Made by a program: the position numbers and the translations under genes. The notes under the pieces are model-generated. The model was given only the letters and a program-made list of their open reading frames with translations. It searched no databases and had not been told where the DNA came from. 64,000 bases of DNA from Cordylochernes scorpioides. Lineage: Eukaryota; Arthropoda; Arachnida; Pseudoscorpiones; Chernetidae. This document shows positions 1 through 64,000 of this stretch, piece after piece (within the stretch, counting starts at the first letter, position 1; each line of letters begins with the position of its first letter). The stretch spans positions 62,834,394-62,898,393 of the forward strand of contig CP092875.1 of the NCBI GenBank assembly GCA_030710605.1. Reading direction: 5' to 3'.

Positions 1-371
1 CACAACTAGGTATTTGATGTGAAAATATTGAGTATTAAACAATGAAATAATGTTTAAAAGAATAGTACAAAAGTTTACTTGTACTCGGATCGGATGAAAG
101 TATTAAGAAAAATGCATTTTTACATATATATGTATATATGCATACTAGCCGAATTATTCAACTTCGCTCGAGTTTTTCCAGAGTGAGTGTTTAAGCAAAG
201 AATACTTGTCTTTTGATTAATTTTGACTATCATTATTAATAGCTATGATCAAACAATTTCGTTTATATTTGCATCGTTATTCTACCCGGAAATATGTTAA
301 ATTTGCATATTCTGATTCGTTATTCTTGCAGAATAATTTGTTAACTTATCAAATTTTCATCTAGATATACA

Positions 372-590
372 TTCATGGACAATACCTAAGGAAGGGGAAA
401 GCCTTTGATGTCGCTGATCATGTTTTTTTAAAGAGACATAGGTAATTTTGTTCACACACTTGGTTATCTCGTGTCTTCAATAAAGGTCACTGTGTATCAG
501 ATATCTTTCAGAGTTATTGTCTGAATCCCGATATACATGTTAAAAAGTACAACTTCCTTAAGTTTCTCTTTAAGTTAACTTCCTAAATCT
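372..590 (-). mobile_element. Tc1/mariner-type MITE, 'GGACAAAACTTAAGG' family
   Basis: A short non-coding element of about 215 bp with inverted ends; one end reads close to CATGGACAAAACTTAAGGAAG and the other is its complement. Five related copies lie in the window (1458-1945, 23061-23166, 23424-23637, 46541-46749, 51968-52173). The shared interior includes a block around TCTTCAATAAAGGTCACTGTG. No transposase is encoded. The length and short TIRs suggest a MITE moved by a Tc1/mariner-type enzyme; that superfamily is inferred. Confidence 0.65.
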
Positions 591-880
591 AAGCTGTGCC
601 AACAAATTCACACATATCAACATATCATCTACCTGACTGACCTTCTATGCAAATCTCCGTGTTTACATAGGTGTATTTTGTGTGTATTATTTGAGAATAA
701 ATAGAATAAAGAGTCTTTTAAAACTCTAACAATATTATTTATTCTCTCTTTTTAATAATTTTCCTCGGTTATTCATTTATTCATATTGTATTTTATATAT
801 ATAACTTCCATTACATATTTCTTATTAAACAATCCCAAAGGTTTCTGGAGATGAGTTTCTTGTCACTTTGTAACAGCGTA

Positions 881-918
881 TCAAGCTTTCGGGCATCACT
901 GCCCCTTCTACAGGAGAA
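881..918 (-). repeat. Penelope-like terminal hairpin (CTGTAGAA-stem-CGAAAGC)
   Basis: On the minus strand this reads CTGTAGAAG, then a GGGC/GCCC stem closing a six-base loop, then GAAAGCTTGA. The same layout recurs with other stem sequences at 4.67-5.42 kb, 13.7 kb and 36.2 kb. It resembles the terminal hairpins of Penelope-like retroelements; the assignment rests on resemblance only. Confidence 0.4.
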
Positions 919-1457
919 CATAAATAAACGAATAAAACGTCGCCTGATGCTAATGCTAAAACGCCGCCTGATGCCTTCTGACACATATCTTATAATTATA
1001 ATTGTTTATAACACAATTCCACCTTTTTACGAATTCACAATCATATATGTAATTGCTGCATTCATCAAATTAAAGAAGTACAATTTTATATAAGAAAAAA
1101 TACTTTATATTTCAGGGGCAATAGTCTCTTCATATATTCATCAATTTTCTGCTGACATTAGATGCAATAACAAAAACATTTTGGAGGAATTGAAATCCGA
1201 GCAGGACAGCACGAGGCTTCCTATGGTAAAAACAAGGAAACAGAAGATTAATTACAGCAAAGGTCAATGTTTGACTTGACGTTTTTCACTAGTCATCGTA
1301 ATTCACAACATTGAAGGAAACTGGAGTCGTTTAAGTTGATATAGCAAGACATAAGAAAGAAAGATTCTATGGATCCTTAGCTTCTTACAAGGTGTCGCAA
1401 ATGTCGCCCAGGGAGATCTTGCCTGCACCATCATCGGGCGTGTATTTCCTTATGTAA

Positions 1458-1945
1458 CACTAATGGACAAAACTTAAGGAAATTGTACCTTTTATCATGT
1501 ATATCGGGATACAGACAATAACTCTGAAAGATATTTGAAACACAGTGACCTTTATTGAAGACATGTGATTACTGTCCTAAAAGCTTATATCCATAGTTTA
1601 CTCAAATACCATTTCTAAGATTCTACCCTTCGGTGTAGCATATAAAATAGATTGATCCTATACAGTATTAGAGCTCTAAAGAAGCGATCTGGTAGATTAA
1701 ATTGGCTACACCGCTAGGAGGGTGTACCACTGATAAGCCATGCTCTTTCAATATTTTACATCGCTGTAAGGACATTAGAAGTTTGATTTACGTGTGAAAA
1801 GAAAAACCAACGTCTTAATGTTTTCATTTGTTATATATAGATGGCACATTTTATTGTTTTGTATTAAAATTGACTTTGTCTTCTTGAAAATATACAGTCC
1901 TAGTCGACATTAAAGACTTCCCACTTCCTTAAGTTTTCTCCATAT
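1458..1945 (+). mobile_element. MITE of the GGACAAAACTTAAGG family, interrupted
   Basis: The left end (ACTAATGGACAAAACTTAAGG) and about 105 bp of interior run to about 1565. The matching right end (CCCACTTCCTTAAG) is only reached at 1919-1945. The roughly 330 bp between holds another dispersed repeat, seen also at 9363 and 10195, so this appears to be a nested insertion. Confidence 0.55.
1638..1790 (+). repeat. Dispersed repeat with nested stems (TGGTAGATTAAATTGGCT family)
   Basis: Shares TATTAGAGCTCTAAAGAAGC and TGGTAGATTAAATTGGCT with copies at 9363-9500, 10195-10330 and, on the minus strand, 24830-24935. In this copy TACACC pairs with GGTGTA and TTGGC with GCCA, giving a hairpin inside a second stem. 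No coding capacity. It is inserted in the MITE described at 1458. Confidence 0.5.
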
Positions 1946-2214
1946 GTATATACACTCAAATTGTGGCATAATTTAATTTTTGATTATGAAGATCTCGTTG
2001 CTAGAAAGTTGTTCAGTGATAGATATGAAACGCCTTTTTGTGTGCAAGCAATATTATAAAAATAATTTAAAGAAATGTATACCAAATTCAATTCTATATG
2101 TTAATCCAGCTATATATAAATATGTTTTGAATGTCAATACTTTGAGGCAATTATCCCTAGGAAGGAAATTCCGTTTTGTGTTAAAAATAAGTAAATATAA
2201 AGAAAAAGGACAAA

Positions 2215-2390
2215 AGTGAAATTGTACTGGGATCAGGTAAATAAATTACGAAAAAAAGAGGCATTGGGCCAATTCTGTGATAATTAGAAATCAACAAATA
2301 GTTGTTATATATGCCGATATATGGCGCAAGCCATCAGCAACCTTTAGTTTCAAGATAAGGAGATGCCTTTTTCTCTCTCTTTCTTTTATT
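2215..2390 (+). repeat. Foldback MITE-like family, partial copy
   Basis: Contains GGCGCAAGCCATCAG and the end AAGGAGATGCCTTTTT. More complete copies are at 8040-8235, 26160-26290, 34255-34505 and 35050-35330. Complete copies have inverted arms, begin with a small hairpin (AGTACAA paired with TTGTACT) and end in AAAAAGGCATCTCCTTAT or its complement. Confidence 0.5.
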
Positions 2391-2494
2391 ATTTCAAAAT
2401 AAATATATAAAGGTATAAACACTATATACTTGTGCATAGTATATACTTTTTGAAAATAGAGCAATCCATACTTAATTCATTAGATAATAAAAGG

Positions 2495-2660
2495 CATATA
2501 TTGGATTTGAAAAAATATTTATTTTGCCAATATTTCGGCTGGCTGAACGCCAACCTTTATCGAGGCATTACCTCGATAAAGGTTGGCGTTCAGCCAGCCG
2601 AAATATTGGCAAAATAAATATTTTTTCAAATCCAATATATGCCTTTTATTATCTAATAGT
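2495..2660. repeat. Near-perfect foldback, about 75-bp arms
   Basis: Two arms starting from AAAGGCATATATTGGAT and its complement meet at about 2570. Each arm holds a 7-bp stem (GGTTGGC/GCCAGCC at 2581-2599) followed by GAAATATTGG. Single, non-palindromic copies of one arm lie at 19463, 20282 and 42783, so this is a head-to-head dimer of a dispersed terminus. Confidence 0.8.
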
Positions 2661-3059
2661 ATATACTGTATTAATAAAAATAAATTGGAGTATTTCGAAA
2701 AATTTCTAACTCTCCCTTACTCATATTTAACTTATAAAACTGACAAAAGATAGCATTTTCTCCTCAGAATTTTTTTAAATTTTATATCTTATTTTTTTAG
2801 AATTTCACACACCCAAAAGATAATCATGTAATCTCTCTATCAATAGATGGATATGTAACCAAACAATAAGATATAGTCTTTTATAAAATTTTATTAATAT
2901 AAACTCAGAAAGAGATTGAGATTGAAACTGCTTTATTTCAATGTCCATATAAAATTATATAAGGGGAAATACAGAATAAATGTATAAAATAATTGATAAA
3001 TATATGAATGAATAGATATAAATATATAAAATAATTTATAAATATACATATATATAAAT

Positions 3060-3890
3060 ATATACAAGTCGTCATGGTGACGCCAACCTCGGGAAAGAAT
3101 CCTCCACCGATGGACTGCGAGAGTTAGATAGAGAGAGACTGAGATTAAAGAGAGAGACAGAAAAAAATGTAATATTATAAGGAATGTATTTCTTAAATTC
3201 TCATTTTTTGTTATCGATCAAAATAGATAAACAATAAGAACGTGTCTCTAATGGCATCTCTAATATTAATATATTGAGACAAATATCATACCTAATTTGC
3301 AATCCCTAATTGCATATAAGTGTTCAATTAGGGCTCTGTGTATTCCATCCTTTATTCTGAAGTCCCATGTGGCGAGGACAAAAACCTCATCAAGTTGATG
3401 ACGAAATGATTACGAATAATTTCCTAATTAAGACCATAAAAAGTATTTCCAGAGTATAAAGCCTTATTGATTAGATTAAATAATAAAATATAGAAGGCTT
3501 CGCTTAATTTGATCAAAGTAATTAATTGCTAATGCAAATTTTCTTCAAGGACGCCATGTGGTAGTCGTTATCGGTTTGGCTAATATCTGGTGTTTCTTTT
3601 GGTTGGTAATATTCTGGATTGTGGTGTCAAAATTTCTGAATATGTCACGGATTTTACCTAGTGAGTGATTTAGAATGGAAGCATAAGGTTTCCGAGGGAA
3701 TTTGAAACTATTAATCCACTTAATCTCTTTTAAAGATTGCTTGTGTGTCTGCTTATACCTAGATCAAGGTGTTATTGCTTTCAAAAATTTATGTTTAGAC
3801 ATTTCGGATAAATTGTGCTTCTATAAGGAATAAATACATAAAATAACTTGATATATTTGATCCAATATATGATTTTTGAATTAAAGATCT
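3060..3890. other. Gene-poor AT-rich stretch
   Basis: No open frame, tRNA, tandem array or recognisable element end was found here. Short GAGAGA runs occur at 3120-3165. Confidence 0.4.
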
Positions 3891-4101
3891 ATTTACAAAA
3901 ACACAGCTTTATTAAAACCACCGGTCTTATACAGATTCATCACAGGAAGAAAGGAAGCATAGATTGAGCTCCTATACTCAAAGCAGTGCAGCACCCAAAA
4001 ACAGCTTACAGGTCCGACGTATGTCTAATGGCCACACATTCCTTCGTGCATACGTCAAGGTTAGCGTATCACTGAAAGTTTAGTGTTAAATCAGCCGTGT
4101 T

Positions 4102-4215
4102 CTAGTCTTCGCTTTCTTCATCCAAATAGACCACGACATTCGGCGATTCTATTAATCTCCTCCGAATGGTGACTCCGGTCTTGTAGAAATTATATAAACC
4201 AAATAGATCTATTGA
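4102..4215 (-). pseudogene. C-terminal coding remnant ending in DEESED
   Basis: The minus strand encodes a segment reading LFGLYNFYKTGVTIRRRLIE and, about eight residues later, DEESED and a stop. The frame at 55956-56180 encodes LYKFYKAAVTVRRRLIEM, then DEESED and a stop. The two agree in frame although one carries an in-frame insertion, which argues for shared coding ancestry. Similarity continues about 200 bp past the stop (3900-4100 against 55785-55955), through CACCGGTCTTATACAGATTC to an AATAAAGC-like polyadenylation signal on the minus strand. Upstream similarity breaks at about 4215, so this is a 5'-truncated, probably retroposed copy. I do not recognise the protein. Confidence 0.45.
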
Positions 4216-4659
4216 AGATCTATTTATGAATTACTATATTTTCAAAATATAAATAACATTATTTAGATCCATAAAGGAATTTCTCTATATACGAACAAAC
4301 TAACATAAAAAGCCATTTTACAATTGCAATCCCTCTGCGCAAAAGAGCAATTTACAGCAATATCGTTCGATGAATAGTTCTTACCTCGAAGAATAATTTG
4401 TTAAATATTATTTTAAAAAAGTATTGCAACTGATTAATTCGTTTCAAATTCAACTTAGTTACCTATTGTAATTGTTACCTGGCTGTCCATAATGTAATGT
4501 TCGGATATGTGATATATGGACCGAACAAACCGATTGGCTCAAATTTAGGTACTTGGTCGATACTAATAGAACATAAAAATTGATTAAAACATTAATAACT
4601 TTGACAACATAAAAATGAATCTATAACTAGGTTTCCTTTTACGATTTACAATTATTTAT

Positions 4660-5480
4660 TTATTTTTTTCTCAAGCTTTCGGGAAAACATGCCCTGAACA
4701 AGGAGACTTAGAAGTAATACTTCCCTTCTTTTACAGCTTGTCAATATCAAAAAGGAATCTAGCGTTAGGTTTCTTTACGATTATTTTTTTACGAATAACG
4801 ATTATTTAATTTTTATTCTCAAGATTTCGGGTTAACATGCCCTGAACAAGGAGGCCTAGATGTAATACTTCTCTTCTTTTACAGCTTGTCAACATCAAAA
4901 AGGAATCTAGGGCTAGGTTTCTTTTTACAATTATTATTTTTTACAAAAATGATTATTTATTTTTTTATTTCTCAAGCTTTCGGGTTAACATGCCCTTCAA
5001 CAAGAAGACCTAAAGTAATACTTCCCTGCTTTTACAGCTTGTCAATATCAAAAAAGAATCTTGGACAAGGTTTCTTTTACGATTCTCTTTTTGCGATTTA
5101 TTATTTCTCAAGCTTTAGGGCTAATATGCCCTTCATCACGGAGACCTAGTAATACTTCTAGGTCTCCTTGTTATAGCCCATGTTAGTCCGAAAGCTTAAG
5201 AAATAAAAATATATATAAAAAGAAACCTAGACATAGATTCCTTATTGAAGTCAAAGTATAAAAGCGGGGGCTGTTAGCCCGAAAGCATGAAAAAAATAAT
5301 TGTAAATCGTAAAAGAAACCTAGTCCTAGATTATTTTTTTATGTTGACAAGTTGTAAAAGAAGGGAAGTATTACTTCTAGGTCTTTTTTTTTGAAGGGCA
5401 TGTTAACCCGAAAAAACCTTAGAAATAAAAATATAAATAATCGGAAATCGTAAAAAAGAATAATCGTAAAAATAAACCTT
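4660..5480. repeat. Array of direct then inverted Penelope-like hairpins
   Basis: Four units of about 115-150 bp, each with TCAAGCTTTCGGG-like and ATGCCC blocks and a CAAAAAGGAATCTAG block, run in one orientation from 4660 to 5150. Two to three copies follow in the opposite orientation (for example CCGAAAGCTTAAG at 5192). The centre near 5155 is a short palindrome around CTAGGTCTCC. The hairpins match those at 881, 13.7 kb and 36.2 kb. Confidence 0.65.
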
Positions 5481-5499
5481 GATTCCTTATTGTTGATAA

Positions 5500-6540
5500 C
5501 AAACTGCAAGAGAAGAATCTTTATTATAACTTATTCAAATCCTGTCAACGGTATATATAATCTACATAGAAATTTGCAGAAAGGTTCTGAAAGAATAACC
5601 TCTAAGTTATTAGTTCAATGAATTAATTCCATTTAGAAACTCGCTCACAAGATCTACCTCTGTTTCAAGAATATTTCCCAAAATATTGATTTACCTAACT
5701 GATTAAGGATTCTGAGTGTCTTCATGGTCCATTCTAATGGATAGAAAGTATAATTGATTTAGCTCCTTCAAACCTAATCTACTGCGTAAAAAGCCAACTC
5801 GAAATTTAGCTACATAGAATTATTTTAATGGAGAAAGTTTTTTTTTTTCTGTGACTTAAACATAGAATTAGACATAGCTATGCTATATTCGAGGATATTT
5901 TGTATTATTTTAATTATGTAAAACTAGTGTGCTATAGCTTTATTTCTAATAATTTGTGTTGGTAATGTGTTATATTATCAACCCCTATGTGTAGTGTTTT
6001 TATTTAGTGAGGTCACAAATGATATTTTTGCGTGTCCTAATCTTATGTGAAAAATATATTTAAAAAGGTCAGGCGTTTAATTAAAAAATGAATTGGTTTC
6101 AATAGATAAATATTTTGCTGTGTAGTATAGAGACTTAGACTGAGTATGGATGTGAAGCTAGGACCAAGGAAAATTAACTCTTTGTGTTCTGGTGTCCTAG
6201 ATAATTTCTCATCTAGGCTGATAAGAGAGGTTTGGAGACAAATTACTGAAGAATATTCTTATGAAAATTAACTAATCAAACGAAAATAGAATTTTTCAAT
6301 AATGTAATACGAGCATAATTGAAATAGATCGTCAATTTATCTTACTTTAAGAATGAAGAAGGAATTTGACAAAAAATGATTGGTTCCTTAATTACATAGA
6401 GAAGAATCTAGGATAAGAAGAAATAAAGAAAATTTCTTAGAATAAAAAGAAATGGTATTTCATGATGATCAATCATTGTATCACATAATGTTCTATTAGA
6501 ATGTGAGTATTATCTGAATTCTTTTTTTTCAAGATTTGTT
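5500..6540. other. Gene-poor AT-rich stretch
   Basis: No open frame above about 60 codons, no tandem array and no element end that I could tie to another copy in the window. Confidence 0.35.
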
Positions 6541-6565
6541 TGCTTATACACATTCATATAATACT

Positions 6566-6835
6566 TTTTATCATCCCTAGTAAACGTGGTACAGGCCATG
6601 ATAATCATTGTGGAAAGAATTTGGCGACTGATTTTATTATAAGTGCACCACGTGTCTACACATCTGAAAAGCAGTTCGACTTTTTTTACTTACATATATG
6701 CCACAGCCCCGTTTGGTTACTTGCATTTGCTAGTGGGGTTGGACTTTTGCTAGAATCGGGGGCCAATGGAGCATTTTTTTTTAATTTGAAAAAGTTTCCT
6801 ATGCAGGGTTCGATCTTAGGTTGTAGCGGATAATT
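6566..6835 (-). mobile_element. tRNA-derived SINE, reverse copy
   Basis: Reads on the minus strand from a decayed tRNA-like head through CACTAGCAAATGCAAGTAAC and GCAGTTCGACTTT-type blocks to a tail resembling CATGGCCTGTACCACGTG and CTAGGGAT. Full-length relatives at 10534, 36597 and 45586 carry a box B like GGTTCGATTCCC. The apparent 97-codon frame here is within the SINE and not a gene. Confidence 0.7.
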
Positions 6836-7078
6836 ATTCTCCAAAACACACTCTCACTATTTGTCTAATAATACATATACATTTTTTCTATTCCGAAAAT
6901 AGTGTAATATCCATATTCAAATCTATATAAAATTATAAGTTTTTATTTCCAAAGCGCTATATCCCACAAGGGATACTTGCGTCAAACAAGGAGAAAAGTT
7001 TATTTACGTAAGTTATTTACATTATTCAACGCATGAAAACATTAGAGATCCAGTTTTTGTAGAAAGTTTAGAATGTAT

Positions 7079-7335
7079 TTACAAAATGAATTGAACTTTA
7101 AATATGATTTTTTTATCGTAAATCAAATCGTTAAGTTCACAAACAACTAGTTCATTCTTCATTCTATAATCTTGAAATGTTGGGCAATCGATCAGTAGAT
7201 GTCTTGATCTTTGTTCCTCAATACCACAAAAGCAACTTGAATCCTCTACTGCCTTTATTCTATTTTAAAAACCTTTGAAATTTTCGTGGTTTGTACCAAA
7301 TTGAGTATTATAAAAATTTAGACGAAAGTATTTAG
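7079..7335 (-). pseudogene. LINE reverse-transcriptase C-terminus, zinc-knuckle-like end
   Basis: On the minus strand the frame reads FGTNHENFKGF, a TAA stop, NRIKAVEDSSCFCGIEEQ, then RHLLIDCP and continues to a stop at 7079. The spacing Cys-X-Cys-Gly, Glu-Gln, His-X4-Cys-Pro is the C-terminal cysteine/histidine motif of many arthropod non-LTR retrotransposon ORF2 proteins, downstream of the reverse transcriptase. A similar tail occurs at 63852-63998. Only the last 85 or so codons are present and one in-frame stop interrupts them, so it is a 5'-truncated dead copy. The exact clade cannot be set from this fragment. Confidence 0.6.
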
Positions 7336-7384
7336 GGATCTCTTATTATAATAATTAATATAAAAAAAGACACATATATTGTGA

Positions 7385-7565
7385 AAATTCGAAACTATTT
7401 TAGACGCGTAAGTTTCTTTTTGAAATTAAACAATTTCTACTGCCCTTACTGCAATGGAAGGACCTGACTCTACAGTGGTTATTTTTTTCATTGCAGTAAG
7501 GGCAGTAGAAATTGTTTAATATCAAAAAGGATCTTACGCGTCTAAATTAGTTTCGAATTTTCATA
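7385..7565. repeat. Foldback with about 70-bp arms
   Basis: GAAAATTCGAAACTATTTTA and TTTCTACTGCCCTTACTGCA in the left arm match their complements at 7490-7565. The spacer is about 35 bp (7461-7495). Single arms occur at 28640-28715 and 24405-24460. The element abuts AGATGGCGC. Confidence 0.75.
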
Positions 7566-8039
7566 ATAGATGGCGCGCTAGTGCATCATAACACATATAT
7601 TGTATTAAATAAAATATTATTTTGGCGAATATTGGCAAATAAATATTTTTATTCAATACAATATATGCACCTAGAAAATTTCGTGCGAATAGGATATTTA
7701 AGAATTAAGGAAGGTAGAATAATTCACGCTGAAAGACAACGATTTCAACCAGTTTTGGTTATGACGCTCTACGCCTTGCTAGAATGTTTTCAAAACAATT
7801 TATGCATTTTTATTATCTAAACATTATTTTATGTGCAAAGAAGTCACTTCTCACATTTAAAAATACATTTGAAAAATCCAATCTTTTCGTCATCACATTG
7901 TAGAACTTATATAAACGTAACTTGTGTCTGATTTTATCAAATATGAGTTTGTTGCATATTGTTTTGATATATGAATCTATGTGTTCTATGTAGATATGAT
8001 CAACATGATGTACATTTTATGAAAATTAAAAACATAAAA

Positions 8040-8235
8040 TTGTAATGGAATTAAATGAATAAATTAAGAAAAAGGCATCTCCTGATGGTGGAACTAAAAG
8101 TTACTAATGGCTTGTTCCATCTGTATTCGGCTAATTCTGGAATAATTGAAAACCAACGATCAGTTGATATTTATCCCAACAAATAGCGAAGGCCATCGGC
8201 AATTTTCAGTTTCAGAATTACCTTTTTCTCAATAA
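8040..8235 (+). repeat. Foldback MITE-like family, diverged copy
   Basis: Ends AAAAAGGCATCTCCTGATGG and ATTACCTTTTTCTC are imperfect inverted repeats. The interior shares CTAATTCTGGAATAATTGAA with the copies at 34255 and 35050. Confidence 0.5.
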
Positions 8236-8574
8236 TGTGTATTGTTTTGACGTATTTTAAAACGAAGGAGGCCCCTGTTTGCACATGAGCATCTTCTTCC
8301 CACAAAACTCCAAAAAAAAAGTATTTAATTTAAAAATAAAATTATTTACTATTTTTGAGAGAGGCCTATATCAAACACCTTTTTAACTTTTCACCAATCG
8401 TTGATTCAAATTGCAAGAAAGAAATGTTTATCATTAAATGAACGGTTAGATTTACTAAACAAATAATCACCATTATAAATATTAATCAATTAGTATTCAA
8501 TATGGTTTTTAATTTCAAAAAAGCGTCAGTTGAGAAATTTAATTAAAACCAAAAACATAAATATATTGAAATAT

Positions 8575-9265
8575 ATATTTTAAAGTTTGTTTGTGTGGGA
8601 AGATATATAGATTACAATAGAGAAAAAGAGACTTAAAGTTATAGATGTAAAATCGAAAATATAAAAGAGAGTCAAAGATTATATATATACAAACCAAATA
8701 TATATATTTTTTCATTTATAAAAAAACTGTAGTACACTAAAATCAATATACATAGAAAGATTTAACTCAAAAAGTGTGTAGCCAATATTGAAAAATGGTT
8801 AGGATAAATTATAGTAAAATATTATTGAAAACTCCTGCAGTGATTGTGGGGAACTTATTGATCGGTTTTTGTTGGCACGCAGTATCGGATGGCAATGATG
8901 AGGAAAACTGAAAAAGTTTTGGAATATTGAAGAAAATACTGATAAATGGAGAATCGTATTTGTTTGTTTTATAATAGGTTGACTATTTTCTAAAGTTTAA
9001 AATTGGCTTTATTACACCTACTTTTGAGGAGGAATATACAATTATCATATCTCTCTTAAAATATTTTTTCATTTATATTTTTTAAAGTTTGTTTATGGAA
9101 AGATGTATAAAATACAATAAAGAGAGACTTCAAGTTATAGATAAAAAATCTAAAATATAAAAATCAAATATTATATATATACAAACCAAATATATATATT
9201 TTTTCATTTATAAAAAAACTGTAATACACTAAAATCAATATACATAGAAAGATTCAACTCAAGAA
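8575..9265 (+). repeat. Pair of about 190-bp direct repeats
   Basis: The block from TTAAAGTTTGTTTGTG (about 8580-8765) recurs from TTAAAGTTTGTTTATGG (about 9080-9250). Both include ATATACAAACCAAATATATA and CACTAAAATCAATATACATA. The 310 bp between is unique and non-coding. This could be a segmental duplication or the ends of a decayed element. Confidence 0.55.
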
Positions 9266-9362
9266 ATAGATATTATATTGAAATTAGAACACAAATGTTT
9301 CTTTTATGCATAAAGAAACTTCTACTATCCTTATTGCGATGAAAGATAATCAAACCTTTAGT

Positions 9363-9500
9363 GAAGCATATATAATCAGAAAGATCGAATACAGTATTAG
9401 AGCTCTAAGAATCGGTCTGGTAGATTAAATTGACTAAAACACTGGAAAATTCACCAATAATGAGCCAAGCCCTCCGAATATTATTCTCATTGCAGTAAAG
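9363..9500 (+). repeat. Dispersed repeat (TGGTAGATTAAATTGGCT family)
   Basis: Shares TACAGTATTAGAGCTCTAAG and GGTAGATTAAATTGACTA with 1638-1790, followed by CTCATTGCAGTAAAGTCAG, which links this family to the foldback at 7385. Confidence 0.45.
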
Positions 9501-10194
9501 TCAGAGAAAATTTGTTTAATGTGTAAAATAAGCATTCGATTTTTAATGATTCCATTTGTTAAATATACATTGCGCGATATTGTCTTATAATATTGAGATG
9601 ATATATACACTTACGCTGATTTGATGCGGTATACAAAGGCTATAAATCCCAGATTTTTCTAATTTTAAAATTGTTTTTATTAAAAAAAAACATTATTTTT
9701 TTAAAAGTTGGAATACACCAATCTCGTGTTCCTCTTAAAGTATAAATAAATATTATTGAGATCAGAACACGAATGTTTTTATTTTACACATAAACTTTTA
9801 CTGTCCTTCTTGATAAGTGTTGAAGTGATTTGCAGTCAGATACCTACCTAACTGTACTGTGCCAGCTCATGCTTCCATAGCTATATGTTCACTTCAACAA
9901 CCTAGTGGCTTAAGACACCACATGTTGAGAAGTAGCTCCAAAATCAACAGCCATCTCAAATTATCTTTTGATATTTTTCACATTTCAGTCTTCCTTGGAA
10001 AGTCTTATTACTACCTTAGGTAATTTTCCATTTCATCTTTTGGAATTGCTGAACAGCCTTTTAACATTGTCTGCTTACATTGGGCTATTGCCACGTGAAG
10101 CCATCCGAATATATTATATTTGAAACATTTTTAAGTGAACGAAGATGCTAACAGAAATATCCTTCTTGAGAAAAAAGATTTTCCATATATTAGT

Positions 10195-10335
10195 GTAGCA
10201 TATATAAACAGAATCGTCGCCAATACAGTAATAGAGCTCTAAGAAGCAGTCTGGTAGATTAAATTGGTTAAACAGCTGAGAAAGTTCTCCAAAGATGAGG
10301 CAACCTTTTCATCTAACATTTAATCATCGCAGCAA
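10195..10335 (+). repeat. Dispersed repeat (TGGTAGATTAAATTGGCT family)
   Basis: Third forward copy of the family at 1638, with AATAGAGCTCTAAGAAGC and TGGTAGATTAAATTGGTT. The downstream hairpin sequence is decayed. Confidence 0.45.
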
Positions 10336-10533
10336 GGTTTTAGAGATAAGTTTTACAAGGTTTGATAAGGAAAATAAAGATGCACCGAAATGTGTTAAGC
10401 AATGAACAATTAAAACCTAACAATGGTTATTACTTGTCAAGTTATTTAGAATTGAAAATGATTTTATTGTCATGAGAGAAAATTACACAAACAAATGTTA
10501 AGAAAAAATAAAATAACAACAATAAATGGGGGG

Positions 10534-10848
10534 ATGGGGGTCGGTGGAAGGCTGGTATAAACCGTTGGTTTACGACCGCAACGACCCGGGTTCGATTCCC
10601 GCATTGGGCACTTTTTCTAATAAAAAAAATGCTTCAATGTCTCCCTATTCTCCCCCTCAAAGTCCAACCCCACCAGCGAGTGCAAGAAACCAAATGAGGC
10701 TCTGGCACATTTGTAAGTGTAAAGTCGAACTGCTTTTCACGTGTGTATATATGGAGTGCACTTACAGTAAAAGCAGTCGCCTTCTTCTACCCACCATGAT
10801 TATCATGGCCTGTACCACGTGTACCTGGGATAAGCAAAAAAAAAACTA
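10534..10848 (+). mobile_element. tRNA-derived SINE, near full length
   Basis: The head reads GGGGTCGGTGGAAGGCTGGT, then a box-B-like GGGTTCGATTCCCGCATTGG at about 10588. The body follows (AGTCCAACCCCACCAGCGAG and AGTCGAACTGCTTTTCACG) and then a conserved tail (GGCCTGTACCACGTGTACC) ending in poly-A at about 10840. Box B is a polymerase III promoter element, so a tRNA-derived SINE is the simplest call. Other copies are at 6566(-), 23663, 26370(-), 36597 and 45586. Confidence 0.8.
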
Positions 10849-10916
10849 CAATAAATTAATATAAATATGCATAATATTAGTAAATTAAATTTTATTGCCA
10901 TCTATCGTTAAATTTT

Positions 10917-11090
10917 TACACAAATAAATTTACTGGCAATGCGTTTCTTTTAAATATCATCAACTATTATCTCTACAGACCTTACTGCAATGATATGAGT
11001 TATTGAATGAGTAGTAAGTAGTAAGGTCTGTAGAGATAATATTTGATGATATTTAAAAGAAACGCATTGCCAGTAAATTTATTTGTGTAA
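10917..11090. repeat. Foldback with about 75-bp arms
   Basis: ACACAAATAAATTTACTGGC, GCGTTTCTTTTAAATATCAT and CTACAGACCTTACTG are mirrored by their complements up to 11090. The short spacer centres at about 11000. The arm core (TTACTGCAATGA) links it to the foldback at 7385. Confidence 0.8.
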
Positions 11091-11099
11091 AATGCATAA

Positions 11100-12180
11100 T
11101 ATTATTCAAGTTATAATCTTAAAGTATCGAGTATATTATTTCATAGCTATTTATATACCAAATTATGAAAAAGAATAACAATGAAAATACATTTATAAAT
11201 TGAATTGCGATATCTATCTTCAGAATTTGTAACAATTTGTTGACGCAATGTAATATAAATATATTAATTTTAAGATTTAACTGTTATTATTCAATATACT
11301 TTCGTTAATTTATAGGAATATGAATTTATCTTTGATTTTGAATAAATATAAAGAGGGGTGGCTATGTATAAATAATTTTATTTTATATTTTTTATTGATT
11401 CTATTACTAAAATAAATAACAAAAGTCTTTACTTTCAATTCAAAGAGATGCATTTTATACCTCGCGGTAAAAATATTTTCAATTTCATTGTATTCCACAA
11501 TTTTCAGTCAGCCGAACAGTTTTTCAAATTTTATAAGCAAAAATGTTTTTCCATATTTGCATATTGGAAATATATCATCGAATCAAATTTTCTTTTTTTT
11601 TCCACATATTTATAAAATATATTTTGTTCCAAATAGGTTATATGAAATGGACCTAGTTTCAAATCCTCAATTTTTGGAATATTTTCTCTCGCGTAATGCA
11701 TCTTTAAAAGTAGTTTGCAAGAGCAAATATCCTGCGTTCAATTTTTGCCTTCCCCCCGTCGCCATTTATCAACCGGGCTTGGTGATTAACACAAGGTGAC
11801 GTAGCACAATTCACGCTTCAGCTGAAACACACAATGTCTTTCTTACTTCCTAACTAACTTTTTTAAATGCACCTCAAAAACTTCACTTAAAACCGATCCT
11901 TAAAAAAACTGCTAAACAAACATTTTTCTTTTTGTATACTGATGAATAAATATTGGAGACATTCTTATGTGGCAATACATAGCAGCTCTAGGTTAGAGAT
12001 TCAAGCCCCTGTCTCTTCACAACTTCAAACATATCAATTTTTCCTTTTCGATAAAATAATTCCTTGAATCAATATTAAAATAAGAACATTAAGTCTCTAG
12101 GAAAAAGTTTATTGACGTGACAACGTCTTAAATTAGGTTGCGGCTGGGAGTCACTTATGAAAAAGTGTAACGCCCGGTAA
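11100..12180. other. Gene-poor stretch
   Basis: The open frame 11488-11799 (103 codons) lacks any domain I recognise and has AT-driven composition; I do not call it a gene. Nothing else is supported. Confidence 0.35.
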
Positions 12181-12415
12181 CGTTACGATGAGTCATCGAA
12201 CGAGAGTGCTGCGCGCGCAGCGCTAGAGAATTAGGCGCATTGAATCGGCGCATGCTTGTCTCTGTCTTTGTCTTTCTCGAACGTTCTTGGCGTTGGAAAA
12301 ACAAGAAAGCGTCATAATACAAGTTCACACGTGTGGTTAAAGTATCGTCAGCTGTGTCTGTAGTGAAAATATGGAGTGCTTAGATTCGTCATTTACAACA
12401 ACTACAACAATAAAG
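12180..12415 (+). promoter_or_regulatory. CpG-rich patch with a possible first exon
   Basis: Against an AT-rich background this stretch is rich in CpG (GGTAACGTTACG, GCTGCGCGCGCAGCGC, GGCGCATGC). At 12371 an ATG opens a short frame reading MECLDSSFTTTTTIK, which runs directly into AAAGGTAAAT, a good splice-donor match at about 12415. Together this resembles a promoter with a 5' UTR and a short first coding exon. No matching downstream exon is identified: the next coding segment (12869) lacks a convincing acceptor. It could instead be the 5' part of a mobile element. Confidence 0.3.
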
Positions 12416-12594
12416 GTAAATAATTGTACACTGATATTTCATTATCGTAAACTATGATTGATTGATTAATTGTTAGATTGACACAAAAGTTGAGAAACTG
12501 AGTTTATAGGTTATGTCATACTATTGATAAATGTTGATAGTGTTAAGTAAATTATTAGTTTAAAATTAATTAATTAATTAATTATTATTTTACA

Positions 12595-12878
12595 AATTTT
12601 AAATAGTTTCAAATTTATTTAGCAAAAATTTGAACCTTCGATCTGAATAAATGTTTTGATTTTCGAATTGATTCTTTAAAATTACAAATATTAAGAAAAA
12701 GTGGCAGATATAAGAAAACTTTATTTAAACTGTGTTGAGCAAGAATTTTAACATCTAATTTAAGTAAATGTTTTAATTTTCAACTTCATCATTTACAATT
12801 ACAAATTTTATTTAATTTCAAATTTATTTAGCAAAAATTTGAACCTTCGATCTGAATAAGTGTTTTGATTTTCAAATA
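12595..12878 (+). repeat. Imperfect direct repeat, about 210-bp period
   Basis: TCAAATTTATTTAGCAAAAA, then GAACCTTCGATCTGAATAA and TGTTTTGATTTTC occur at about 12608-12665 and again at 12818-12872, with a weaker middle copy near 12745. The second copy ends exactly where the endonuclease-like frame begins. Confidence 0.6.
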
Positions 12879-13417
12879 CCAACGCGGCTGGTGGAGTGGC
12901 GATCTATCGTAAATTATCATCGACATCTACGGCGGAAGTGTTCCAAGTTGCGATTACAGACGTAACTCGTGTCATTAAAACCAAGGGTGACATGTGCATG
13001 ACTGAAGTTACTTGCTTCGCCGCTAATACTAGCTTCAAGTTTATACTCGGTGCTGTATATATTCATCCAGGAGTTAGTATGCAGGATATTGGAATGTTAC
13101 TATGGCAAGGACTCGGTCCGTACATTCACAACAGCCAGTACGTGCCACCGTTCGTGCAAGTTGATTCTAGTATACCGATTCTTCTGTGTGGTGATTTTAA
13201 CAAAAACGTAAATCCTGACAACTCGTTTCTTAAATTCATGAAAAATACGTATAATCTTGATTGCGTATCAAACGTTTCTAAGTCAACTACGTTAAAAGGA
13301 ACAACTATCGACTTGACTTTCGCAAGACACATTACAGCAGAAACACTTCCTTTCATTTCATATTTCTCCTATCATCGTCCTATCCTCAACAAAATCACTC
13401 AAATAGGAATTAGTTAA
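12869..13417 (+). pseudogene. Endonuclease/exonuclease/phosphatase-like fragment, Helentron-type
   Basis: The open frame starts after a TGA at 12866 and ends in TAA at 13417. It holds an NAAGGVAIYRK start-like segment, a YIHP motif, LCGDFN (the conserved Asp-Asn block of the EEP fold), TTIDLTF, and a C-terminal SYH where EEP nucleases usually have Ser-Asp-His. The N-terminal metal-binding Glu region is missing. The GGVAIY, GDFN, TTID and SYFSYHRPI layout resembles the endonuclease region attached to PIF1-type helicase proteins of arthropod Helentrons (Helitron2) from memory; no helicase or Rep domain is nearby. The base composition is far less AT-rich than the flanks. It is 5'-truncated at a repeat junction, has no credible own start, and is probably non-functional. 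A fragment of a LINE endonuclease is the alternative. Confidence 0.55.
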
Positions 13418-13685
13418 GTTTAAGTTTACATGTACAATGTTTTAGTAAACAAAATATATTTCTATAGTTAAAATTTGTGCAATTCTTATTTTCATTCAAT
13501 TCCTTGTTCCTATTGTGCAATTTAATTATATTCATATCAATAAATATTCTACCGTTGTCACGTAAAATCTTCGCCCGTAAAACCGACTTTACAGGCAACC
13601 ATTGTTTTTATTATTTATACTCTCATGGACAAAAATTATTTCTCATATTTAAAACATGCTGTGATATTTTTTAAATATTTTTTAT

Positions 13686-13785
13686 TTACAATTCTTTCAA
13701 GCTTTCTGGCAATAAATCTATTCTACATTATAATATATATCTCCTGTAGTAGGGATATCTTGTGTGACCGAAAGCTTGAGAGATT
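13686..13785. repeat. Inverted pair of Penelope-like hairpin termini
   Basis: TCAAGCTTTCTGGCAATA at 13697 faces GACCGAAAGCTTGAGAG at 13767, giving a foldback built from the terminus seen at 881 and 4.66-5.48 kb. Confidence 0.5.
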
Positions 13786-14114
13786 TGTAAAAATAAACTA
13801 TTTAAAAAATAATCTTTTCTCTGGAGGCCTAATATTTTAATTCTAATTTTACCTTTATTCTACCTATGATATCGAATTCAATCTTGATAAGAAAATGGTA
13901 AATTATAACACAAGTTTGTGAAAGCTAACTTAATCAAGCATTTAACAGAAACAAAAAGTGATCATATAATGCGTATGTCATTAATGCATACATTGAAACA
14001 CATTTAATAACATATATATACATATGAAAAAACATTAGAAAGCACATTTTATAAAAGCACATGTGCTCGTGGTCATGAGATGCCTTCTTTATTTTTAATA
14101 TATACATATAAGTG

Positions 14115-14210
14115 TAAATTTCGACCGGAGGATATTGGTCTAAAGAATGATTATCACCTCTCCCGCCAAAATCAACGTAAAAATAGACGCCATCTATTGT
14201 TCGAGAGAGT
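14115..14210 (-). repeat. Fragment of the hammerhead-associated repeat
   Basis: The minus strand reads ATAGATGGCGTCTA, then GGCGGGAGAGGTGA and CAATATCCTCC, matching the repeat around the ribozyme at 42401-42739. It lacks the ribozyme. Confidence 0.5.
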
Positions 14211-14361
14211 TTTTGACAGTAGAAATGACCTTTATTTCTATACATATATAATGTATGAAAAGAAGCATTTCTCCCTTTAATTGTGAAACAGAACGATGGT
14301 ACCGTGCATTAAGGATGAGTCTTAGAAATAGAAATGTTTTAAGATTTTCTCTTTTTATATA

Positions 14362-15666
14362 CAAGGTGTGTCCCATAAGTTCCCGGACTGGGTCCATAAA
14401 AAAAAAAAAGGTAAGATATTTTTTTAAAAAATTATTAAAACTTTTTAAAGTAATCCCCCCTTGCTTCAACGCACCAGCGCCATCGTTTCCCCAAATTGTC
14501 GAAACAGTTTTTATAGAGCTCTTTTGGAATGCTCTTCAATGCCAACAGCGATTTTTCTATTATGTCATCCCTGGTGTCAAAATGTCTTCCTTTTAGAACT
14601 GCTTTAAGTTTGGGGAACAGGAAAAAGTCATTTGGTGCGATGTCTGGGGAATAGGGTGGTTGAGGTAGGATTTCTGTCCCGTTTTTAGCCAAAAAAACTC
14701 GTCACCAAGTGCGCTGTGTGAGGGCGGGCATTGTTATGGTGTAGGATCCAGTCACCATTAGGCCATTTTTCTGGCATTTTTTTTCGAATCGCTTCCCTTA
14801 GATGGCGAAGAATGTCCAAATACATTTCCTTAATAACCGTTTGGCCTGCAGGAAGATACTCGTGATGAACAATGCCCTTGTTATCCAAAAAAGCGACCAG
14901 CAACACCTTGTTTCTGGATTTCAATATCCTGGATTTTTTTGGTATAGGCTCACCCTGACCTCTCCACTCGGCATATTGACGCTTGGTTTCAGGGTCATAG
15001 TCATAGACCCATGTCTCGTCGCCTGTGATTATCTTGTCTTTCCATTCCGGATCCGTTCTTGTCATTTCCAACATGTTCTCACAGGTTGCAAGCCGACACA
15101 GTTTTTGCTCATTAGTGAGGAATCTTGGGATGAATTTTGCAGGAGTCTTTTTGAGCTTCAAATCTTTGGTTACGATCCTTCCAATCGTTGTTTCAGAGAT
15201 GCCTGTGTCTTGCTCTAGCTCCAGCAAAGTGGTTCGAGGATTTTCTTTTATCAAATCGGTGATTTTTTGCACATTTTGGGCGTTCTTGCCGAGGATCATC
15301 TTCAATAGAAATTCTGCCAGCTTTAAATCTAGAATGTCATTCAAAAACAGCTCTTCTCTTTGGGGCGTCATTGGGTAATGCTTTATTAAGCATTTAAAAG
15401 TTTATGTTGCTGATATTTGAAGTTTCACACAAAATGCTATGGAAATCCTCTGCTTCAATTATTGTTTCATCGTAAAATCGCCGCAGCGCTAGGTGTGACC
15501 TTTAAATAAATTAGAATAACTTTGGCGCACGCGCACGTACCGCCTCGATATTGGTACCACCGTGTTGCCAGATATTTTTTCTATAATAAACTGTCAAATA
15601 TATTTACATTTTTCATTTATTTATTTTTTTATGGACCCAGTCCGGGAACTTATGGGACATACCTTG
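14362..15666 (-). mobile_element. mariner element, 1305 bp, TIRs and TA target site
   Basis: The left TIR (14362-14400, CAAGGTGTGTCCCATAAG and onward) is matched by its complement at 15628-15666 with one evident mismatch. Both ends are flanked by TA, the duplicated target of Tc1/mariner. The length is normal for mariner. The interior carries one transposase reading frame on the minus strand, broken as described in the next entry. High TIR identity suggests fairly recent insertion. Confidence 0.92.
14435..15371 (-). pseudogene. mariner transposase, frameshifted and catalytically defective
   Basis: The first 228 codons start with ATG at 15371 and show a helix-turn-helix segment (about residues 50-70, ISETTIGRIV), then TGDETWVYDYD with the first catalytic Asp at residue 118. 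The second catalytic block reads LHHNNARPHTA, where the family has His-Asp-Asn-Ala-Arg-Pro, so the second Asp is Asn (about residue 213). The frame then hits a stop near 14685 at a seven-A run (plus strand). Reading resumes one frame over with PYSPDIAPNDFFLF, which keeps the third Asp, and ends at 14435. The total of about 310 codons is close to the normal 345. The frameshift and the Asp-to-Asn change both predict loss of activity. A long-read homopolymer error could explain the frameshift but not the substitution. Confidence 0.92.
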
Positions 15667-16014
15667 TATATAGATCTATACACGTCTGTTTTATTATCTT
15701 TCCACCTGTCTGCTCTCTCAAGTGGTTAAGAATGGGTATTCATGCAATCTATGAATATATATATTAATGTATATATAAAAGATTATCTGCTGATTTTTGA
15801 ATAATATTTATAGAATTATTTATAATTTGCTTGATACATTAATATGTTTTTTGATATTGCAGTCGTGTAACAATAATAATAAAAATAGTTTGGATCAGAA
15901 TTAGCTCTAATTGAGCTTATGGAAAATATAAACAAACAGAATTTGATAAAAAAAAACTCCCTGAATTAACGCGAGTAGAATAAGGAAAACAAAAGATTAT
16001 TTACATATTTACAA

Positions 16015-16115
16015 AAGGTTTGAGCCGGCCAACAGGAAACAACAACAATAGGTTATATAAAGGGAAGTCGCGACATCTGGTTGTTAGACTTAACAGAATC
16101 GTTTAATCTATGAAA
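16015..16115 (+). repeat. Dispersed repeat (GAGCCGGCCAACAGGAAACA family)
   Basis: Contains TTTGAGCCGGCCAACAGG, AACAACAACAATAGG and GTCGCGACATCTGG. Copies lie at 27235 (partial), 40797-40990(-), 41815-41995 and, diverged, four times in 53240-53910. Confidence 0.5.
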
Positions 16116-16581
16116 TATAATTTTAAATAAAATAATATTTTATATAAAGTATATATATAAGCTTTTAGAGCTGTATAAATATATAAATACACTCACATAC
16201 ATATATCTTTCGCGACAATTATAAACCAATATGTTTCTTAATATACAATTTCCAGAAAACAGAGTTAATAAAATATCAATATAAAAGTAGAGGGTTTTGA
16301 GATAATTTGGCGAAATTGCCCACAAGATGCAACACTGAATATCTAAGCCCTCTCACCAAAACGATTCTGCTATTTCAATAAGGTTTATAGAAAAGTAGTT
16401 TTGGTTATTATATCAAAAAGAAGCATCAATGTTAAAACAGGTATAATATTTATCCGATAGATGGCACTCTCAAAGTTCAATTTGTTGCTCATAGGAGCTT
16501 AATATATTTGCATATAAAATAATAAAGAAAGAAAGGGACACACACAGTAATATATTAACAAAAGGTCTATAATTAAAAAGA

Positions 16582-16760
16582 CATATATTGGATCAAATTA
16601 TCATTCATTTTACCAATATTTCAGTTGGCTGAACGCCAACTTTTATCAAGGTATTTAAACATATTAATGTGTGATATAATACCTTGATAAAGGTTGGCGT
16701 TCAGCCAACTGAAATATTGGTAAAATAAATGATATTTTGATCCAATATATGCCTTTTTAA
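16582..16760. repeat. Foldback with about 80-bp arms
   Basis: AAGACATATATTGGATCAAA and AACGCCAACTTTTATCAAGG are mirrored from about 16680. The right arm contains TTGATAAA, a GGTTGGC/GCCAACT stem (16692-16710) and GAAATATTGG. It is the same family as the foldback at 2495. Confidence 0.8.
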
Positions 16761-17094
16761 TTAAGGATTTATTCATGGATTGCTCTATTTTCAAAAGGAT
16801 CTATAGATCATGATAAGATTTTCGACCAGTATTTCGAAATATAACACCACAAGAGTTAGTTGATATTTATCCTAATATAAGCAGACACCTTAAAACATTC
16901 AGATGAACGACCAATAGATTTGCATATTTTAATTTACTGTGAAATTGTTTTATTAAGATAAAAAAAAATGCTAAAAATCTCTTTCAATACATAAAGAAGA
17001 GAAGCAATTATTATTAATAACGTTGTATATATAATATCAGCATTTTTTCAAATACCTATTTTACATATATTGAAAATAGAGCAATCCATAAATA

Positions 17095-17216
17095 AATCTT
17101 TAATTTAAAAGGCATATATTAGATCAAAATATCATTTATTTTACTAATGCTGAACGTCAACCACAGCCAACTGAAATATTGGTAAAATAAATGATATTTT
17201 GATCTAATATATATGC
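17095..17216. repeat. Smaller foldback of the same family
   Basis: AAAGGCATATATTAGATCAA and ATCATTTATTTTACTAAT are mirrored by the 3' half to 17216. The hairpin centre has lost most of the inner stem. Immediately upstream is AATAGAGCAATCCATAAATA, a block also found near other copies (36330, 41445). Confidence 0.65.
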
Positions 17217-17339
17217 CTTTAAATAAAAAAAAAAAGATGAAATATATATAATGAGGAAAGAAAGAGATATATCCAAATATATATAAATATATATATTATA
17301 TTGAAAATCAAAAGATTTTCTCCTATTTATATATAACCA

Positions 17340-17460
17340 AACATTGAGGCAACTCCAGAAGCCTATTTTCTAAGTGTTTCTAACGGCGAGAGGAAAGAGC
17401 TGTTGGACGCATGCGCAGTAGGAGAAAGAATCGTCTGTCAGTATATCCCTGAGACATATC
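17340..17460 (+). repeat. Dispersed GC-richer repeat
   Basis: CTAAGTGTTTCTAACGGCGA, GAGCTGTTGGACGCATGCGC and AATCGTCT recur in diverged form at 19243-19350. The block GACGCATGCGCAG resembles an NRF-1-type site, but it lies in a repeat. Confidence 0.45.
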
Positions 17461-17699
17461 AGTGGAGCGTTACGAGCTCCTTTTACGAGCGGAGGCTCGG
17501 TCCGAAATTTGCAGTTACTCTGTAACTTGGTAATGACCTCATGCAACATTCAAGAAACGGTGGTTGGCACTGTTGCTCTCTTTCAGCAATTAGATTTTGA
17601 CTAGATTTTTCACTTATATACAAGAATAGTTATCTGCAGCTCCGCCTTATCTTTTAAATTTCATTAAAAATATTCTATTTATATTTACAGTTTAAATCT

Positions 17700-17935
17700 G
17701 CCGTAATATCTTTAGATACAAATTAATCCCTTTTATCAATATTGAGGTGAAAATATCAGGTTCTCAGGGATTTATTTTTAACATTTTTAATTCACAAATC
17801 TCAAGTTTTCGAACAACAGAGCCCATCTATAAAGGAAAAAACATGCCCGGAAGCTAAATATTTTTGAATCGAACATTTTAAAAATAAACGTTTCACTTGA
17901 TACCTGATATTTTCACCTTAGGTTATATCTTTCTT
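17700..17935. repeat. Inverted repeat around AAAATATCAGGT
   Basis: GAGGTGAAAATATCAGGTT at about 17743 is mirrored by ACCTGATATTTTCACCT at about 17904. The same sequence starts the inverted-repeat element at 37.5 kb. Confidence 0.4.
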
Positions 17936-18120
17936 TTGCTCTACTAATATTTTTCCAAATAAATATATTTTAATGATTTTAACAGTCATATCATTTGAAT
18001 AACCTATTTCAAAATATAAATAAAAGCTAAAGAATAGATATGATTGATAAATTAAAAATAACAATATTTTTTTATGAAATAGATAACTGATAAAACTAGG
18101 ATTAAGAATAAGATAGAAAA

Positions 18121-18442
18121 TTTACAATCACAGGCCGCAGTGTATTATATTGTATTATAAGTTAATTTATGTATCATTTACGAACGGAAAAATACGTCCA
18201 GGGTAGAAGCGGAACATTGTGGGTTCGATTCCCATCCCTGGACACTTTTATCTTTCCGTTCGTCATTACTCTTCATAATTAACCCTTTCATACCTCATCC
18301 AAAAAAGATAGAAATAGTCGATATTTCACCTTGAAATAAAATTTTGATTTTTTGTTTAAAAGAAACTCATGCGGTGTAACTTCAAGTGTCGTTTTACAAT
18401 CACAGGCCGCAGTGTATTATATTGTATTATAAGATAGAAAAT
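18121..18442 (+). mobile_element. tRNA-like element with terminal direct repeats
   Basis: A block of about 40 bp beginning TACAATCACAGGCCGCAGTG occurs at both ends (about 18122-18161 and 18393-18432). The interior has the inverted pair CGAACGGAAAAATA and TATCTTTCCGTTCG around a shortened tRNA-like core (18196-18243: GTCCAGG, GTGGGTTCGATTCCCAT, CCTGGAC). ATAAGATAGAAAAT lies both at 18108-18121 and at 18429-18442, a possible 14-bp target duplication. A second copy with a full-length tRNA-like core is at 30760-31036 on the minus strand. The copy here lacks about 26 nt covering the D arm and anticodon arm. Confidence 0.6.
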
Positions 18443-18762
18443 ACTTATGACAAAAGAAATAAAGGTTTTGAAGATCATCTGTTAGTTGGAAGTAGAGTCA
18501 TAGAAAAACAAAGCTACATCAACCTATAGTTGAATTCCCAATGTTTCAGTGAATTCCTGTCCATCTTAAAATACACTATTGATTGATGTGTCTGTGTTTT
18601 CTCCAAAAAATATAATTATCCATTAAATATTTTAATTAGGCAAATTATGTATATCTATATTTTATTTATATGTTACATTTTATAAATATTAAGGCTTTAT
18701 CACTGATAGATGCCTATGCTGTTTGTGTTGCTATATAACCTCTGGAATAAGGTACACAGCAA

Positions 18763-18993
18763 ACTCTCCTATAACGCGATTAATGTGTTCCGTGTTGTAT
18801 GAAATCGCGTTATAGGAATTCGCGTTGTACGAAATAAAACTTGTATAACGCGAATTTTGTTAGGGTGAATTGTTTTATTTTATAACGCGTTTTATACGAA
18901 AATTCGCGTTGTATAAATAAATTTGTCGCAATTTTTTATCGCCTTGTACGAAATCGCGTTTTAAAAACTTGCGTTATAGGAGAGTCTACTGTA
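18763..18993. mobile_element. Tigger/pogo-like MITE (CTCTCCTATAACGC ends)
   Basis: AACTCTCCTATAACGCG at the left is mirrored by TTGCGTTATAGGAGAGT at the right, followed by CTACTGTA. The interior is a series of CGCGTT..TATA blocks. TIRs ending in CAGT or its complement are typical of pogo/Tigger MITEs; superfamily inferred. Confidence 0.65.
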
Positions 18994-19242
18994 TCTATAT
19001 TTTATTGATATGTTACATTTGTTTTGAATTTTTTAATATTAAGGCTTTATCATCAATAGATGTGCCTATACTGGTGTGAAACTATATAACACAAGAAATA
19101 TGACATAAGTGTTTGGTGAAAGAGTGTCAAAATTTAATTGAATGTCTTGGCATCTATTTATGCAATAAGGATAAAAAGAGATATCCAAATATATATGAAA
19201 TATTGATATAATTAAAAGTTGTTCACCCCTTTATATCTACCA

Positions 19243-19350
19243 AACATTGAAGCGACTTTAAAAATATATTTCCTGAGTGTTTCTAACGGCTATTTGTGAG
19301 AGCTGTTGGACACATGCGCAATTGGAAAATAATCGTCTCACATTATATAT
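19243..19350 (+). repeat. Second copy of the 17340 repeat
   Basis: CCAAACATTGAAGCGAC, GAGTGTTTCTAACGGC and GAGCTGTTGGACACATGCGC match 17340-17460. Confidence 0.45.
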
Positions 19351-19462
19351 ACTTCGCCTTTCCAGAAACAAAAATATTCATTTGAAAAATATAATTATAA
19401 ATACTTTATTTCTTTAATTATAAAATCACAATATATATATGTCATATATATATATTCATTTT

Positions 19463-19550
19463 AAAAGGCATATATTGGATCAAAATATAATTTATTTACT
19501 AATATTTCAGTTGGCTGAATGCCAACCTTTTTCAAGGTATTACATATGTA
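19463..19550 (+). repeat. Single terminus of the foldback family
   Basis: AAAAGGCATATATTGGATCA through TTTCAGTTGGCTGAATGCC to TTTTTCAAGGTATTA is one arm only. Comparable single arms are at 20282-20365 and 42783-42865. Confidence 0.6.
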
Positions 19551-20281
19551 TGAATTGGATACAATAATATTCACTTTTAATAATATTGTGAAAAATTTCT
19601 ATATCAATATATTTCGGAATATTAAATCTTAAATTCCAACATAATTATATGTATTAATGAGCAAATTACATGAACAATGTTTATCTAGTAAATATAATAT
19701 TATAATACTGATTATAAGTGTCTTAACGGTAAACACACACCGAATTATTGTATAATTCACATTGTGAAAGACATATTTGCATATGGAAATGAGGTTTTAT
19801 GCAAATCAAGTGTGCAGACGAAATAGTCGATACTTTCAAAGTATTTAGTTGTACCGATTCCGGAAATAAAACCGAAATAAATGGCGGACTTCTAAACGCC
19901 TACTTAGGCGTCTGCTTCCCATTTTTCTTCTGCAGTCACGTATAGCGTGCTAGGCCTTTATTAATCAGACGATGGAGCAACAGTTATTTCCCTGCACACG
20001 ATAATATCACCGCAACATCCTTAATGACCGCGTTTATTATTGGTGGAGTGCGGTGCCTTAAATTTAATCTTGGTGAAAATACAAAAGTTATTTTTGCTCA
20101 GTCAGATAACTCTGGAAAGAAATTTCGGCAATTATTTTAGGCCTTATATATATCGTTGTATTCTAAAATAATATATGTATTAAAGAAATATATTTTGGAT
20201 CCTTTATTACGAATATTTTTATTAATTACATTTTTATATAGGAAATTTGACCTATTTTTAACGTGTATGATTCTTTAAATA

Positions 20282-20365
20282 AAAAGACATATATTGGATC
20301 AAAATATCATTTATTTTACCAATGTTTCAGTTGGCTGAACGCCAACCTTTATCAAGGTGTTATAG
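20282..20365 (+). repeat. Single terminus of the foldback family
   Basis: AAAGACATATATTGGATCAA, GTTTCAGTTGGCTGAACGCC and CTTTATCAAGGTGTTA form one arm without a mirrored partner. Confidence 0.6.
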
Positions 20366-20994
20366 CATATTTAATGTATGTCAACAATAAACTCAGCGCC
20401 ACATAACGTCAACAGAATTAAGTTTTAAAAATATTTTGTTATATTCAAGAGGGGGGGGGGAATTTTGATATATATATATATATATGGCAATATGATAATA
20501 ATGTGGGGAGAGAGAAATAAGGAAACCACAAGTTTGGAAGAGAAATTCCAGGCAACCAGCGAGAGAGAGAGAGCGCGAGGTTATATCACCGCTGAAGGCC
20601 CCCCCCCGTACTTTAGCTACCTTATATCTACGTCTCTCTCTGGTTGACTGTAGATTTACTTTATTATTCCTGGAAGAACATACATTATGACATATATATA
20701 TTTATATTATGGACAAAATAAATTTCGTAAAATATAGGTATGCATATTTTTCAAAGCGTATTATTCTTTTAAATATAAATCAATTTTCTACTGCTGTTAC
20801 TGCAATGATAAAATAGTTCAAATGTCTTGTAACAGATGGCGCCCTGATGTATCATATACATTTTTATATATTTTTACATATATATATATTTGAAAAGCAA
20901 ATTCCATTTTATTAAAAGCATAAATTAATGCATTTCTTTGATATTCTCTGCCCAGAACATATATATTTTCATATCAATGAATATATCACATCAC

Positions 20995-21590
20995 CATAGT
21001 TCAAGAAAATTCAATCAATGATTCAAACTGTACACAATGATGCCAGACTATGACTCTCATCAGTATAGGGTTAGCTGAGATTTCATAACATTCCACAAAA
21101 GGGGCCACAAAATAAGCTGTTCAAATCATAGGACTGATCAGAAAGCATCAGTGAGGATTGAATTTATAGAGATATTTATAACCCAGGGAGCGCAGAGCGC
21201 CAACTACCCGGGAAATCCAGCTCACTAGTATGGACTAGTGCTAAGCACTTTTACTCGCGTCCTGTTTTGATTACTGAGTTGAACCAGTTGACCAGGAAGT
21301 TCCATGCAGAGGTTGATTCTGGGAGACTGGTAATACACAATGATTACAGGCTATGACTTTCATTAATATAGGGTTATCTGTGATTTTAGAATATTCCACG
21401 AGAAGGGCTATAAAATAAGCTTAATCTGACAAAGAAGCTGTTCAAATCATTGGGATGATCAAAGAGCATCAGTGAGGATTGAAGAGAGAGAGAGAGAGAG
21501 AGATTTATAACTCGCGTCCTATTGTATTTGCTGAGTTGGACCAGGAAGTTCAATGCTGAGATTGAGTCTGGGAGGCTGGCCATAGATGTA
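20995..21590 (-). repeat. Tandem duplication carrying decayed hammerhead copies
   Basis: The units 20995-21330 and 21331-21590 share CACAATGAT..CTATGACT..TATAGGGTTA and TGAGGATTGAA, CTCGCGTCCT, GACCAGGAAGTTC. On the minus strand the first reads ACTGATGAGAGTCATAGTCT and the second ATTAATGAAAGTCATAGCCT. These align with ACTGATGAGGGCCATAGCCT of the ribozyme at 33.1 kb, but the following GAAAC is lost in both. A (GA)n run lies at 21483-21502. Confidence 0.5.
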
Positions 21591-21790
21591 GGATTGAGGA
21601 AGAAATGTTATTATCATTTATACTATCAAAATATGCGCTTTTTAAATATGTTTATTAAAAGATAGAGGTACCCTTTTGCACACAAATAACATTCTATTTC
21701 ACATTCTTTGTGATATGTACTAAATGAAGAACCACTCCTTTTTAAATATGTATTTAAACAATCGGTACAGTATTGGTAACACTTCTTGTA

Positions 21791-21885
21791 GGATGTTATG
21801 GAATTTAAGACGCCCGATGAGAACCATAGCCATGGTATATAAGTTAACTTTTGTCTGAATTCCCCCAAACGAGTGTTGTATTTCT
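21791..21885 (+). repeat. Decayed hammerhead-family copy
   Basis: GGATGTTATGGAATTTAAGA, CCATAGCCATGGTATA and TTTTGTCTGAATTC follow the same order as 33091-33180. The catalytic CTGATGA and GAAAC blocks are deleted or altered, so no activity is expected. Confidence 0.55.
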
Positions 21886-22399
21886 GTTAAACTTTTTTGT
21901 GAAGAGAAGGAATTGTTTGATCGTTTTCCTATATTGAAGATTTTATTGTTTTCGTATCAATCTACATTGTATTTTTAAGCTTTACTATTTACATATCTAT
22001 GATGATATGATGGATACTATATAATCAGTGATGATGCTACTCTGCTTATTTGCACAATTAAATTAAGAATATTTATATTTACTTTATGAATACATAACAA
22101 TTACTAAATTTACATTTTTACCAGAGTGATAAACAAAACTACAATGTGCATTATTTCAAGTATTCTTAAAGAGAGAGATGATTCCTATATATAGCACATG
22201 TGAATATCATCCTCCCTCAAAATTGTTGTACCTTTGCTATATATCGATTATATTAACTTCTAACATAAATACTCAGCAAAAATGTAAAATATTCGAGAGG
22301 ACCTAACTCATCAATTGTCTTTTATATTCTTCTTTCTTATCTCATTAGGATATCAAGCCTGTACAGCTTAAGACTTTTGATGGTGTCTGCTGAGGATGA

Positions 22400-22720
22400 G
22401 TATAGCTTATCAAAGAAGATTTGACATCCATAATGACTGGATGAAATAGAATGCGTCTGCTTTTGTCATCAAGACTGGGAGCACCACTCAGTAGCAGGCC
22501 GACTTAGCTCCAATATGAAATGGCCGCTCCTAACATGGAGTACAGATGTTGCTCATCCTGTATCATTGAATCAGAAGCCCTTACAGGGTATTATCAGCCG
22601 GGCCAGCTGAGCCCAGGTTTTTTAGAGAGCTTGTTACTGCTCCTCCTCTTTTTTCATCCAGGCTCGGGACCAGCAAAGGCGGAGTTATCAACAATTGTGA
22701 ATCTACCTAGTTCTACTCGT
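22400..22720 (+). repeat. Dispersed repeat with a GCAGGCCGACTTAGCTCC block
   Basis: Copies at 24480-24815, 28715-28955 and 56735-56840 share CAGTAGCAGGCCGACTTAGC, AACATGGAGTACA, CAGGGTACTATCAG-like and AAAGGCGGAGTT blocks. Short open frames in two copies (22520-22756, 24593-24838) are partly alike (NMEYRCCSSC, NMEYKRRSSC) but do not share a full frame. I do not recognise a protein and treat it as non-coding element sequence. Confidence 0.6.
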
Positions 22721-23060
22721 CCAGTGGTTCCAGCCATTTCTATGTCAGCGACGTAATCTTTGAAATAGATTATTGTAGAAAACGTTAGATGTCTTGGAGC
22801 AGACATAAAAATAGTTCGTACATTCTATTATAAAGCTCTATGATATTATCTGATATTTGAATAAAATCATCACCCGAGGGTGATTTGATGTTAAAATAAC
22901 ATTGTGTAACACCTCTCTTTGAAATTCTGGTGTCGTACATGAGACAAGAGTACCGCTGAGAGGATATTTTTACTTGTTTGTTTTTTTGTAGTAATCACAC
23001 ATTTTTATTTTTCATAATAACAATTTTCAAATATTAAAATTTTCTCTTTTTTTTATATAC

Positions 23061-23166
23061 ACTAATGGACAAAACTTTGGGAAGTAACACCTTTTGGCAT
23101 GTATATCGGTATTTAGACAATTACTCTGAAAGATATTTGATACTCCCTTAAGTTTTTTTATCCATT
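23061..23166 (+). mobile_element. MITE of the GGACAAAACTTAAGG family, internal deletion
   Basis: Both ends are present (CACTAATGGACAAAACTTTG and CCTTAAGTTTTTTTATCCAT), but about 100 bp of interior is missing. Confidence 0.6.
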
Positions 23167-23423
23167 AATTTAAGCTAAATTTCAATTGTAACATATTGAC
23201 GAAACAAATAAATGATTTTCGAATTTAATATCTGCCGTTTATGGTATATAAATAGTAATTATTCGGAGAAAGCCCTGATTCTATCTGACTTCCTCAGATT
23301 GTACAGGGGTTGGTAAACAATGAGAGGTGGCTTGGAGGATCAAGCTTTGGACGACGTCCTTAGGACCATTGACCGATATTTGGAGCCGTAGTAAGACCCA
23401 GCACATTAATTCATTCTAAATAC

Positions 23424-23637
23424 ACTCATGAACAAATCTTAAGGAAGTGGAAAGTCTTCGATATCACCGGGTATCTGTTTTTATTTTAAGGAAACAGAGG
23501 CAATTTTGTTCACACTTGGTTATTTCGTGTGTCTTCAATAAAGGTTAATGTTTATCAAATATCCTTCAGTTTTATTGTCTGAATCCTGATATATATCCTG
23601 AAAGGTACTATATCCTTAAGGTTTGTTCATGAGTGTA
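23424..23637 (-). mobile_element. MITE of the GGACAAAACTTAAGG family
   Basis: ACACTCATGAACAAATCTTA to TTAAGGTTTGTTCATGAGTG gives terminal inverted repeats of about 28 bp. The interior matches 372-590. Confidence 0.7.
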
Positions 23638-23662
23638 GATATTTAGATAAGCATTTCAATTT

Positions 23663-23960
23663 GAGGGTCGGTGGAAGGATGTTCTAAACCATTGGTTTTC
23701 GACCGCTACGACCCGGAATCGAATCCCGAATTGAGGACTTTTTTCCTAATTAAAAGAATGCTCCAATGGCCCCCGAATCTTGCAAAAGTCCAATCCCACA
23801 AGCGAGTGCAAGTACCAAATGGGGATCTGGCATATTTGTAAGTGCAAAGTCGAACTGATTTTCAAATGTGTAGACATATGATGCACTCACAGTAAAGGCA
23901 GTCGCTAACTATTCTCCATGATTATCATTGCCTGTACCACGTGTTATAGAGATAAAAAAA
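23663..23960 (+). mobile_element. tRNA-derived SINE
   Basis: GGGTCGGTGGAAGGATGTTC, a decayed box B (GGAATCGAATCCCG), the CAAGCGAGTGCAAGTACC body block and the TGCCTGTACCACGTG tail. Same family as 10534. Confidence 0.75.
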
Positions 23961-24479
23961 GGCATTTCAATTAATGTTTATGATAAGCATAAAAAAGGAA
24001 AAGCATTTTATAAAGCTGAGAAAGATTTTGAAACATTAAAATTAATATATTAAAATTCAAATTTGAAAAAGGTGTCTATTTATTTAAAATCTTAATACAT
24101 ATTAACATATATCACACAACTCTTGCAGCTAAATAAGATTAGGTTAAATAACAAAATGACAAAAAGTATATATCGACTGAATAAGTTTTCTTAGCTTCAA
24201 AGCTTCCAATTAATACTGGTGTGATAGGCTTATTATTGCTAATTGGGGATTTAATTAAGTCATCACTCACTCGAGTGGACCTATTGAAAAATTACCGTAA
24301 TTATTAAATGTGCCCAGGGTTGACCCAGATTATTCTCTATCTCCTCATTTACTACAGCGATCTTGGTCTGAAAGGCAAGGGATGAGCTTTAATTGATCTA
24401 TTATAGACGCGTATGATTCTTCCTAAAAATAAACATTTTCTACTGCCCTTAATCCTCTTATCGTTTCTTATCTCCACTC

Positions 24480-24935
24480 AATCATATTAGGGTATCCAGT
24501 TGTGAACCTTGAAGGGGTCTGTTTAACAACCATCATTACTGGGTGAAGTAGAATGTGTCTGCCTTTGTCATTAAGACTGGGAGCACTACTCAGTGGCAGG
24601 CCGACTTAGCTCCAAAAGAAATGGCCGCTTCAGACATGAGGAACAGACACCATGTGTAGCCACTCCTAACATGGAGTACAAACGCCGCTCATCCTGTATC
24701 CCTGGATTAGGAGCCCTTACAGGGTACTATGAGCTCAGGGTTTTTAGCGAGCTTGTTACTGCTCCCCCTCCTCCTTTTCATCCGGGCTTGGGACCGGCAA
24801 AGGCGGAGTTACTGCCTTTACTGAAATGGAAAAATTAATGGGAGGGCCTGGCTCATGAGTGGTGAACCCTCCCAGCGGTTTCGCCAGTTTAATCTACCAT
24901 ACCGCTGTTATATTGCATATTTCGATCTTCCTTTT
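24480..24935 (+). repeat. Copies of the 22400 and 1638 repeats
   Basis: GCAGGCCGACTTAGCTCC to AAAGGCGGAGTTACTGCC (24598-24812) belongs to the 22400 family. It continues directly into a minus-strand copy of the 1638 family (24830-24935: CCTCCCAGCGGTTTCGCC, TTTAATCTACCA). The joined order suggests both are parts of one longer element. Confidence 0.5.
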
Positions 24936-25398
24936 ATAGTGATACTGTTTCTAGACTCTTGGAATGGGTATTTTAGATGAACTATGGACATAACCTTTGA
25001 GGACACCAGAATTGCAAACAATTATAAATATATAATATGCTTCGAGCAATCGCTCTTCCTCAAACATCAATCACATGTATATATTATGAAACTATTTTAA
25101 ATATATATATGGTAATTTAAACCAACAACCCCATACTGTGTATATAACTTATAATAAGATTGTCATGTTGTATATAGAAACACATCTATAAATAATTATG
25201 CGCATGATTAATCTGTGTCATTGCATCGCCCTATGTAATGTAATTTGTACAAAGTGGATAAATAAATAAAATCTGTAATAGATTTAAGAGTTGAGCTAGG
25301 GCAGAGATCGAACATATAGTATTGCCAAAACAACAGAGTCTAAAGATGGAAGTCATAAATCAGGTAGATTCACAATTCCCACGACAGGCCACCCACAC

Positions 25399-25933
25399 TG
25401 TCACATGTGGTGGAATGCAGAGACCCCTCTCACACCTGGACAGGTAAAGGCGCCCTTTCTCAAACGCCCCTGTCAAATAAGGTCCCCCCCCCGTCTTTTA
25501 ACCTATAAATACATCACTTTTACAGGGACTTGACAGTTCAGTTCAGTTCAGTTTAGTTTAGTTCACCCTTAGTGCAAGCCGCGTCGGTCGTATGTTATGT
25601 CGATCTCATCCAACATGTAATTAGGAAGAACTCGTCTATCTCCATCTTGCGCTTCTAGCTCAACTTTTATCTGTTACGGAACTTTCTTAGTGCAACTGTG
25701 TCTTCGTTTTTTGTGTGGATATCCCCAAGCTTTTCCACTCTGCCTCGACCACGACTGCCTGTATTTTGTGAGAACTTTTAAAGGTCTTCCAAGGTGCAGA
25801 GAGGTACTGGAAAACTCTACATCCTGACTGTTCCTCTCGGTCAACACAGTACAACAAGAGCTACCAGGACTTCAACATTATTTCAGTAGTCGACATGATC
25901 TCTACAGAGGCTACAGTAACTCAACTTATTACA
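25399..25933 (+). mobile_element. Possible solo LTR with TATA box
   Basis: The segment begins TGTCACATGTGGTGG and ends ACTTATTACA, TG..CA ends as in LTRs. A TATA box (CCTATAAATACATC) lies at about 25502, followed by a CAGTTCAGTTCAGT run and a long leader. It is richer in GC than its flanks. No primer-binding site or internal domain follows, and I see no matching target duplication, so the limits are uncertain. A host promoter is the alternative. Confidence 0.4.
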
Positions 25934-25944
25934 TATATATATTT

Positions 25945-26000
25945 TTTTATCCCTAGTACACGTGGTACAGGCCATGATAATCATGGTGGGTAGAAGTAGG
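25945..26000 (-). mobile_element. SINE 3' tail fragment
   Basis: TCCCTAGTACACGTGGTACA and GCCATGATAATCATGG are the reverse complement of the SINE tail. Confidence 0.6.
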
Positions 26001-26159
26001 CAAAAAATAATATAATAAAAAAAAAATATATATATATATAAATGGCATAATAAGAATAACAAGAAAATGTTTGATATATGTACCCTTTTAATGAAAAATA
26101 GCATCCAAAATATTCTATAAACATATATTATAAATGTGAAAAAATAGTACAAATGTGAA

Positions 26160-26290
26160 ATTGTACTTGGATAAGATGGATATATTGAGAAAAAGGTATC
26201 TCCTTATCGTGCAACTGAAAATTTCTGATGGCTTGCGGCATCTATCGGAATAAATATCGGCATCAGAAATGTCTAATGCTTCCTACCTGA
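26160..26290 (+). repeat. Foldback MITE-like family, partial copy
   Basis: AAAAAGGTATCTCCTTATCG, GTGCAACTGAAAATTTCTGA and ATCGGAATAAATATC match 34255-34505. Confidence 0.5.
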
Positions 26291-26369
26291 CACAATAAAT
26301 ATGCTAAATCTATATCAGAAGCAACTATAACATACTTTTTTAAATATTACGCAAAGTACATTGGAAGTT

Positions 26370-26613
26370 AACGGCTGCTTTTACTGTAAGTGCACTACAT
26401 GTCTATGCATGTGAAAAGAAGTTCGAATTTTGCACTTACAAATGTGGTAGAGCCCCGTTTGGCTACTTGAACTCGCTGGTAGGGTTGAACTGTTGCAGAA
26501 ATCGGGGGCCATTGAAGCATTTTTTTTTTAGAAAAAAGTGTCCAATGAGGGATTCGATCCCAGGTCGTAGCGGTCGAAAACCAACGGTTTAGACCACCCT
26601 ACCACCGACCCCC
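26370..26613 (-). mobile_element. tRNA-derived SINE, reverse copy
   Basis: Minus-strand head GGGTCGGTGGTAGGGTGGTC at 26595-26613 with GGATTCGATCCCAG-type box B on the plus strand near 26550. The SINE tail end is truncated at about 26370. Confidence 0.75.
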
Positions 26614-26899
26614 AACTAGAACACCCCAAATCTGATATATAGTTCGATAAAATAAAAATAGCGAGCAAAAATCCGTTTAATCCTAAGATTTTGCTGCTTG
26701 ATTTTAGGATATTTATTCAATTCATAATAGATATAAATGATCTGAACAAACTTATCTATCGCATCGCTAGAAAAAAAGATAGAGAGGACAGTATCTAGCA
26801 TGTGTTAAGACATTAGAATGTTTATTAAAAAGTTAAAACAATTTTAAAAGTTACTCGCCGTGTTGACTACACCCATTCAACGACAACTCAAGCTATAAA

Positions 26900-28470
26900 A
26901 AGGTTGTTATACAAAGTTGGAGTGTAAGGAGGTCTTAAAAACCTCCCTCAATTTTAGATAAAGCCGCTGTGTAAACCTTTTATCAGTTTCCTCGGTTCCT
27001 TCTTCTTCATCTCTCACTTGGATATGTCTCTCTCTATATGTTATTAAAATATTTCATTTCATTTTAATTTATGTTTTCTAGAAAAAAACTACTCTGTAAA
27101 TTCGACTAGATGTTTCTGCTTTCCCTATATACACATATTGTTGTTTTTTTCCCCTTGGCTGTAATAATTAATGACTTAAGGATTGAAGAATACATTTAAA
27201 AAAATAACTACATATTTACATATCTACAGAAATATTTGAGCCGGCCAACGGGAAAAGAGAGAAAGCGAATATGGTTACATATATAATTTTCTTTATAAAA
27301 CGATAAAATATATCAGTAAATATATTTACTTTTTTGTCTCTTTCTTCAATCTCTGAAATTAAATCATTAATGGGATATTTGTCAATATAAACGGTTATCG
27401 TATATAATTTTAAATTGAATTTGAAGACAAATAATTCAAGCGATCTCTACCAAAAACGTCAAAATTATTAGTTCCATTAACAGAATTCAAAACATCACAG
27501 TCATAAATCCAAATTACTAATATTTAATAGAGATATTGCTAAACAGTGCTTCAGGGCATTTTTCAAAGTAATAAATTGATTCCAAAAGATAATCGCTCAT
27601 TTCCCGCCATTTCTAGAGAGCGAGGTGGGATAATAGAAATATTCAAATATCCATCAAAAATTTGCCCCCAGGATCTATCTTTTGGTCCGTTTTATTTCCT
27701 TTATTTCTATCAGAGATTTTTATTATTTTTTTCCTAAATCGTCTGATATTTATTTATTTTTGACCGAATCTTCTTTTACATTAAAGTTTGTTTTCTAGGC
27801 CAAAAAGGAAAACTAGATTATCTGGAGGCATAATCTTAAGACTATTTTCGCGCCTTCTAAATATGGCTTTAAATTTGATAAAATATTATATTTAAATTTT
27901 TGTGGAAAGGATGAATAACTTGATTTATAAATATTTACGAGATGTTATTCTGAATATAAATCAGCACAATCTCTTACTTCAGTATTGAGAAAATATAATC
28001 TAACTTTTATAAATTATATTTTTATTTTACGCAATATTTTCTGAGGGAATAACAATATTTGTATCTTTCCCTTGACTTTATCTAATTAAATTGATATTTT
28101 ATTTTCACAATTTTATGTTTTACTTTCAAAATATATCATTCAAATAGCTTCGATATATATTTAAAATAATAATAATAAGATAGGCTGTGTGTAATAAAAC
28201 TCGTATACCTTTTTTAAAATATCATAAATTATACATTCGTTTTTTTTATATATAAGAAGAAAATAAAATTAAAAAGTAATATTTGAATTTCGTTTTGGGG
28301 GGATACATTTATAGATACCGGGTATGCTTGCACTCATATACATGCGCGCGCATATATATATATTTATATGACAAAACAATAGAAAAAAATAAAAGATAGG
28401 TGGGTCAGGTGTTTATATTAAAAATAAAAAAAAAAACACATGTGCTTGTGGTCAGGAAATGCCTTCTTTA
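26900..28470. other. Gene-poor AT-rich stretch
   Basis: Short open frames only. One fragment (27180-27265) belongs to the GAGCCGGCC family. I see no coding exon, RNA gene or paired element ends. Confidence 0.35.

Positions 28471-28476
<6 letters not shown>

Positions 28477-28507
<31 letters not shown>
28477..28507. repeat. (AT)n microsatellite
   Basis: An uninterrupted TA/AT run of about 30 bp. Confidence 0.9.
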
Positions 28508-28509
<2 letters not shown>

Positions 28510-28639
28510 CCATGTCGAAATATAGGTAAAATAAACAATTATATGATCCAAACCTTTCATATTTAATGTATTTAATATGAATAGCTTCATAATTTGGCAA
28601 CATATATATATATTTTCATACTATATATATATAATATGA

Positions 28640-28955
28640 AAATTCGAAACTATTTTAGACGCGTATGATTCTTTTGAAAATTAAACTATTTCTACTGCCC
28701 TTACTGCAATGGAAAATATGGAACACTACTCAGTAGCAGGCCGACTTAGCTCCAAAAGAAATAGCCGACTCTGACATGAGGAACAGACACCATGTGCAGC
28801 CGCTGCTAACATGGAGTATAAACGCTGATCATCCTGTATCCTTGGCTTAGGAGCCCTTACAGGGTACTATCAGTCTGGCCAGCTGAGCCCAGGTTTTTTA
28901 GCAAGCTTGTTAGTGCTCCCCTTTCTCCGGGCTTGGGATTGGCAAAGGCGGAGTT
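28640..28955 (+). repeat. Single arm of the 7385 family joined to the 22400 repeat
   Basis: GAAAATTCGAAACTATTTTA, GACGCGTATGATTC and CTACTGCCCTTACTGCAATG are followed directly by CACTACTCAGTAGCAGGCCG and the rest of the 22400 family. The foldback arms at 7385 are therefore probably termini of the same element. Confidence 0.5.
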
Positions 28956-29230
28956 CAATTTTTGAGATAAGAAAGAAGAAGGTACACTAATTTACAACTT
29001 TGATCATGAATATATATTCGATTCTAAGGGCTCTTCTATAAGATGCCAGATCCCAAGTCACACCATGGAATGTCGTTTTAATTGAGGCTTAAATGTTATA
29101 CCATTATGTTAACATTATCTTACAGAGAGGAACTTGTGTTTTAAAATTATAAAAATATAAATAGTTAATATATTATGTTCTAATTTCTCAATCCATATCT
29201 ATGTAGACACAGAAGAAACTAATTTTTCAA

Positions 29231-29394
29231 AGTAATATCATCAATAAAAAATGAAGAAAATAAGCAGCGTGTACAGAATCTGTTGGAACATATTTCAGCG
29301 GTAAATGGACGGTTGTATGCAGGCCACAAGAAAAGATCGAAGAAGGAATGCACGCAACCCAATAACAAGTGCATTCTCCAATAGGGAAAGAACA
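29231..29394 (+). pseudogene. Possible short coding remnant
   Basis: After an acceptor-like TTTTTCAAAG at 29223-29232 the plus strand is open for about 54 codons. It contains NEENKQRVQNLLEHI, AVNGRLYAGHKKRS and KKECTQPNNKC, then a TAG. The residue mix is less AT-driven than chance frames nearby. The minus-strand frames over the same bases are probably shadows. I recognise no family. It could be a lone exon or a decayed retroelement piece. Confidence 0.2.
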
Positions 29395-30134
29395 GAAACC
29401 AATCGCCAGGATTGCCCACAGACCATTATTACCTTGGTCAAGAAACCGCGCCAAATGGAGTTGAAAGAGCTGCTCAATTAGCCGATTGCATTTGGTTTTG
29501 AAATCATATAGAGTTTCCCGGTGCAGAATTAAAGTTTTCTCAATCGATTATTGTTTGCACGGAATCTTCCTTGGACTTGTACAATTTTATATTGCTTGAC
29601 CTCTCTATTTACTCTGCTCTCAGAATTCTAAATTCAATGTCATTCCGATATTCATAAGAAATAAATGCAACCTTATGATAATATAATCATAGATATATAT
29701 TTGTGAGTAATATCAATAAACTCTTTAATATATCTATATACTCTTGTATGTGTATGAGCGCAAATATATTTTCATATTTAACACAAAAGTAAGATATGGT
29801 ATCAACACCAAATGCAAAGTTTTATTTTAAAATTTTAGTGTATATATACAAGAGGGATATACAGAAAAACCTTCGCATATACGAGACGGGGATAGAATTC
29901 CCATATAACGAACCTACTATATTATTAGTCCTATCTTATAACTATTGTGGTTTTAACGAGTAAAAAGTTATGTCCCAATGTAATTCGCTATAGCGAGGGG
30001 AAATTGTATAAATAATCATTATTTCTACATCAATAATATACATTTGTATTGTATATATTTGTGTCATATTACCCCGTGTAAAGAATTTATCTTATAAAAG
30101 ATGTAATTATGGATAGTACTTGTATATGGAAATA

Positions 30135-30620
30135 TGTGGACAGGGAAGGGGAATGTTTGTTTGTGATGTCATACAGCCTGAGTCGACCACATTGTCCACT
30201 TTCTATAAAAGAAGGTTTCGAGAACTGAGAGTTACTGCCTAGTTCCTCCTTAGCGGTCACTGTCTTTGTGCTACCTCAGATATAATGAAATATCCTGGAT
30301 GACAACGTGTACAACAGTGCCATCTTGTGTGAGCACGGCACCGACACAGCTGTACCAGATGACAATGTGTACAACAGTGCCATCTTGTGTAAGCACAGCA
30401 CCGACACAGCTGTACCAGATGACAACGTGTATAACAGTGCCATCTTGTGTGAGCACGGCACCGACACAACTTTACCGGACCATTAGGCACAGGTCCAAGG
30501 AAGTCCGTATTGTTTGGAAGACGCCCAATATCCGGACCCTTGTGTTTGAACAAGTCCCTCTAATTAGGAAGATTGGACGTCACTTGTCCCAATATATCCT
30601 TCCCTTTCACTTCTACTAAA
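30135..30620 (+). promoter_or_regulatory. TATA-bearing segment with three 60-bp in-frame repeats
   Basis: A TATA box (CTATAAAAGAAGG) at about 30206 is followed by a leader. Three exact-length 60-bp units start at 30301, 30361 and 30421 (GACAACGTGTACAACAGTGC and onward), and a further open frame runs to a stop at about 30619. The plus frame repeats the 20-residue unit MTTCTTVPSCVSTAPTQLYQ-like. The minus strand is also open over the repeat, so translation is not certain. The TGTGGACAGG start and leader-like composition would also fit an LTR. No internal domain is present. Confidence 0.35.
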
Positions 30621-30759
30621 TTTACACACCTCGTTAACAATAACATTCAAAGTAATATTTACATACATACACCGTGTAACTCTATCATAATAAATTTCAT
30701 CCTCTCTATGAATATTTTCGATTTATAAAATTTTTGCTAAAACGACATTTGAAAAATTA

Positions 30760-31036
30760 TCCCGCATGTGTTTCTTTTGAAGGAAAAATCGAAATTTATT
30801 TTAAGGAGAAATAAAGATTATTTCGACCTTATGGATGAAGTATTAAAGGATGAATTGTGAAGAGTAATGATAAACGGAAAAATAAAGTGTCCAGGGATGG
30901 GAAACGAACCCACAGTGTTCCGCTTACCGGGAAGATGCCATGTCCACTAGGCTACCCTGGACATATTTTTCCGTTCGTAAATAATACATAAAGTAATTTA
31001 TAATACAATATAATACGGCTTATGATTGTAATTTTT
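30760..31036 (-). mobile_element. Second copy of the tRNA-like element
   Basis: Minus-strand order matches 18122-18392: AATCATAAGCCGTATTATAT, ACGAACGGAAAAATATGTCC, the tRNA-like core, CACTTTATTTTTCCGTTT, GTCATTACTCTTCACAATTC-like, then AAACACATGCGGGATAATTT. Only one copy of the 40-bp terminal block is present here. Confidence 0.6.
30889..30962 (-). tRNA. tRNA-like sequence (probable pseudogene or SINE head)
   Basis: On the minus strand 74 nt run from GTCCAGGGTAGCCTAGTGGA to CCCATCCCTGGAC. There is a 7-bp acceptor stem (GTCCAGG/CCTGGAC), a D arm (AGCC..TGGC), and a T arm (GTGGG, TTCGTTT, CCCAT). The anticodon arm pairs poorly (TTCC with GGAA around eight bases), so I assign no anticodon. It sits inside an inverted repeat (CGAACGG..CCGTT), which real tRNA genes lack. 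A functional tRNA is unlikely. Confidence 0.45.
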
Positions 31037-31429
31037 GCTATTCTAATTTTTGACATTTATTATTTTCTTCTCTCAATATATCGAGATTATGATGAAAAAC
31101 AACTAAAAATAATTCACCTTCTTTTATGGAGATTTTGTAATAAAGAAAATTTGTTTTAGAAGATATTCATAGAATAAATATATTTTTGAGTCATATAAAA
31201 TTCTCTGAACTTCAAATAAAATAAAAATAGTATCAAATATATATATATATATATATAAAATCTCATTGATATTTTATTATTATATAAAATCATTGATATT
31301 TTATTATTATAGAATAATAACCAGATGCCCTTCTTCTCTTGATTTCTCAAGAAAGGGTAAGTACTGCTGAAAGATCAAAACGTTTTATACCTTTCTTTTT
31401 TTTTCAATAACTAAAAATAATAAATAGAT

Positions 31430-31600
31430 ATTTCGGCCAGTTAGAGTTTTTTTTATTTTTCTCAACGTTCCGACAAAAATCTTTTGATTTCCTCAAGAGA
31501 AATAAATACAAATAAAGAATAAAAAACTCTAACTGGCCGAAGTGTTTATTTTTCATAGAAATATGAATGTCGGCCAGGCAACCTCTATCATAAGGATAAA
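31430..31600 (-). repeat. Penelope-like terminus, inverted pair
   Basis: TTCGGCCAGTTAGAGTTTTT at 31431 is mirrored by AAAAACTCTAACTGGCCGAA at 31523. Between them CTCAACGTTCCGACAAAAAT and TTTTGATTTCCTCAAGAG on the minus strand give a CTTGAGGAAATC hairpin ending in GTCGGAACGTTGAG. It is the same motif type as 48700-48870 and 50345-50500. Confidence 0.5.
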
Positions 31601-31675
31601 AATAATAAATTATATACAGATATGCTAGAGACATTATTGAAAAAATCGTATAACCACTGATCTTTATAGGAAGTA

Positions 31676-31765
31676 CTAGCCGAATGACCCGGGCAACGCC
31701 CATGTTTTACCCGATTGAATGTTTTGATTCAAATACTATTTGTTACAATTATAAATTGGTGCCTT
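31676..31765 (+). repeat. 5' end of the CCCGGGCAACGCCC repeat family
   Basis: CTAGCCGAATGACCCGGGCA begins a family also at 44037 (about 530 bp), 48240-48385(-), 61747 and 62340. The start forms a CCCGGGC-containing hairpin. Only about 90 bp are present here. Confidence 0.55.
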
Positions 31766-31955
31766 AAATAAATGCATATTTTAGTTAATAACTATAGCCT
31801 ATGTGCTTTATCTGTCTATTTACTGTTGGCTTCCGTAGGAGTCTCTTACAGGGAAAAAGAAAGAGAGGATTCCATTTGGTTATTAACTAATATATGCATT
31901 TATTTAAGGAGCGACCCACTCCAACACAATAATTACATAAACGAAAAGGCATGAT

Positions 31956-31972
31956 GGGGGGGGGGGGGGGGG
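31956..31972. repeat. Poly-G run, 17 bases
   Basis: An uninterrupted guanine run, likely to be length-unstable and error-prone in assembly. Confidence 0.95.
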
Positions 31973-31999
31973 CGGCAAAGGTGGCGTGAGCGTAGCCAA

Positions 32000-33020
32000 A
32001 CAATAGGAGGGCGCCATTACAAAAAAAAAAAAAAGCAAACGGTGACAGAGACGAAAACTGACTGATGATTAAGAGATGAAGAATGACGCTCGTAACTGTA
32101 TATAGAATGTAATCAAAGCTATTTATTCAGAATTGTTCAAAAGTAAGGCATCAAGAAAGAGACAAAAAAAGAGAGACAATAAACAGACTATAGATAATAG
32201 ACATTAAAGAAAGCTTATTGACAACCTGAAGTGTATAAATAAACACAAAATACTATTGGTTATATCAACTAAGTGCAGCAGTTAGTTTTCAAACGACACT
32301 TGTATTTAGGAATAGAACAAAAAAAAAAACAAACAAGAAGCTTTTGTGCCTTTTTCTTCTTTCTCTCCCAACAAGGAAAAGAAAAAAACAATTAGGGAAA
32401 GCAATTTGGCTAGAAAAGTAGGAGACCTCCCGAGTGCCATTTTTGCTGACTCATTAAGGTTTACAGTACTGCGGACCTAATATTTCACACGTACCTCCTC
32501 TACTTTACATAGATAGCATGGGAATAGAGGTTTCTACGATGCGTGTTCTCTAGGATTTATAATGGTTAAAACTAATATGTTTCTAAACCAAAACACTTAT
32601 AATAATTTTACAAGTATTTTCAATATAAAGAATTTTCCTCTATAAAGATAGAATTATCTCAACTTATAGCTATGCCTGTGGAAGGATTATAAAGATAGGA
32701 AAGTTTGAATTTTGCACGAATAAAGAAACGCATTGCTATTGTTTATATATTTTATATTTCATAGCAATTTTCTCTTTTAGTGCAATATTTTAATAAAGAT
32801 AGGAGGCCATAGATATATTATAAGCGGGATTCAATCAATCAAATAGGGGAAAACATACATATAAACTGATTAAGGCATATAATATATGGACTAAAATAAC
32901 ATCCTTATATTAGAATATACAATAAAAAAATCGATTATTTCGAAAGCAAGATAAAAAAATATCTATTTGTATATGATTATCATCATACCGTAACTTTTGT
33001 TGTATTCTTGCCTGAAAATC
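32000..33020. other. Gene-poor stretch
   Basis: Only a fragment of the 54.3-kb tandem unit (32665-32770: CCTGTGGAAGGATTATAAAG, AATAAAGAAACGCATTGCTA) is recognisable. No gene seen. Confidence 0.35.
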
Positions 33021-33023
33021 GAC

Positions 33024-33211
33024 CCTTGCCACTTTACCAGCTTTTAACACCAGTTTGGTAAATGCGACAGATTTCATAATCTCTCCCGTACGATGTTATG
33101 GAATCGAAGACGTCCCTGTACTGATGAGGGCCATAGCCTGAAACCATGGTATACTGGTTGTTGGCTTTTTGTCTGAATTCACCAGAACTAGTGTTTTGGC
33201 TCATTCTTTAT
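33024..33211 (+). repeat. Hammerhead-carrying repeat, copy 2
   Basis: Aligns in order with 42486-42642: GCCACTTTACCAGC, ACACCAGTTTGGTA, GATGTTATGGAATCGAAGAC, the ribozyme, then TGTCTGAATTCACCAGAAC and GTGTTTTGGCTC. The flanking 307-bp direct repeat seen at 42.4 kb is absent. Confidence 0.65.
33112..33149 (+). ncRNA. Hammerhead ribozyme motif, type I, nearly intact
   Basis: GTCCCTGTA (stem I 5') is followed by CTGATGA (33121-33127). Stem II is GGGC pairing with GCCT around CATA. Then come GAAA and a minimal stem III (AC, loop CATG, GT). The cleavage triplet would be GTA, with stem I 3' TACTGG. Stem I pairs as three base pairs, one T/T mismatch and two more pairs, weaker than the 42.55-kb copy. 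All 11 core nucleotides are present. Self-cleavage is predicted but perhaps slow. Confidence 0.65.
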
Positions 33212-33249
33212 TATCACTAGTAAAGTTTTCTTTCTAGGATGAAGAACAG

Positions 33250-34250
33250 GTGGATGGTTCTGATGTATAATTGAAAAGATAGGTACATCTTTTGGTACAT
33301 ATATATTTGATAAATTCAACACAAGCTATCTTACATATATACAAGTATACATATATTCGTACCTATGAACCAATTAAGGCCTATATTGTAGTTATATATT
33401 TCATATTTACTATATTTTCATATCTAACATAATTATAGTGTAACAGTAAAAAATGTAGATGGAATCTAAAACTTGCCAGTTTGGCCATTATGTAATACAA
33501 AACAGGATAATAAAGTTTGATTGAGAGTCCGCCAAGACAGGACAAAGGGTCTCCGATTACAGACCGACAAACAGTCGAATAAAAAACAGATCATATCTGC
33601 CTCTCATGTAGATCACACTCTATTGGACCGTCTCCGCGTCTTCGGCGCTGGTCTTTCTCTGAGGTGACATCTAACCTGCCTCGTTCTTTTGTGTTACCCA
33701 TTGACGCCTGAAACCACTGTGGCCCCATGACTGCAACAACCTGCCTATCATATCAATCAGGAGACAGGAAAACATACCATATGTATTATAAGGAGTAATT
33801 CATACTCCTGATAAATACCAAATTCATATTCTCTAGACCTCCATATAAACTATGTAACAATTTCCATACAATAAAAAAGCACCTATGTTAACATTTTCCC
33901 GAAAAATGTAAACACCACCCAATTTATAAAACATATTTTCTAATTCTCTAACTTTACTCTTTCGTAATAACTATACATCGAATTTTGCTAATAGGTCATT
34001 CAATATTTTATTATTAAAAATATTAAAATAGCAATAATAATTCAATTTTAAAGTATATATTTTTTTGTTGATCCTCTTTTTAAATTCAATCTTAAAACTA
34101 TTCTAATTTAAATTGTATACATTTAAATGTTCTTCCAGTTATTTCGTTATATCATCTATATTAATAATTTTTTAGTTTAGTATTTTCGAATATTTTTATT
34201 GAGCATAGAACACTAATAATTATATAAACTTTATTAAATTTGAAAAAAAA
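33250..34250. other. Stretch without a recognised gene
   Basis: 33530-33770 is less AT-rich (CCGTCTCCGCGTCTTCGGCG) but is broken in every frame. The rest is AT-rich with short frames only. Confidence 0.3.
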
Positions 34251-34254
34251 AATT

Positions 34255-34505
34255 AGTACAAAATTGAAATTAAACTGGGATTAGGTGAATAAATTAAGAA
34301 AAAAATACCTCTCTAAAAAATATAATAAATTAAGGAATTTCTCGAACGTGCATCTAAAAGTTTCTGATGGCGCAATGATTAATCAAGAATGGGTATTTGG
34401 CCACTTCTGGAATAATTAAAAAGCAACGAATGGTTGATATTTATTCCGATAGATGGCGCAAGCCATCAGAAACTCTTAGTTGTACGATGGAGAGATGTCT
34501 TTCAT
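34255..34505 (+). repeat. Foldback MITE-like element
   Basis: Starts with a hairpin-like TACAAAATTGAAATTAAACT, then AAGTTTCTGATGGCGC and, mirrored, GGCGCAAGCCATCAGAAACT near 34450. Ends in GATGGAGAGATGTC. An AGATGGCGC block is internal. Confidence 0.6.
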
Positions 34506-35049
34506 TAATTTATTATATTTGTTATTCATGTTATAACAATAGGAATTCTCACTAAGATAGGAATTTAAAGGCTAATAATGGATACAATTATCCTACCAAT
34601 AAAGAGATTATAATGTAACAGACAATAGCCCCAATTAATTCCAAGAGAAATACCAAAGAGGTCATTATAGCAACAAGACAACCCTTATTTAACTTTTGTA
34701 GCAAAAAGTCAAATTGCAACATCCTTATCAATAGAGCTCTTAATTATAAAGGAGCTTGTCTCTAAAATTGATTTTAATTAAAATTCTACAGAGTGTTTTC
34801 CAGGAATAGTTATGTAACGCCTCTGGTTTCATAGATTTTTTCTATTCTTAACTCACTAAAATTTTGTAAAGGTTAACGGAAGTTTTACGATGCTTCAGAT
34901 TATCTATGTTTTATATTTGAAATTCTTCAGAGAGTTAGAAATGTTTATTTGAATATTTTTAATAAATAAATTCTAACATAGCACGTCATCTAAATATATG
35001 AAACAATTTAATTTATAAACATTATATTGACAGCAAATATTTTGAAAAA

Positions 35050-35330
35050 TAGTACAAATATTATATTGTACTGGGATAAGGTGCCTACATTATGAAAAAT
35101 AAAAAGGCATATTCTTATCGTGCAACTGAACGTTTCTGATTGCTTGCGCCATCTATAAAAATAAATATCAACTATTCGTTGATTTTTAAATTATTCCAGA
35201 ATTGGCCAAATATCCATTCTTGATTATTCAAGAAAAACTAAGGTATTTGGCCAATTCTGGAATAATTAAAAATCAACGATTCAGCAGCTCTCACTTGCAA
35301 AATAAGGAGATGCCTTTTTATTTTTCATAC
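35050..35330. repeat. Foldback MITE-like element, clearest copy
   Basis: GTTGATTTTTAAATTATTCC and AGAATTGGCCAAATATCC (35189-35220) face GGTATTTGGCCAATTCTGGA and ATAATTAAAAATCAACG (35242-35279). Outer ends AAAAAGGCATATTCTTATCG and AATAAGGAGATGCCTTTTT are also inverted. About 245 bp. Confidence 0.7.
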
Positions 35331-35394
35331 CAAATATTTTGTTAAATATTTTGCATCAATAATTTTTTCTACAATCTAATGATTTGAAGATGAA

Positions 35395-36590
35395 AATATT
35401 AAGAGGGCTTGGTTCATCAAAGGTTAATTTTCCCAGTTACCATGGCCTACCATTTTCTCTCTCTATGACTATAATTTAGGTCTTCTCTACCTAAATAGCT
35501 TGCACTTGGCTTCTTAGTTAAGAATTTATTTTCCTAATGACGTTTAGATTAAATTTAAGACTATATAAATATGCGGTTATGTTCAAATAATGGTGCCTAA
35601 ACAGTATTAAGTATTTTTGTGCTCATCCATCAAGCCAAAGAGATGTTTTAGAAATGAAATTGGTCTCAATATCAACAAAAGCAAGAGTACAGCATTAATT
35701 GATCATCTAAACACCAAGAAGCAAAATTCAAATCACGTAAGAGAAACAGAATAAATAATTGTAGCGGTAAAGTGCTACCATTATTTGAGTTCACCATCGA
35801 TGATCTAACTCCTTCCAATGATTTTCTGTTTAATAGATAGAATTTGATATTTGAAAATCGAAAAGTAATTAGTGACAATAATGATTCAGTTTATCAAATA
35901 ATACTCTAAATTATTTGCGAATTCTCATAATCTCTAGCCATATTACCGCGCTGGTGATTCTCCACCAATTTATAATTTATCAATTTAAAATCATATTTAT
36001 TCATATTTATATTTATTCTGTATTTATAATCTTTTATAATCTTATATGGACTTTGTAATAAATCAGTTTCAATCTCTCCACCAAACTCTGAAGCGGTGGC
36101 AGAGGCTGTACATAGTGTTTTTCACTTTAAATATGTAAAATAGCATCCAATTATATTTAAATCGTGTTTTATTGGCGAATTATTATATCATGTTTCTCCT
36201 GTAGAAGTGCGTCCGTGCCTGAAAGCTAGAGAATAAACACGTTTTGAAATGATACTTTTCCCTCTCTCTCTCTCTCTGGAGGTCTGATATATTTTACTCA
36301 ATATAGTGTTATGTTTTAAAAATAGAGCAATCCTTAAATAAATCTTTTGCATCTTTTTTGCATGTTTTACCAAGATGTCAATAAATATATGTTAATTATC
36401 AATTGTATATCAATATATCAATATCTTTATTACTTTGTTAGAATTTGTAATATGAAAAAATTGAATATGATATTTCCGATTTCTTCAGATAATTATAATA
36501 CCTAAAAAATCGTATATAATAAATATATAATACATAAGATGTTTTTATTTTACATTTCTTAACTTTATCTACTGAACGCGTTTATCATTT
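35395..36590. other. Gene-poor stretch
   Basis: Contains a diverged minus-strand fragment of the 1638 family (35400-35450) and the hairpin noted at 36198. No gene supported. Confidence 0.3.
36198..36236 (+). repeat. Penelope-like terminal hairpin
   Basis: CTGTAGAAGTGCGTCCGTGC is followed by CTGAAAGCTAGAGAATAAAC. The stem (GC with GC and flanking pairs) differs from the 881 copy, but the order CTGTAGA, stem, GAAAGC is kept. Confidence 0.4.
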
Positions 36591-36596
36591 GATAAA

Positions 36597-36897
36597 AGGG
36601 GGGTCGGTGGTAGGGTGGTCTAAACCGTTTGTTTTCGACCGCTACGACCCTAGTTTGATTCCCTCATTGTGCATTTTTTATTATATAAAAATATGCCCCA
36701 ATGGCCCCCCTTTCTTGCAAGAGTCAACCTCACCAGGGAATGCAAGTAACCAAACGAGCAAGTACATTTGTAAGTACAAAGTCTAACTGCTTTTCATATG
36801 TGTATACATGTGGTGCACTTACAGTAAAAGCAGCCACCTACTTCTACCAGCTATGATTATCATGGCCTGTACCCTGTGTACTAGGGGTAAGCAAAAA
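36597..36897 (+). mobile_element. tRNA-derived SINE, near full length
   Basis: GGGGGTCGGTGGTAGGGTGG, decayed box B (TAGTTTGATTCCCTCATTG), AACCTCACCAGGGAATGCAA, and tail GGCCTGTACCCTGTGTACTA ending in AAAAAATAATAA. Confidence 0.75.
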
Positions 36898-37529
36898 ATA
36901 ATAATTTGAAGACTCATCCTAGAAAGCCGAAATTCAAAAGAGCAAGAAAGCATTAATAATATCTACCTGCCATGGATTCCATTAAGGAATTTGTAAGAAT
37001 TTGAATTCCGTCCCACATCACAAGACGTATGTATCAGAGAACATTACCAGACGAATAGAAACTACTGCTGATATGTAAATATTTAAATTTCAATTTTAGT
37101 TTCAACCGTCATTGTAACTATATTGTTCCCCTTGTGAGCCTATACCCATGGAAGTAAACAGAGAAAATTATTTTTTCAACGAACCTGACAAAGAATTTTC
37201 TTTTCACTTTATTATTACAATGTTTTAGTGACCCAAAGTCTCATCCATTTAAAGTAGAATACTGATTTATCCATTATTTTAATATATCAACCAGGAAATT
37301 AGGAATTGATGCAATATTTAATGTCATTTGTTCAATTCTATTAAAACAATTGTTCCAATTTGTAAAATGTATATTCTTCCAGGAATCATATACGTTATAT
37401 ACATTATATATATTTGTAAATTATCTTTATATATATATTTAACGAACACAAAATAAATGTTGTATCAGTAGTAAACCACCCTAGCAAACAAACAAATAGC
37501 TTTGTTTTAATAAATCTATTGAGAATAAG

Positions 37530-38280
37530 ATGATAGGAATGTTAGGTTGAAAATATCAGGTTTCCAGATATAAGTTTCTCTTAAACATTTATATTTACAA
37601 ATTGTGTGCGAAATGTAATATTTGTAAAAGTTGTTGCATCCCTAGAAAGGATTGTTAATAATCAGTAATGTTTGGACATTTTGTCAAATCAAAATGGTCA
37701 ACAGTTAAACAGAATAAATATGACTTTCTACTCTGAATATTTGAAGATATTAGAATAGGTTTCATCCGCCAAGTAATTCTATCTAATGTAAACCCTCACA
37801 TAGGAACTTTCTTGACGAAGGTAAATCAGTCACATCACACGTAAAATTCCATAAATACTCTAAATAATATTTGTAAATTATATTAAAGTTCTCAACTTTT
37901 TTTTAATATTGATAAAAGGGATTATTTCATTGAATGATATGAATTTCATGACTATATCATGTTTTTTTCCTGTGGTGAATACCAACATGAAGCTTTATTA
38001 TGATCTTAGAGATTTGTTCGATTCATATTGGTCAGTGAATTGATTTTTGAAGTTTGTCTCTGGTTTTTAATAAAGATTTGTACTGAATTATATAGTTTTA
38101 GTTGTTCTGAAACATGTCCAGATGTTCAGTGTAAAAAGTTATATTCTGTTTAACTATTGGCCATTTTCATTCGACAAAATGGGCGAACATTCCTGATTAT
38201 CAACAATCCTTTGAATATCTTCTTCTAGGCACACAACAACCATTCATTTCACAAATATGAATTTTTTGTTTAATATATTT
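37530..38280. repeat. Element with about 130-bp degenerate inverted arms
   Basis: GGATTGTTAATAATCAGTAA, GACATTTTGTCAAATCAAAA and GTTAAACAGAATAAATATGA (about 37645-37725) are mirrored by TCTGTTTAACTATTGGCC, TTCGACAAAATGGGC and GATTATCAACAATCCT (38146-38210). No open frame lies in the 400-bp interior. A non-autonomous DNA transposon is the likely explanation. Confidence 0.5.
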
Positions 38281-38599
38281 AAAACATATCTATATTGTAA
38301 GCCTTTTTGGAGATTTTTCTAGACATGCTATTAAAAATAAATAAAATATACCAAATTGTTTTAATAAATGATTTTTAAAAGTTTAATATGAATATTTTAT
38401 TTATTTATTTATAAAAATGTATATTTGAAAATATCTAGGAAAACGGCTGAGTTTAATCTGGGAAGAGATAGATTTTCAAGGCCATATTAAGCAATGATTA
38501 ACTTTACTTGAGAGAAATCTTAAATGTATTATTTTTATAGCTTTATTAAAAAAATATGAAAAGGAAAACAAAATTCATTTAAAAACATTTTTATCTTTA

Positions 38600-39335
38600 G
38601 ACATTGCTTGGAGCCGCCACCGGCTACGGTTGGCTGTTTCACGGTAGGGGGTATCTAAAGCCGCCTGCTCCTGATGTCTGGATTTTTCCAACAGGTTTCT
38701 GCGGTCGTCAGATCTTAGGCTCCTGAGTGCTAGCTATAAGCGACTGTCAGAGATTTCTCTGATGGTAACCCTGACCTAATGCAATCAAAGCGTGCTGCGT
38801 TCTTGGACATGTGGCACCTAGAGGCCTTCTATCTGAGATCATTGCATGTAAACACCAGCGACATCTATTATGCGGATCACGAGGCGGGGTCCATGGTCCT
38901 GTAGGGATCAGCGATTCCGTTTACTCTCTTCACCAAACAGAGTGCCCGTTACTCACTGAACTCGGCACAGCTACAGGCATATACAGTTAGAGAGCTTGTG
39001 GCGCGCTACCTAATCTTGACCGTCCTGCTTCTATACGTGCCACTGTGTGGGTCAAGGAACTGAAGTTGACGAACTGTGTGAACTCTTCTCCGGGAGGTAT
39101 TCCCCTCGTGCAAGGTACCGCTGGTTCTGCATGCCTGGGTCTTTGGCGATGGCCTCCATTCCTAAGTATTGAAGAGCAAATGTATGTCGAAGGCGACCAT
39201 TTACAAGTACCATTTTGTTTTTGAGTTGGGTAATGTCAGCCATCACATCGACCTGCCCTAGCTGTGGAAAAGAACTCTGGTGTCCCATTATTGGCGGACT
39301 CTTTCTCACGGTGGAAGATACCGATGTAGACACTA
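38600..39335. pseudogene. GC-rich island with decayed coding sequence
   Basis: Composition near 50% GC contrasts sharply with the flanks. On the plus strand 38740-39060 is one frame with a single TAG (38902). It reads FSDGNPDLMQSKRAAF, DMWHLEAFYLRSLHVN and IYYADHEAGSM, and after the stop AIPFTLFTKQSARYSL and YTVRELVARYLI. Further on, plus-strand 39245-39300 encodes TCPSCGKELWCPIIGGLF, a zinc-ribbon-like cysteine pattern. The minus strand is also open at 39052-39333 (MADITQLKNKMVLVNGRL). I recognise none of these. Frames change along the island, so it looks like a decayed copy of a foreign or element-derived gene. Confidence 0.35.
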
Positions 39336-39531
39336 TATGTATGAATATATATATATGGATTATTTATTATTTATCAATTAAATATTTCAATCTTCATCAA
39401 TTATTCTTCAAGAATACTTAGCAATATTCAAGATTAGGATTATCCCAAGCTGTGTTTGAGGTTACCCAGTGCTGGTGCAATGCACTACCTTCTGGAGTGT
39501 CCTCGGATGGAAGGAATAGCTCCACAGCAGT

Positions 39532-40390
39532 CCAATATGCTGTTGTTGTTGTCGTGTCCAATGAAGAGCCTCAGATGTCTCCATGCATCTCTATCACAGC
39601 AGTCGCAATGTCCACTATCTTGGGTATGAATACTGTATTGTTGTTGTTGTCGTGTCCAATGAAGAGCCTCAGATGTCTCCATGCATCTCTATCACAGCAG
39701 TCGCAATGTCCACTATCTTGGGTATGAATACTGTATTGTTGTTGTTTTGTCGTGTCTAATGAAGAGCTTCAGATGTCTCCATGCATCTCTATCACAGCAG
39801 TCGCAATGCCCACTATCTTGGGTAGGAATACTGTATTGTTGTTGTTGTCGTGTCCAATGAAGAGCCTCAGATGTCTCCATGCATCTCTATCACAGCAGTC
39901 GCAATGTCCACTATCTTGGGTGTGAATACTGTATTGTTGTTGTTGTCGTGTCCAATGAAGAGCCTCAGATGTCTCCATGCATCTCTATCACAGCAGTCGC
40001 AATGTCCACTATCTTGGGTAGGAATACTGTATTGTTGTTGTTGTCGTGTCCAATGAAGAGCCTCAGATGTGTCCATGCATCTCTATCACAGCAGTCGCAA
40101 TGTCCACTATCTTGAGTGTGAATACTGTATTGTTGTTGTTGTCGTGTCCAATGAAGGGCCTCAGATGTCTCCATGCATCTCTATCACAGCAGTCGCAATG
40201 TCCACTATCTTGGGTGTGAATACTGTATTGTTGTTGTTGTCGTGTCCAATGAAGAGCCTCAGATGTCCCCATGCATCTCTATCACAGCAGTCGCAATGTC
40301 CACTATCTTGGGTATGAATACTGTATTGTTGTTGTTGTCGTGTCCAATGAAGAGCCTCATATGTTTCAATGCTTCTCTATCACAGCATTC
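39532..40390 (-). repeat. 98-bp satellite made from a LINE 3' end, nine copies
   Basis: Unit starts (CGTGTCCAATGAAGAGCCTC) fall at 39553, 39651, 39751, 39849, 39947, 40045, 40143, 40241 and 40339, giving a period of 98 with one 100. On the minus strand each unit encodes KIVDIATAVIEMHGDI and a stop, then CTTCATTGGACACGAC and an (AAC)n tail. The same end closes the LINE fragments at 49321 and 55228. So a LINE tail was amplified in tandem. The long frames on both strands are artefacts of the repeat. Confidence 0.85.
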
Positions 40391-40796
40391 CATAATGCTC
40401 GAGGAGCAATAAGAATAAAGATATACAAAAACAACATAGCTCATATAGTTGAGAGATATATAACCTCTATACCACCATTCTATAGATCCCAGGGAATAGA
40501 ACAGGTTTTGCCGACATAAAATTGTTGTTTCCAGCAGCCGGCACAAAACTTTTAGTAAATATGTAAATAAGTGAGGAAGGGTTTTCTTCTTCACATCTCG
40601 AGTCGGATATTTCTTTCTTGAATTATTCTATGTCTGTAATATATAACTTATATAACTTTTTCTTTTCAAGATGGCCACGACTGAACCACAAAAGATATAT
40701 ATATATAAATGGAAATCCCATCAAAATAGTATTAGGTAAATGTGACTTAACATTTAATTTTATATATATACATGTGTTAGATTAAAATATAATTTT

Positions 40797-40990
40797 ATTT
40801 AAAATTATATTCCATAGATACAAATACCGTGTTAAATCGACCGCCAGAGGTCACGCTTCCCCTATAAAAACTCATTGTTGTTGTTTCCCGATGGCCGGCT
40901 CAAATCTTTTGTACATTATGTAAATATGTTTTTATTTTTTAGATTCTTACGCCTTAAGCCAGGTAGTACTTCTATCAAATTATGTTTTTT
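40797..40990 (-). repeat. Left arm of a 1.2-kb inverted-repeat structure
   Basis: Complementary to 41815-41995: ATTCCATAGATACAAATACC, GTGTTAAATCGACCGCCAGA, ATGGCCGGCTCAAATC and AGATTCTTACGCCTTAAG are all mirrored. The interior (40990-41815) is AT-rich and non-coding. Confidence 0.7.
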
Positions 40991-41732
40991 TATATATTCC
41001 TTTAGCTCAATTAAAGCAATTACTGTTCAAAACCATTTTTAGTATTATACTTTCAGGATTTTAACCAAGACTGTATTACAATAGCATAATCCTCAAGATA
41101 AATGATATCAAAAGAAATCTCCTTTTTATTTATAACATATATATACCCAATTAATAAGACTACTACGTATTAATATTGCATGTCTGTGTATGTGTACCTG
41201 TGTGGAAAAAAAAGAAAATATATATATTAGAAGGTGACATTAAAAATATCATTATATATATAATAATTTAAATCAACGTTAAGTTGAATTTTATTCCACT
41301 AAATGGCGCTATGCCATATAAAAATACTAATATGAGCGGTTGTCTTTTACCTCAATCTACAAAACCTGGTGTAGAGGCTTTATAACCAGATATTAAGTTA
41401 TTTTACTGAAGTGATAATCAAAATATATATGTTCTTTATCTGAAAATAGAGCAATCCATAATATATACATATATTTTTAAAATATGGCTTATTTTGGATT
41501 GTGATAAGTTTATTTATTGATCCAATATTTTATTTATAATCTTTTATTTGTTTAATTAATTCGAAATCTCTTAATTATAAATATTTATTTATATATATTA
41601 CATTGTTTTTCTTTTGATTATATTTACTTTGTTTAAAATGTATATATTAGATGGTTTATCGTCCAATAAGCTTGCAAGACGTCCGTGGCTCACCTGAAGC
41701 ACGCGACCTGCTGCGTGCTTCATATAAAAAAA

Positions 41733-41772
41733 CCTCGTAAAAGATGGACGATTGGTCCATCGAAATATTGAT
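41733..41772 (+). repeat. Hairpin-GAAATATTG motif, perfect 7-bp stem
   Basis: CTCGTAAAA is followed by GATGGAC, loop GATTG, GTCCATC and GAAATATTGATTAATAAAT. Just upstream GAAGCACGC pairs with GCGTGCTTC (41695-41720). It fits the layout of the termini at 2581, 16692, 43461 and 54194(-). Confidence 0.45.
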
Positions 41773-41814
41773 TAATAAATAATCTTATTACAATCCTATG
41801 ACATAATTTGATAA

Positions 41815-41995
41815 AAGTAATGCCTGACTTAAGGCGTAAGAATCTAAAAAATAAAATATTATTTACATAATGTACAAAAGATTTGAGCCGGCCATCGGGA
41901 AACAACAACAATGAGGTTTTATAGGGGAAGCGTGACCTCTGGCGGTCGATTTAACACGGTATTTGTATCTATGGAATATAATTTTAAAAATATAT
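41815..41995 (+). repeat. Right arm of the 1.2-kb inverted-repeat structure
   Basis: See 40797-40990. It contains TTTGAGCCGGCCATCGGGAA, AACAACAACAATGAGG and GACCTCTGGCGGTCG. Confidence 0.7.
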
Positions 41996-42317
41996 TTGTT
42001 CTTATGCATACTTTTAAAGGGAGAAATGCCTCGTTTGATGTGTGTGGGGATGTGTGTATAACCTGGCTTCGCCCGTGTTCTGAGCGTGTGAATGCTCGCC
42101 GATAGAATATTGTTTATGCAGATCAAACACATCATTAAGTATTATACTCATCATTTATGATTTTAAAATAAGTAAATTAAACCAGTACTTGGTTATTTTG
42201 AATATGCCAAGGTTGAAAATATGACAAAAACTATTTGCATACTTATCTATTTATCCTGTTAAAATTCTACCATATTGGTCAAATATTGTATAAAGGTATA
42301 AGGAACCAATAGTTAAA

Positions 42318-42466
42318 AATATAGATGGAAATTTTCCCGTGAGGATATTAATTTAAAGAGACAAAGGTCGCCTCTCCCGTCAAAATAGACGTCAAAATTT
42401 TGACGGGAGAGGCGACCTTTGTCTCTTTAGATCAATATCCTCACGGGAAAATTTACATCTATATTA
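42318..42466. repeat. Foldback next to the hammerhead unit
   Basis: AATATAGATGG, TTTTCCCGTGAGGATATTAA and AAGGTCGCCTCTCCCGTCAA on the left are mirrored by TTGACGGGAGAGGCGACCTT and CAATATCCTCACGGGAAAA on the right, arms of about 67 bp around AGACGTCA. Confidence 0.8.
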
Positions 42467-42739
42467 TAGCCATAGATTTGTCCCAGCCACTTTGCCAGCT
42501 AAACACCTATTTGGCAGATTGTCAAGATTGTGGATCTCATGGAATAAAGTCCGCCCTAGACTGATGAGGGCCATTAGCCCGAAACCATGGTCTCTAGGTG
42601 GACGCTTTACAGTTTGCCAAACCTGGTGTTGTGGCTTTGTCACCGACCCGAGGTCGCTAGTTTGCGGCGACGGTCGAATAGATGGCGTCTAGTTTTGACG
42701 TCTATTTTGACGGGAGAGGCGACCTTTGTCTCTTTAGAT
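42401..42739 (+). repeat. Retrozyme-like 307-bp unit with direct-repeat ends
   Basis: TGACGGGAGAGGCGACCTTT and GTCTCTTTAGAT occur at 42401-42432 and again at 42708-42739, a 307-bp period. Between lie the GCCACTTTGCCAGC block, the hammerhead and GCGACGGTCGAATAGATGGC. Units repeated head to tail and carrying a type I hammerhead are a hallmark of retrozymes and Penelope-like terminal repeats (established knowledge). Only one full unit is present. No protein is encoded. Confidence 0.6.
42549..42603 (+). ncRNA. Hammerhead ribozyme, type I, all core nucleotides present
   Basis: Stem I 5' strand GTCC-GC-CCTAGA (42549-42560); core CTGATGA (42561-42567); stem II GGGC/GCCC with loop CATTA (42568-42580); core GAA and A15.1 (42581-42584). 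Stem III is minimal (AC, loop CATG, GT). The cleavage site follows C42592 in a GTC triplet. Stem I 3' strand is TCTAGG-T-GGAC (42593-42603). Stem I pairs perfectly as 6 bp, a small internal loop and 4 bp. The short stem III and open stem I match hammerheads described in Penelope-like elements and animal retrozymes. Predicted activity is self-cleavage of the plus-strand transcript. It is not a protein-coding region; overlapping short frames are chance. Confidence 0.85.
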
Positions 42740-42782
42740 AAAAATATATATTATTTGAATTTTTATATGAAGATAATTCAAT

Positions 42783-43190
42783 TAAAAAGGTATATATTGA
42801 ATCAAAATACGTATAATTTATATACCAATATTCAGTTTGCTTAACACCAACCTTTTTCAAGGTATTGTCGCGGAGATAAATAAAGCAAGGGCAAATCTGG
42901 AAATAATTAATTTATTATAAAGGGTAATTACCTTCTAGTTCTCCAATAAAATTATTTACAAGAGGTATTTATAGGGAGAGAGATAATATATCCCAAGGTA
43001 AAGATAATCATAATAAGCGTGGCCAGCAACCGAGGCGTCCCGTTTTCCTTATTTGCAGATAAGATTCCGAGAACCCCTCACACCTGTGGTCCCCCCCGGA
43101 GTCCAGGGATGATTGACAGGTGTCCCATCTGGATGGAGCTTCTTGACAGTATTATAACATAGAGAGAATTATAAAGGGAATATTAATTGT
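42783..43190 (+). repeat. Foldback-family terminus split by a solo LTR
   Basis: AAAAAGGTATATATTGAATC to CCAACCTTTTTCAAGGTAT is one terminus of the 2495 family. Its continuation (TATTATAACAT, compare TATTACATA at 19546) resumes after 43148. Confidence 0.55.
42866..43148 (-). mobile_element. Solo LTR, 283 bp, 4-bp target duplication
   Basis: The ends are TGTC and GACA. GTAT flanks both sides (42862-42865 and 43149-43152). On the minus strand a TATA box (CCCTATAAATACC) lies near 42975, followed by AATAAATTAATT and CTTTATTTATCTCC towards the end. TG..CA ends, a TATA box, a poly-A signal and a 4-bp duplication all fit a Gypsy-type solo LTR. It is inserted in the terminus described above, so it is the younger element. 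Confidence 0.7.
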
Positions 43191-43451
43191 TGCTTTTAAA
43201 CAAATATATTTTCTTGATTTGGAACACAATTGTTCTCTCTTTTATTTCATCTCATTTGAAAATGAAACTAAAGGTTAAATACTTAAATCAAATTATAAGT
43301 AAAATTTTGATAAAAACTTACAAATAACATTGGTATTTATTATAATTGAAATATGTCTTTGGATTTTTCATTCTCATGACCGATTTTGCTCTCTGAATAT
43401 ATAAATATAAAATATAATCATTTTAAGTATAGTATATAACACAAGTATTCT

Positions 43452-43490
43452 CGATAAAGAGAGGCGAGTTGCTCCTCGAAATATTGGAAC
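43452..43490 (+). repeat. Hairpin-GAAATATTGG motif
   Basis: CTCGATAAAGA, then GAGG/CCTC (43461-43477) and GAAATATTGG, followed by AAATCCAATATATACATCTT. The stem sequence differs from that at 2581. Confidence 0.45.
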
Positions 43491-43545
43491 AATAATATTT
43501 TTATAAATCCAATATATACATCTTTTCTGAGCATATAATAAATTT

Positions 43546-43645
43546 NNNNNNNNNNNNNNNNNNNNNNNNNNNNNNNNNNNNNNNNNNNNNNNNNNNNNNN
43601 NNNNNNNNNNNNNNNNNNNNNNNNNNNNNNNNNNNNNNNNNNNNN
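43546..43645. other. Assembly gap, 100 N
   Basis: Exactly 100 undetermined bases, the usual placeholder for a gap of unknown size. The frames running through it are meaningless. Confidence 0.99.
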
Positions 43646-43935
43646 GTCTAGAGTGGTCGCTATAGTCAGGGTGGTCTGTATAGACAGGTGTATGTATCTC
43701 ACTGCTGTTAACAGGGTTGCCTAGAGTGACCGCTATAGACAGGGTGGTCTGTATAGACAGGTGAATGTAACACACTGGTGATAACAGGGTTGTCTAGAGT
43801 GGCCGCTATAGACAGAGTGGTCTGTTTAGACAGGTGGATGTAGCACACTGCTGATAACAGGGTTGTCTAGAGTGGCCGCTATAGACAGGTGTATGTATCG
43901 CACAGCTGATAACAGGGTTGTCTAGAGGGGGGGCA
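43646..43935 (+). repeat. 73-bp minisatellite abutting the gap
   Basis: Units (GTCTAGAGTGGCCGCTATAG and onward) start at 43646, 43719, 43792 and 43865, a constant 73-bp period; the last unit is shortened. The core CGCTATAGACAG matches the end of the MITEs at 45236 and 57677. The array probably extends into the gap. Confidence 0.85.
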
Positions 43936-44036
43936 GGGAGGCCACGTGTTCGCTGGCAGCCAATGGGCGTGCATTCTATCCGTGAGCTTCAGACATACAG
44001 ACAAACAGACAGAATAAGGCAAATATATAAGTAGAT

Positions 44037-44575
44037 ACTAGCCGAATGACCCGGGCAACGCCCGGGTTTTACCCGATTAAATGTTTTTTATTCAAATAAT
44101 ATTCGTTACAATTATAAATTGGCACCGTGGATGTCACTTTTGTGCAACGTCCCGCTCCAAACTTTGTGTCTGAGAAGCGATATTTTTATAGAAAGATGAT
44201 CTGGCTTTTGTTTTCTGCTCGAATGAATGTTTTTCTGTTATAATTTTGTTCCTGCGTACAAAATAATGAACTGGTTTCACCCGTGGTCTCTGCCTTTTGG
44301 AATTTTTCCCGATATAATTATGTATCTAATAATCAAACATGATACAGCAATATCGTCATCATCATTTTCTGACTGAAAATATATAGTTTAAATAATTGAT
44401 TTATATATTTTTTAAAATAGCCTATCATCTTCCCCGTATTTTTTACCTATGTATGGAAATTTTGGTTTGAATTAGTGAACTACTGCGAATTTGTATACTG
44501 GACATTCAAACCAACAAACAAACAGACAGACAAACATACAAACATTCATTTTTTATATATATAGATATATGATAC
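44037..44575 (+). mobile_element. CCCGGGC-hairpin retroelement-like repeat, about 530 bp
   Basis: Begins CTAGCCGAATGACCCGGGCA and GCCCGGGTTTTACCCGAT. It passes through GGTTTCACCCGTGGTCTCTG and ends AACATACAAACATTCATTTT and TTATATATATAGAT. Defined 5' hairpin, fixed 3' end and many 5' or 3' partial copies (31676, 48240, 61747, 62340, 63340) suggest a retroposed non-coding element. The class is uncertain. Confidence 0.55.
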
Positions 44576-44599
44576 ACAGAAGGGTTGAATCTCAGAAAA

Positions 44600-45230
44600 G
44601 TTTTAAACAAACTATAGACAAAAGATTTACGACAGCAGAATTACATTTAAATATTTGCATCCAGCAATGCTCTTCGCAAACAATAAGGACAAGGCCAGTT
44701 AGGCATAGATTAACATAAAGCAATAACGCGCCATCTAAATATAACAAATGAAAATATTTAGACGCGAATGTTTCTTTTATACATATATAAAATATTTTCA
44801 ATTGCCAAATATTCTATATATTAAAATACGCTATAAGCTCAATGAGTAAACACTCAGCTATCGGATACCTCTAAACAAAGGGCTATTTTCCTAATTAACA
44901 TTATCATTTTTACCAATCAATTGCTCTTCATGATGAAGAAACCTCTGTCTAAAGAACACTTTGGCTCAGCAAATAGGTGTATTAATTTAGAAAGAGATTA
45001 CACTGTACAATATTGCATCGAAATTTGTTAGAGTAGACACCCAAAATTCAAATTCGTCTTCCTATTATTTAATTTTGAAAGAAAAATCCCTTTTTTCTAT
45101 AAAAACTTCATTAAAACGCACTTAGATAAACCCAGGCCATTCGTCTAGTAGTTTAATGAATTTAAAAAAGCAGCTAAATAAAAATATATAGAAGGATTAA
45201 AGAAACAATGATGCCTCATTAAAATAATAT
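44600..45230. other. Stretch without a recognised gene
   Basis: GACGCGAATGTTTCTTTTAT at 44762 is a fragment of the 7385 family. Nothing else is recognised. Confidence 0.3.
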
Positions 45231-45235
45231 GTATA

Positions 45236-45413
45236 TACAGTTAAACTGTCTATAGCGCCCCCTCTAAATAGCGCCTTCCTCTCTATAACGCACGATTTTA
45301 AATCGAAGTACGTCGATTTACATTAAAAGTGACTTGTCTATAGCACCCTCTCTCTATAGCACCCTATTTTGGTGAGTCCCAAGAGAGGGCGCTATAGACA
45401 GGTTTAACTGTAT
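45236..45413. mobile_element. MITE with ACAGTTAAACTGTCTATAGC ends
   Basis: Left CAGTTAAACTGTCTATAGCG is mirrored by CGCTATAGACAGGTTTAACT at the right, TA-flanked, 178 bp. A close relative is at 57677-57834. CAG(T) ends and TA target suggest Tc1/mariner/pogo mobilisation. Confidence 0.75.
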
Positions 45414-45585
45414 ATAAAACTCTACAAGATGTATTCCAAATAACTGCACACTCTCATTACATATTTACCCATAGAAAATATGACATCTCTCTGTCTCAAC
45501 ACTATGATAACAATGAAAGAGATAAAGATTTGTCCTTGCGCGGCGCGTTGGAACATCTGATTTATATTTGGAATAGAAATAAATG

Positions 45586-46240
45586 GGGGTCGGTGGAAGG
45601 GTGGTCTGAACCGTTGGTTTTCGACCGCTACTATCCGGGTTCGATTCCCGCATTGGGCACTTTTTTCTGTTTAAATAAAAATGCTCAATGGCCCCCGATT
45701 CTTGCATAAGTCCAACCCCACCAGCGAGTGCAAGTATACAAACGGGGCACTGGCACATTTTTAAGTGCAAAGTCGAACTGCTTTTCACATGTGTAGACAT
45801 GTGGTACACTTTGGGTAAAAGCAGTCGTCAACCTCTATCCACCATGAATACAATGGCATTTACCACGTGTACTAGGGATAAGCAAAAATTAAAAATAAAT
45901 AAATCAAAACGGGGCACTGGCACATTTTTAAGTGCAAAGTCGAACTGCTTTTCACATGTGTAGACATGTGGTGCACTTTGGGTAAAAGCAGCCGTCAACC
46001 TCTATCCACCATGAATACAATGGCATTTACCACGTGTACTAGGGATAAGCAAAAATTAAAATTAAAAATAAATAAATTAAAACGGGGCACTGGCACATTT
46101 TTAAGTGCAAAGTCGAACTGCTTTTCACATGTGTAGACATGTGGTGCAATTACAGTAAAAGCAGTCGTCAACCTCTATCCACCATGAATATAATGGCCTT
46201 TACCACGTGTACTAGGGATAAGCAAAAAATAAAAGTAAAA
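45586..46240 (+). mobile_element. tRNA-derived SINE with its 3' half triplicated
   Basis: Head GGGGGTCGGTGGAAGGGTGG and box B GGTTCGATTCCCGCATTGGG, then the body. The 3' half (ACGGGGCACTGGCACATTTT to CGTGTACTAGGGATAAGC plus an A-rich spacer) appears three times, starting near 45739, 45910 and 46081, a period of about 171 bp. Confidence 0.8.
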
Positions 46241-46540
46241 ATAAATAAATCAAAAACACTAACAAAAACATAGTGTCATATCTATTTATTTACATATACA
46301 ATCTCTGTCCTTTTGTCATGATACACGATGTCAACTCGAAAGCCGTTGGGACTTGAAATCTGAATTTTAAAACGATTGTTATTGACCTCAAAAATTGAAT
46401 AAATCCACAAAACCTCGGGTCTATATCTTAAACCATCAAATAAGTATAAGACCTGTCTTTATTTAATATAAGAATTAAAAAATCAATGTTATTATTCACA
46501 TATTATCTTGTTATATATATACAAATTTCTTCAAACATAT

Positions 46541-46749
46541 TACTCGTGGACCAAACTTAAGAATGTGAAAGTTTGATGTCGCCAACGTCTTTTTTTTTTA
46601 AGAAGATAAAAGCAATTTTGTACATACTTGGTTATCTCGTTTGTCTTCAATAAAGATCACTGTGTATCAAATATCTTTCAGAGGTTTTGTCTTAATCCGA
46701 TATGCATGCTTTTAAGGTACAACTTCCTTAAGTTTTGTTCTTGAGTGTA
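46541..46749 (-). mobile_element. MITE of the GGACAAAACTTAAGG family
   Basis: ACTCGTGGACCAAACTTAAG to CCTTAAGTTTTGTTCTTGAG inverted ends; the interior TCTTCAATAAAGATCACTGT matches the other copies. Confidence 0.7.
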
Positions 46750-46920
46750 CTTTTGTTTTTTATAATAAAACTATATGAAATGTTTTTATTTCTATATTTT
46801 TATTGTTTTCAAATCATACATATTTTTTATACAGCAAATTATAAATTTGCATATGATATCTGTTGTATCTTAAATGACCCAATAATACTTTTATACATCA
46901 AAAAATTGTAAAAGTCAAAA

Positions 46921-46998
46921 AGTTGTTGTTGTTGTTGTGTCCAATGAATAGTTTCAGATATCTCCATGCATCTCTATCACAGCATAGCAATGCCCACT
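46921..46998 (-). pseudogene. LINE 3'-end fragment
   Basis: GTTGTTGTTGTTGTGTCCAA and ATATCTCCATGCATCTCTAT are the reverse complement of the LINE end seen at 49600-49706. The following GC-richer segment (47000-47125: TGGGTGCCGTTGCCACGTTA, GTCCAGGGGGACCGCAGGGA) is unidentified. Confidence 0.55.
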
Positions 46999-47313
46999 AT
47001 CTTTGCTCTTCCTTGGAAAATGGGTGCCGTTGCCACGTTAGTCACCTTGGACCAGAATTTGGTCGAATATTCCAAGGGTCCAGGGGGACCGCAGGGAGGT
47101 GTGGTCGGACTTCTTTCCCCCAAATTACATTATAATCATAAATATAAAAAAAGTAAAAATGAGAAAAATAAACATTGAAACATTTTAAGAGGAATGTATC
47201 TTATAGCTGAAAAAAAGATGGAAAATGAAGAAACGTTATTATACATTGAGTAATAGGTAAAATATTGTATGTGTAAAAAATACTCACTTGATATACAGTT
47301 TCCGCCTTTTATT

Positions 47314-48009
47314 CAGTAGAACCTCCAAGAGAGGACACCCGTTCTAGAAGATACCTCTCTACAAAGGAAAGTTTTCGTTTGCAAAATTAGCATTTTTACT
47401 ATTTAGCAACTCTCCAGTAAGAGGACACCTCTCCATAGACGATACTTCGACTCTACAATTAGGTGTCCTTTACAGGGAGGTTCTACTGTACAATTAGAAT
47501 TAACCAACACACAGCATGAGAGGACCCCTCACTATAAAGGAAAGTTTACATTTGCAAAATTATCATTTTTACTATTTAGCAACTCTCCAGTAAGAGGATA
47601 CCTCTCCCTAAAGGACACTTTGGCTCTACAATTGGGTGTCCTTTACAGGGAAGTTCTACTGTACATTTTAATTAACCAACGCACATCATGAGAGGAACCT
47701 CTCTATAAAGGAAAGTTTACATTTGAAAAATTAGCATTTTTACTATTTAGCAACTCTCAGGTAAGAGGTAGCAACTCTCCCTAAAGGACACAGTGACTCT
47801 AAAATTATGTGTCCTTTACAGGGAGGTTCTACTGTACATTTTAATTAACCAACGCACATCATGAGAGGAACCTCTCTATAAAGGAAAGTTTACATTTGAA
47901 AAATTAGCATTTTTACTATTTAGCAACTCTCAGGTAAGAGGTAGCAACTCTCCCTAAAGGACACTTTGACTCTAAAATTAGGTGTCCTTTACAGGGAGGT
48001 TCTACTGTA
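47314..48009. mobile_element. Tigger-like MITE in a four-unit tandem array
   Basis: Four units each end in GGTTCTACTGTA or a close variant, at 47490, 47663, 47836 and 48009, an exact 173-bp period. The first unit starts CAGTAGAACCTCC, the inverted match of its end. Internal GTGTCCTTTACAGGGAGG and AGAGGACACC blocks are inverted too. A single copy is at 60641-60813 and a decayed one at 50199-50323. Confidence 0.8.
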
Positions 48010-48162
48010 TTAAGAAAATTCAAAATATGAGAGAGACATTGTTCCCATCCTTACTTTTCACTCAGATTATTAATTCAAATCTTCAATACGGTTTAGAGGA
48101 CAGACTAGGTTTAGATCCGCTTTCGTTAAAAGGCTCATCTTTCTGAATAATGATCTAATCCT

Positions 48163-48564
48163 TTATGTGGAAAGCATTTTGCTGGAAATATATTCTTTTT
48201 TTTTTTTTTGTAAACACCAATCGGTAAATTTTGGTCGATCGGTATTGGATGCAGGCGGGTCATAATTCATAATTATAACGCGAATAGTATTTGAATAAAA
48301 AGAACATATTTCTAAAATACATACGCACTCGGGGGAAAATGCTCTCGGGTAAAATCCGGGCGTTACCCGGGTCATTCTGCTAGTATAAAATTCATAAAGA
48401 GTCTTCAGCGTTTCAATCTGAATATCCACCCCTACTCTATTCAACAAAGATATTGTTTTAGCACCATATCCTTCCAATCGGTTCTCTTTGCCATATGTAA
48501 ACCTTGGCCTCCAAGAACTCACGATATCACTGAAATTATCTCTGACATACACATAGTAAATCAA
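48163..48564 (-). pseudogene. Unrecognised frame joined to a retroelement fragment
   Basis: The 133-codon minus frame joins two things. Codons 1-60 (48386-48564) read TYGKENRLEGYGAKTISLLN and VGVDIQIETLKTLYEFY, which is not low complexity and could be a decayed coding exon. The rest runs into the CCCGGGTAACGCCCGG repeat family (48240-48385, minus) and is not coding. No family recognised. Confidence 0.2.
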
Positions 48565-48699
48565 ATGTGCAATTCTGATGGGTCAAAAGTCACAAAGGAA
48601 TTGTAGAAAATGAGCTAGAAAACCAAAAATATAAGACTGTCCACATTATAACTTGCTATTTGCTATCGCTACCCTTTCAAAAAGTCTTGAAGTTAGAGG

Positions 48700-48870
48700 C
48701 TGGCTGGCCTCTGTTCTCTAGATACTCTTCGGTCAGTATAAATCTTTTTATTATTAATAATTTTTAACCCTTTGCCAAATGCTTTAATTTTTATTTGCTC
48801 CTGACGAGGACAAAATTATTTTTGTCGAAACGTCGAGATACTAAAAATATTCATACTGGCCGATGTATCT
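48700..48870 (+). repeat. Penelope-like terminus with CTGACGAG hairpin
   Basis: TTTGCTCCTGACGAGGACAA is followed by a 7-bp stem (GACAAAA/TTTTGTC), then GAAACGTCGAGATA and ATACTGGCCGATGTATC. Reverse copies at 50345-50500 and 31430-31600 keep the hairpin with changed stems. The upstream CTTCGGTCAGTATAAATC is a partial mirror of the downstream end. Confidence 0.5.
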
Positions 48871-48939
48871 TTAATTTTAAGAACTTTCAAAAAGTGTAAC
48901 TCGCAGTAAAATTAGACAACTCGTATTGAAAATGGATAT

Positions 48940-49235
48940 TTAAATTGAAGATCACTTCGTCACATTTTTCAGGAGATCTGAAGCCACTCAGAGATTGTCT
49001 ATCTCCAAGTTGCTCAACATCAAGCAAGGATCGATCTAATCAACAATTTTTGACATGTCATTAGTACGTTAAGGTAGATTCCCCAAGGTGTTGAAAGAGA
49101 ACCCGATTTTCCTATTTGCCAAAGCGAAGACCAAACCCTTTGTTCATCACCTCTTCACCTGCTCAGCCTTCCAAAACACCATATTCCGGAAGGCCACTCT
49201 TCTAGAAATACCAATCTTAGATCAACATCCTTAGA
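48940..49235 (+). pseudogene. Possible second LINE C-terminal fragment
   Basis: Frames with one shift read ENPIFLFAKAKTK (alternative frame ICQSEDQT) and HHLFTCSAFQN, a Cys/His spacing like LINE ORF2 tails. Other frames are broken. Tentative. Confidence 0.25.
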
Positions 49236-49320
49236 ATATCTTCCAAGATATAAACTCGATTCACGCCACCATTAATACGTGGGTGAAAAGAAGCCATAAC
49301 TATTCCATAGGAAAGAACAA

Positions 49321-49706
49321 ATGTCAGTATTTGACGCTGAAGCTTTGGCAAAATACAAGATAATTCAACAAAAGATAAGGAAATATCAAATATTCGAAAT
49401 AAACTATGAGAGAAGAATTACAAAGAAAATAATAATAACAATACTAAGAACGAAACACTGCAAAAGAATAACAATACATACAAATGGCACAAGAACCTAT
49501 AGGACATGCAACAACTGTGCTGGTGTGTAACTAACACCTACCCACATATTCTCATGCCCAGCATTGGCCGCAGCCTTGCAGAAATTTGACATAGACCCAG
49601 AGCAGCAGCTTTTTACACCCAAAATAGGGAACATTGCAAATGCTATGATAGAGATGCATGGGGACATCTGAGGCTCTTCATTGGACACGACAACAACAAC
49701 ACTCTA
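49321..49706 (+). pseudogene. LINE ORF2 C-terminus with one nonsense codon
   Basis: The frame reads ILRTKHCKRITIHTNGTRTY and RTCNNCAGV, a TAA at about 49528, then LTPTHIFSCPALAAALQKF, DIDPEQQLFTPKIGN and EMHGDI with the true stop at about 49670. The copy at 55251-55499 has PGVELTPTHIFSCPA without the stop, so here Glu became a stop. Cys-X2-Cys, His-X4-Cys is the C-terminal knuckle of R1/I-like LINEs. GGACACGACAACAACAACAC is the 3' tail. Confidence 0.65.
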
Positions 49707-50198
49707 CTATTCACTGCAAAAATATTATATTTGAACAACACTTTGCATGTGTTTGTCTACCTCAATAACTTGTAAATGAAACAGCGAATAGTGTGAGTGT
49801 GATGATCTACCCAGACCATTGTGGGTGTAATTTGTAGATCACCTGTCGTATTAGCTACAACATCAATTTTGAAGAGTGATACTATATTTCCTTATCGATA
49901 ATTACAATGAATACAATAGGGTCTATAATGATTTGTATAATGGTATTATTAATAATTAAAATAATTATGTATAAAATAAAGGTTAGTTAAGTATTCCCTA
50001 GGGAAAATCTCAGGCGAAACTGGTTAATTCGTCGAGCAATGTTTCAATCATAATAAATAACATTTGTTAAAATGAATTTCTACAGGTAAATTTTCACTCG
50101 GGCAGAACCTGAGGGCATCATTAGGTTAGTTAGATTTCATAATTTACAGTATCAGCTTCATTTATAATTTTACGACGTTTAGATCACATTTTAATATG

Positions 50199-50323
50199 CC
50201 GTAGAAACTCTTTATAAAGGACAGTGAGAGTTTCTAAATAGTAAAAATGGCAATTTTTATAATGAAAACTGTCCTCTGTAGAGATGTGTCCTCTAGCCTT
50301 AGTGTCGTAGAGGTATTACTGTA
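50199..50323. mobile_element. Decayed Tigger-like MITE
   Basis: CCGTAGAAACTCTTTATAAA and TAGAGGTATTACTGTAA with internal AACTGTCCTCTGTAGAG resemble 60641-60813 at low identity. Confidence 0.45.
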
Positions 50324-50344
50324 ATAGTACTAAAAGTTAAAGAT

Positions 50345-50500
50345 ACTTAGGCCAGTAAATCTTTTTATTATCTCGACGTTTCGACAAATATCTTGTGTCT
50401 TCGTCAAGAGCGAACAAAAATTAAAACAATTGGTAAGACGTTAAAAAGTATTCTCTTTATTTTTAAGAACTATGAATGCCGGCCAGACAGCCTGAATCTT
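50345..50500 (-). repeat. Penelope-like terminus, reverse copy
   Basis: Minus strand: GCTCTTGACGAAGACACAAG, then TTTGTCGAAACGTCGAGATA and AAAAAGATTTACTGGCC. The plus-strand ATGCCGGCCAGACAGCCTGA at 50486 faces it as a partial mirror. Confidence 0.5.
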
Positions 50501-51221
50501 TATTGTAATAGTAATTATACTTAAATAATTAAATAATATATGGAAGTTTAATATCATATCATATAAGGACATTGTAGAGTCTTAGATAATGCTTAGTTAA
50601 AATTGGGTTTTGTTACAAAAATTTTCATTCTATACAATGTTGGCATATATTTTCCTTAAATATAGACATATAGGTTCTATTTAATTCATTGGCATATTGT
50701 CTAAGCAATATATAATGTTTATTTTCACTAATTACAACTAAATATTTATGTATTTGTGAGGCTATATACGAGGCTTGATAATAGATTTCGAACTATATAG
50801 CTAATGTAATTAAATGTTTAAAATAAATAGCAAGATATAATGAGTCACACTAAATTATTTATCTGTTCTCTCACTATATATGATAAGCTTCTCTACTCTA
50901 AACCCTCAATTTTTCATTTGAGTTATATGAAAGAATTCAAATATAAATTTTTGGTCATATTTTATCTTCATTTCCATTTGCTCACACGCGATGAGAATGC
51001 AATTATTTGGAAATCTCATACATAAACTAGAAATTATAATTTCTGATGATTTCCATAATTTCTTAATGATAATTATCATTAATACTTTCTTTGAATTAAT
51101 AAATTACTAATTTTTTCCACAAATGCAATTCTTGACTCCCAATTGAGTTCGAGGAAAAATTGTGAATGACAGACAAACAAGCATACTTTGTTTACCTGCT
51201 CCTATTTGAACTTTTACTGAA

Positions 51222-51372
51222 GATGCATGCCCGGCAATGGCCGCAGCCTTGCAGAAATTTGAAATGGACTCGGAACAGGAGCTTAAACCACCCAAGATAG
51301 AGGACATTACGACTGCTGTGAGAGAGATGCCGGAGACATTTAAGGCTCTTCATTGGATTCAACAACTACAAC
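51222..51372 (+). pseudogene. LINE 3'-end fragment
   Basis: GCATGCCCGGCAATGGCCGC, GCAGAAATTTGAAATGGACT and ACGACTGCTGTGAGAGAGAT encode the AMAAALQKFEMDSEQ and IVRE-like end, then CTTCATTGGATTCAACAACT. A one-base change of frame precedes the stop. Confidence 0.55.
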
Positions 51373-51487
51373 AACTGAAGATACATATTTCTGTTTCAAG
51401 TTGATAATTTATTTTCTATAAATTATTTTTTAAACATATTATCTATTTTTAAAATAAATTTATTAACGTGATATTCCTGTTGAAGGA

Positions 51488-51530
51488 CTGACAAGTCCGT
51501 AACCTTGAAAATAAAAAGTTGAATAAGAAA
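51488..51530 (+). repeat. Diverged Penelope-like hairpin
   Basis: CCTGTTGAAGGACTGACAAG with a GGAC/GTCC stem is followed by CGTAACCTTGAAAATAAAAA. GAAA right after the stem is lost. Confidence 0.3.
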
Positions 51531-51967
51531 CTTAGCCCTGGAAGCTTTATTTATTTTATAATATTATCTATGTGTATATGTTGTTTTGTTGTTGTGTTTT
51601 TTATACCTGTTGTTTGTTATTGTGTTTTTGTTATGTATTGTTTTGTGTTGTGTTGTTTGTTGTGTTTGTGTTGTGGGTGTTCGTGTATAAATAAACAATA
51701 GTATATTTTTATAACAAATATATGATCGCCTTTCATATGTTTTATAATAAAAACGTTTTTTTTTTCCTTTTTCAGAGATAAAATTATATTTTTGCAATTT
51801 CTTCTTCATTTGATAAGGTAACTTCAAATAATCCAAGATGTGTTGACCCAAATTTATAGAATTTAAATAACACAGTGATTGAATGACGAATATTTAGGCG
51901 GATAATGATAGGGCATTCAAAGAACGAATCTAGAAATGCAACCAGTCCTAAAGGGAAATGATAAAGT

Positions 51968-52173
51968 ACACTTATGAACAAAACTTAAGGAAGTTGTACC
52001 TTTTAGCATGTATATCGGGATTCAGACAATAACTCTGAAATATATTTGATTAACAGTGACCTTTATTGAAGACACACGAGATAACCAAGTGTGAATAAAA
52101 TTGCCTCTGTCTCCAAAAAAAAAAAAAAATAGACCACCAGTGACTTCCACTTCCTTAAATTTGTCCATTAGTA
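51968..52173 (+). mobile_element. MITE of the GGACAAAACTTAAGG family, most complete
   Basis: CACTTATGAACAAAACTTAA and CCTTAAATTTGTCCATTAGT inverted ends; the interior includes AGACAATAACTCTGAAATAT and TTTATTGAAGACACACGAGA. It is followed directly by a SINE fragment. Confidence 0.75.
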
Positions 52174-52310
52174 TGGCACCTTTGTAAATGCAAAGTCGAA
52201 CTGCTTTTCACATATGTAGACATGTGGTGTACTTACAGTAAAAGCAGTCGCCTACTTTTACCCACCATGATTATAATGGACTGTACCACGTGTACTAAGG
52301 ATAAGCAAAA
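52174..52310 (+). mobile_element. SINE 3' half
   Basis: GGCACCTTTGTAAATGCAAA, GTCGAACTGCTTTTCACATA and GGACTGTACCACGTGTACTA match the SINE tail of 10534. Confidence 0.65.
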
Positions 52311-52319
52311 AATGACTTC

Positions 52320-53020
52320 TTGACCTAAAGGCGTAGAAACTGCTTATCAAGTTATTTAAAACAAATTTTGTGAAACTATTAATATTACTTAATATATTGA
52401 TATATTGTGCATTATACACCCCTTCCCTTTTCTTTTTATATTTTAAGTAATAAAATAAATTTCCATTAAAATAATTTAATATATAATTTTTATCATTCGG
52501 CTCTTATTTCCACTCACGGTCACAATGTAATTATGTTGAATACTTTTTAATTGAGTAATTTGAGATAATGCCTCAATTAAAAAGGAACATAATTGCTAGA
52601 TAGGATCAAAGTTCATTTTAAAACTAAAAATGTTAATTTCTAATCAATATATCATAGTAAGCATACATATATATGTTATATTAAATTTTCTGCAGATTTC
52701 GAATTCGTGTGAGCATTTTGACAATTGGTAATGTAGTCGTAGAAAATATAATAAAAACACTTTAGAATACAATTTGTTTTAATTGAGCTTATGAAATTTA
52801 TATAAGAAATAATTAAGAAGGAAAACACCTGACTTAAGGTTAGTAGAATAAAGATAATTGTAAGAATTTTTGTAAAATAATGAATTGAACAGGATTGTAT
52901 ATAGCCGAATTGCTGTAATGCGGTGAAAGGTATTGACGCAAATATCCCTGAGTTTGGGATATCGCGTTTCATGATGTTAATGAGGTTCAATAAAGATAAT
53001 TGTAAATATTTGATATAGTT
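52320..53020. other. Gene-poor AT-rich stretch
   Basis: The 127-codon minus frame (52676-53059) is low-complexity hydrophobic AT-driven sequence; I do not call it a gene. Confidence 0.3.
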
Positions 53021-53021
53021 A

Positions 53022-53205
53022 TAAAATAGAAACCTGTAAATATAGTTAAGGATTTGCATTGCAATTAAGAAAAAGCTTCTCTCGCTGGCGGGCGGCCTTT
53101 TGAACTGCCGCGGCTCGACAGACTAATCGGTTGAGAGAAGCTTTTTCTTAATTGCAATGCAATTCCTTAACTATATTTACAGGTTTCTATTTTATAACTA
53201 TTTCA
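53022..53205. repeat. Foldback, about 65-bp arms with GC-rich loop
   Basis: AAATAGAAACCTGTAAATAT and TAAGAAAAAGCTTCTCTC are mirrored by GAGAGAAGCTTTTTCTTAAT and AACTATATTTACAGGTTTCT. The loop (GCTGGCGGGCGGCC, AACTGCCGCGGCTCG) is strikingly GC-rich. Confidence 0.75.
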
Positions 53206-53239
53206 CATATTTACAAAAATAAAATATTACGTATTTACA

Positions 53240-53910
53240 TATCTATAAAAAGATTCGAGCTAATCTAAAATAGAGAGAATATGGTTTTACAAGCTAAAAA
53301 CCAAAGTGTATGATTAAAAGCCAACTTAAAATAACAACAAGAGAGCCGCGACATCTGGCGGTCGCCTTTATAGAGTAGTTTGTTCTAACAAAAGTGTATG
53401 ATTTTCGAGCCCAGATTCGAGCTAACCTAAATGAAAGAGAATATGGTTTTACAGGCTAAAACCAAAGTGTATGGTTAAAAGCCAACCTAAAACAACAACA
53501 ATGGGTTTATAAAGAGAAAGCCGCGACATCTGGCGTTCGACTTTAAAGAGTAATTTGTTATAGAAAAAAAATTCGAGCCAACCTAAAAGAGAGAGAGAGA
53601 GGGAATATAGTTTTACAGGCTAATACCCAAAGTGTATGATTAAAAGCCAACCTTAAATACGGAAAAATATCTTTATTTTCCATATTAACCAAAATAAAAT
53701 TATTTTTGAGCCCCAATGGCCTCGTAAAGCGGAATATATAAAACCACTAAGACCAGGCTGGAGAGGCTAGGGATAGGATCTCCTTAGGGAAGAAGCAGGT
53801 TAGGCCGGATTGGGTCCGCGGAGAAGCCGCCAACCTAAAACAACAACAATGAGTTTATAAAGAGAAAGCCGCGACATCTGGCGGTCGATTTTAAAGAGTA
53901 GTTTGTACTA
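53240..53910 (+). repeat. Tandem-like block of the GAGCC-CAACAACAACAAT repeat
   Basis: Three to four units share ATTCGAGCTAACCTAAA, GAATATGGTTTTACAGGCTA, AAGTGTATGATTAAAAGCCA, and GCCGCGACATCTGGCGGTCG. A GC-richer insert (53750-53825: AGGCTAGGGATAGGATC, GGGTCCGCGGAGAAGCC) sits before the last unit. Confidence 0.6.
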
Positions 53911-54154
53911 GAAAAAAAACATAATTATAAAATCAAATCATTTTAAAGTAACATTATATGCATATGAAGCTTTTTTTCCAATATATATCAAGGCTCCTGG
54001 AGATAACCCATATATCGCCTGCTACATTGATACCCATATAATAATTATAGAACACTTTATAATGGCCCAATCAGAGAAAAATACTAGATTGACAGCCAGT
54101 CATTAGCCTTTTGAAGTTTTTTAATTAAGCTAAATAATTATTTTATTTAAAAGG

Positions 54155-54280
54155 GCGTATCTTGATCTGTAAAGAAAAAAAAATCTCAAAATATTTCGAG
54201 ATTGCTCCCTCTTTATCAATTTATCGAATAGTCGGTTTTGTTGCACAGATTTTTCTTTACAGATCCAGGTACGCTTTTTT
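54155..54280 (-). repeat. Foldback-like terminus with hairpin-GAAATATTTT
   Basis: GCGTATCTTGATCTGTAAAG is mirrored by CTTTACAGATCCAGGTACGC. On the minus strand TTGATAAAGAGGGAGCAATC is followed by TCGAAATATTTTGAG (54194-54220). Confidence 0.5.
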
Positions 54281-54335
54281 ATATAAACTTAATTGATGGA
54301 TCGCCTTTTGACTTAAACTAAATAATTAGGTTTGT

Positions 54336-54840
54336 ATAAGACTTTATTCCATTAAAATAAATATTTGCTATAAAGTATAAAAATGTAATTAAAACAGTAG
54401 CAATGCTTTCTTTATGCCTTTGGAAATATTATAAAGATCCGAAAACTTGCACTTTGCATGAATAAAGAAACGTATTGTTACTGTTTATATTATTATTTTT
54501 TAGTTTATAGGAGTTTATTCCATTAAAATAATATTTGCTATAAAGTATAAAAATGGAATCACAAACAGTAGCAAGGCTTTCTTTATGCCTGTGGAAGGAT
54601 TATAAAGATCCGAAAGCTTGTACTGTGCACGAATAAAGAAACGTATTGTTAATGTTTATATTATTATTTTTTAGTTTATAAGAGTTTATTCCATTAAAAT
54701 AATATTTGCTATAAAGTATAAAAATGGAATTACAAACAGTAGCAAGGCTTTCTTTATGCCTGTGGAAGGATTATAAAGATCTGAAAGCTTGCACGTTTAC
54801 TAATAAAGAAACGCATTGCTATATACTGTTTATATTTTTT
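54336..54840 (+). repeat. Three tandem units of about 170 bp
   Basis: TTTATTCCATTAAAATAA starts near 54343, 54510 and 54687. Each unit carries TTTATGCCTGTGGAAGGATT, TATAAAGATCCGAAAGCTTG and GAATAAAGAAACGTATTG. A fragment is at 32665. Confidence 0.75.
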
Positions 54841-55083
54841 ATTTTATAAGACTTTATGAATTGCTAATATATTTTGATTTCTACCAATTGTAAATTAATT
54901 TGAAAGGAGGTTAAAATACTTAATCATGTATTATTTTCTCTAAGAAAAGGTTTCAATTATAATTTATTAGGATTTTCAAGCCTTCAAGTTAAATAATTCT
55001 TCCACAGGTGTTTCTTCGAAATATATACATTTCATATTATAATACATAACTATTTTTGAATGTATATATTTGGAAGAAACACG

Positions 55084-55208
55084 TCTGCAAAGTCGAACTG
55101 CTTTTCATATGTGTAGACATGTGGTGCACCTACAGTAAAGGCAGTCGCCTACCTCTACCTACAATGATTATTATGGCCTGTACCACAGGTACTAGGGATA
55201 AGCAAAAG
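55084..55208 (+). mobile_element. SINE 3' half
   Basis: GCAAAGTCGAACTGCTTTTC, GTAGACATGTGGTGCACCTA and GGCCTGTACCACAGGTACTA match the SINE tail. Confidence 0.65.
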
Positions 55209-55227
55209 AAAAAAGAAACACGTCTAT

Positions 55228-55499
55228 GTTGATGTGTCCAATGAAGGTCCTCAAATGTTTCCATTCATCTCTTTCACAGCAGCAGCCATATCCACTATCT
55301 TGGGTGTGTAAACTTGCTGTTCTGGGTCTATGTCAATTTTCTGCAAGATTGCGGCCATTGCTGGACATGAGAATATGTGGGTAGGTGTTAGTTCCACACC
55401 AGGACAATTGTTACATGTCCTGTAGGTTCTTTTGCCATCTGGATGTATTACCATTCCTTTGTAGTGTTTCGTTCTGAGTCTTGTTATTATTTTAAACAC
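55228..55499 (-). pseudogene. LINE ORF2 C-terminus, open to its stop
   Basis: The minus frame reads IITRLRTKHYKGMVIHPDGK, RTYRTCNNCPGVELTPTHIF and SCPAMAAILQKIDIDPEQQV, ending KIVDMAAAVKEMNGNI and a stop near 55248. The 3' end follows (CTTCATTGGACACATC). It is the best-preserved copy of the family whose tail makes the 98-bp satellite. The RLRTKH block and Cys-X2-Cys, His-X4-Cys motif point to an R1/I-type non-LTR element. The 5' part, with the reverse transcriptase, is missing. Confidence 0.65.
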
Positions 55500-55784
55500 G
55501 CCTATAGAATAGTTTTTTTTTAACTCGAAAGCTTGCCAATTCTATTAATTAGAAAAGAAACTTTATGCGGAGTACTTGATTAGATATTCTAAATGTTCTA
55601 TGCAATTTCTCTAAAGTTATTGAATATAAAGGAGGGTTAGTAAGTTATTATGTTCAACAAATATATTTTCTCAAAATTTATGATCAGCTCTATTCTCTAA
55701 ACTCTAATTTTTATTTCAGTCGTTAAATGCGTCTTTATATAAGTTTAATCAATATACAGCTTTTATTTACATTCATACATATAG

Positions 55785-55955
55785 CTTTATTAAGACCACC
55801 GGTCTTATACAGATTCACCGTAGGAAGAAAGCATGGATGGTGATCCTATAATAAGCATGGAACCCAAGAACAGCATCCAGGTCTAATAGCCATAGATTCC
55901 ACCATGCCCACTTCAAGTGGATTACTGAAAAGGCGAGTGTGGAATCAGCCGTGTT
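55785..55955 (-). repeat. 3' UTR-like sequence shared with 3900-4100
   Basis: CCACCGGTCTTATACAGATT, GGAATCAGCCGTGTTCTAGT and, on the minus strand, AATAAAGCTA as a poly-A signal. It lies just downstream of the coding segment at 55956. Confidence 0.55.
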
Positions 55956-56180
55956 CTAGTCTTCACTTTCCTCATCCATTTCTATTAATCTCCTCCGAAC
56001 GGTAACTGCGGCCTTGTAGAATTTATATAAAACAAAAAGAAGACCTCGATTAAACATCATTGCATTCATCCAGTTGTATAATTGTTGATAATTGTTGAAA
56101 GTGATAATTCCAGATATTTCTACGATGTAATACTCTTGTGATTTGCATAGAACTTTAGTGTTGTATATGTTAATTGACAT
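55956..56180 (-). CDS. Unrecognised C-terminal coding segment (DEESED end)
   Basis: Seventy-four codons from ATG at 56180 to a TAG. It reads MSINIYNTKVLCKSQEYYIV, EISGIITFNNYQQLYNWMNA, MMFNRGLLFVLYKFYKAAVT and VRRRLIEMDEESED. The end has a basic patch (VRRRL) and an acidic tail. GGCAG just before the ATG could be a splice acceptor, so this may be a last exon. A second, truncated copy at 4102-4215 keeps the same frame and stop, and the 3' flank with poly-A signal is also shared. That shared frame is the main evidence for coding. I do not recognise the family; it could be a retroelement ORF end or a retroposed host gene. Confidence 0.35.
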   Translation of the reverse strand: MSINIYNTKVLCKSQEYYIVEISGIITFNNYQQLYNWMNAMMFNRGLLFVLYKFYKAAVTVRRRLIEMDEESED

Positions 56181-56734
56181 CTGCCTATATAGCGCGGCCT
56201 TGTTGGATTGTTAGTAGGCTAGTGGTTAAGTGAATAAGGCAGGCCGGCGTGAGCTGCTGATGTACATATAATTTGATCTCTTGTCCTTCTTTTATAGTTT
56301 TATACCTTTAGGTAATAAAGGATCTTTCTCTTCCTCTACGAATCCATCATTTTTACCAACAATTATCAGATTGAGACACAGCTTTTAATCATACTTGCTC
56401 GTTCGCAATTATAATCTAATTGTTTGGAATACTTTTTTGGATCGTATTTTATATAATAAAACCATGAACCATATTTGATTAAACATAATTATAATTATCT
56501 GATGTTTAATAGATCTCTCTCATCATTTATTTTAAAAAATTTGAGTTGAATTTTTAAGACTTTCATTTAAAACATCGTCAAATAATTAAATGTAAAAATA
56601 TAATTAGAAAATACATATATAATGAGATCTTTAGAACACTTCAGATTAATTATGATCAAAACTGATTTAAAAATAAATAAATTCTGATCATGGACAAAAG
56701 TGGTGTCTATGAGTGTATAATACGAATGCTTTTG

Positions 56735-56840
56735 TCATCAAGACTGGAAGCATTTCTCAAAGTAGCAGGCCGACTATTAGCTCCAATATGAAATAACCGC
56801 TTCTGACATGAGGAACAGACGCCATGTATAGCCTCTCCTA
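56735..56840 (+). repeat. Fragment of the 22400 repeat
   Basis: TCATCAAGACTGGAAGCA, AGTAGCAGGCCGACTATTAG and CTGACATGAGGAACAGACGC. Confidence 0.55.
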
Positions 56841-56849
56841 ACTTAGACT

Positions 56850-57660
56850 GTAGATTCGAAATACTTTTAAGTTTTAAACTGAAGCAAATCATTATTTATA
56901 TGAGTAAACTTATCTCGAAGATAACAATAATTCATTATCTTATCTCTATATTGATTAAATCATTCTTCACTTTAGGATAAAGACTTTCATATATTACACA
57001 ATACATTTGTTCATATTTTGTACTAAAACAATAGTGATTGTTCAATTAATCTATTTAAATATATCGCTGGGTGTGTGTATGTGTGATTATCATACTTCAA
57101 ATCATAATAATTTATTATTGAAATGTTCGTTTGTCTCTAGGGTACCCCTCCATGTGTTCGTGCGATTACAGCAAAAATTAAAAATGTATTTAAAAATTAT
57201 TGAAAATATTCTCAAAACATGTAAATATAAATTACAGAATGTTTTAAATTTTATTGACACTTCGGTAAAACAATAAATAAATTCCACAGACACACATAGA
57301 CACATATATATTTATAATATTTTAAAATATTATTATAGAAAAAAAAGGTAGCAATATTTAAAATTGAGAATACAAAAAGAGAGCTAAATAAGACTCAAGA
57401 AGACGATGCATATGGAGCGTTAAGTTAAACGTATGACAGTAAAGGGCCCATAAGTTCAAATTCTCTACAATTTATTGGCACAAGAGTGCTAAGCCTACCA
57501 TAAAAATACTGGCGTCTGCTACGAAATACATTCGGGGAGGTAACAGATATGGAGTAACCTATAAATATATTCTCTTCGTTTTATTTTTTGAAGCAAAACA
57601 TATGTGTACTTTATTTAATAGACTTGATTTTAATGGGGAATTTTATTTTTGAAAATTTAT
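56850..57660. other. Gene-poor AT-rich stretch
   Basis: The 57007-57276 frame (89 codons) has no recognisable domain. Nothing else is supported. Confidence 0.3.
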
Positions 57661-57676
57661 AAAAATTTACCACTAT

Positions 57677-57834
57677 ATACAGTTAAACCTGTCTTAAGCG
57701 CCCCCTCTAAATAGCGCTTTCCTCTCTATACCGCCCGATTTTAAACATTAATATGTAAACATAGAACCCCCTCTCTATAGCACCCTGTTTTGGTAAGTCC
57801 CAAGAGGGGGCGCTATAGACAGGTTTAACTGTAT
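57677..57834. mobile_element. MITE with ACAGTTAAACCTGTCT ends
   Basis: CAGTTAAACCTGTCTTAAGC is mirrored by GCTATAGACAGGTTTAACTG. It is a close relative of 45236-45413, 158 bp, TA-flanked. Confidence 0.75.
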
Positions 57835-58319
57835 ATATTTTTAAATAGCTAATATAGAGAGATATTTATAACCTGGGTTCCTCTGGAGCGCAGAGCGTCA
57901 ACTACCCGGAGAGCTCTGATATACTAAATTTATATTTTATATTTTTATGTTTTCATAGTCTCATTTGATTCTAATATATAACAAAATATTCTGATGCTTA
58001 TATAAAACTCTTTCTAGAAAAACAATTAGAATTCAACTTAGATTTTATTGAATAAAAATGTTTTCAATTTATTAAAGTCACACATACAAACTTTTAAAAA
58101 TTATTTGTCTGTATTTAGATATATATATATATATGTATAGTATATTTTGAATTGTAATATGATAACACTGTATTAGTATATTTCACACACATATCTTCAA
58201 ATTAGTTAAGTTAGAACCAATAGTTTAAGATCATACTCTTCTATTAAAATGTACACTGCTTCTGTTTGCTACCACCCTCCATATTTTGTATGATAATATA
58301 TGTCTTTATTAATATAACT

Positions 58320-58765
58320 TGTATCATCTTTATTTGTATTCAAACTCAAAATGATGATGTCAAAATAGAAACAGCAAAATAGTGGTTGAAGACAGCTTCA
58401 TGGCAAAGATTCAGAAAACATAGCCGACGCCCAGATGGTCCCCTTCCGAGGTTTTTATAGGCGATCTCGCCCCGGGTTAAATAGAACAGTTTTAGCTCAG
58501 TGTGTGATACAAGGTATCCATCGACGCAGGCCGCTTCTGGCTCTCTCTCCATGTCTCGGTGTTAGGCATCCAGGTTTGTGTCAAGGCATCCACCTCTGTC
58601 CCGTGGGATGTCTCCTACCCGCTCGGTACTAACACTTGTTGTCCACGTGTGGGAAAAACATCAACACTCGCCTCACGAACGACTTCCAGTTTATTCGCAC
58701 GTTGCCTTACTCATGGTTACAACAGTAGACCCGTTAATGTCGACAGGATCATTTGTAACATGACA
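58320..58765 (-). mobile_element. Possible solo LTR with TATA box
   Basis: On the minus strand the segment could begin TGTCATGTTACAAATG and end AAAGATGATACA. CGCCTATAAAAACCTCGG (TATA box) lies near 58455 and TACAAATAAAGATG (poly-A signal) near 58330. It is GC-richer than the surroundings. No matching target duplication was found, so the limits and the class are uncertain; a host promoter is possible. Confidence 0.35.
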
Positions 58766-59104
58766 TATATATAATTTATTTTTTAATCTAAATAAAAGTG
58801 AATATTCTTTGAGATTTTCAAATTAAACATATGCTTGTGTGCTAAGTTATAATAGTCGCTAGTTACGATTTTATTTTGAAAGAGACTCTTCCCTGGATGG
58901 AAACGTTTCTATCAAGTGATATTATACAAGGGATATTATTATTTTAGGAAGTTAATATAGTATTTAATAGCACGGAAATCGAGAAAGATCGTAACAACGA
59001 AGTTTAGACAATGAAAGGTCACAACAAAGATTTATAAATTGCTACTGGGCATCTAAAAGGAATCGATAACTGAGGAAATTTGAAAGTTCGTACAAGAGTT
59101 ACGT

Positions 59105-60340
59105 CGGTGAATTGTTCGGGAGCCATAATCATGACATGGAGATATAACATAGTTGATCCAAGTCTAGAAGATACTAAAGTATAGATTTATAATTTCTCGG
59201 ACGCCATAATCTTGACATGGAGATATAACATAGTTGACCCAAGTCTAGAAGATACTAAAGTATAGATTTATAATTTCTCGGACGCCATATTCTTTACATG
59301 GAGATATAACATAGTTGACCCAAGTCTAGAAGATACTAAAGTATAGATTTAGAATTGCTCGGACCCTAATCTGACATGGAGATATAACATAGTTGACCCA
59401 AGTCTAGAAGATACTAAAGTATAGATTTAGAATTGCTCGGACCCTAATCTGACATGGAGATATAACATAGTTGACCCAAGTATAGAAGATACTAAAGTAT
59501 AGATTTAGAATTGCTCGGACCCTAATCTGACATGGAGATATAACATAGTTGACCCAAGTCTAGAAGAATCTAAAGTATAGATTTTGAATTTTTCGGGAGC
59601 CATAATCTTGACAGGGAGATATAACATAGTACTCTCAAGTCTAGAAGATACTAAAGTATAGATTTTGAATTGTTTGGGGCTACATATGATCTTACATGGA
59701 TATACAATACGTATATATCATAGTACTCTCAAGTCTAGAAGATACTAAAGTATAGGTTTAGAATTGCTCGGATCTTAATCTTGACATGGAGATATAACAC
59801 ACTACTCTTAAGTCTAGAATAATCTAAAGTATAGATTTAAAATTTCTCGGGAGCCATAATCTTACATGGAGATATAACATAGTAGACCCAAGTTTAGAAG
59901 ATACTAGAGTATAGATTTAGAATTTTTCGGGAGCCATAATCATGACATAGAGATATAACACAGTACTCTTAAGTCTAGAAGAAACTAAAGTATAGATTTA
60001 GAATTGCTCGGGAGCCATAATCTTACATGGAGATATAAAATAGTAGAACCAAGTTTAGAAGATACTAGAGTATAGATTTAGAATTGCTCGGACCCTAATC
60101 TTGACATGGAGATAAAACACAGTACTCTTAAGTCTAGAAGAATCTAAAGTATAGATTTAGAATTTCTCGGGAGCCATAATCTTACATGGAGATATAACAT
60201 AGTAGACCCAAGTTTAGAAGATACTAGAGTATAGATTTAGAATTTTTCGGGAGCCATAATCTTGACATAGAGATATAACACAGTACTCTTAAGTCTAGAA
60301 GAAACTAAAGTATAGATTTAGAATTGCTCGGGGCCCCATC
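59105..60340 (+). repeat. About 80-bp satellite, 15 units, dimeric in its 3' half
   Basis: Units carry ACATGGAGATATAACATAGT, AAGTCTAGAAGATACTAAAG and TATAGATTTAGAATTGCTCG. Unit lengths are roughly 76-84 bp. From about 59780 two unit types alternate (AGTAGACCCAAGTTTAGAAG and AGTACTCTTAAGTCTAGAAG), a dimeric higher-order repeat of about 160 bp. Confidence 0.85.
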
Positions 60341-60640
60341 TAAACAACCCAAGATAAGTGGCAACTTCTAATATTTTAGTAGGCGCCCTGTTATCTCGTC
60401 TGCTACAAGAAAAATGTTATTTTTATCGCGGCATTCTTCTTATCTGGTCGCCTTTGTTGCCGGCCTCTTAATTTTATTCCACTTTTATTCTCGTCTGGAG
60501 TAATTGTTTGCCGTCAGAGCTACTACACTTGGGGTTGGTTGGACTTCTATAGATTCTTGGTTTGTGATATTCTTTCGAGTAGCGAACTACTCCACAATAT
60601 TTTTATAATTATTCACAAAATAAATAAATATAATTATAGT

Positions 60641-60813
60641 AGAGCCTCCCTTTAGCGGAGACACCGCTAGCGGACTCCTCTCCACAAAGGACAGTTTTCA
60701 TTTGCAAAATTACCATTTTTACAGTTTAGCAACTTTCCGTTAAGAGGACACTTCTCTCTAAAGGACATTTTGGCTCTGCAATTAGGTGTCCTTTACAGGG
60801 AGGCTCTACTGTA
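60641..60813. mobile_element. Tigger-like MITE, single 173-bp copy
   Basis: AGTAGAGCCTCCCTTTAGCG and GGAGGCTCTACTGTA are inverted ends. Interior as in the 47314-48009 array. Confidence 0.75.
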
Positions 60814-60819
60814 TTATTA

Positions 60820-61740
60820 ATATAGGAATATTGAAACATTATTGTGTACAAATACGTATATGTTAAGGTTGTGTGATTATGCAATATTCAATATCATTCT
60901 GAAGAAACGAACTTGAACACTGAAGAAGATGGATGTACAGCTGATTGAAAATTTGGTTAATGAATTTAACTTAGAAATGAAATCTAAAAAATGTTTTCTA
61001 TATTTGAAAATTAATTTATGATTCCTCAGAGAAGTTGATGTCGGAGGAGAGCGACAGCAGGTCATTGGAACGTTGGGAGTTGAATATATCATTGGTTGAT
61101 GTGGTTATATTATGTTCTGAATTATTGGTATATAAATGTTCATTACGGAATGCATTTGACCATATCTAACTAGTTCACTTCTAATTTCCAATACCCTTAA
61201 TATGCTATGAACGTCCTCTATTATACAAGATAATTATTAGATTTCCATAAGAAAGATTAGTTGTAGACTTATATTCACCAATTTCTGTTATCTTCCTTGG
61301 TAACCAACCTTCCTTTATAGTGCATTTCTTCTTGGAACTGAGAATGAAAACTTCCATGAAAAGTTTTTTCAGTATTTTGATTTGATTATTTTTATTATCA
61401 TTATTATTAGAATTTATAAAACGTTTGACGTTTTGTAACAACCGATAAATTTTATATTAAACTTATTTATCATTAAACGGCATATTTTACAAACTTTTCA
61501 CAATTGGAAAGTGTGAATCTATAATGCATATATCTTTAATATTTCGCCTTTGTTCGGTAAAAGAGCGTCAATCTCGAGATCCTAACATTCATTCTAATGA
61601 TAAGTGGCATCTCAGCATTATTCCTTTCAAGATTTGACATATTATAATGATCATTTGTTCATTATATTAATCTCTCTAGAGAACATTAACTCGTTCAACG
61701 AACAAGTCTAGAACAACAGCCAGTCTTAAACCGTATTTAT
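60820..61740. other. Stretch without a recognised gene
   Basis: Short frames on both strands (for example EVDVGGERQQVIGTLGVEY in plus at 61029-61085) hint at decayed coding sequence, but no family is recognisable. Confidence 0.25.
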
Positions 61741-61746
61741 TTATTA

Positions 61747-62270
61747 ACTAGCGGATGTGTACCCGGCTTCGCCCGGGTTTTATCTGAGTGAAAGTTTGCC
61801 TAACGAATATTATTGATAATAATATTCTGGAACACACAGAATATTATGATAATAATGATAACTATATAAGTTACGTCATATATTTATATTATATATGAAA
61901 TTTATTTTTCGAGCAAACATATCCACTCTCTACTGAATAGATTTTTAAAAAGATATACATAAATAAAAATATCTAGAGATATACTACATGATCTTAGCCA
62001 AAAGGCCAATAAACGATATTTTATATATAGAGATGACCTGGCTTCGTGTCTTCTGCTCGAGTGAATGTTTCGCTGGTAGAATTTCGTTCCTGCCTACTAT
62101 TAATCATTATCTGGCTTCGCCCGTGGTCTGCTTTAGTGAATATTCTCCAAAAGATTTTTTTAATGCAATCAAGCATGATACGGCAATATTGTCATCATCA
62201 TTTCTGACTAAAAAAATATTGTTGCTCAGTACTTGGTTGAATATAATTTTTCTTGGTTAAAGTGCGACAA
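61747..62270 (+). mobile_element. Copies of the CCCGGGC-hairpin repeat family
   Basis: CTAGCGGATGTGTACCCGGC, TTCGCCCGGGTTTTATCTGA, then CTTCTGCTCGAGTGAATGTT and CTGGCTTCGCCCGTGGTCTG match blocks of 44037-44575 in order. Confidence 0.5.
61975..62017 (-). ncRNA. U2 snRNA 5'-end fragment (pseudogene)
   Basis: The minus strand reads ATCGTTTATTGGCCTTTTGG then CTAAGATCATGTAGTAT. The U2 5' end has ATCGCTTCTCGGCCTTTTGG followed by CTAAGATCA and GTAGTATCTG (established knowledge), so about 40 nt align with few changes. The Sm site and the rest of U2 are absent. It lies inside the retroelement-like repeat, so it is a chimera or a retropseudogene fragment, not a working gene. Confidence 0.7.
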
Positions 62271-62339
62271 AAAAACTCTTCCAGATTTAACTCTCTGTCC
62301 TGTTCAAATTTCAGCGAGATTAGTTACATATTGAAGGCT

Positions 62340-62700
62340 TGCATAGCCGACAAACATGTTCCCGGCTTCGCCCGATTTTTACCCGAGTAAAAGTTTGCTT
62401 AACAAACATTTGTTAAAACGATTCTAGCAAACATCCAATCCATACTGAATCTATACTTGTCTACACTCTCGATAATTTTTTCCCGGTCCCTTGAAAAATA
62501 CTCGATAAGTTGAAAAAAATCAGTATTAATTGGCTCACTCGGTAATTTGAAGTTGAAGGAATAGTATCTTGCCACAAACGAAAATATGTAAATAACTGTA
62601 TTTAGCGAATGTACCCGGCTTCGCACAGTTTTTATTCGAGTAAAATTTGCCTAACGAACATTTGTTAAAACGATTCTAGAAAACATCCAATCCACCTATA
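62340..62700 (+). mobile_element. Two partial copies of a TTCGCCCG repeat
   Basis: TCCCGGCTTCGCCCGATTTT at 62361 and GTACCCGGCTTCGCACAGTT at 62612 are each followed by a variant of TTTGCTTAACAAACATTTGT and AAAACGATTCTAGCAAACAT. Direct repeat of about 250 bp. Confidence 0.5.
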
Positions 62701-63340
62701 TATTGATTTATAAACGTATATAAATATAAATATTGTTATTTGCGTTTAAATTAATTTTTGAAACACATATATTTTGAAAATATTTATTATATTTTAAATA
62801 AGATATTGTCACTTTTGTGAATTTGATAATTAATTATTTCTTTTTTTCTCAATGAATTATATATATATCAATTTAAAAATTCATTTTTGTTATCATCAAA
62901 CAATATACGAAATTAATCAAAAAATATAACGATAATAAACAACAACAATTAGGGGCTCAAAAATCATTTATTATGGTTAGCAGCTCCGTAAATAAAGATA
63001 TTTTTACAACAACAATTAAAGTTGCATCATCATTTTTATAAAACAACAGAAAATTAAATAATCAATGTAAAAATATATTTTAACATTACATTTTAACATT
63101 TAACACAAAAATGTTACAATTTTTTCTTTAAATATATATTAATATTGAAATGCCAAGTATTTTTTACGTCATTGGAATATTATATTACTAAATTCTCAAA
63201 TTAAATTTATTATACTTGGAAAACATTTTAAGCATTGTTACAATTTATAAATATAATTTCACCAGACGCCGCTAGAGGCGCTGCTTGCGAGTGAAAGTAG
63301 AAAATTTGCAAATAAAATTGCAAAGAATATTTATTTCAAA
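62700..63340. other. Gene-poor AT-rich stretch
   Basis: No gene seen. ACGCCGCTAGAGGCGCTGC at 63266 is a short GC-rich hairpin block. Confidence 0.3.
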
Positions 63341-63735
63341 TCAAATTCAAACCAGAAATCTTCCCATTAGTATAGTAAATAACTTCCTAAAGTTTCACGG
63401 CGATTGGATAATCTTACCTTTTAAAAACATTCATCGTGTGAACAAACTAACATACATCGTGTAAACAAACCACGTGTTAATTATTAACCAATCAAATTCA
63501 TTTATCGTCGCGACCAGTGCTGCGCCCAAGCGGTAAAAGGCTGGAACTAACGCTTTTTGGTTTTTTATTTTTTTTTAAAAAGCACATCAACTTTTTTAGT
63601 TTTTTGAATAGCCTATATGTTAAACGAAATCTTCAGCTACCTACATGCGAAATTCCATAATGATTGAGTCAGTAGATTTTGCGTGAAGCGATAACAAACA
63701 TCGATTTCGCATTTCATTTTTATAGATATAAGGAT
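63340..63735 (+). repeat. 3' part of a retroelement-like repeat
   Basis: AGTTTCACGGCGATTGGATA, GCGAAATTCCATAATGATTG and ATTTCATTTTTATAGATATA. The last block resembles the TTTATATATATAGAT end of 44037-44575. Confidence 0.4.
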
Positions 63736-63851
63736 TAACCAGACGCGATATTGAAATATTTGCGCCTATTACAGAGGAAACAAACAACACACGAACAAAT
63801 TAGAACTTAAATTTTAATATTTACCAATTTACATGCATTAATCGACAGAGT

Positions 63852-63998
63852 TCATGAAATATATATAGACAAGGAGGCTGATGTAAGAGAATAATTTAGA
63901 TCAGGGAACAAACGATGTCTCACTTCTGCAAAGTTCGGACAGTCATAGATAAGATGAGGAGCAGTTTGTTCAGTTTCTCCGCAGGAACATTTTGGTCT
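63852..63998 (-). pseudogene. LINE ORF2 C-terminus, zinc-knuckle-like end, cut by the window edge
   Basis: The minus frame enters from the window edge reading RPKCSCGETEQTAPHLIYDC, then PNFAEVRHRLFPDLN and ends NYSLTSASLSIYIS and a TGA at 63852. Cys-X-Cys-Gly, Glu-Gln-Thr, His-Leu-Ile, Asp-Cys-Pro is a standard C-terminal motif of arthropod non-LTR retrotransposon ORF2 proteins. It is open here, so more of the element may lie beyond 64000. It resembles the copy at 7079-7335 but is better preserved. Confidence 0.65.
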
Positions 63999-64000
63999 TT

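What the first reader, a model, noticed from the sequence alone, without database searches (positions are those of the whole stretch)
42549..42603. Complete type I hammerhead ribozyme
Every conserved core position is present (CTGATGA, GAAA, GTC cleavage triplet). Three stems pair: stem I as 6 bp, internal loop and 4 bp; stem II as 4 bp with loop CATTA; stem III as a minimal 2-bp hairpin. Chance assembly of all of these is very unlikely. A minimal stem III is typical of hammerheads in Penelope-like elements and animal retrozymes.
Basis: partly seen in the sequence, partly recalled or inferred. Interest (0 to 1): 0.9.

Follow-up and report, generated by a model that had tools for sequence, protein, structure and literature searches.

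The report
Hammerhead retrozyme inserted like Penelope elements
The window holds one copy of a very abundant short mobile RNA element with a self-cutting ribozyme, and the way its copies sit in the genome suggests it is carried by the enzymes of Penelope-like retrotransposons, a link that had so far only been guessed.

Summary
The hammerhead at 42549-42603 is real, although no Rfam hammerhead model reaches its curated cut-off (best RF02275, 26.6 bits against 52). Its relaxed core pattern occurs 12,104 times in this 2.6-Gb genome (reversed-pattern control 0). It lies in a ~307-319-nt repeat (RZ1) of the metazoan non-LTR retrozyme kind. A second family (RZ2, 13,832 cores) coexists.

The new part is the insertion anatomy. 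Of 103 RZ1 insertions kept, 68 are two inverted arms joined 5' to 5', both 3' ends outward. Of 171 outward 3' ends, 141 fall at two sites about 35 nt apart (A and B). Where both ends can be classed, 46 of 52 insertions have one A and one B end. Flanks often carry target duplications and ATATAT runs. The two GIY-YIG (Penelope-like) pairs that I read in this genome have the same plan, with a ~35-nt tail on one arm only. 5' ends do not pile up at the ribozyme cut, and 37 of 141 arms exceed one unit, so templates were probably circular or multimeric. Best reading: retrozyme RNA is inserted by Penelope-type reverse transcriptase-endonuclease priming from both target strands. No activity was tested.

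The parts
42549..42603 (+). type I hammerhead ribozyme; predicted cleavage after C42592
   Evidence: 12,104 relaxed core copies genome-wide, control 0
42568..42580 (+). hammerhead stem II GGGC-CATTA-GCCC
   Evidence: over 24 RZ1+RZ2 sequences 95.8% of cells pair and the covariation score is reached by 0 of 500 shuffles, but only 1 of 4 pairs has a both-side change, a count reached by 211 of 500
42585..42592 (+). palindromic CCATGG stem III region and the GTC cleavage triplet
42397..42745 (+). RZ1 direct arm: one 307-nt unit plus a 42-nt repeat of its start; right outer end at site A
42318..42396 (-). RZ1 inverted arm joined 5' to 5' with the direct arm; left outer end at site B
   Evidence: (I1, I2)
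42314..42323 (.). left target-site duplication TAAAAATATA (overlaps the element end)
   Evidence: coordinates read
42739..42748 (.). right target-site duplication TAAAAATATA (overlaps the element end)
   Evidence: coordinates read
42408..42426 (+). hairpin AGAGGCG/TGTCTCT just upstream of reverse-transcription start site A (second copy 42715-42733)
   Evidence: 24 copies picked by hand: 3 of 7 pairs with change on both sides, reached by 2 of 500 shuffles; covariation score 0 of 500
42429..42438 (+). site A region (unit coordinates 33-42) inside the direct arm
   Evidence: 71 of 171 outward 3' ends in unit coordinates 26-46
42462..42465 (+). site B region (unit coordinates 66-69) inside the direct arm
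   Evidence: 70 of 171 outward 3' ends in unit coordinates 56-76

Best explanation
The feature is the self-cleaving ribozyme of RZ1, a non-coding metazoan retrozyme. Shown: it is a ~307-319-nt unit in very many dispersed copies and in tandem arrays, with insertions of a fixed plan. Inferred: transcripts of more than one unit are cut by the ribozyme, probably as dimers, and closed into circles. A Penelope-like (GIY-YIG endonuclease plus reverse transcriptase) protein of the same genome binds this RNA, cuts both strands of an AT-rich target a short distance apart, and primes DNA synthesis from both cut ends. One end starts at site A, next to a conserved hairpin; the other starts at site B, about 35 nt further 3'. 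Each enzyme runs round the RNA for part of a turn or for several turns. The far ends of the two cDNAs are then joined, giving an inverted 5'-to-5' insertion with one tailed and one untailed 3' end and a short target duplication (shared runs of 8-17 nt, which include overlap with the element ends).
For: Retrozyme: unit and tandem arrays (RZ2), copy number, strongly self-paired predicted circle, ribozyme better kept than the rest between two subfamilies (54 of 55 against 208 of 250 identical, Fisher p 0.002; 16 array units: mean divergence 0.013 against 0.030).

Insertion plan: 68 '-+', 19 '+', 16 '-', 0 '+-' of 103; 141 of 171 outward 3' ends at A or B; one A and one B in 46 of 52 classed pairs (binomial p 1e-8). 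In the set not picked by ribozyme sequence (17 of 20 loci left after drops), 27 of 30 outward 3' ends are at A or B. Shared flank runs of 8 nt or more in 37 of 68, 4.6 expected; of 10 or more in 25, 0.57 expected. ATATAT near an end in 39 of 103 against 7.

Penelope-like elements here: 11 of 11 neighbouring GIY-YIG hits under 12 kb, among 146 hits, are '-+'; both pairs read have a ~33-40-nt tail on one arm only. One locus has an RVT_1 domain (31.8 bits, cut-off 29.6) directly before GIY-YIG (23.4, cut-off 22.6), in adjoining frames (L010).

Template: 5' ends spread, 37 of 141 arms longer than 319 nt.

Published Penelope data: both strands cut and extended, two internal start sites, optional 30-40-bp tail (PMC11167929, main text); 31-bp tail on one of the inverted pLTRs, head-to-head most frequent (PMC3846280, passages).
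Against: RZ1 and the two Penelope tails share no significant sequence (233 to 901 of 1000 shuffles score as high); RZ2 against one of them (5 of 1000) and RZ1 against RZ2 (29 of 1000) are suggestive only, uncorrected for eight comparisons. The wider stem around site A has no covariation support. Only two GIY-YIG pairs were read; for these two the reverse transcriptase part was not read, and the first pair lies in an inverted satellite. PMC11167929 reports no difference in start site between the two strands in vitro, which does not favour a fixed one-A-one-B rule. The A and B windows were set after seeing the data. 90 of 110 loci were picked for the ribozyme. Whether both arms copy the same RNA is unclear (partner best match in 14 of 96 arms). 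No RNA data and no activity assay; the host species is not known.
Confidence: 0.78

Rival explanations
1. RZ1 is a retrozyme mobilised by an L1- or other LINE-type machinery; inverted arms are ordinary twin-priming products.
For: Target duplications of about 10 bp and inversions also occur with LINEs (recalled). No significant sequence shared between RZ1 and the Penelope tails.
Against: Both outer ends are 3' ends at two fixed sites, one A and one B; LINE twin priming would put one fixed 3' end outside (recalled). No consistent A-tail is seen at the ends printed. The two GIY-YIG pairs read in the same genome have the same plan.
Confidence: 0.1
2. The inverted pairs arise by self-priming (fold-back) of one cDNA, as discussed for rotifer Penelope elements, not by two primings.
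For: PMC3846280 (passages) reads palindromic junctions as self-priming; short overlaps are common at the inner junctions.
Against: Fold-back should give mirror-image arms. Here the inner unit coordinates of the arms agree within 5 nt in only 5 of 68 and differ by a median of 68.5 nt, and the outer ends differ, A against B.
Confidence: 0.07
3. RZ1 is a satellite or a DNA transposon with inverted ends that happens to hold a hammerhead, spread by recombination or by a transposase.
For: Tandem arrays exist; copies look palindromic.
Against: The inner junction varies from copy to copy and the two ends are not inverted copies of one terminus; target duplications and dispersion speak against a mere satellite.
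Confidence: 0.04
4. The hammerhead is a non-functional relic and only the sequence, not the cleavage, matters for spread.
For: Insertions read through the cleavage site; in PMC11167929 ribozyme mutants did not impair insertion in vitro. No assay here.
Against: Stem pairing is kept between RZ1 and RZ2 despite different letters; core positions other than 7 vary little, in a sample partly picked for the core; two largely different units in this genome keep a hammerhead in thousands of copies.
Confidence: 0.1

Closest known systems
Metazoan non-LTR retrozymes (Mytilus, Acropora, axolotl; PMC7229834)
   Same: Type I hammerhead in a tandem-capable unit of a few hundred bp, thousands of copies, self-paired predicted circle, target duplications over 4 bp, Penelope-like elements in the same genome; palindromic CAUG stem III of the kind described for amphibian ones
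   Different: The unit was compared with no published unit sequence. The inverted 5'-to-5' insertion plan with paired A/B ends is not mentioned in that paper's main text ('inverted' and 'head-to-head' not found; supplements not read)
EN-containing Penelope-like elements (PMC11167929, PMC3846280)
   Same: Head-to-head arms, ~31-40-nt tail on one arm, short target duplications, AT-rich targets, hammerhead upstream of the start sites
   Different: RZ1 shows no reverse transcriptase or endonuclease ORF; tail sequence not shared; hammerhead has a longer stem I and a CAUG loop
Rfam RF02275 Hammerhead_HH9
   Same: Best-scoring family: same core, similar stems
   Different: 26.6 bits, below the gathering score of 52
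Plant LTR retrozymes (PMC4918200, search listing only)
   Same: Non-autonomous, hammerhead, circular RNA idea
   Different: Per PMC7229834: type III hammerheads, LTRs and 4-bp target duplications; RZ1 has a type I hammerhead and longer duplications

Membership tests
Type I hammerhead ribozyme | Conserved core with three stems, open at stem I | tested here: met
   the five inner stem I pairs hold in RZ1 and in six of seven RZ2 sequences with other letters; stem II pairs in 95.8% of cells
Type I hammerhead ribozyme | Score at or above an Rfam gathering cut-off | tested here: not met
   no hammerhead family; RF02275 26.6 of 52 bits
Type I hammerhead ribozyme | Self-cleavage of the RNA | not testable with these tools
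   needs transcription in vitro
Metazoan non-LTR retrozyme | Hammerhead inside a 150-450-bp repeat, found in tandem | tested here: met
   307 nt in the window, 319-nt period array on contig C5
Metazoan non-LTR retrozyme | Non-coding | tested here: met
   no ORF of 100 aa or more with ATG/GTG/TTG start in 42318-42745; a 111-codon stop-to-stop frame 42357-42692 was not searched against families
Metazoan non-LTR retrozyme | Target duplications longer than 4 bp when present | tested here: met
   37 of 68 with shared runs of 8 nt or more, 4.6 expected
Metazoan non-LTR retrozyme | No LTR, primer-binding site or polypurine tract | not tested
   not searched for as such
Metazoan non-LTR retrozyme | Linear and circular RNAs of unit length in tissue | not testable with these tools
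   no RNA data; predicted circle is strongly paired
Penelope-like element | Reverse transcriptase plus GIY-YIG ORF | tested here: not met
   no long ORF in RZ1; elements with these domains are separate in this genome
Penelope-like element | Head-to-head arms with an optional ~30-40-nt tail and short target duplications | tested here: met

The most novel reading that the evidence does not exclude
Animal retrozymes are parasites of Penelope-like elements. A dimeric Penelope enzyme uses two start sites in a fixed division of labour, one per target strand, so that each insertion is born with one tailed (B) and one untailed (A) end. On circular RNA the two enzymes can roll for several turns, which writes head-to-head tandem satellites directly, as in the 350-nt RZ2 array at C1:5646959-5649258.
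Probability: 0.55. Interest if true: 0.82.

Novelty: new member of a known kind. Interest (0 to 1): 0.62.

Why it matters
Which enzyme spreads animal retrozymes is an open question: PMC7229834 (discussion) names Penelope-like elements as a strong candidate from co-occurrence, tandem copies and shared hammerheads. The paired A/B end signature gives a direct, countable test in any genome with retrozymes, and it predicts exact start sites for an in vitro reaction. The one-A-one-B tendency also bears on how Penelope elements themselves integrate, where tails have been called 'optional'.

Tried and rejected
Rfam at gathering and at E up to 10 gave no accepted hammerhead family. Genome search with RF00163 was uninformative, since it rang in no control either. 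A shared sequence between the RZ1 tail and the Penelope tails was not found; a four-way alignment at site A shows only loose, AT-rich resemblance (no test made). A wider stem enclosing site A, which looked convincing in single folds, failed the covariation controls and is not claimed. A pile-up of 5' ends at the cleavage site, expected if cut linear monomers were the main template, was not seen: of 141 arms starting at A or B only 3 end at 211-212 and are no longer than one unit. Host identification: no hit for molluscan haemocyanin PF14830 or spidroin PF16763, neither with a positive control; the cuticle family search did not complete. A coordinates-only search for more Penelope ends did not complete. 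My first hammerhead scanner missed nearly everything and was rewritten.

Rows dropped: one search used 103 of 123 clusters (10 duplicates by shared flanks, 6 cut by a locus edge, 4 under 60 nt). One search aligned 142 of 173 matches (full length only). Of 68 '-+' insertions, 16 have at least one end outside the A/B windows. The 24 rows were picked from the 77 distinct sequences (22) and (2); the 24 rows were picked by hand, and two of them (L007, L102) align poorly.

Full report
What is there. The hammerhead at 42549-42603 is present letter for letter. The loose core motif alone could occur by chance (0.18 expected in the window) and no Rfam hammerhead family passes its gathering score (RF02275 at 26.6 of 52 bits). 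The genome settles it. The exact 32-nt core occurs 234 times and a form relaxed at six positions 12,104 times, with 0 matches to the reversed pattern in both cases. The first 100 places listed include ten neighbours under 1 kb apart: 8 '-+', 1 '--', 1 '++', 0 '+-'.

The unit. The window copy has a direct arm with a 307-nt period and an inverted arm joined to it. A 319-nt tandem array on contig C5 shows the same unit. Between these two subfamilies the 55-nt ribozyme is identical at 54 positions, the rest at 208 of 250 aligned positions with 16 gap columns (Fisher p 0.002). Folded as circles, the units are more stable than mononucleotide shuffles (z -3.1 and -6.0). This fits the published description of metazoan retrozymes (PMC7229834; I read the abstract, the part with the end of the methods and most of the coral section, and sections 14, 15 and 17).

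The ribozyme. Core position 7 takes all four bases among 142 aligned copies, while the other core positions change in 1-4% (most of these loci were recruited through the ribozyme). From recall, position 7 is the one core position that tolerates any base. A second family, RZ2 (13,832 core matches, control 0), has different stem I letters that still pair in all five inner positions in six of seven sequences, and a stem II in which a G-C pair has become C-G. Stem II pairing and its covariation score exceed all 500 shuffles; the number of pairs with a both-side change, one, does not (211 of 500). Penelope-like elements carry a shorter hammerhead. The palindromic CAUG, CGCG and ACGU stem III regions suggest dimeric action, which is inference from PMC7229834 section 15 and from the title of a reference seen.

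Insertion anatomy. I took 110 loci: 30 best matches to the ribozyme region, 60 places around exact cores on contigs C1-C7, and 20 recruited by a stretch outside the ribozyme. They gave 123 clusters, 103 after dropping 20. Strand order was '-+' 68, '+' 19, '-' 16, never '+-'. Outward 3' ends: 71 of 171 in unit coordinates 26-46 (site A), 70 of 171 in 56-76 (site B), 30 elsewhere; the 35 outward 5' ends are scattered, 3 of them in the A window and none in the B window. Among the 68 '-+' insertions, 46 have one A and one B end, 6 have two of a kind and 16 have at least one end outside the windows. The windows were drawn after seeing the first histogram. In the loci not recruited by the ribozyme (17 of 20 after drops), 27 of 30 outward 3' ends are at A or B.

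Target. Runs of 8 nt or more shared by the two junction windows occur in 37 of 68 insertions, against 4.6 for windows re-paired within end class; of 10 or more, 25 against 0.57. The shared runs often overlap the element ends, so they bound rather than equal the duplication. ATATAT lies near an end in 39 of 103, against 7 in windows 250 nt away. The window copy has TAAAAATATA on both sides.

Template. Arms that start at A or B stop at scattered places. 37 of 141 exceed one unit and 91 exceed 177 nt; only three stop at the cleavage site with at most unit length. In the less biased set 10 of 27 reach 180 nt or more. RZ2 gives a clear case on C1: two '-' and five '+' cores head to head, spaced 350 nt within each arm (coordinates only). 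Circles or multimers fit; cut linear monomers do not fit as the main template.

Penelope-like elements here. A GIY-YIG search gave 146 hits, a lower bound. All 11 neighbouring pairs under 12 kb among them are '-+'. I read the two ends of two pairs. In C1:119.8 Mb the arms agree (98.4% over 699 nt) until one stops and the other adds a tail of about 35-40 nt; in C14:2.4 Mb the arms are identical as aligned, then one stops and the other adds nearly the same tail (end points by eye). From the latter I read a shared GATTCAGGTAAT at both flanks. One arm with and one without a tail is thus seen in 2 of 2. Reverse transcriptase was not read in these two; in another family (L010) an RVT_1 stretch of 31.8 bits precedes GIY-YIG in the adjoining frame. 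The literature describes the same build: both strands cut and extended and two internal start sites (PMC11167929, main text; that paper sees no difference in start site between strands), and a 31-bp tail on one of two inverted pLTRs with head-to-head as the usual order (PMC3846280, passages).

RZ2 ends. In the loci in hand, one search lists 42 RZ2 matches; one copy is listed twice (L001 lies in the window) and 3 are cut by locus edges. Of the other 38, 22 end at query positions 191-208, 11 at 230-243 (the query ends at 243) and 5 elsewhere (my count; other duplicates not removed, and the query copy itself is included). One RZ2 copy in the window (28373-28480) is head to head with one end of each kind.

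Site A. A hairpin just before site A shows covariation in 24 hand-picked copies (3 of 7 pairs with both-side change, 2 of 500 shuffles; score 0 of 500). The wider stem does not. The tails of RZ1 and Penelope share no significant sequence. So the enzyme link rests on anatomy, not on a shared tail.

Same or different RNA for the two arms. Partners are 91.4% identical, other arms 87.3%, but the partner is the best match in only 14 of 96. I leave this open. Mirror-image arms are rare (5 of 68 within 5 nt), which speaks against fold-back priming.

Is it in print? Searches of the held library: retrozyme/hammerhead/Penelope-like/mollusc, Penelope-like/tail/inverted/pseudo-LTR, retrozyme/Penelope/metazoan from 2020, non-autonomous Penelope, retrozyme/target-primed/Penelope/hammerhead/inverted repeat, hammerhead/Penelope/dimer. 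I judged these from the titles and abstract starts of the capped lists and from the papers named above. None that I saw reports retrozyme insertions with paired tailed and untailed ends; subscription papers, preprints and supplements were not covered.

Verdict. The ribozyme is ordinary for its kind. The insertion signature is the valuable part: it turns the guess that Penelope-like elements move animal retrozymes into something countable and testable.

Noticed in passing
window 33003-33201 (+): An older, about 66% identical RZ1 copy with a decayed hammerhead at 33121.
   Followed up: partly
window 28373-28480; 14053-14106; 35045-35236; 41269-41324: RZ2 copies or fragments; the first is head to head with one end of each kind.
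   Followed up: partly
window 14053-14199; also L054, L086, L094, L098: RZ2 and RZ1 sit 3' end to 3' end, often with an AT run between them. A shared target preference or insertion near an existing tail could explain it.
   Followed up: partly
C1:5646959-5649258 (coordinates only): RZ2 head-to-head tandem array, two '-' and five '+' cores spaced 350 nt within each arm.
   Followed up: no
RZ2 in L054, L086, L098; RZ1 unit: RZ2 holds CTAGATGGCGCT-like and RZ1 TAGATGGCGTC-like motifs that recall the invertebrate CTCF site (recalled, not tested).
   Followed up: no
L009, L010, L056, L060, L083: GIY-YIG-like tblastn matches near RZ1 copies, the last three weak (E 0.002-0.01); L010 has RVT_1 and GIY-YIG by Pfam, L060 none. 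Enrichment was not tested.
   Followed up: partly
window 14685-15401 (-): Mariner/Tc1-type transposase piece, PF01359 49.1 bits.
   Followed up: no
window 30889-30961 (-): tRNA match, RF00005 40.2 bits; not checked whether it is a gene or a repeat.
   Followed up: no
window 43646-43930: Tandem repeat of about 73 nt near the retrozyme copy.
   Followed up: no
L111 and L112, outside the Penelope arms: The first Penelope pair is embedded in an inverted ~64-nt satellite, so its flanks give no clean target duplication.
   Followed up: no
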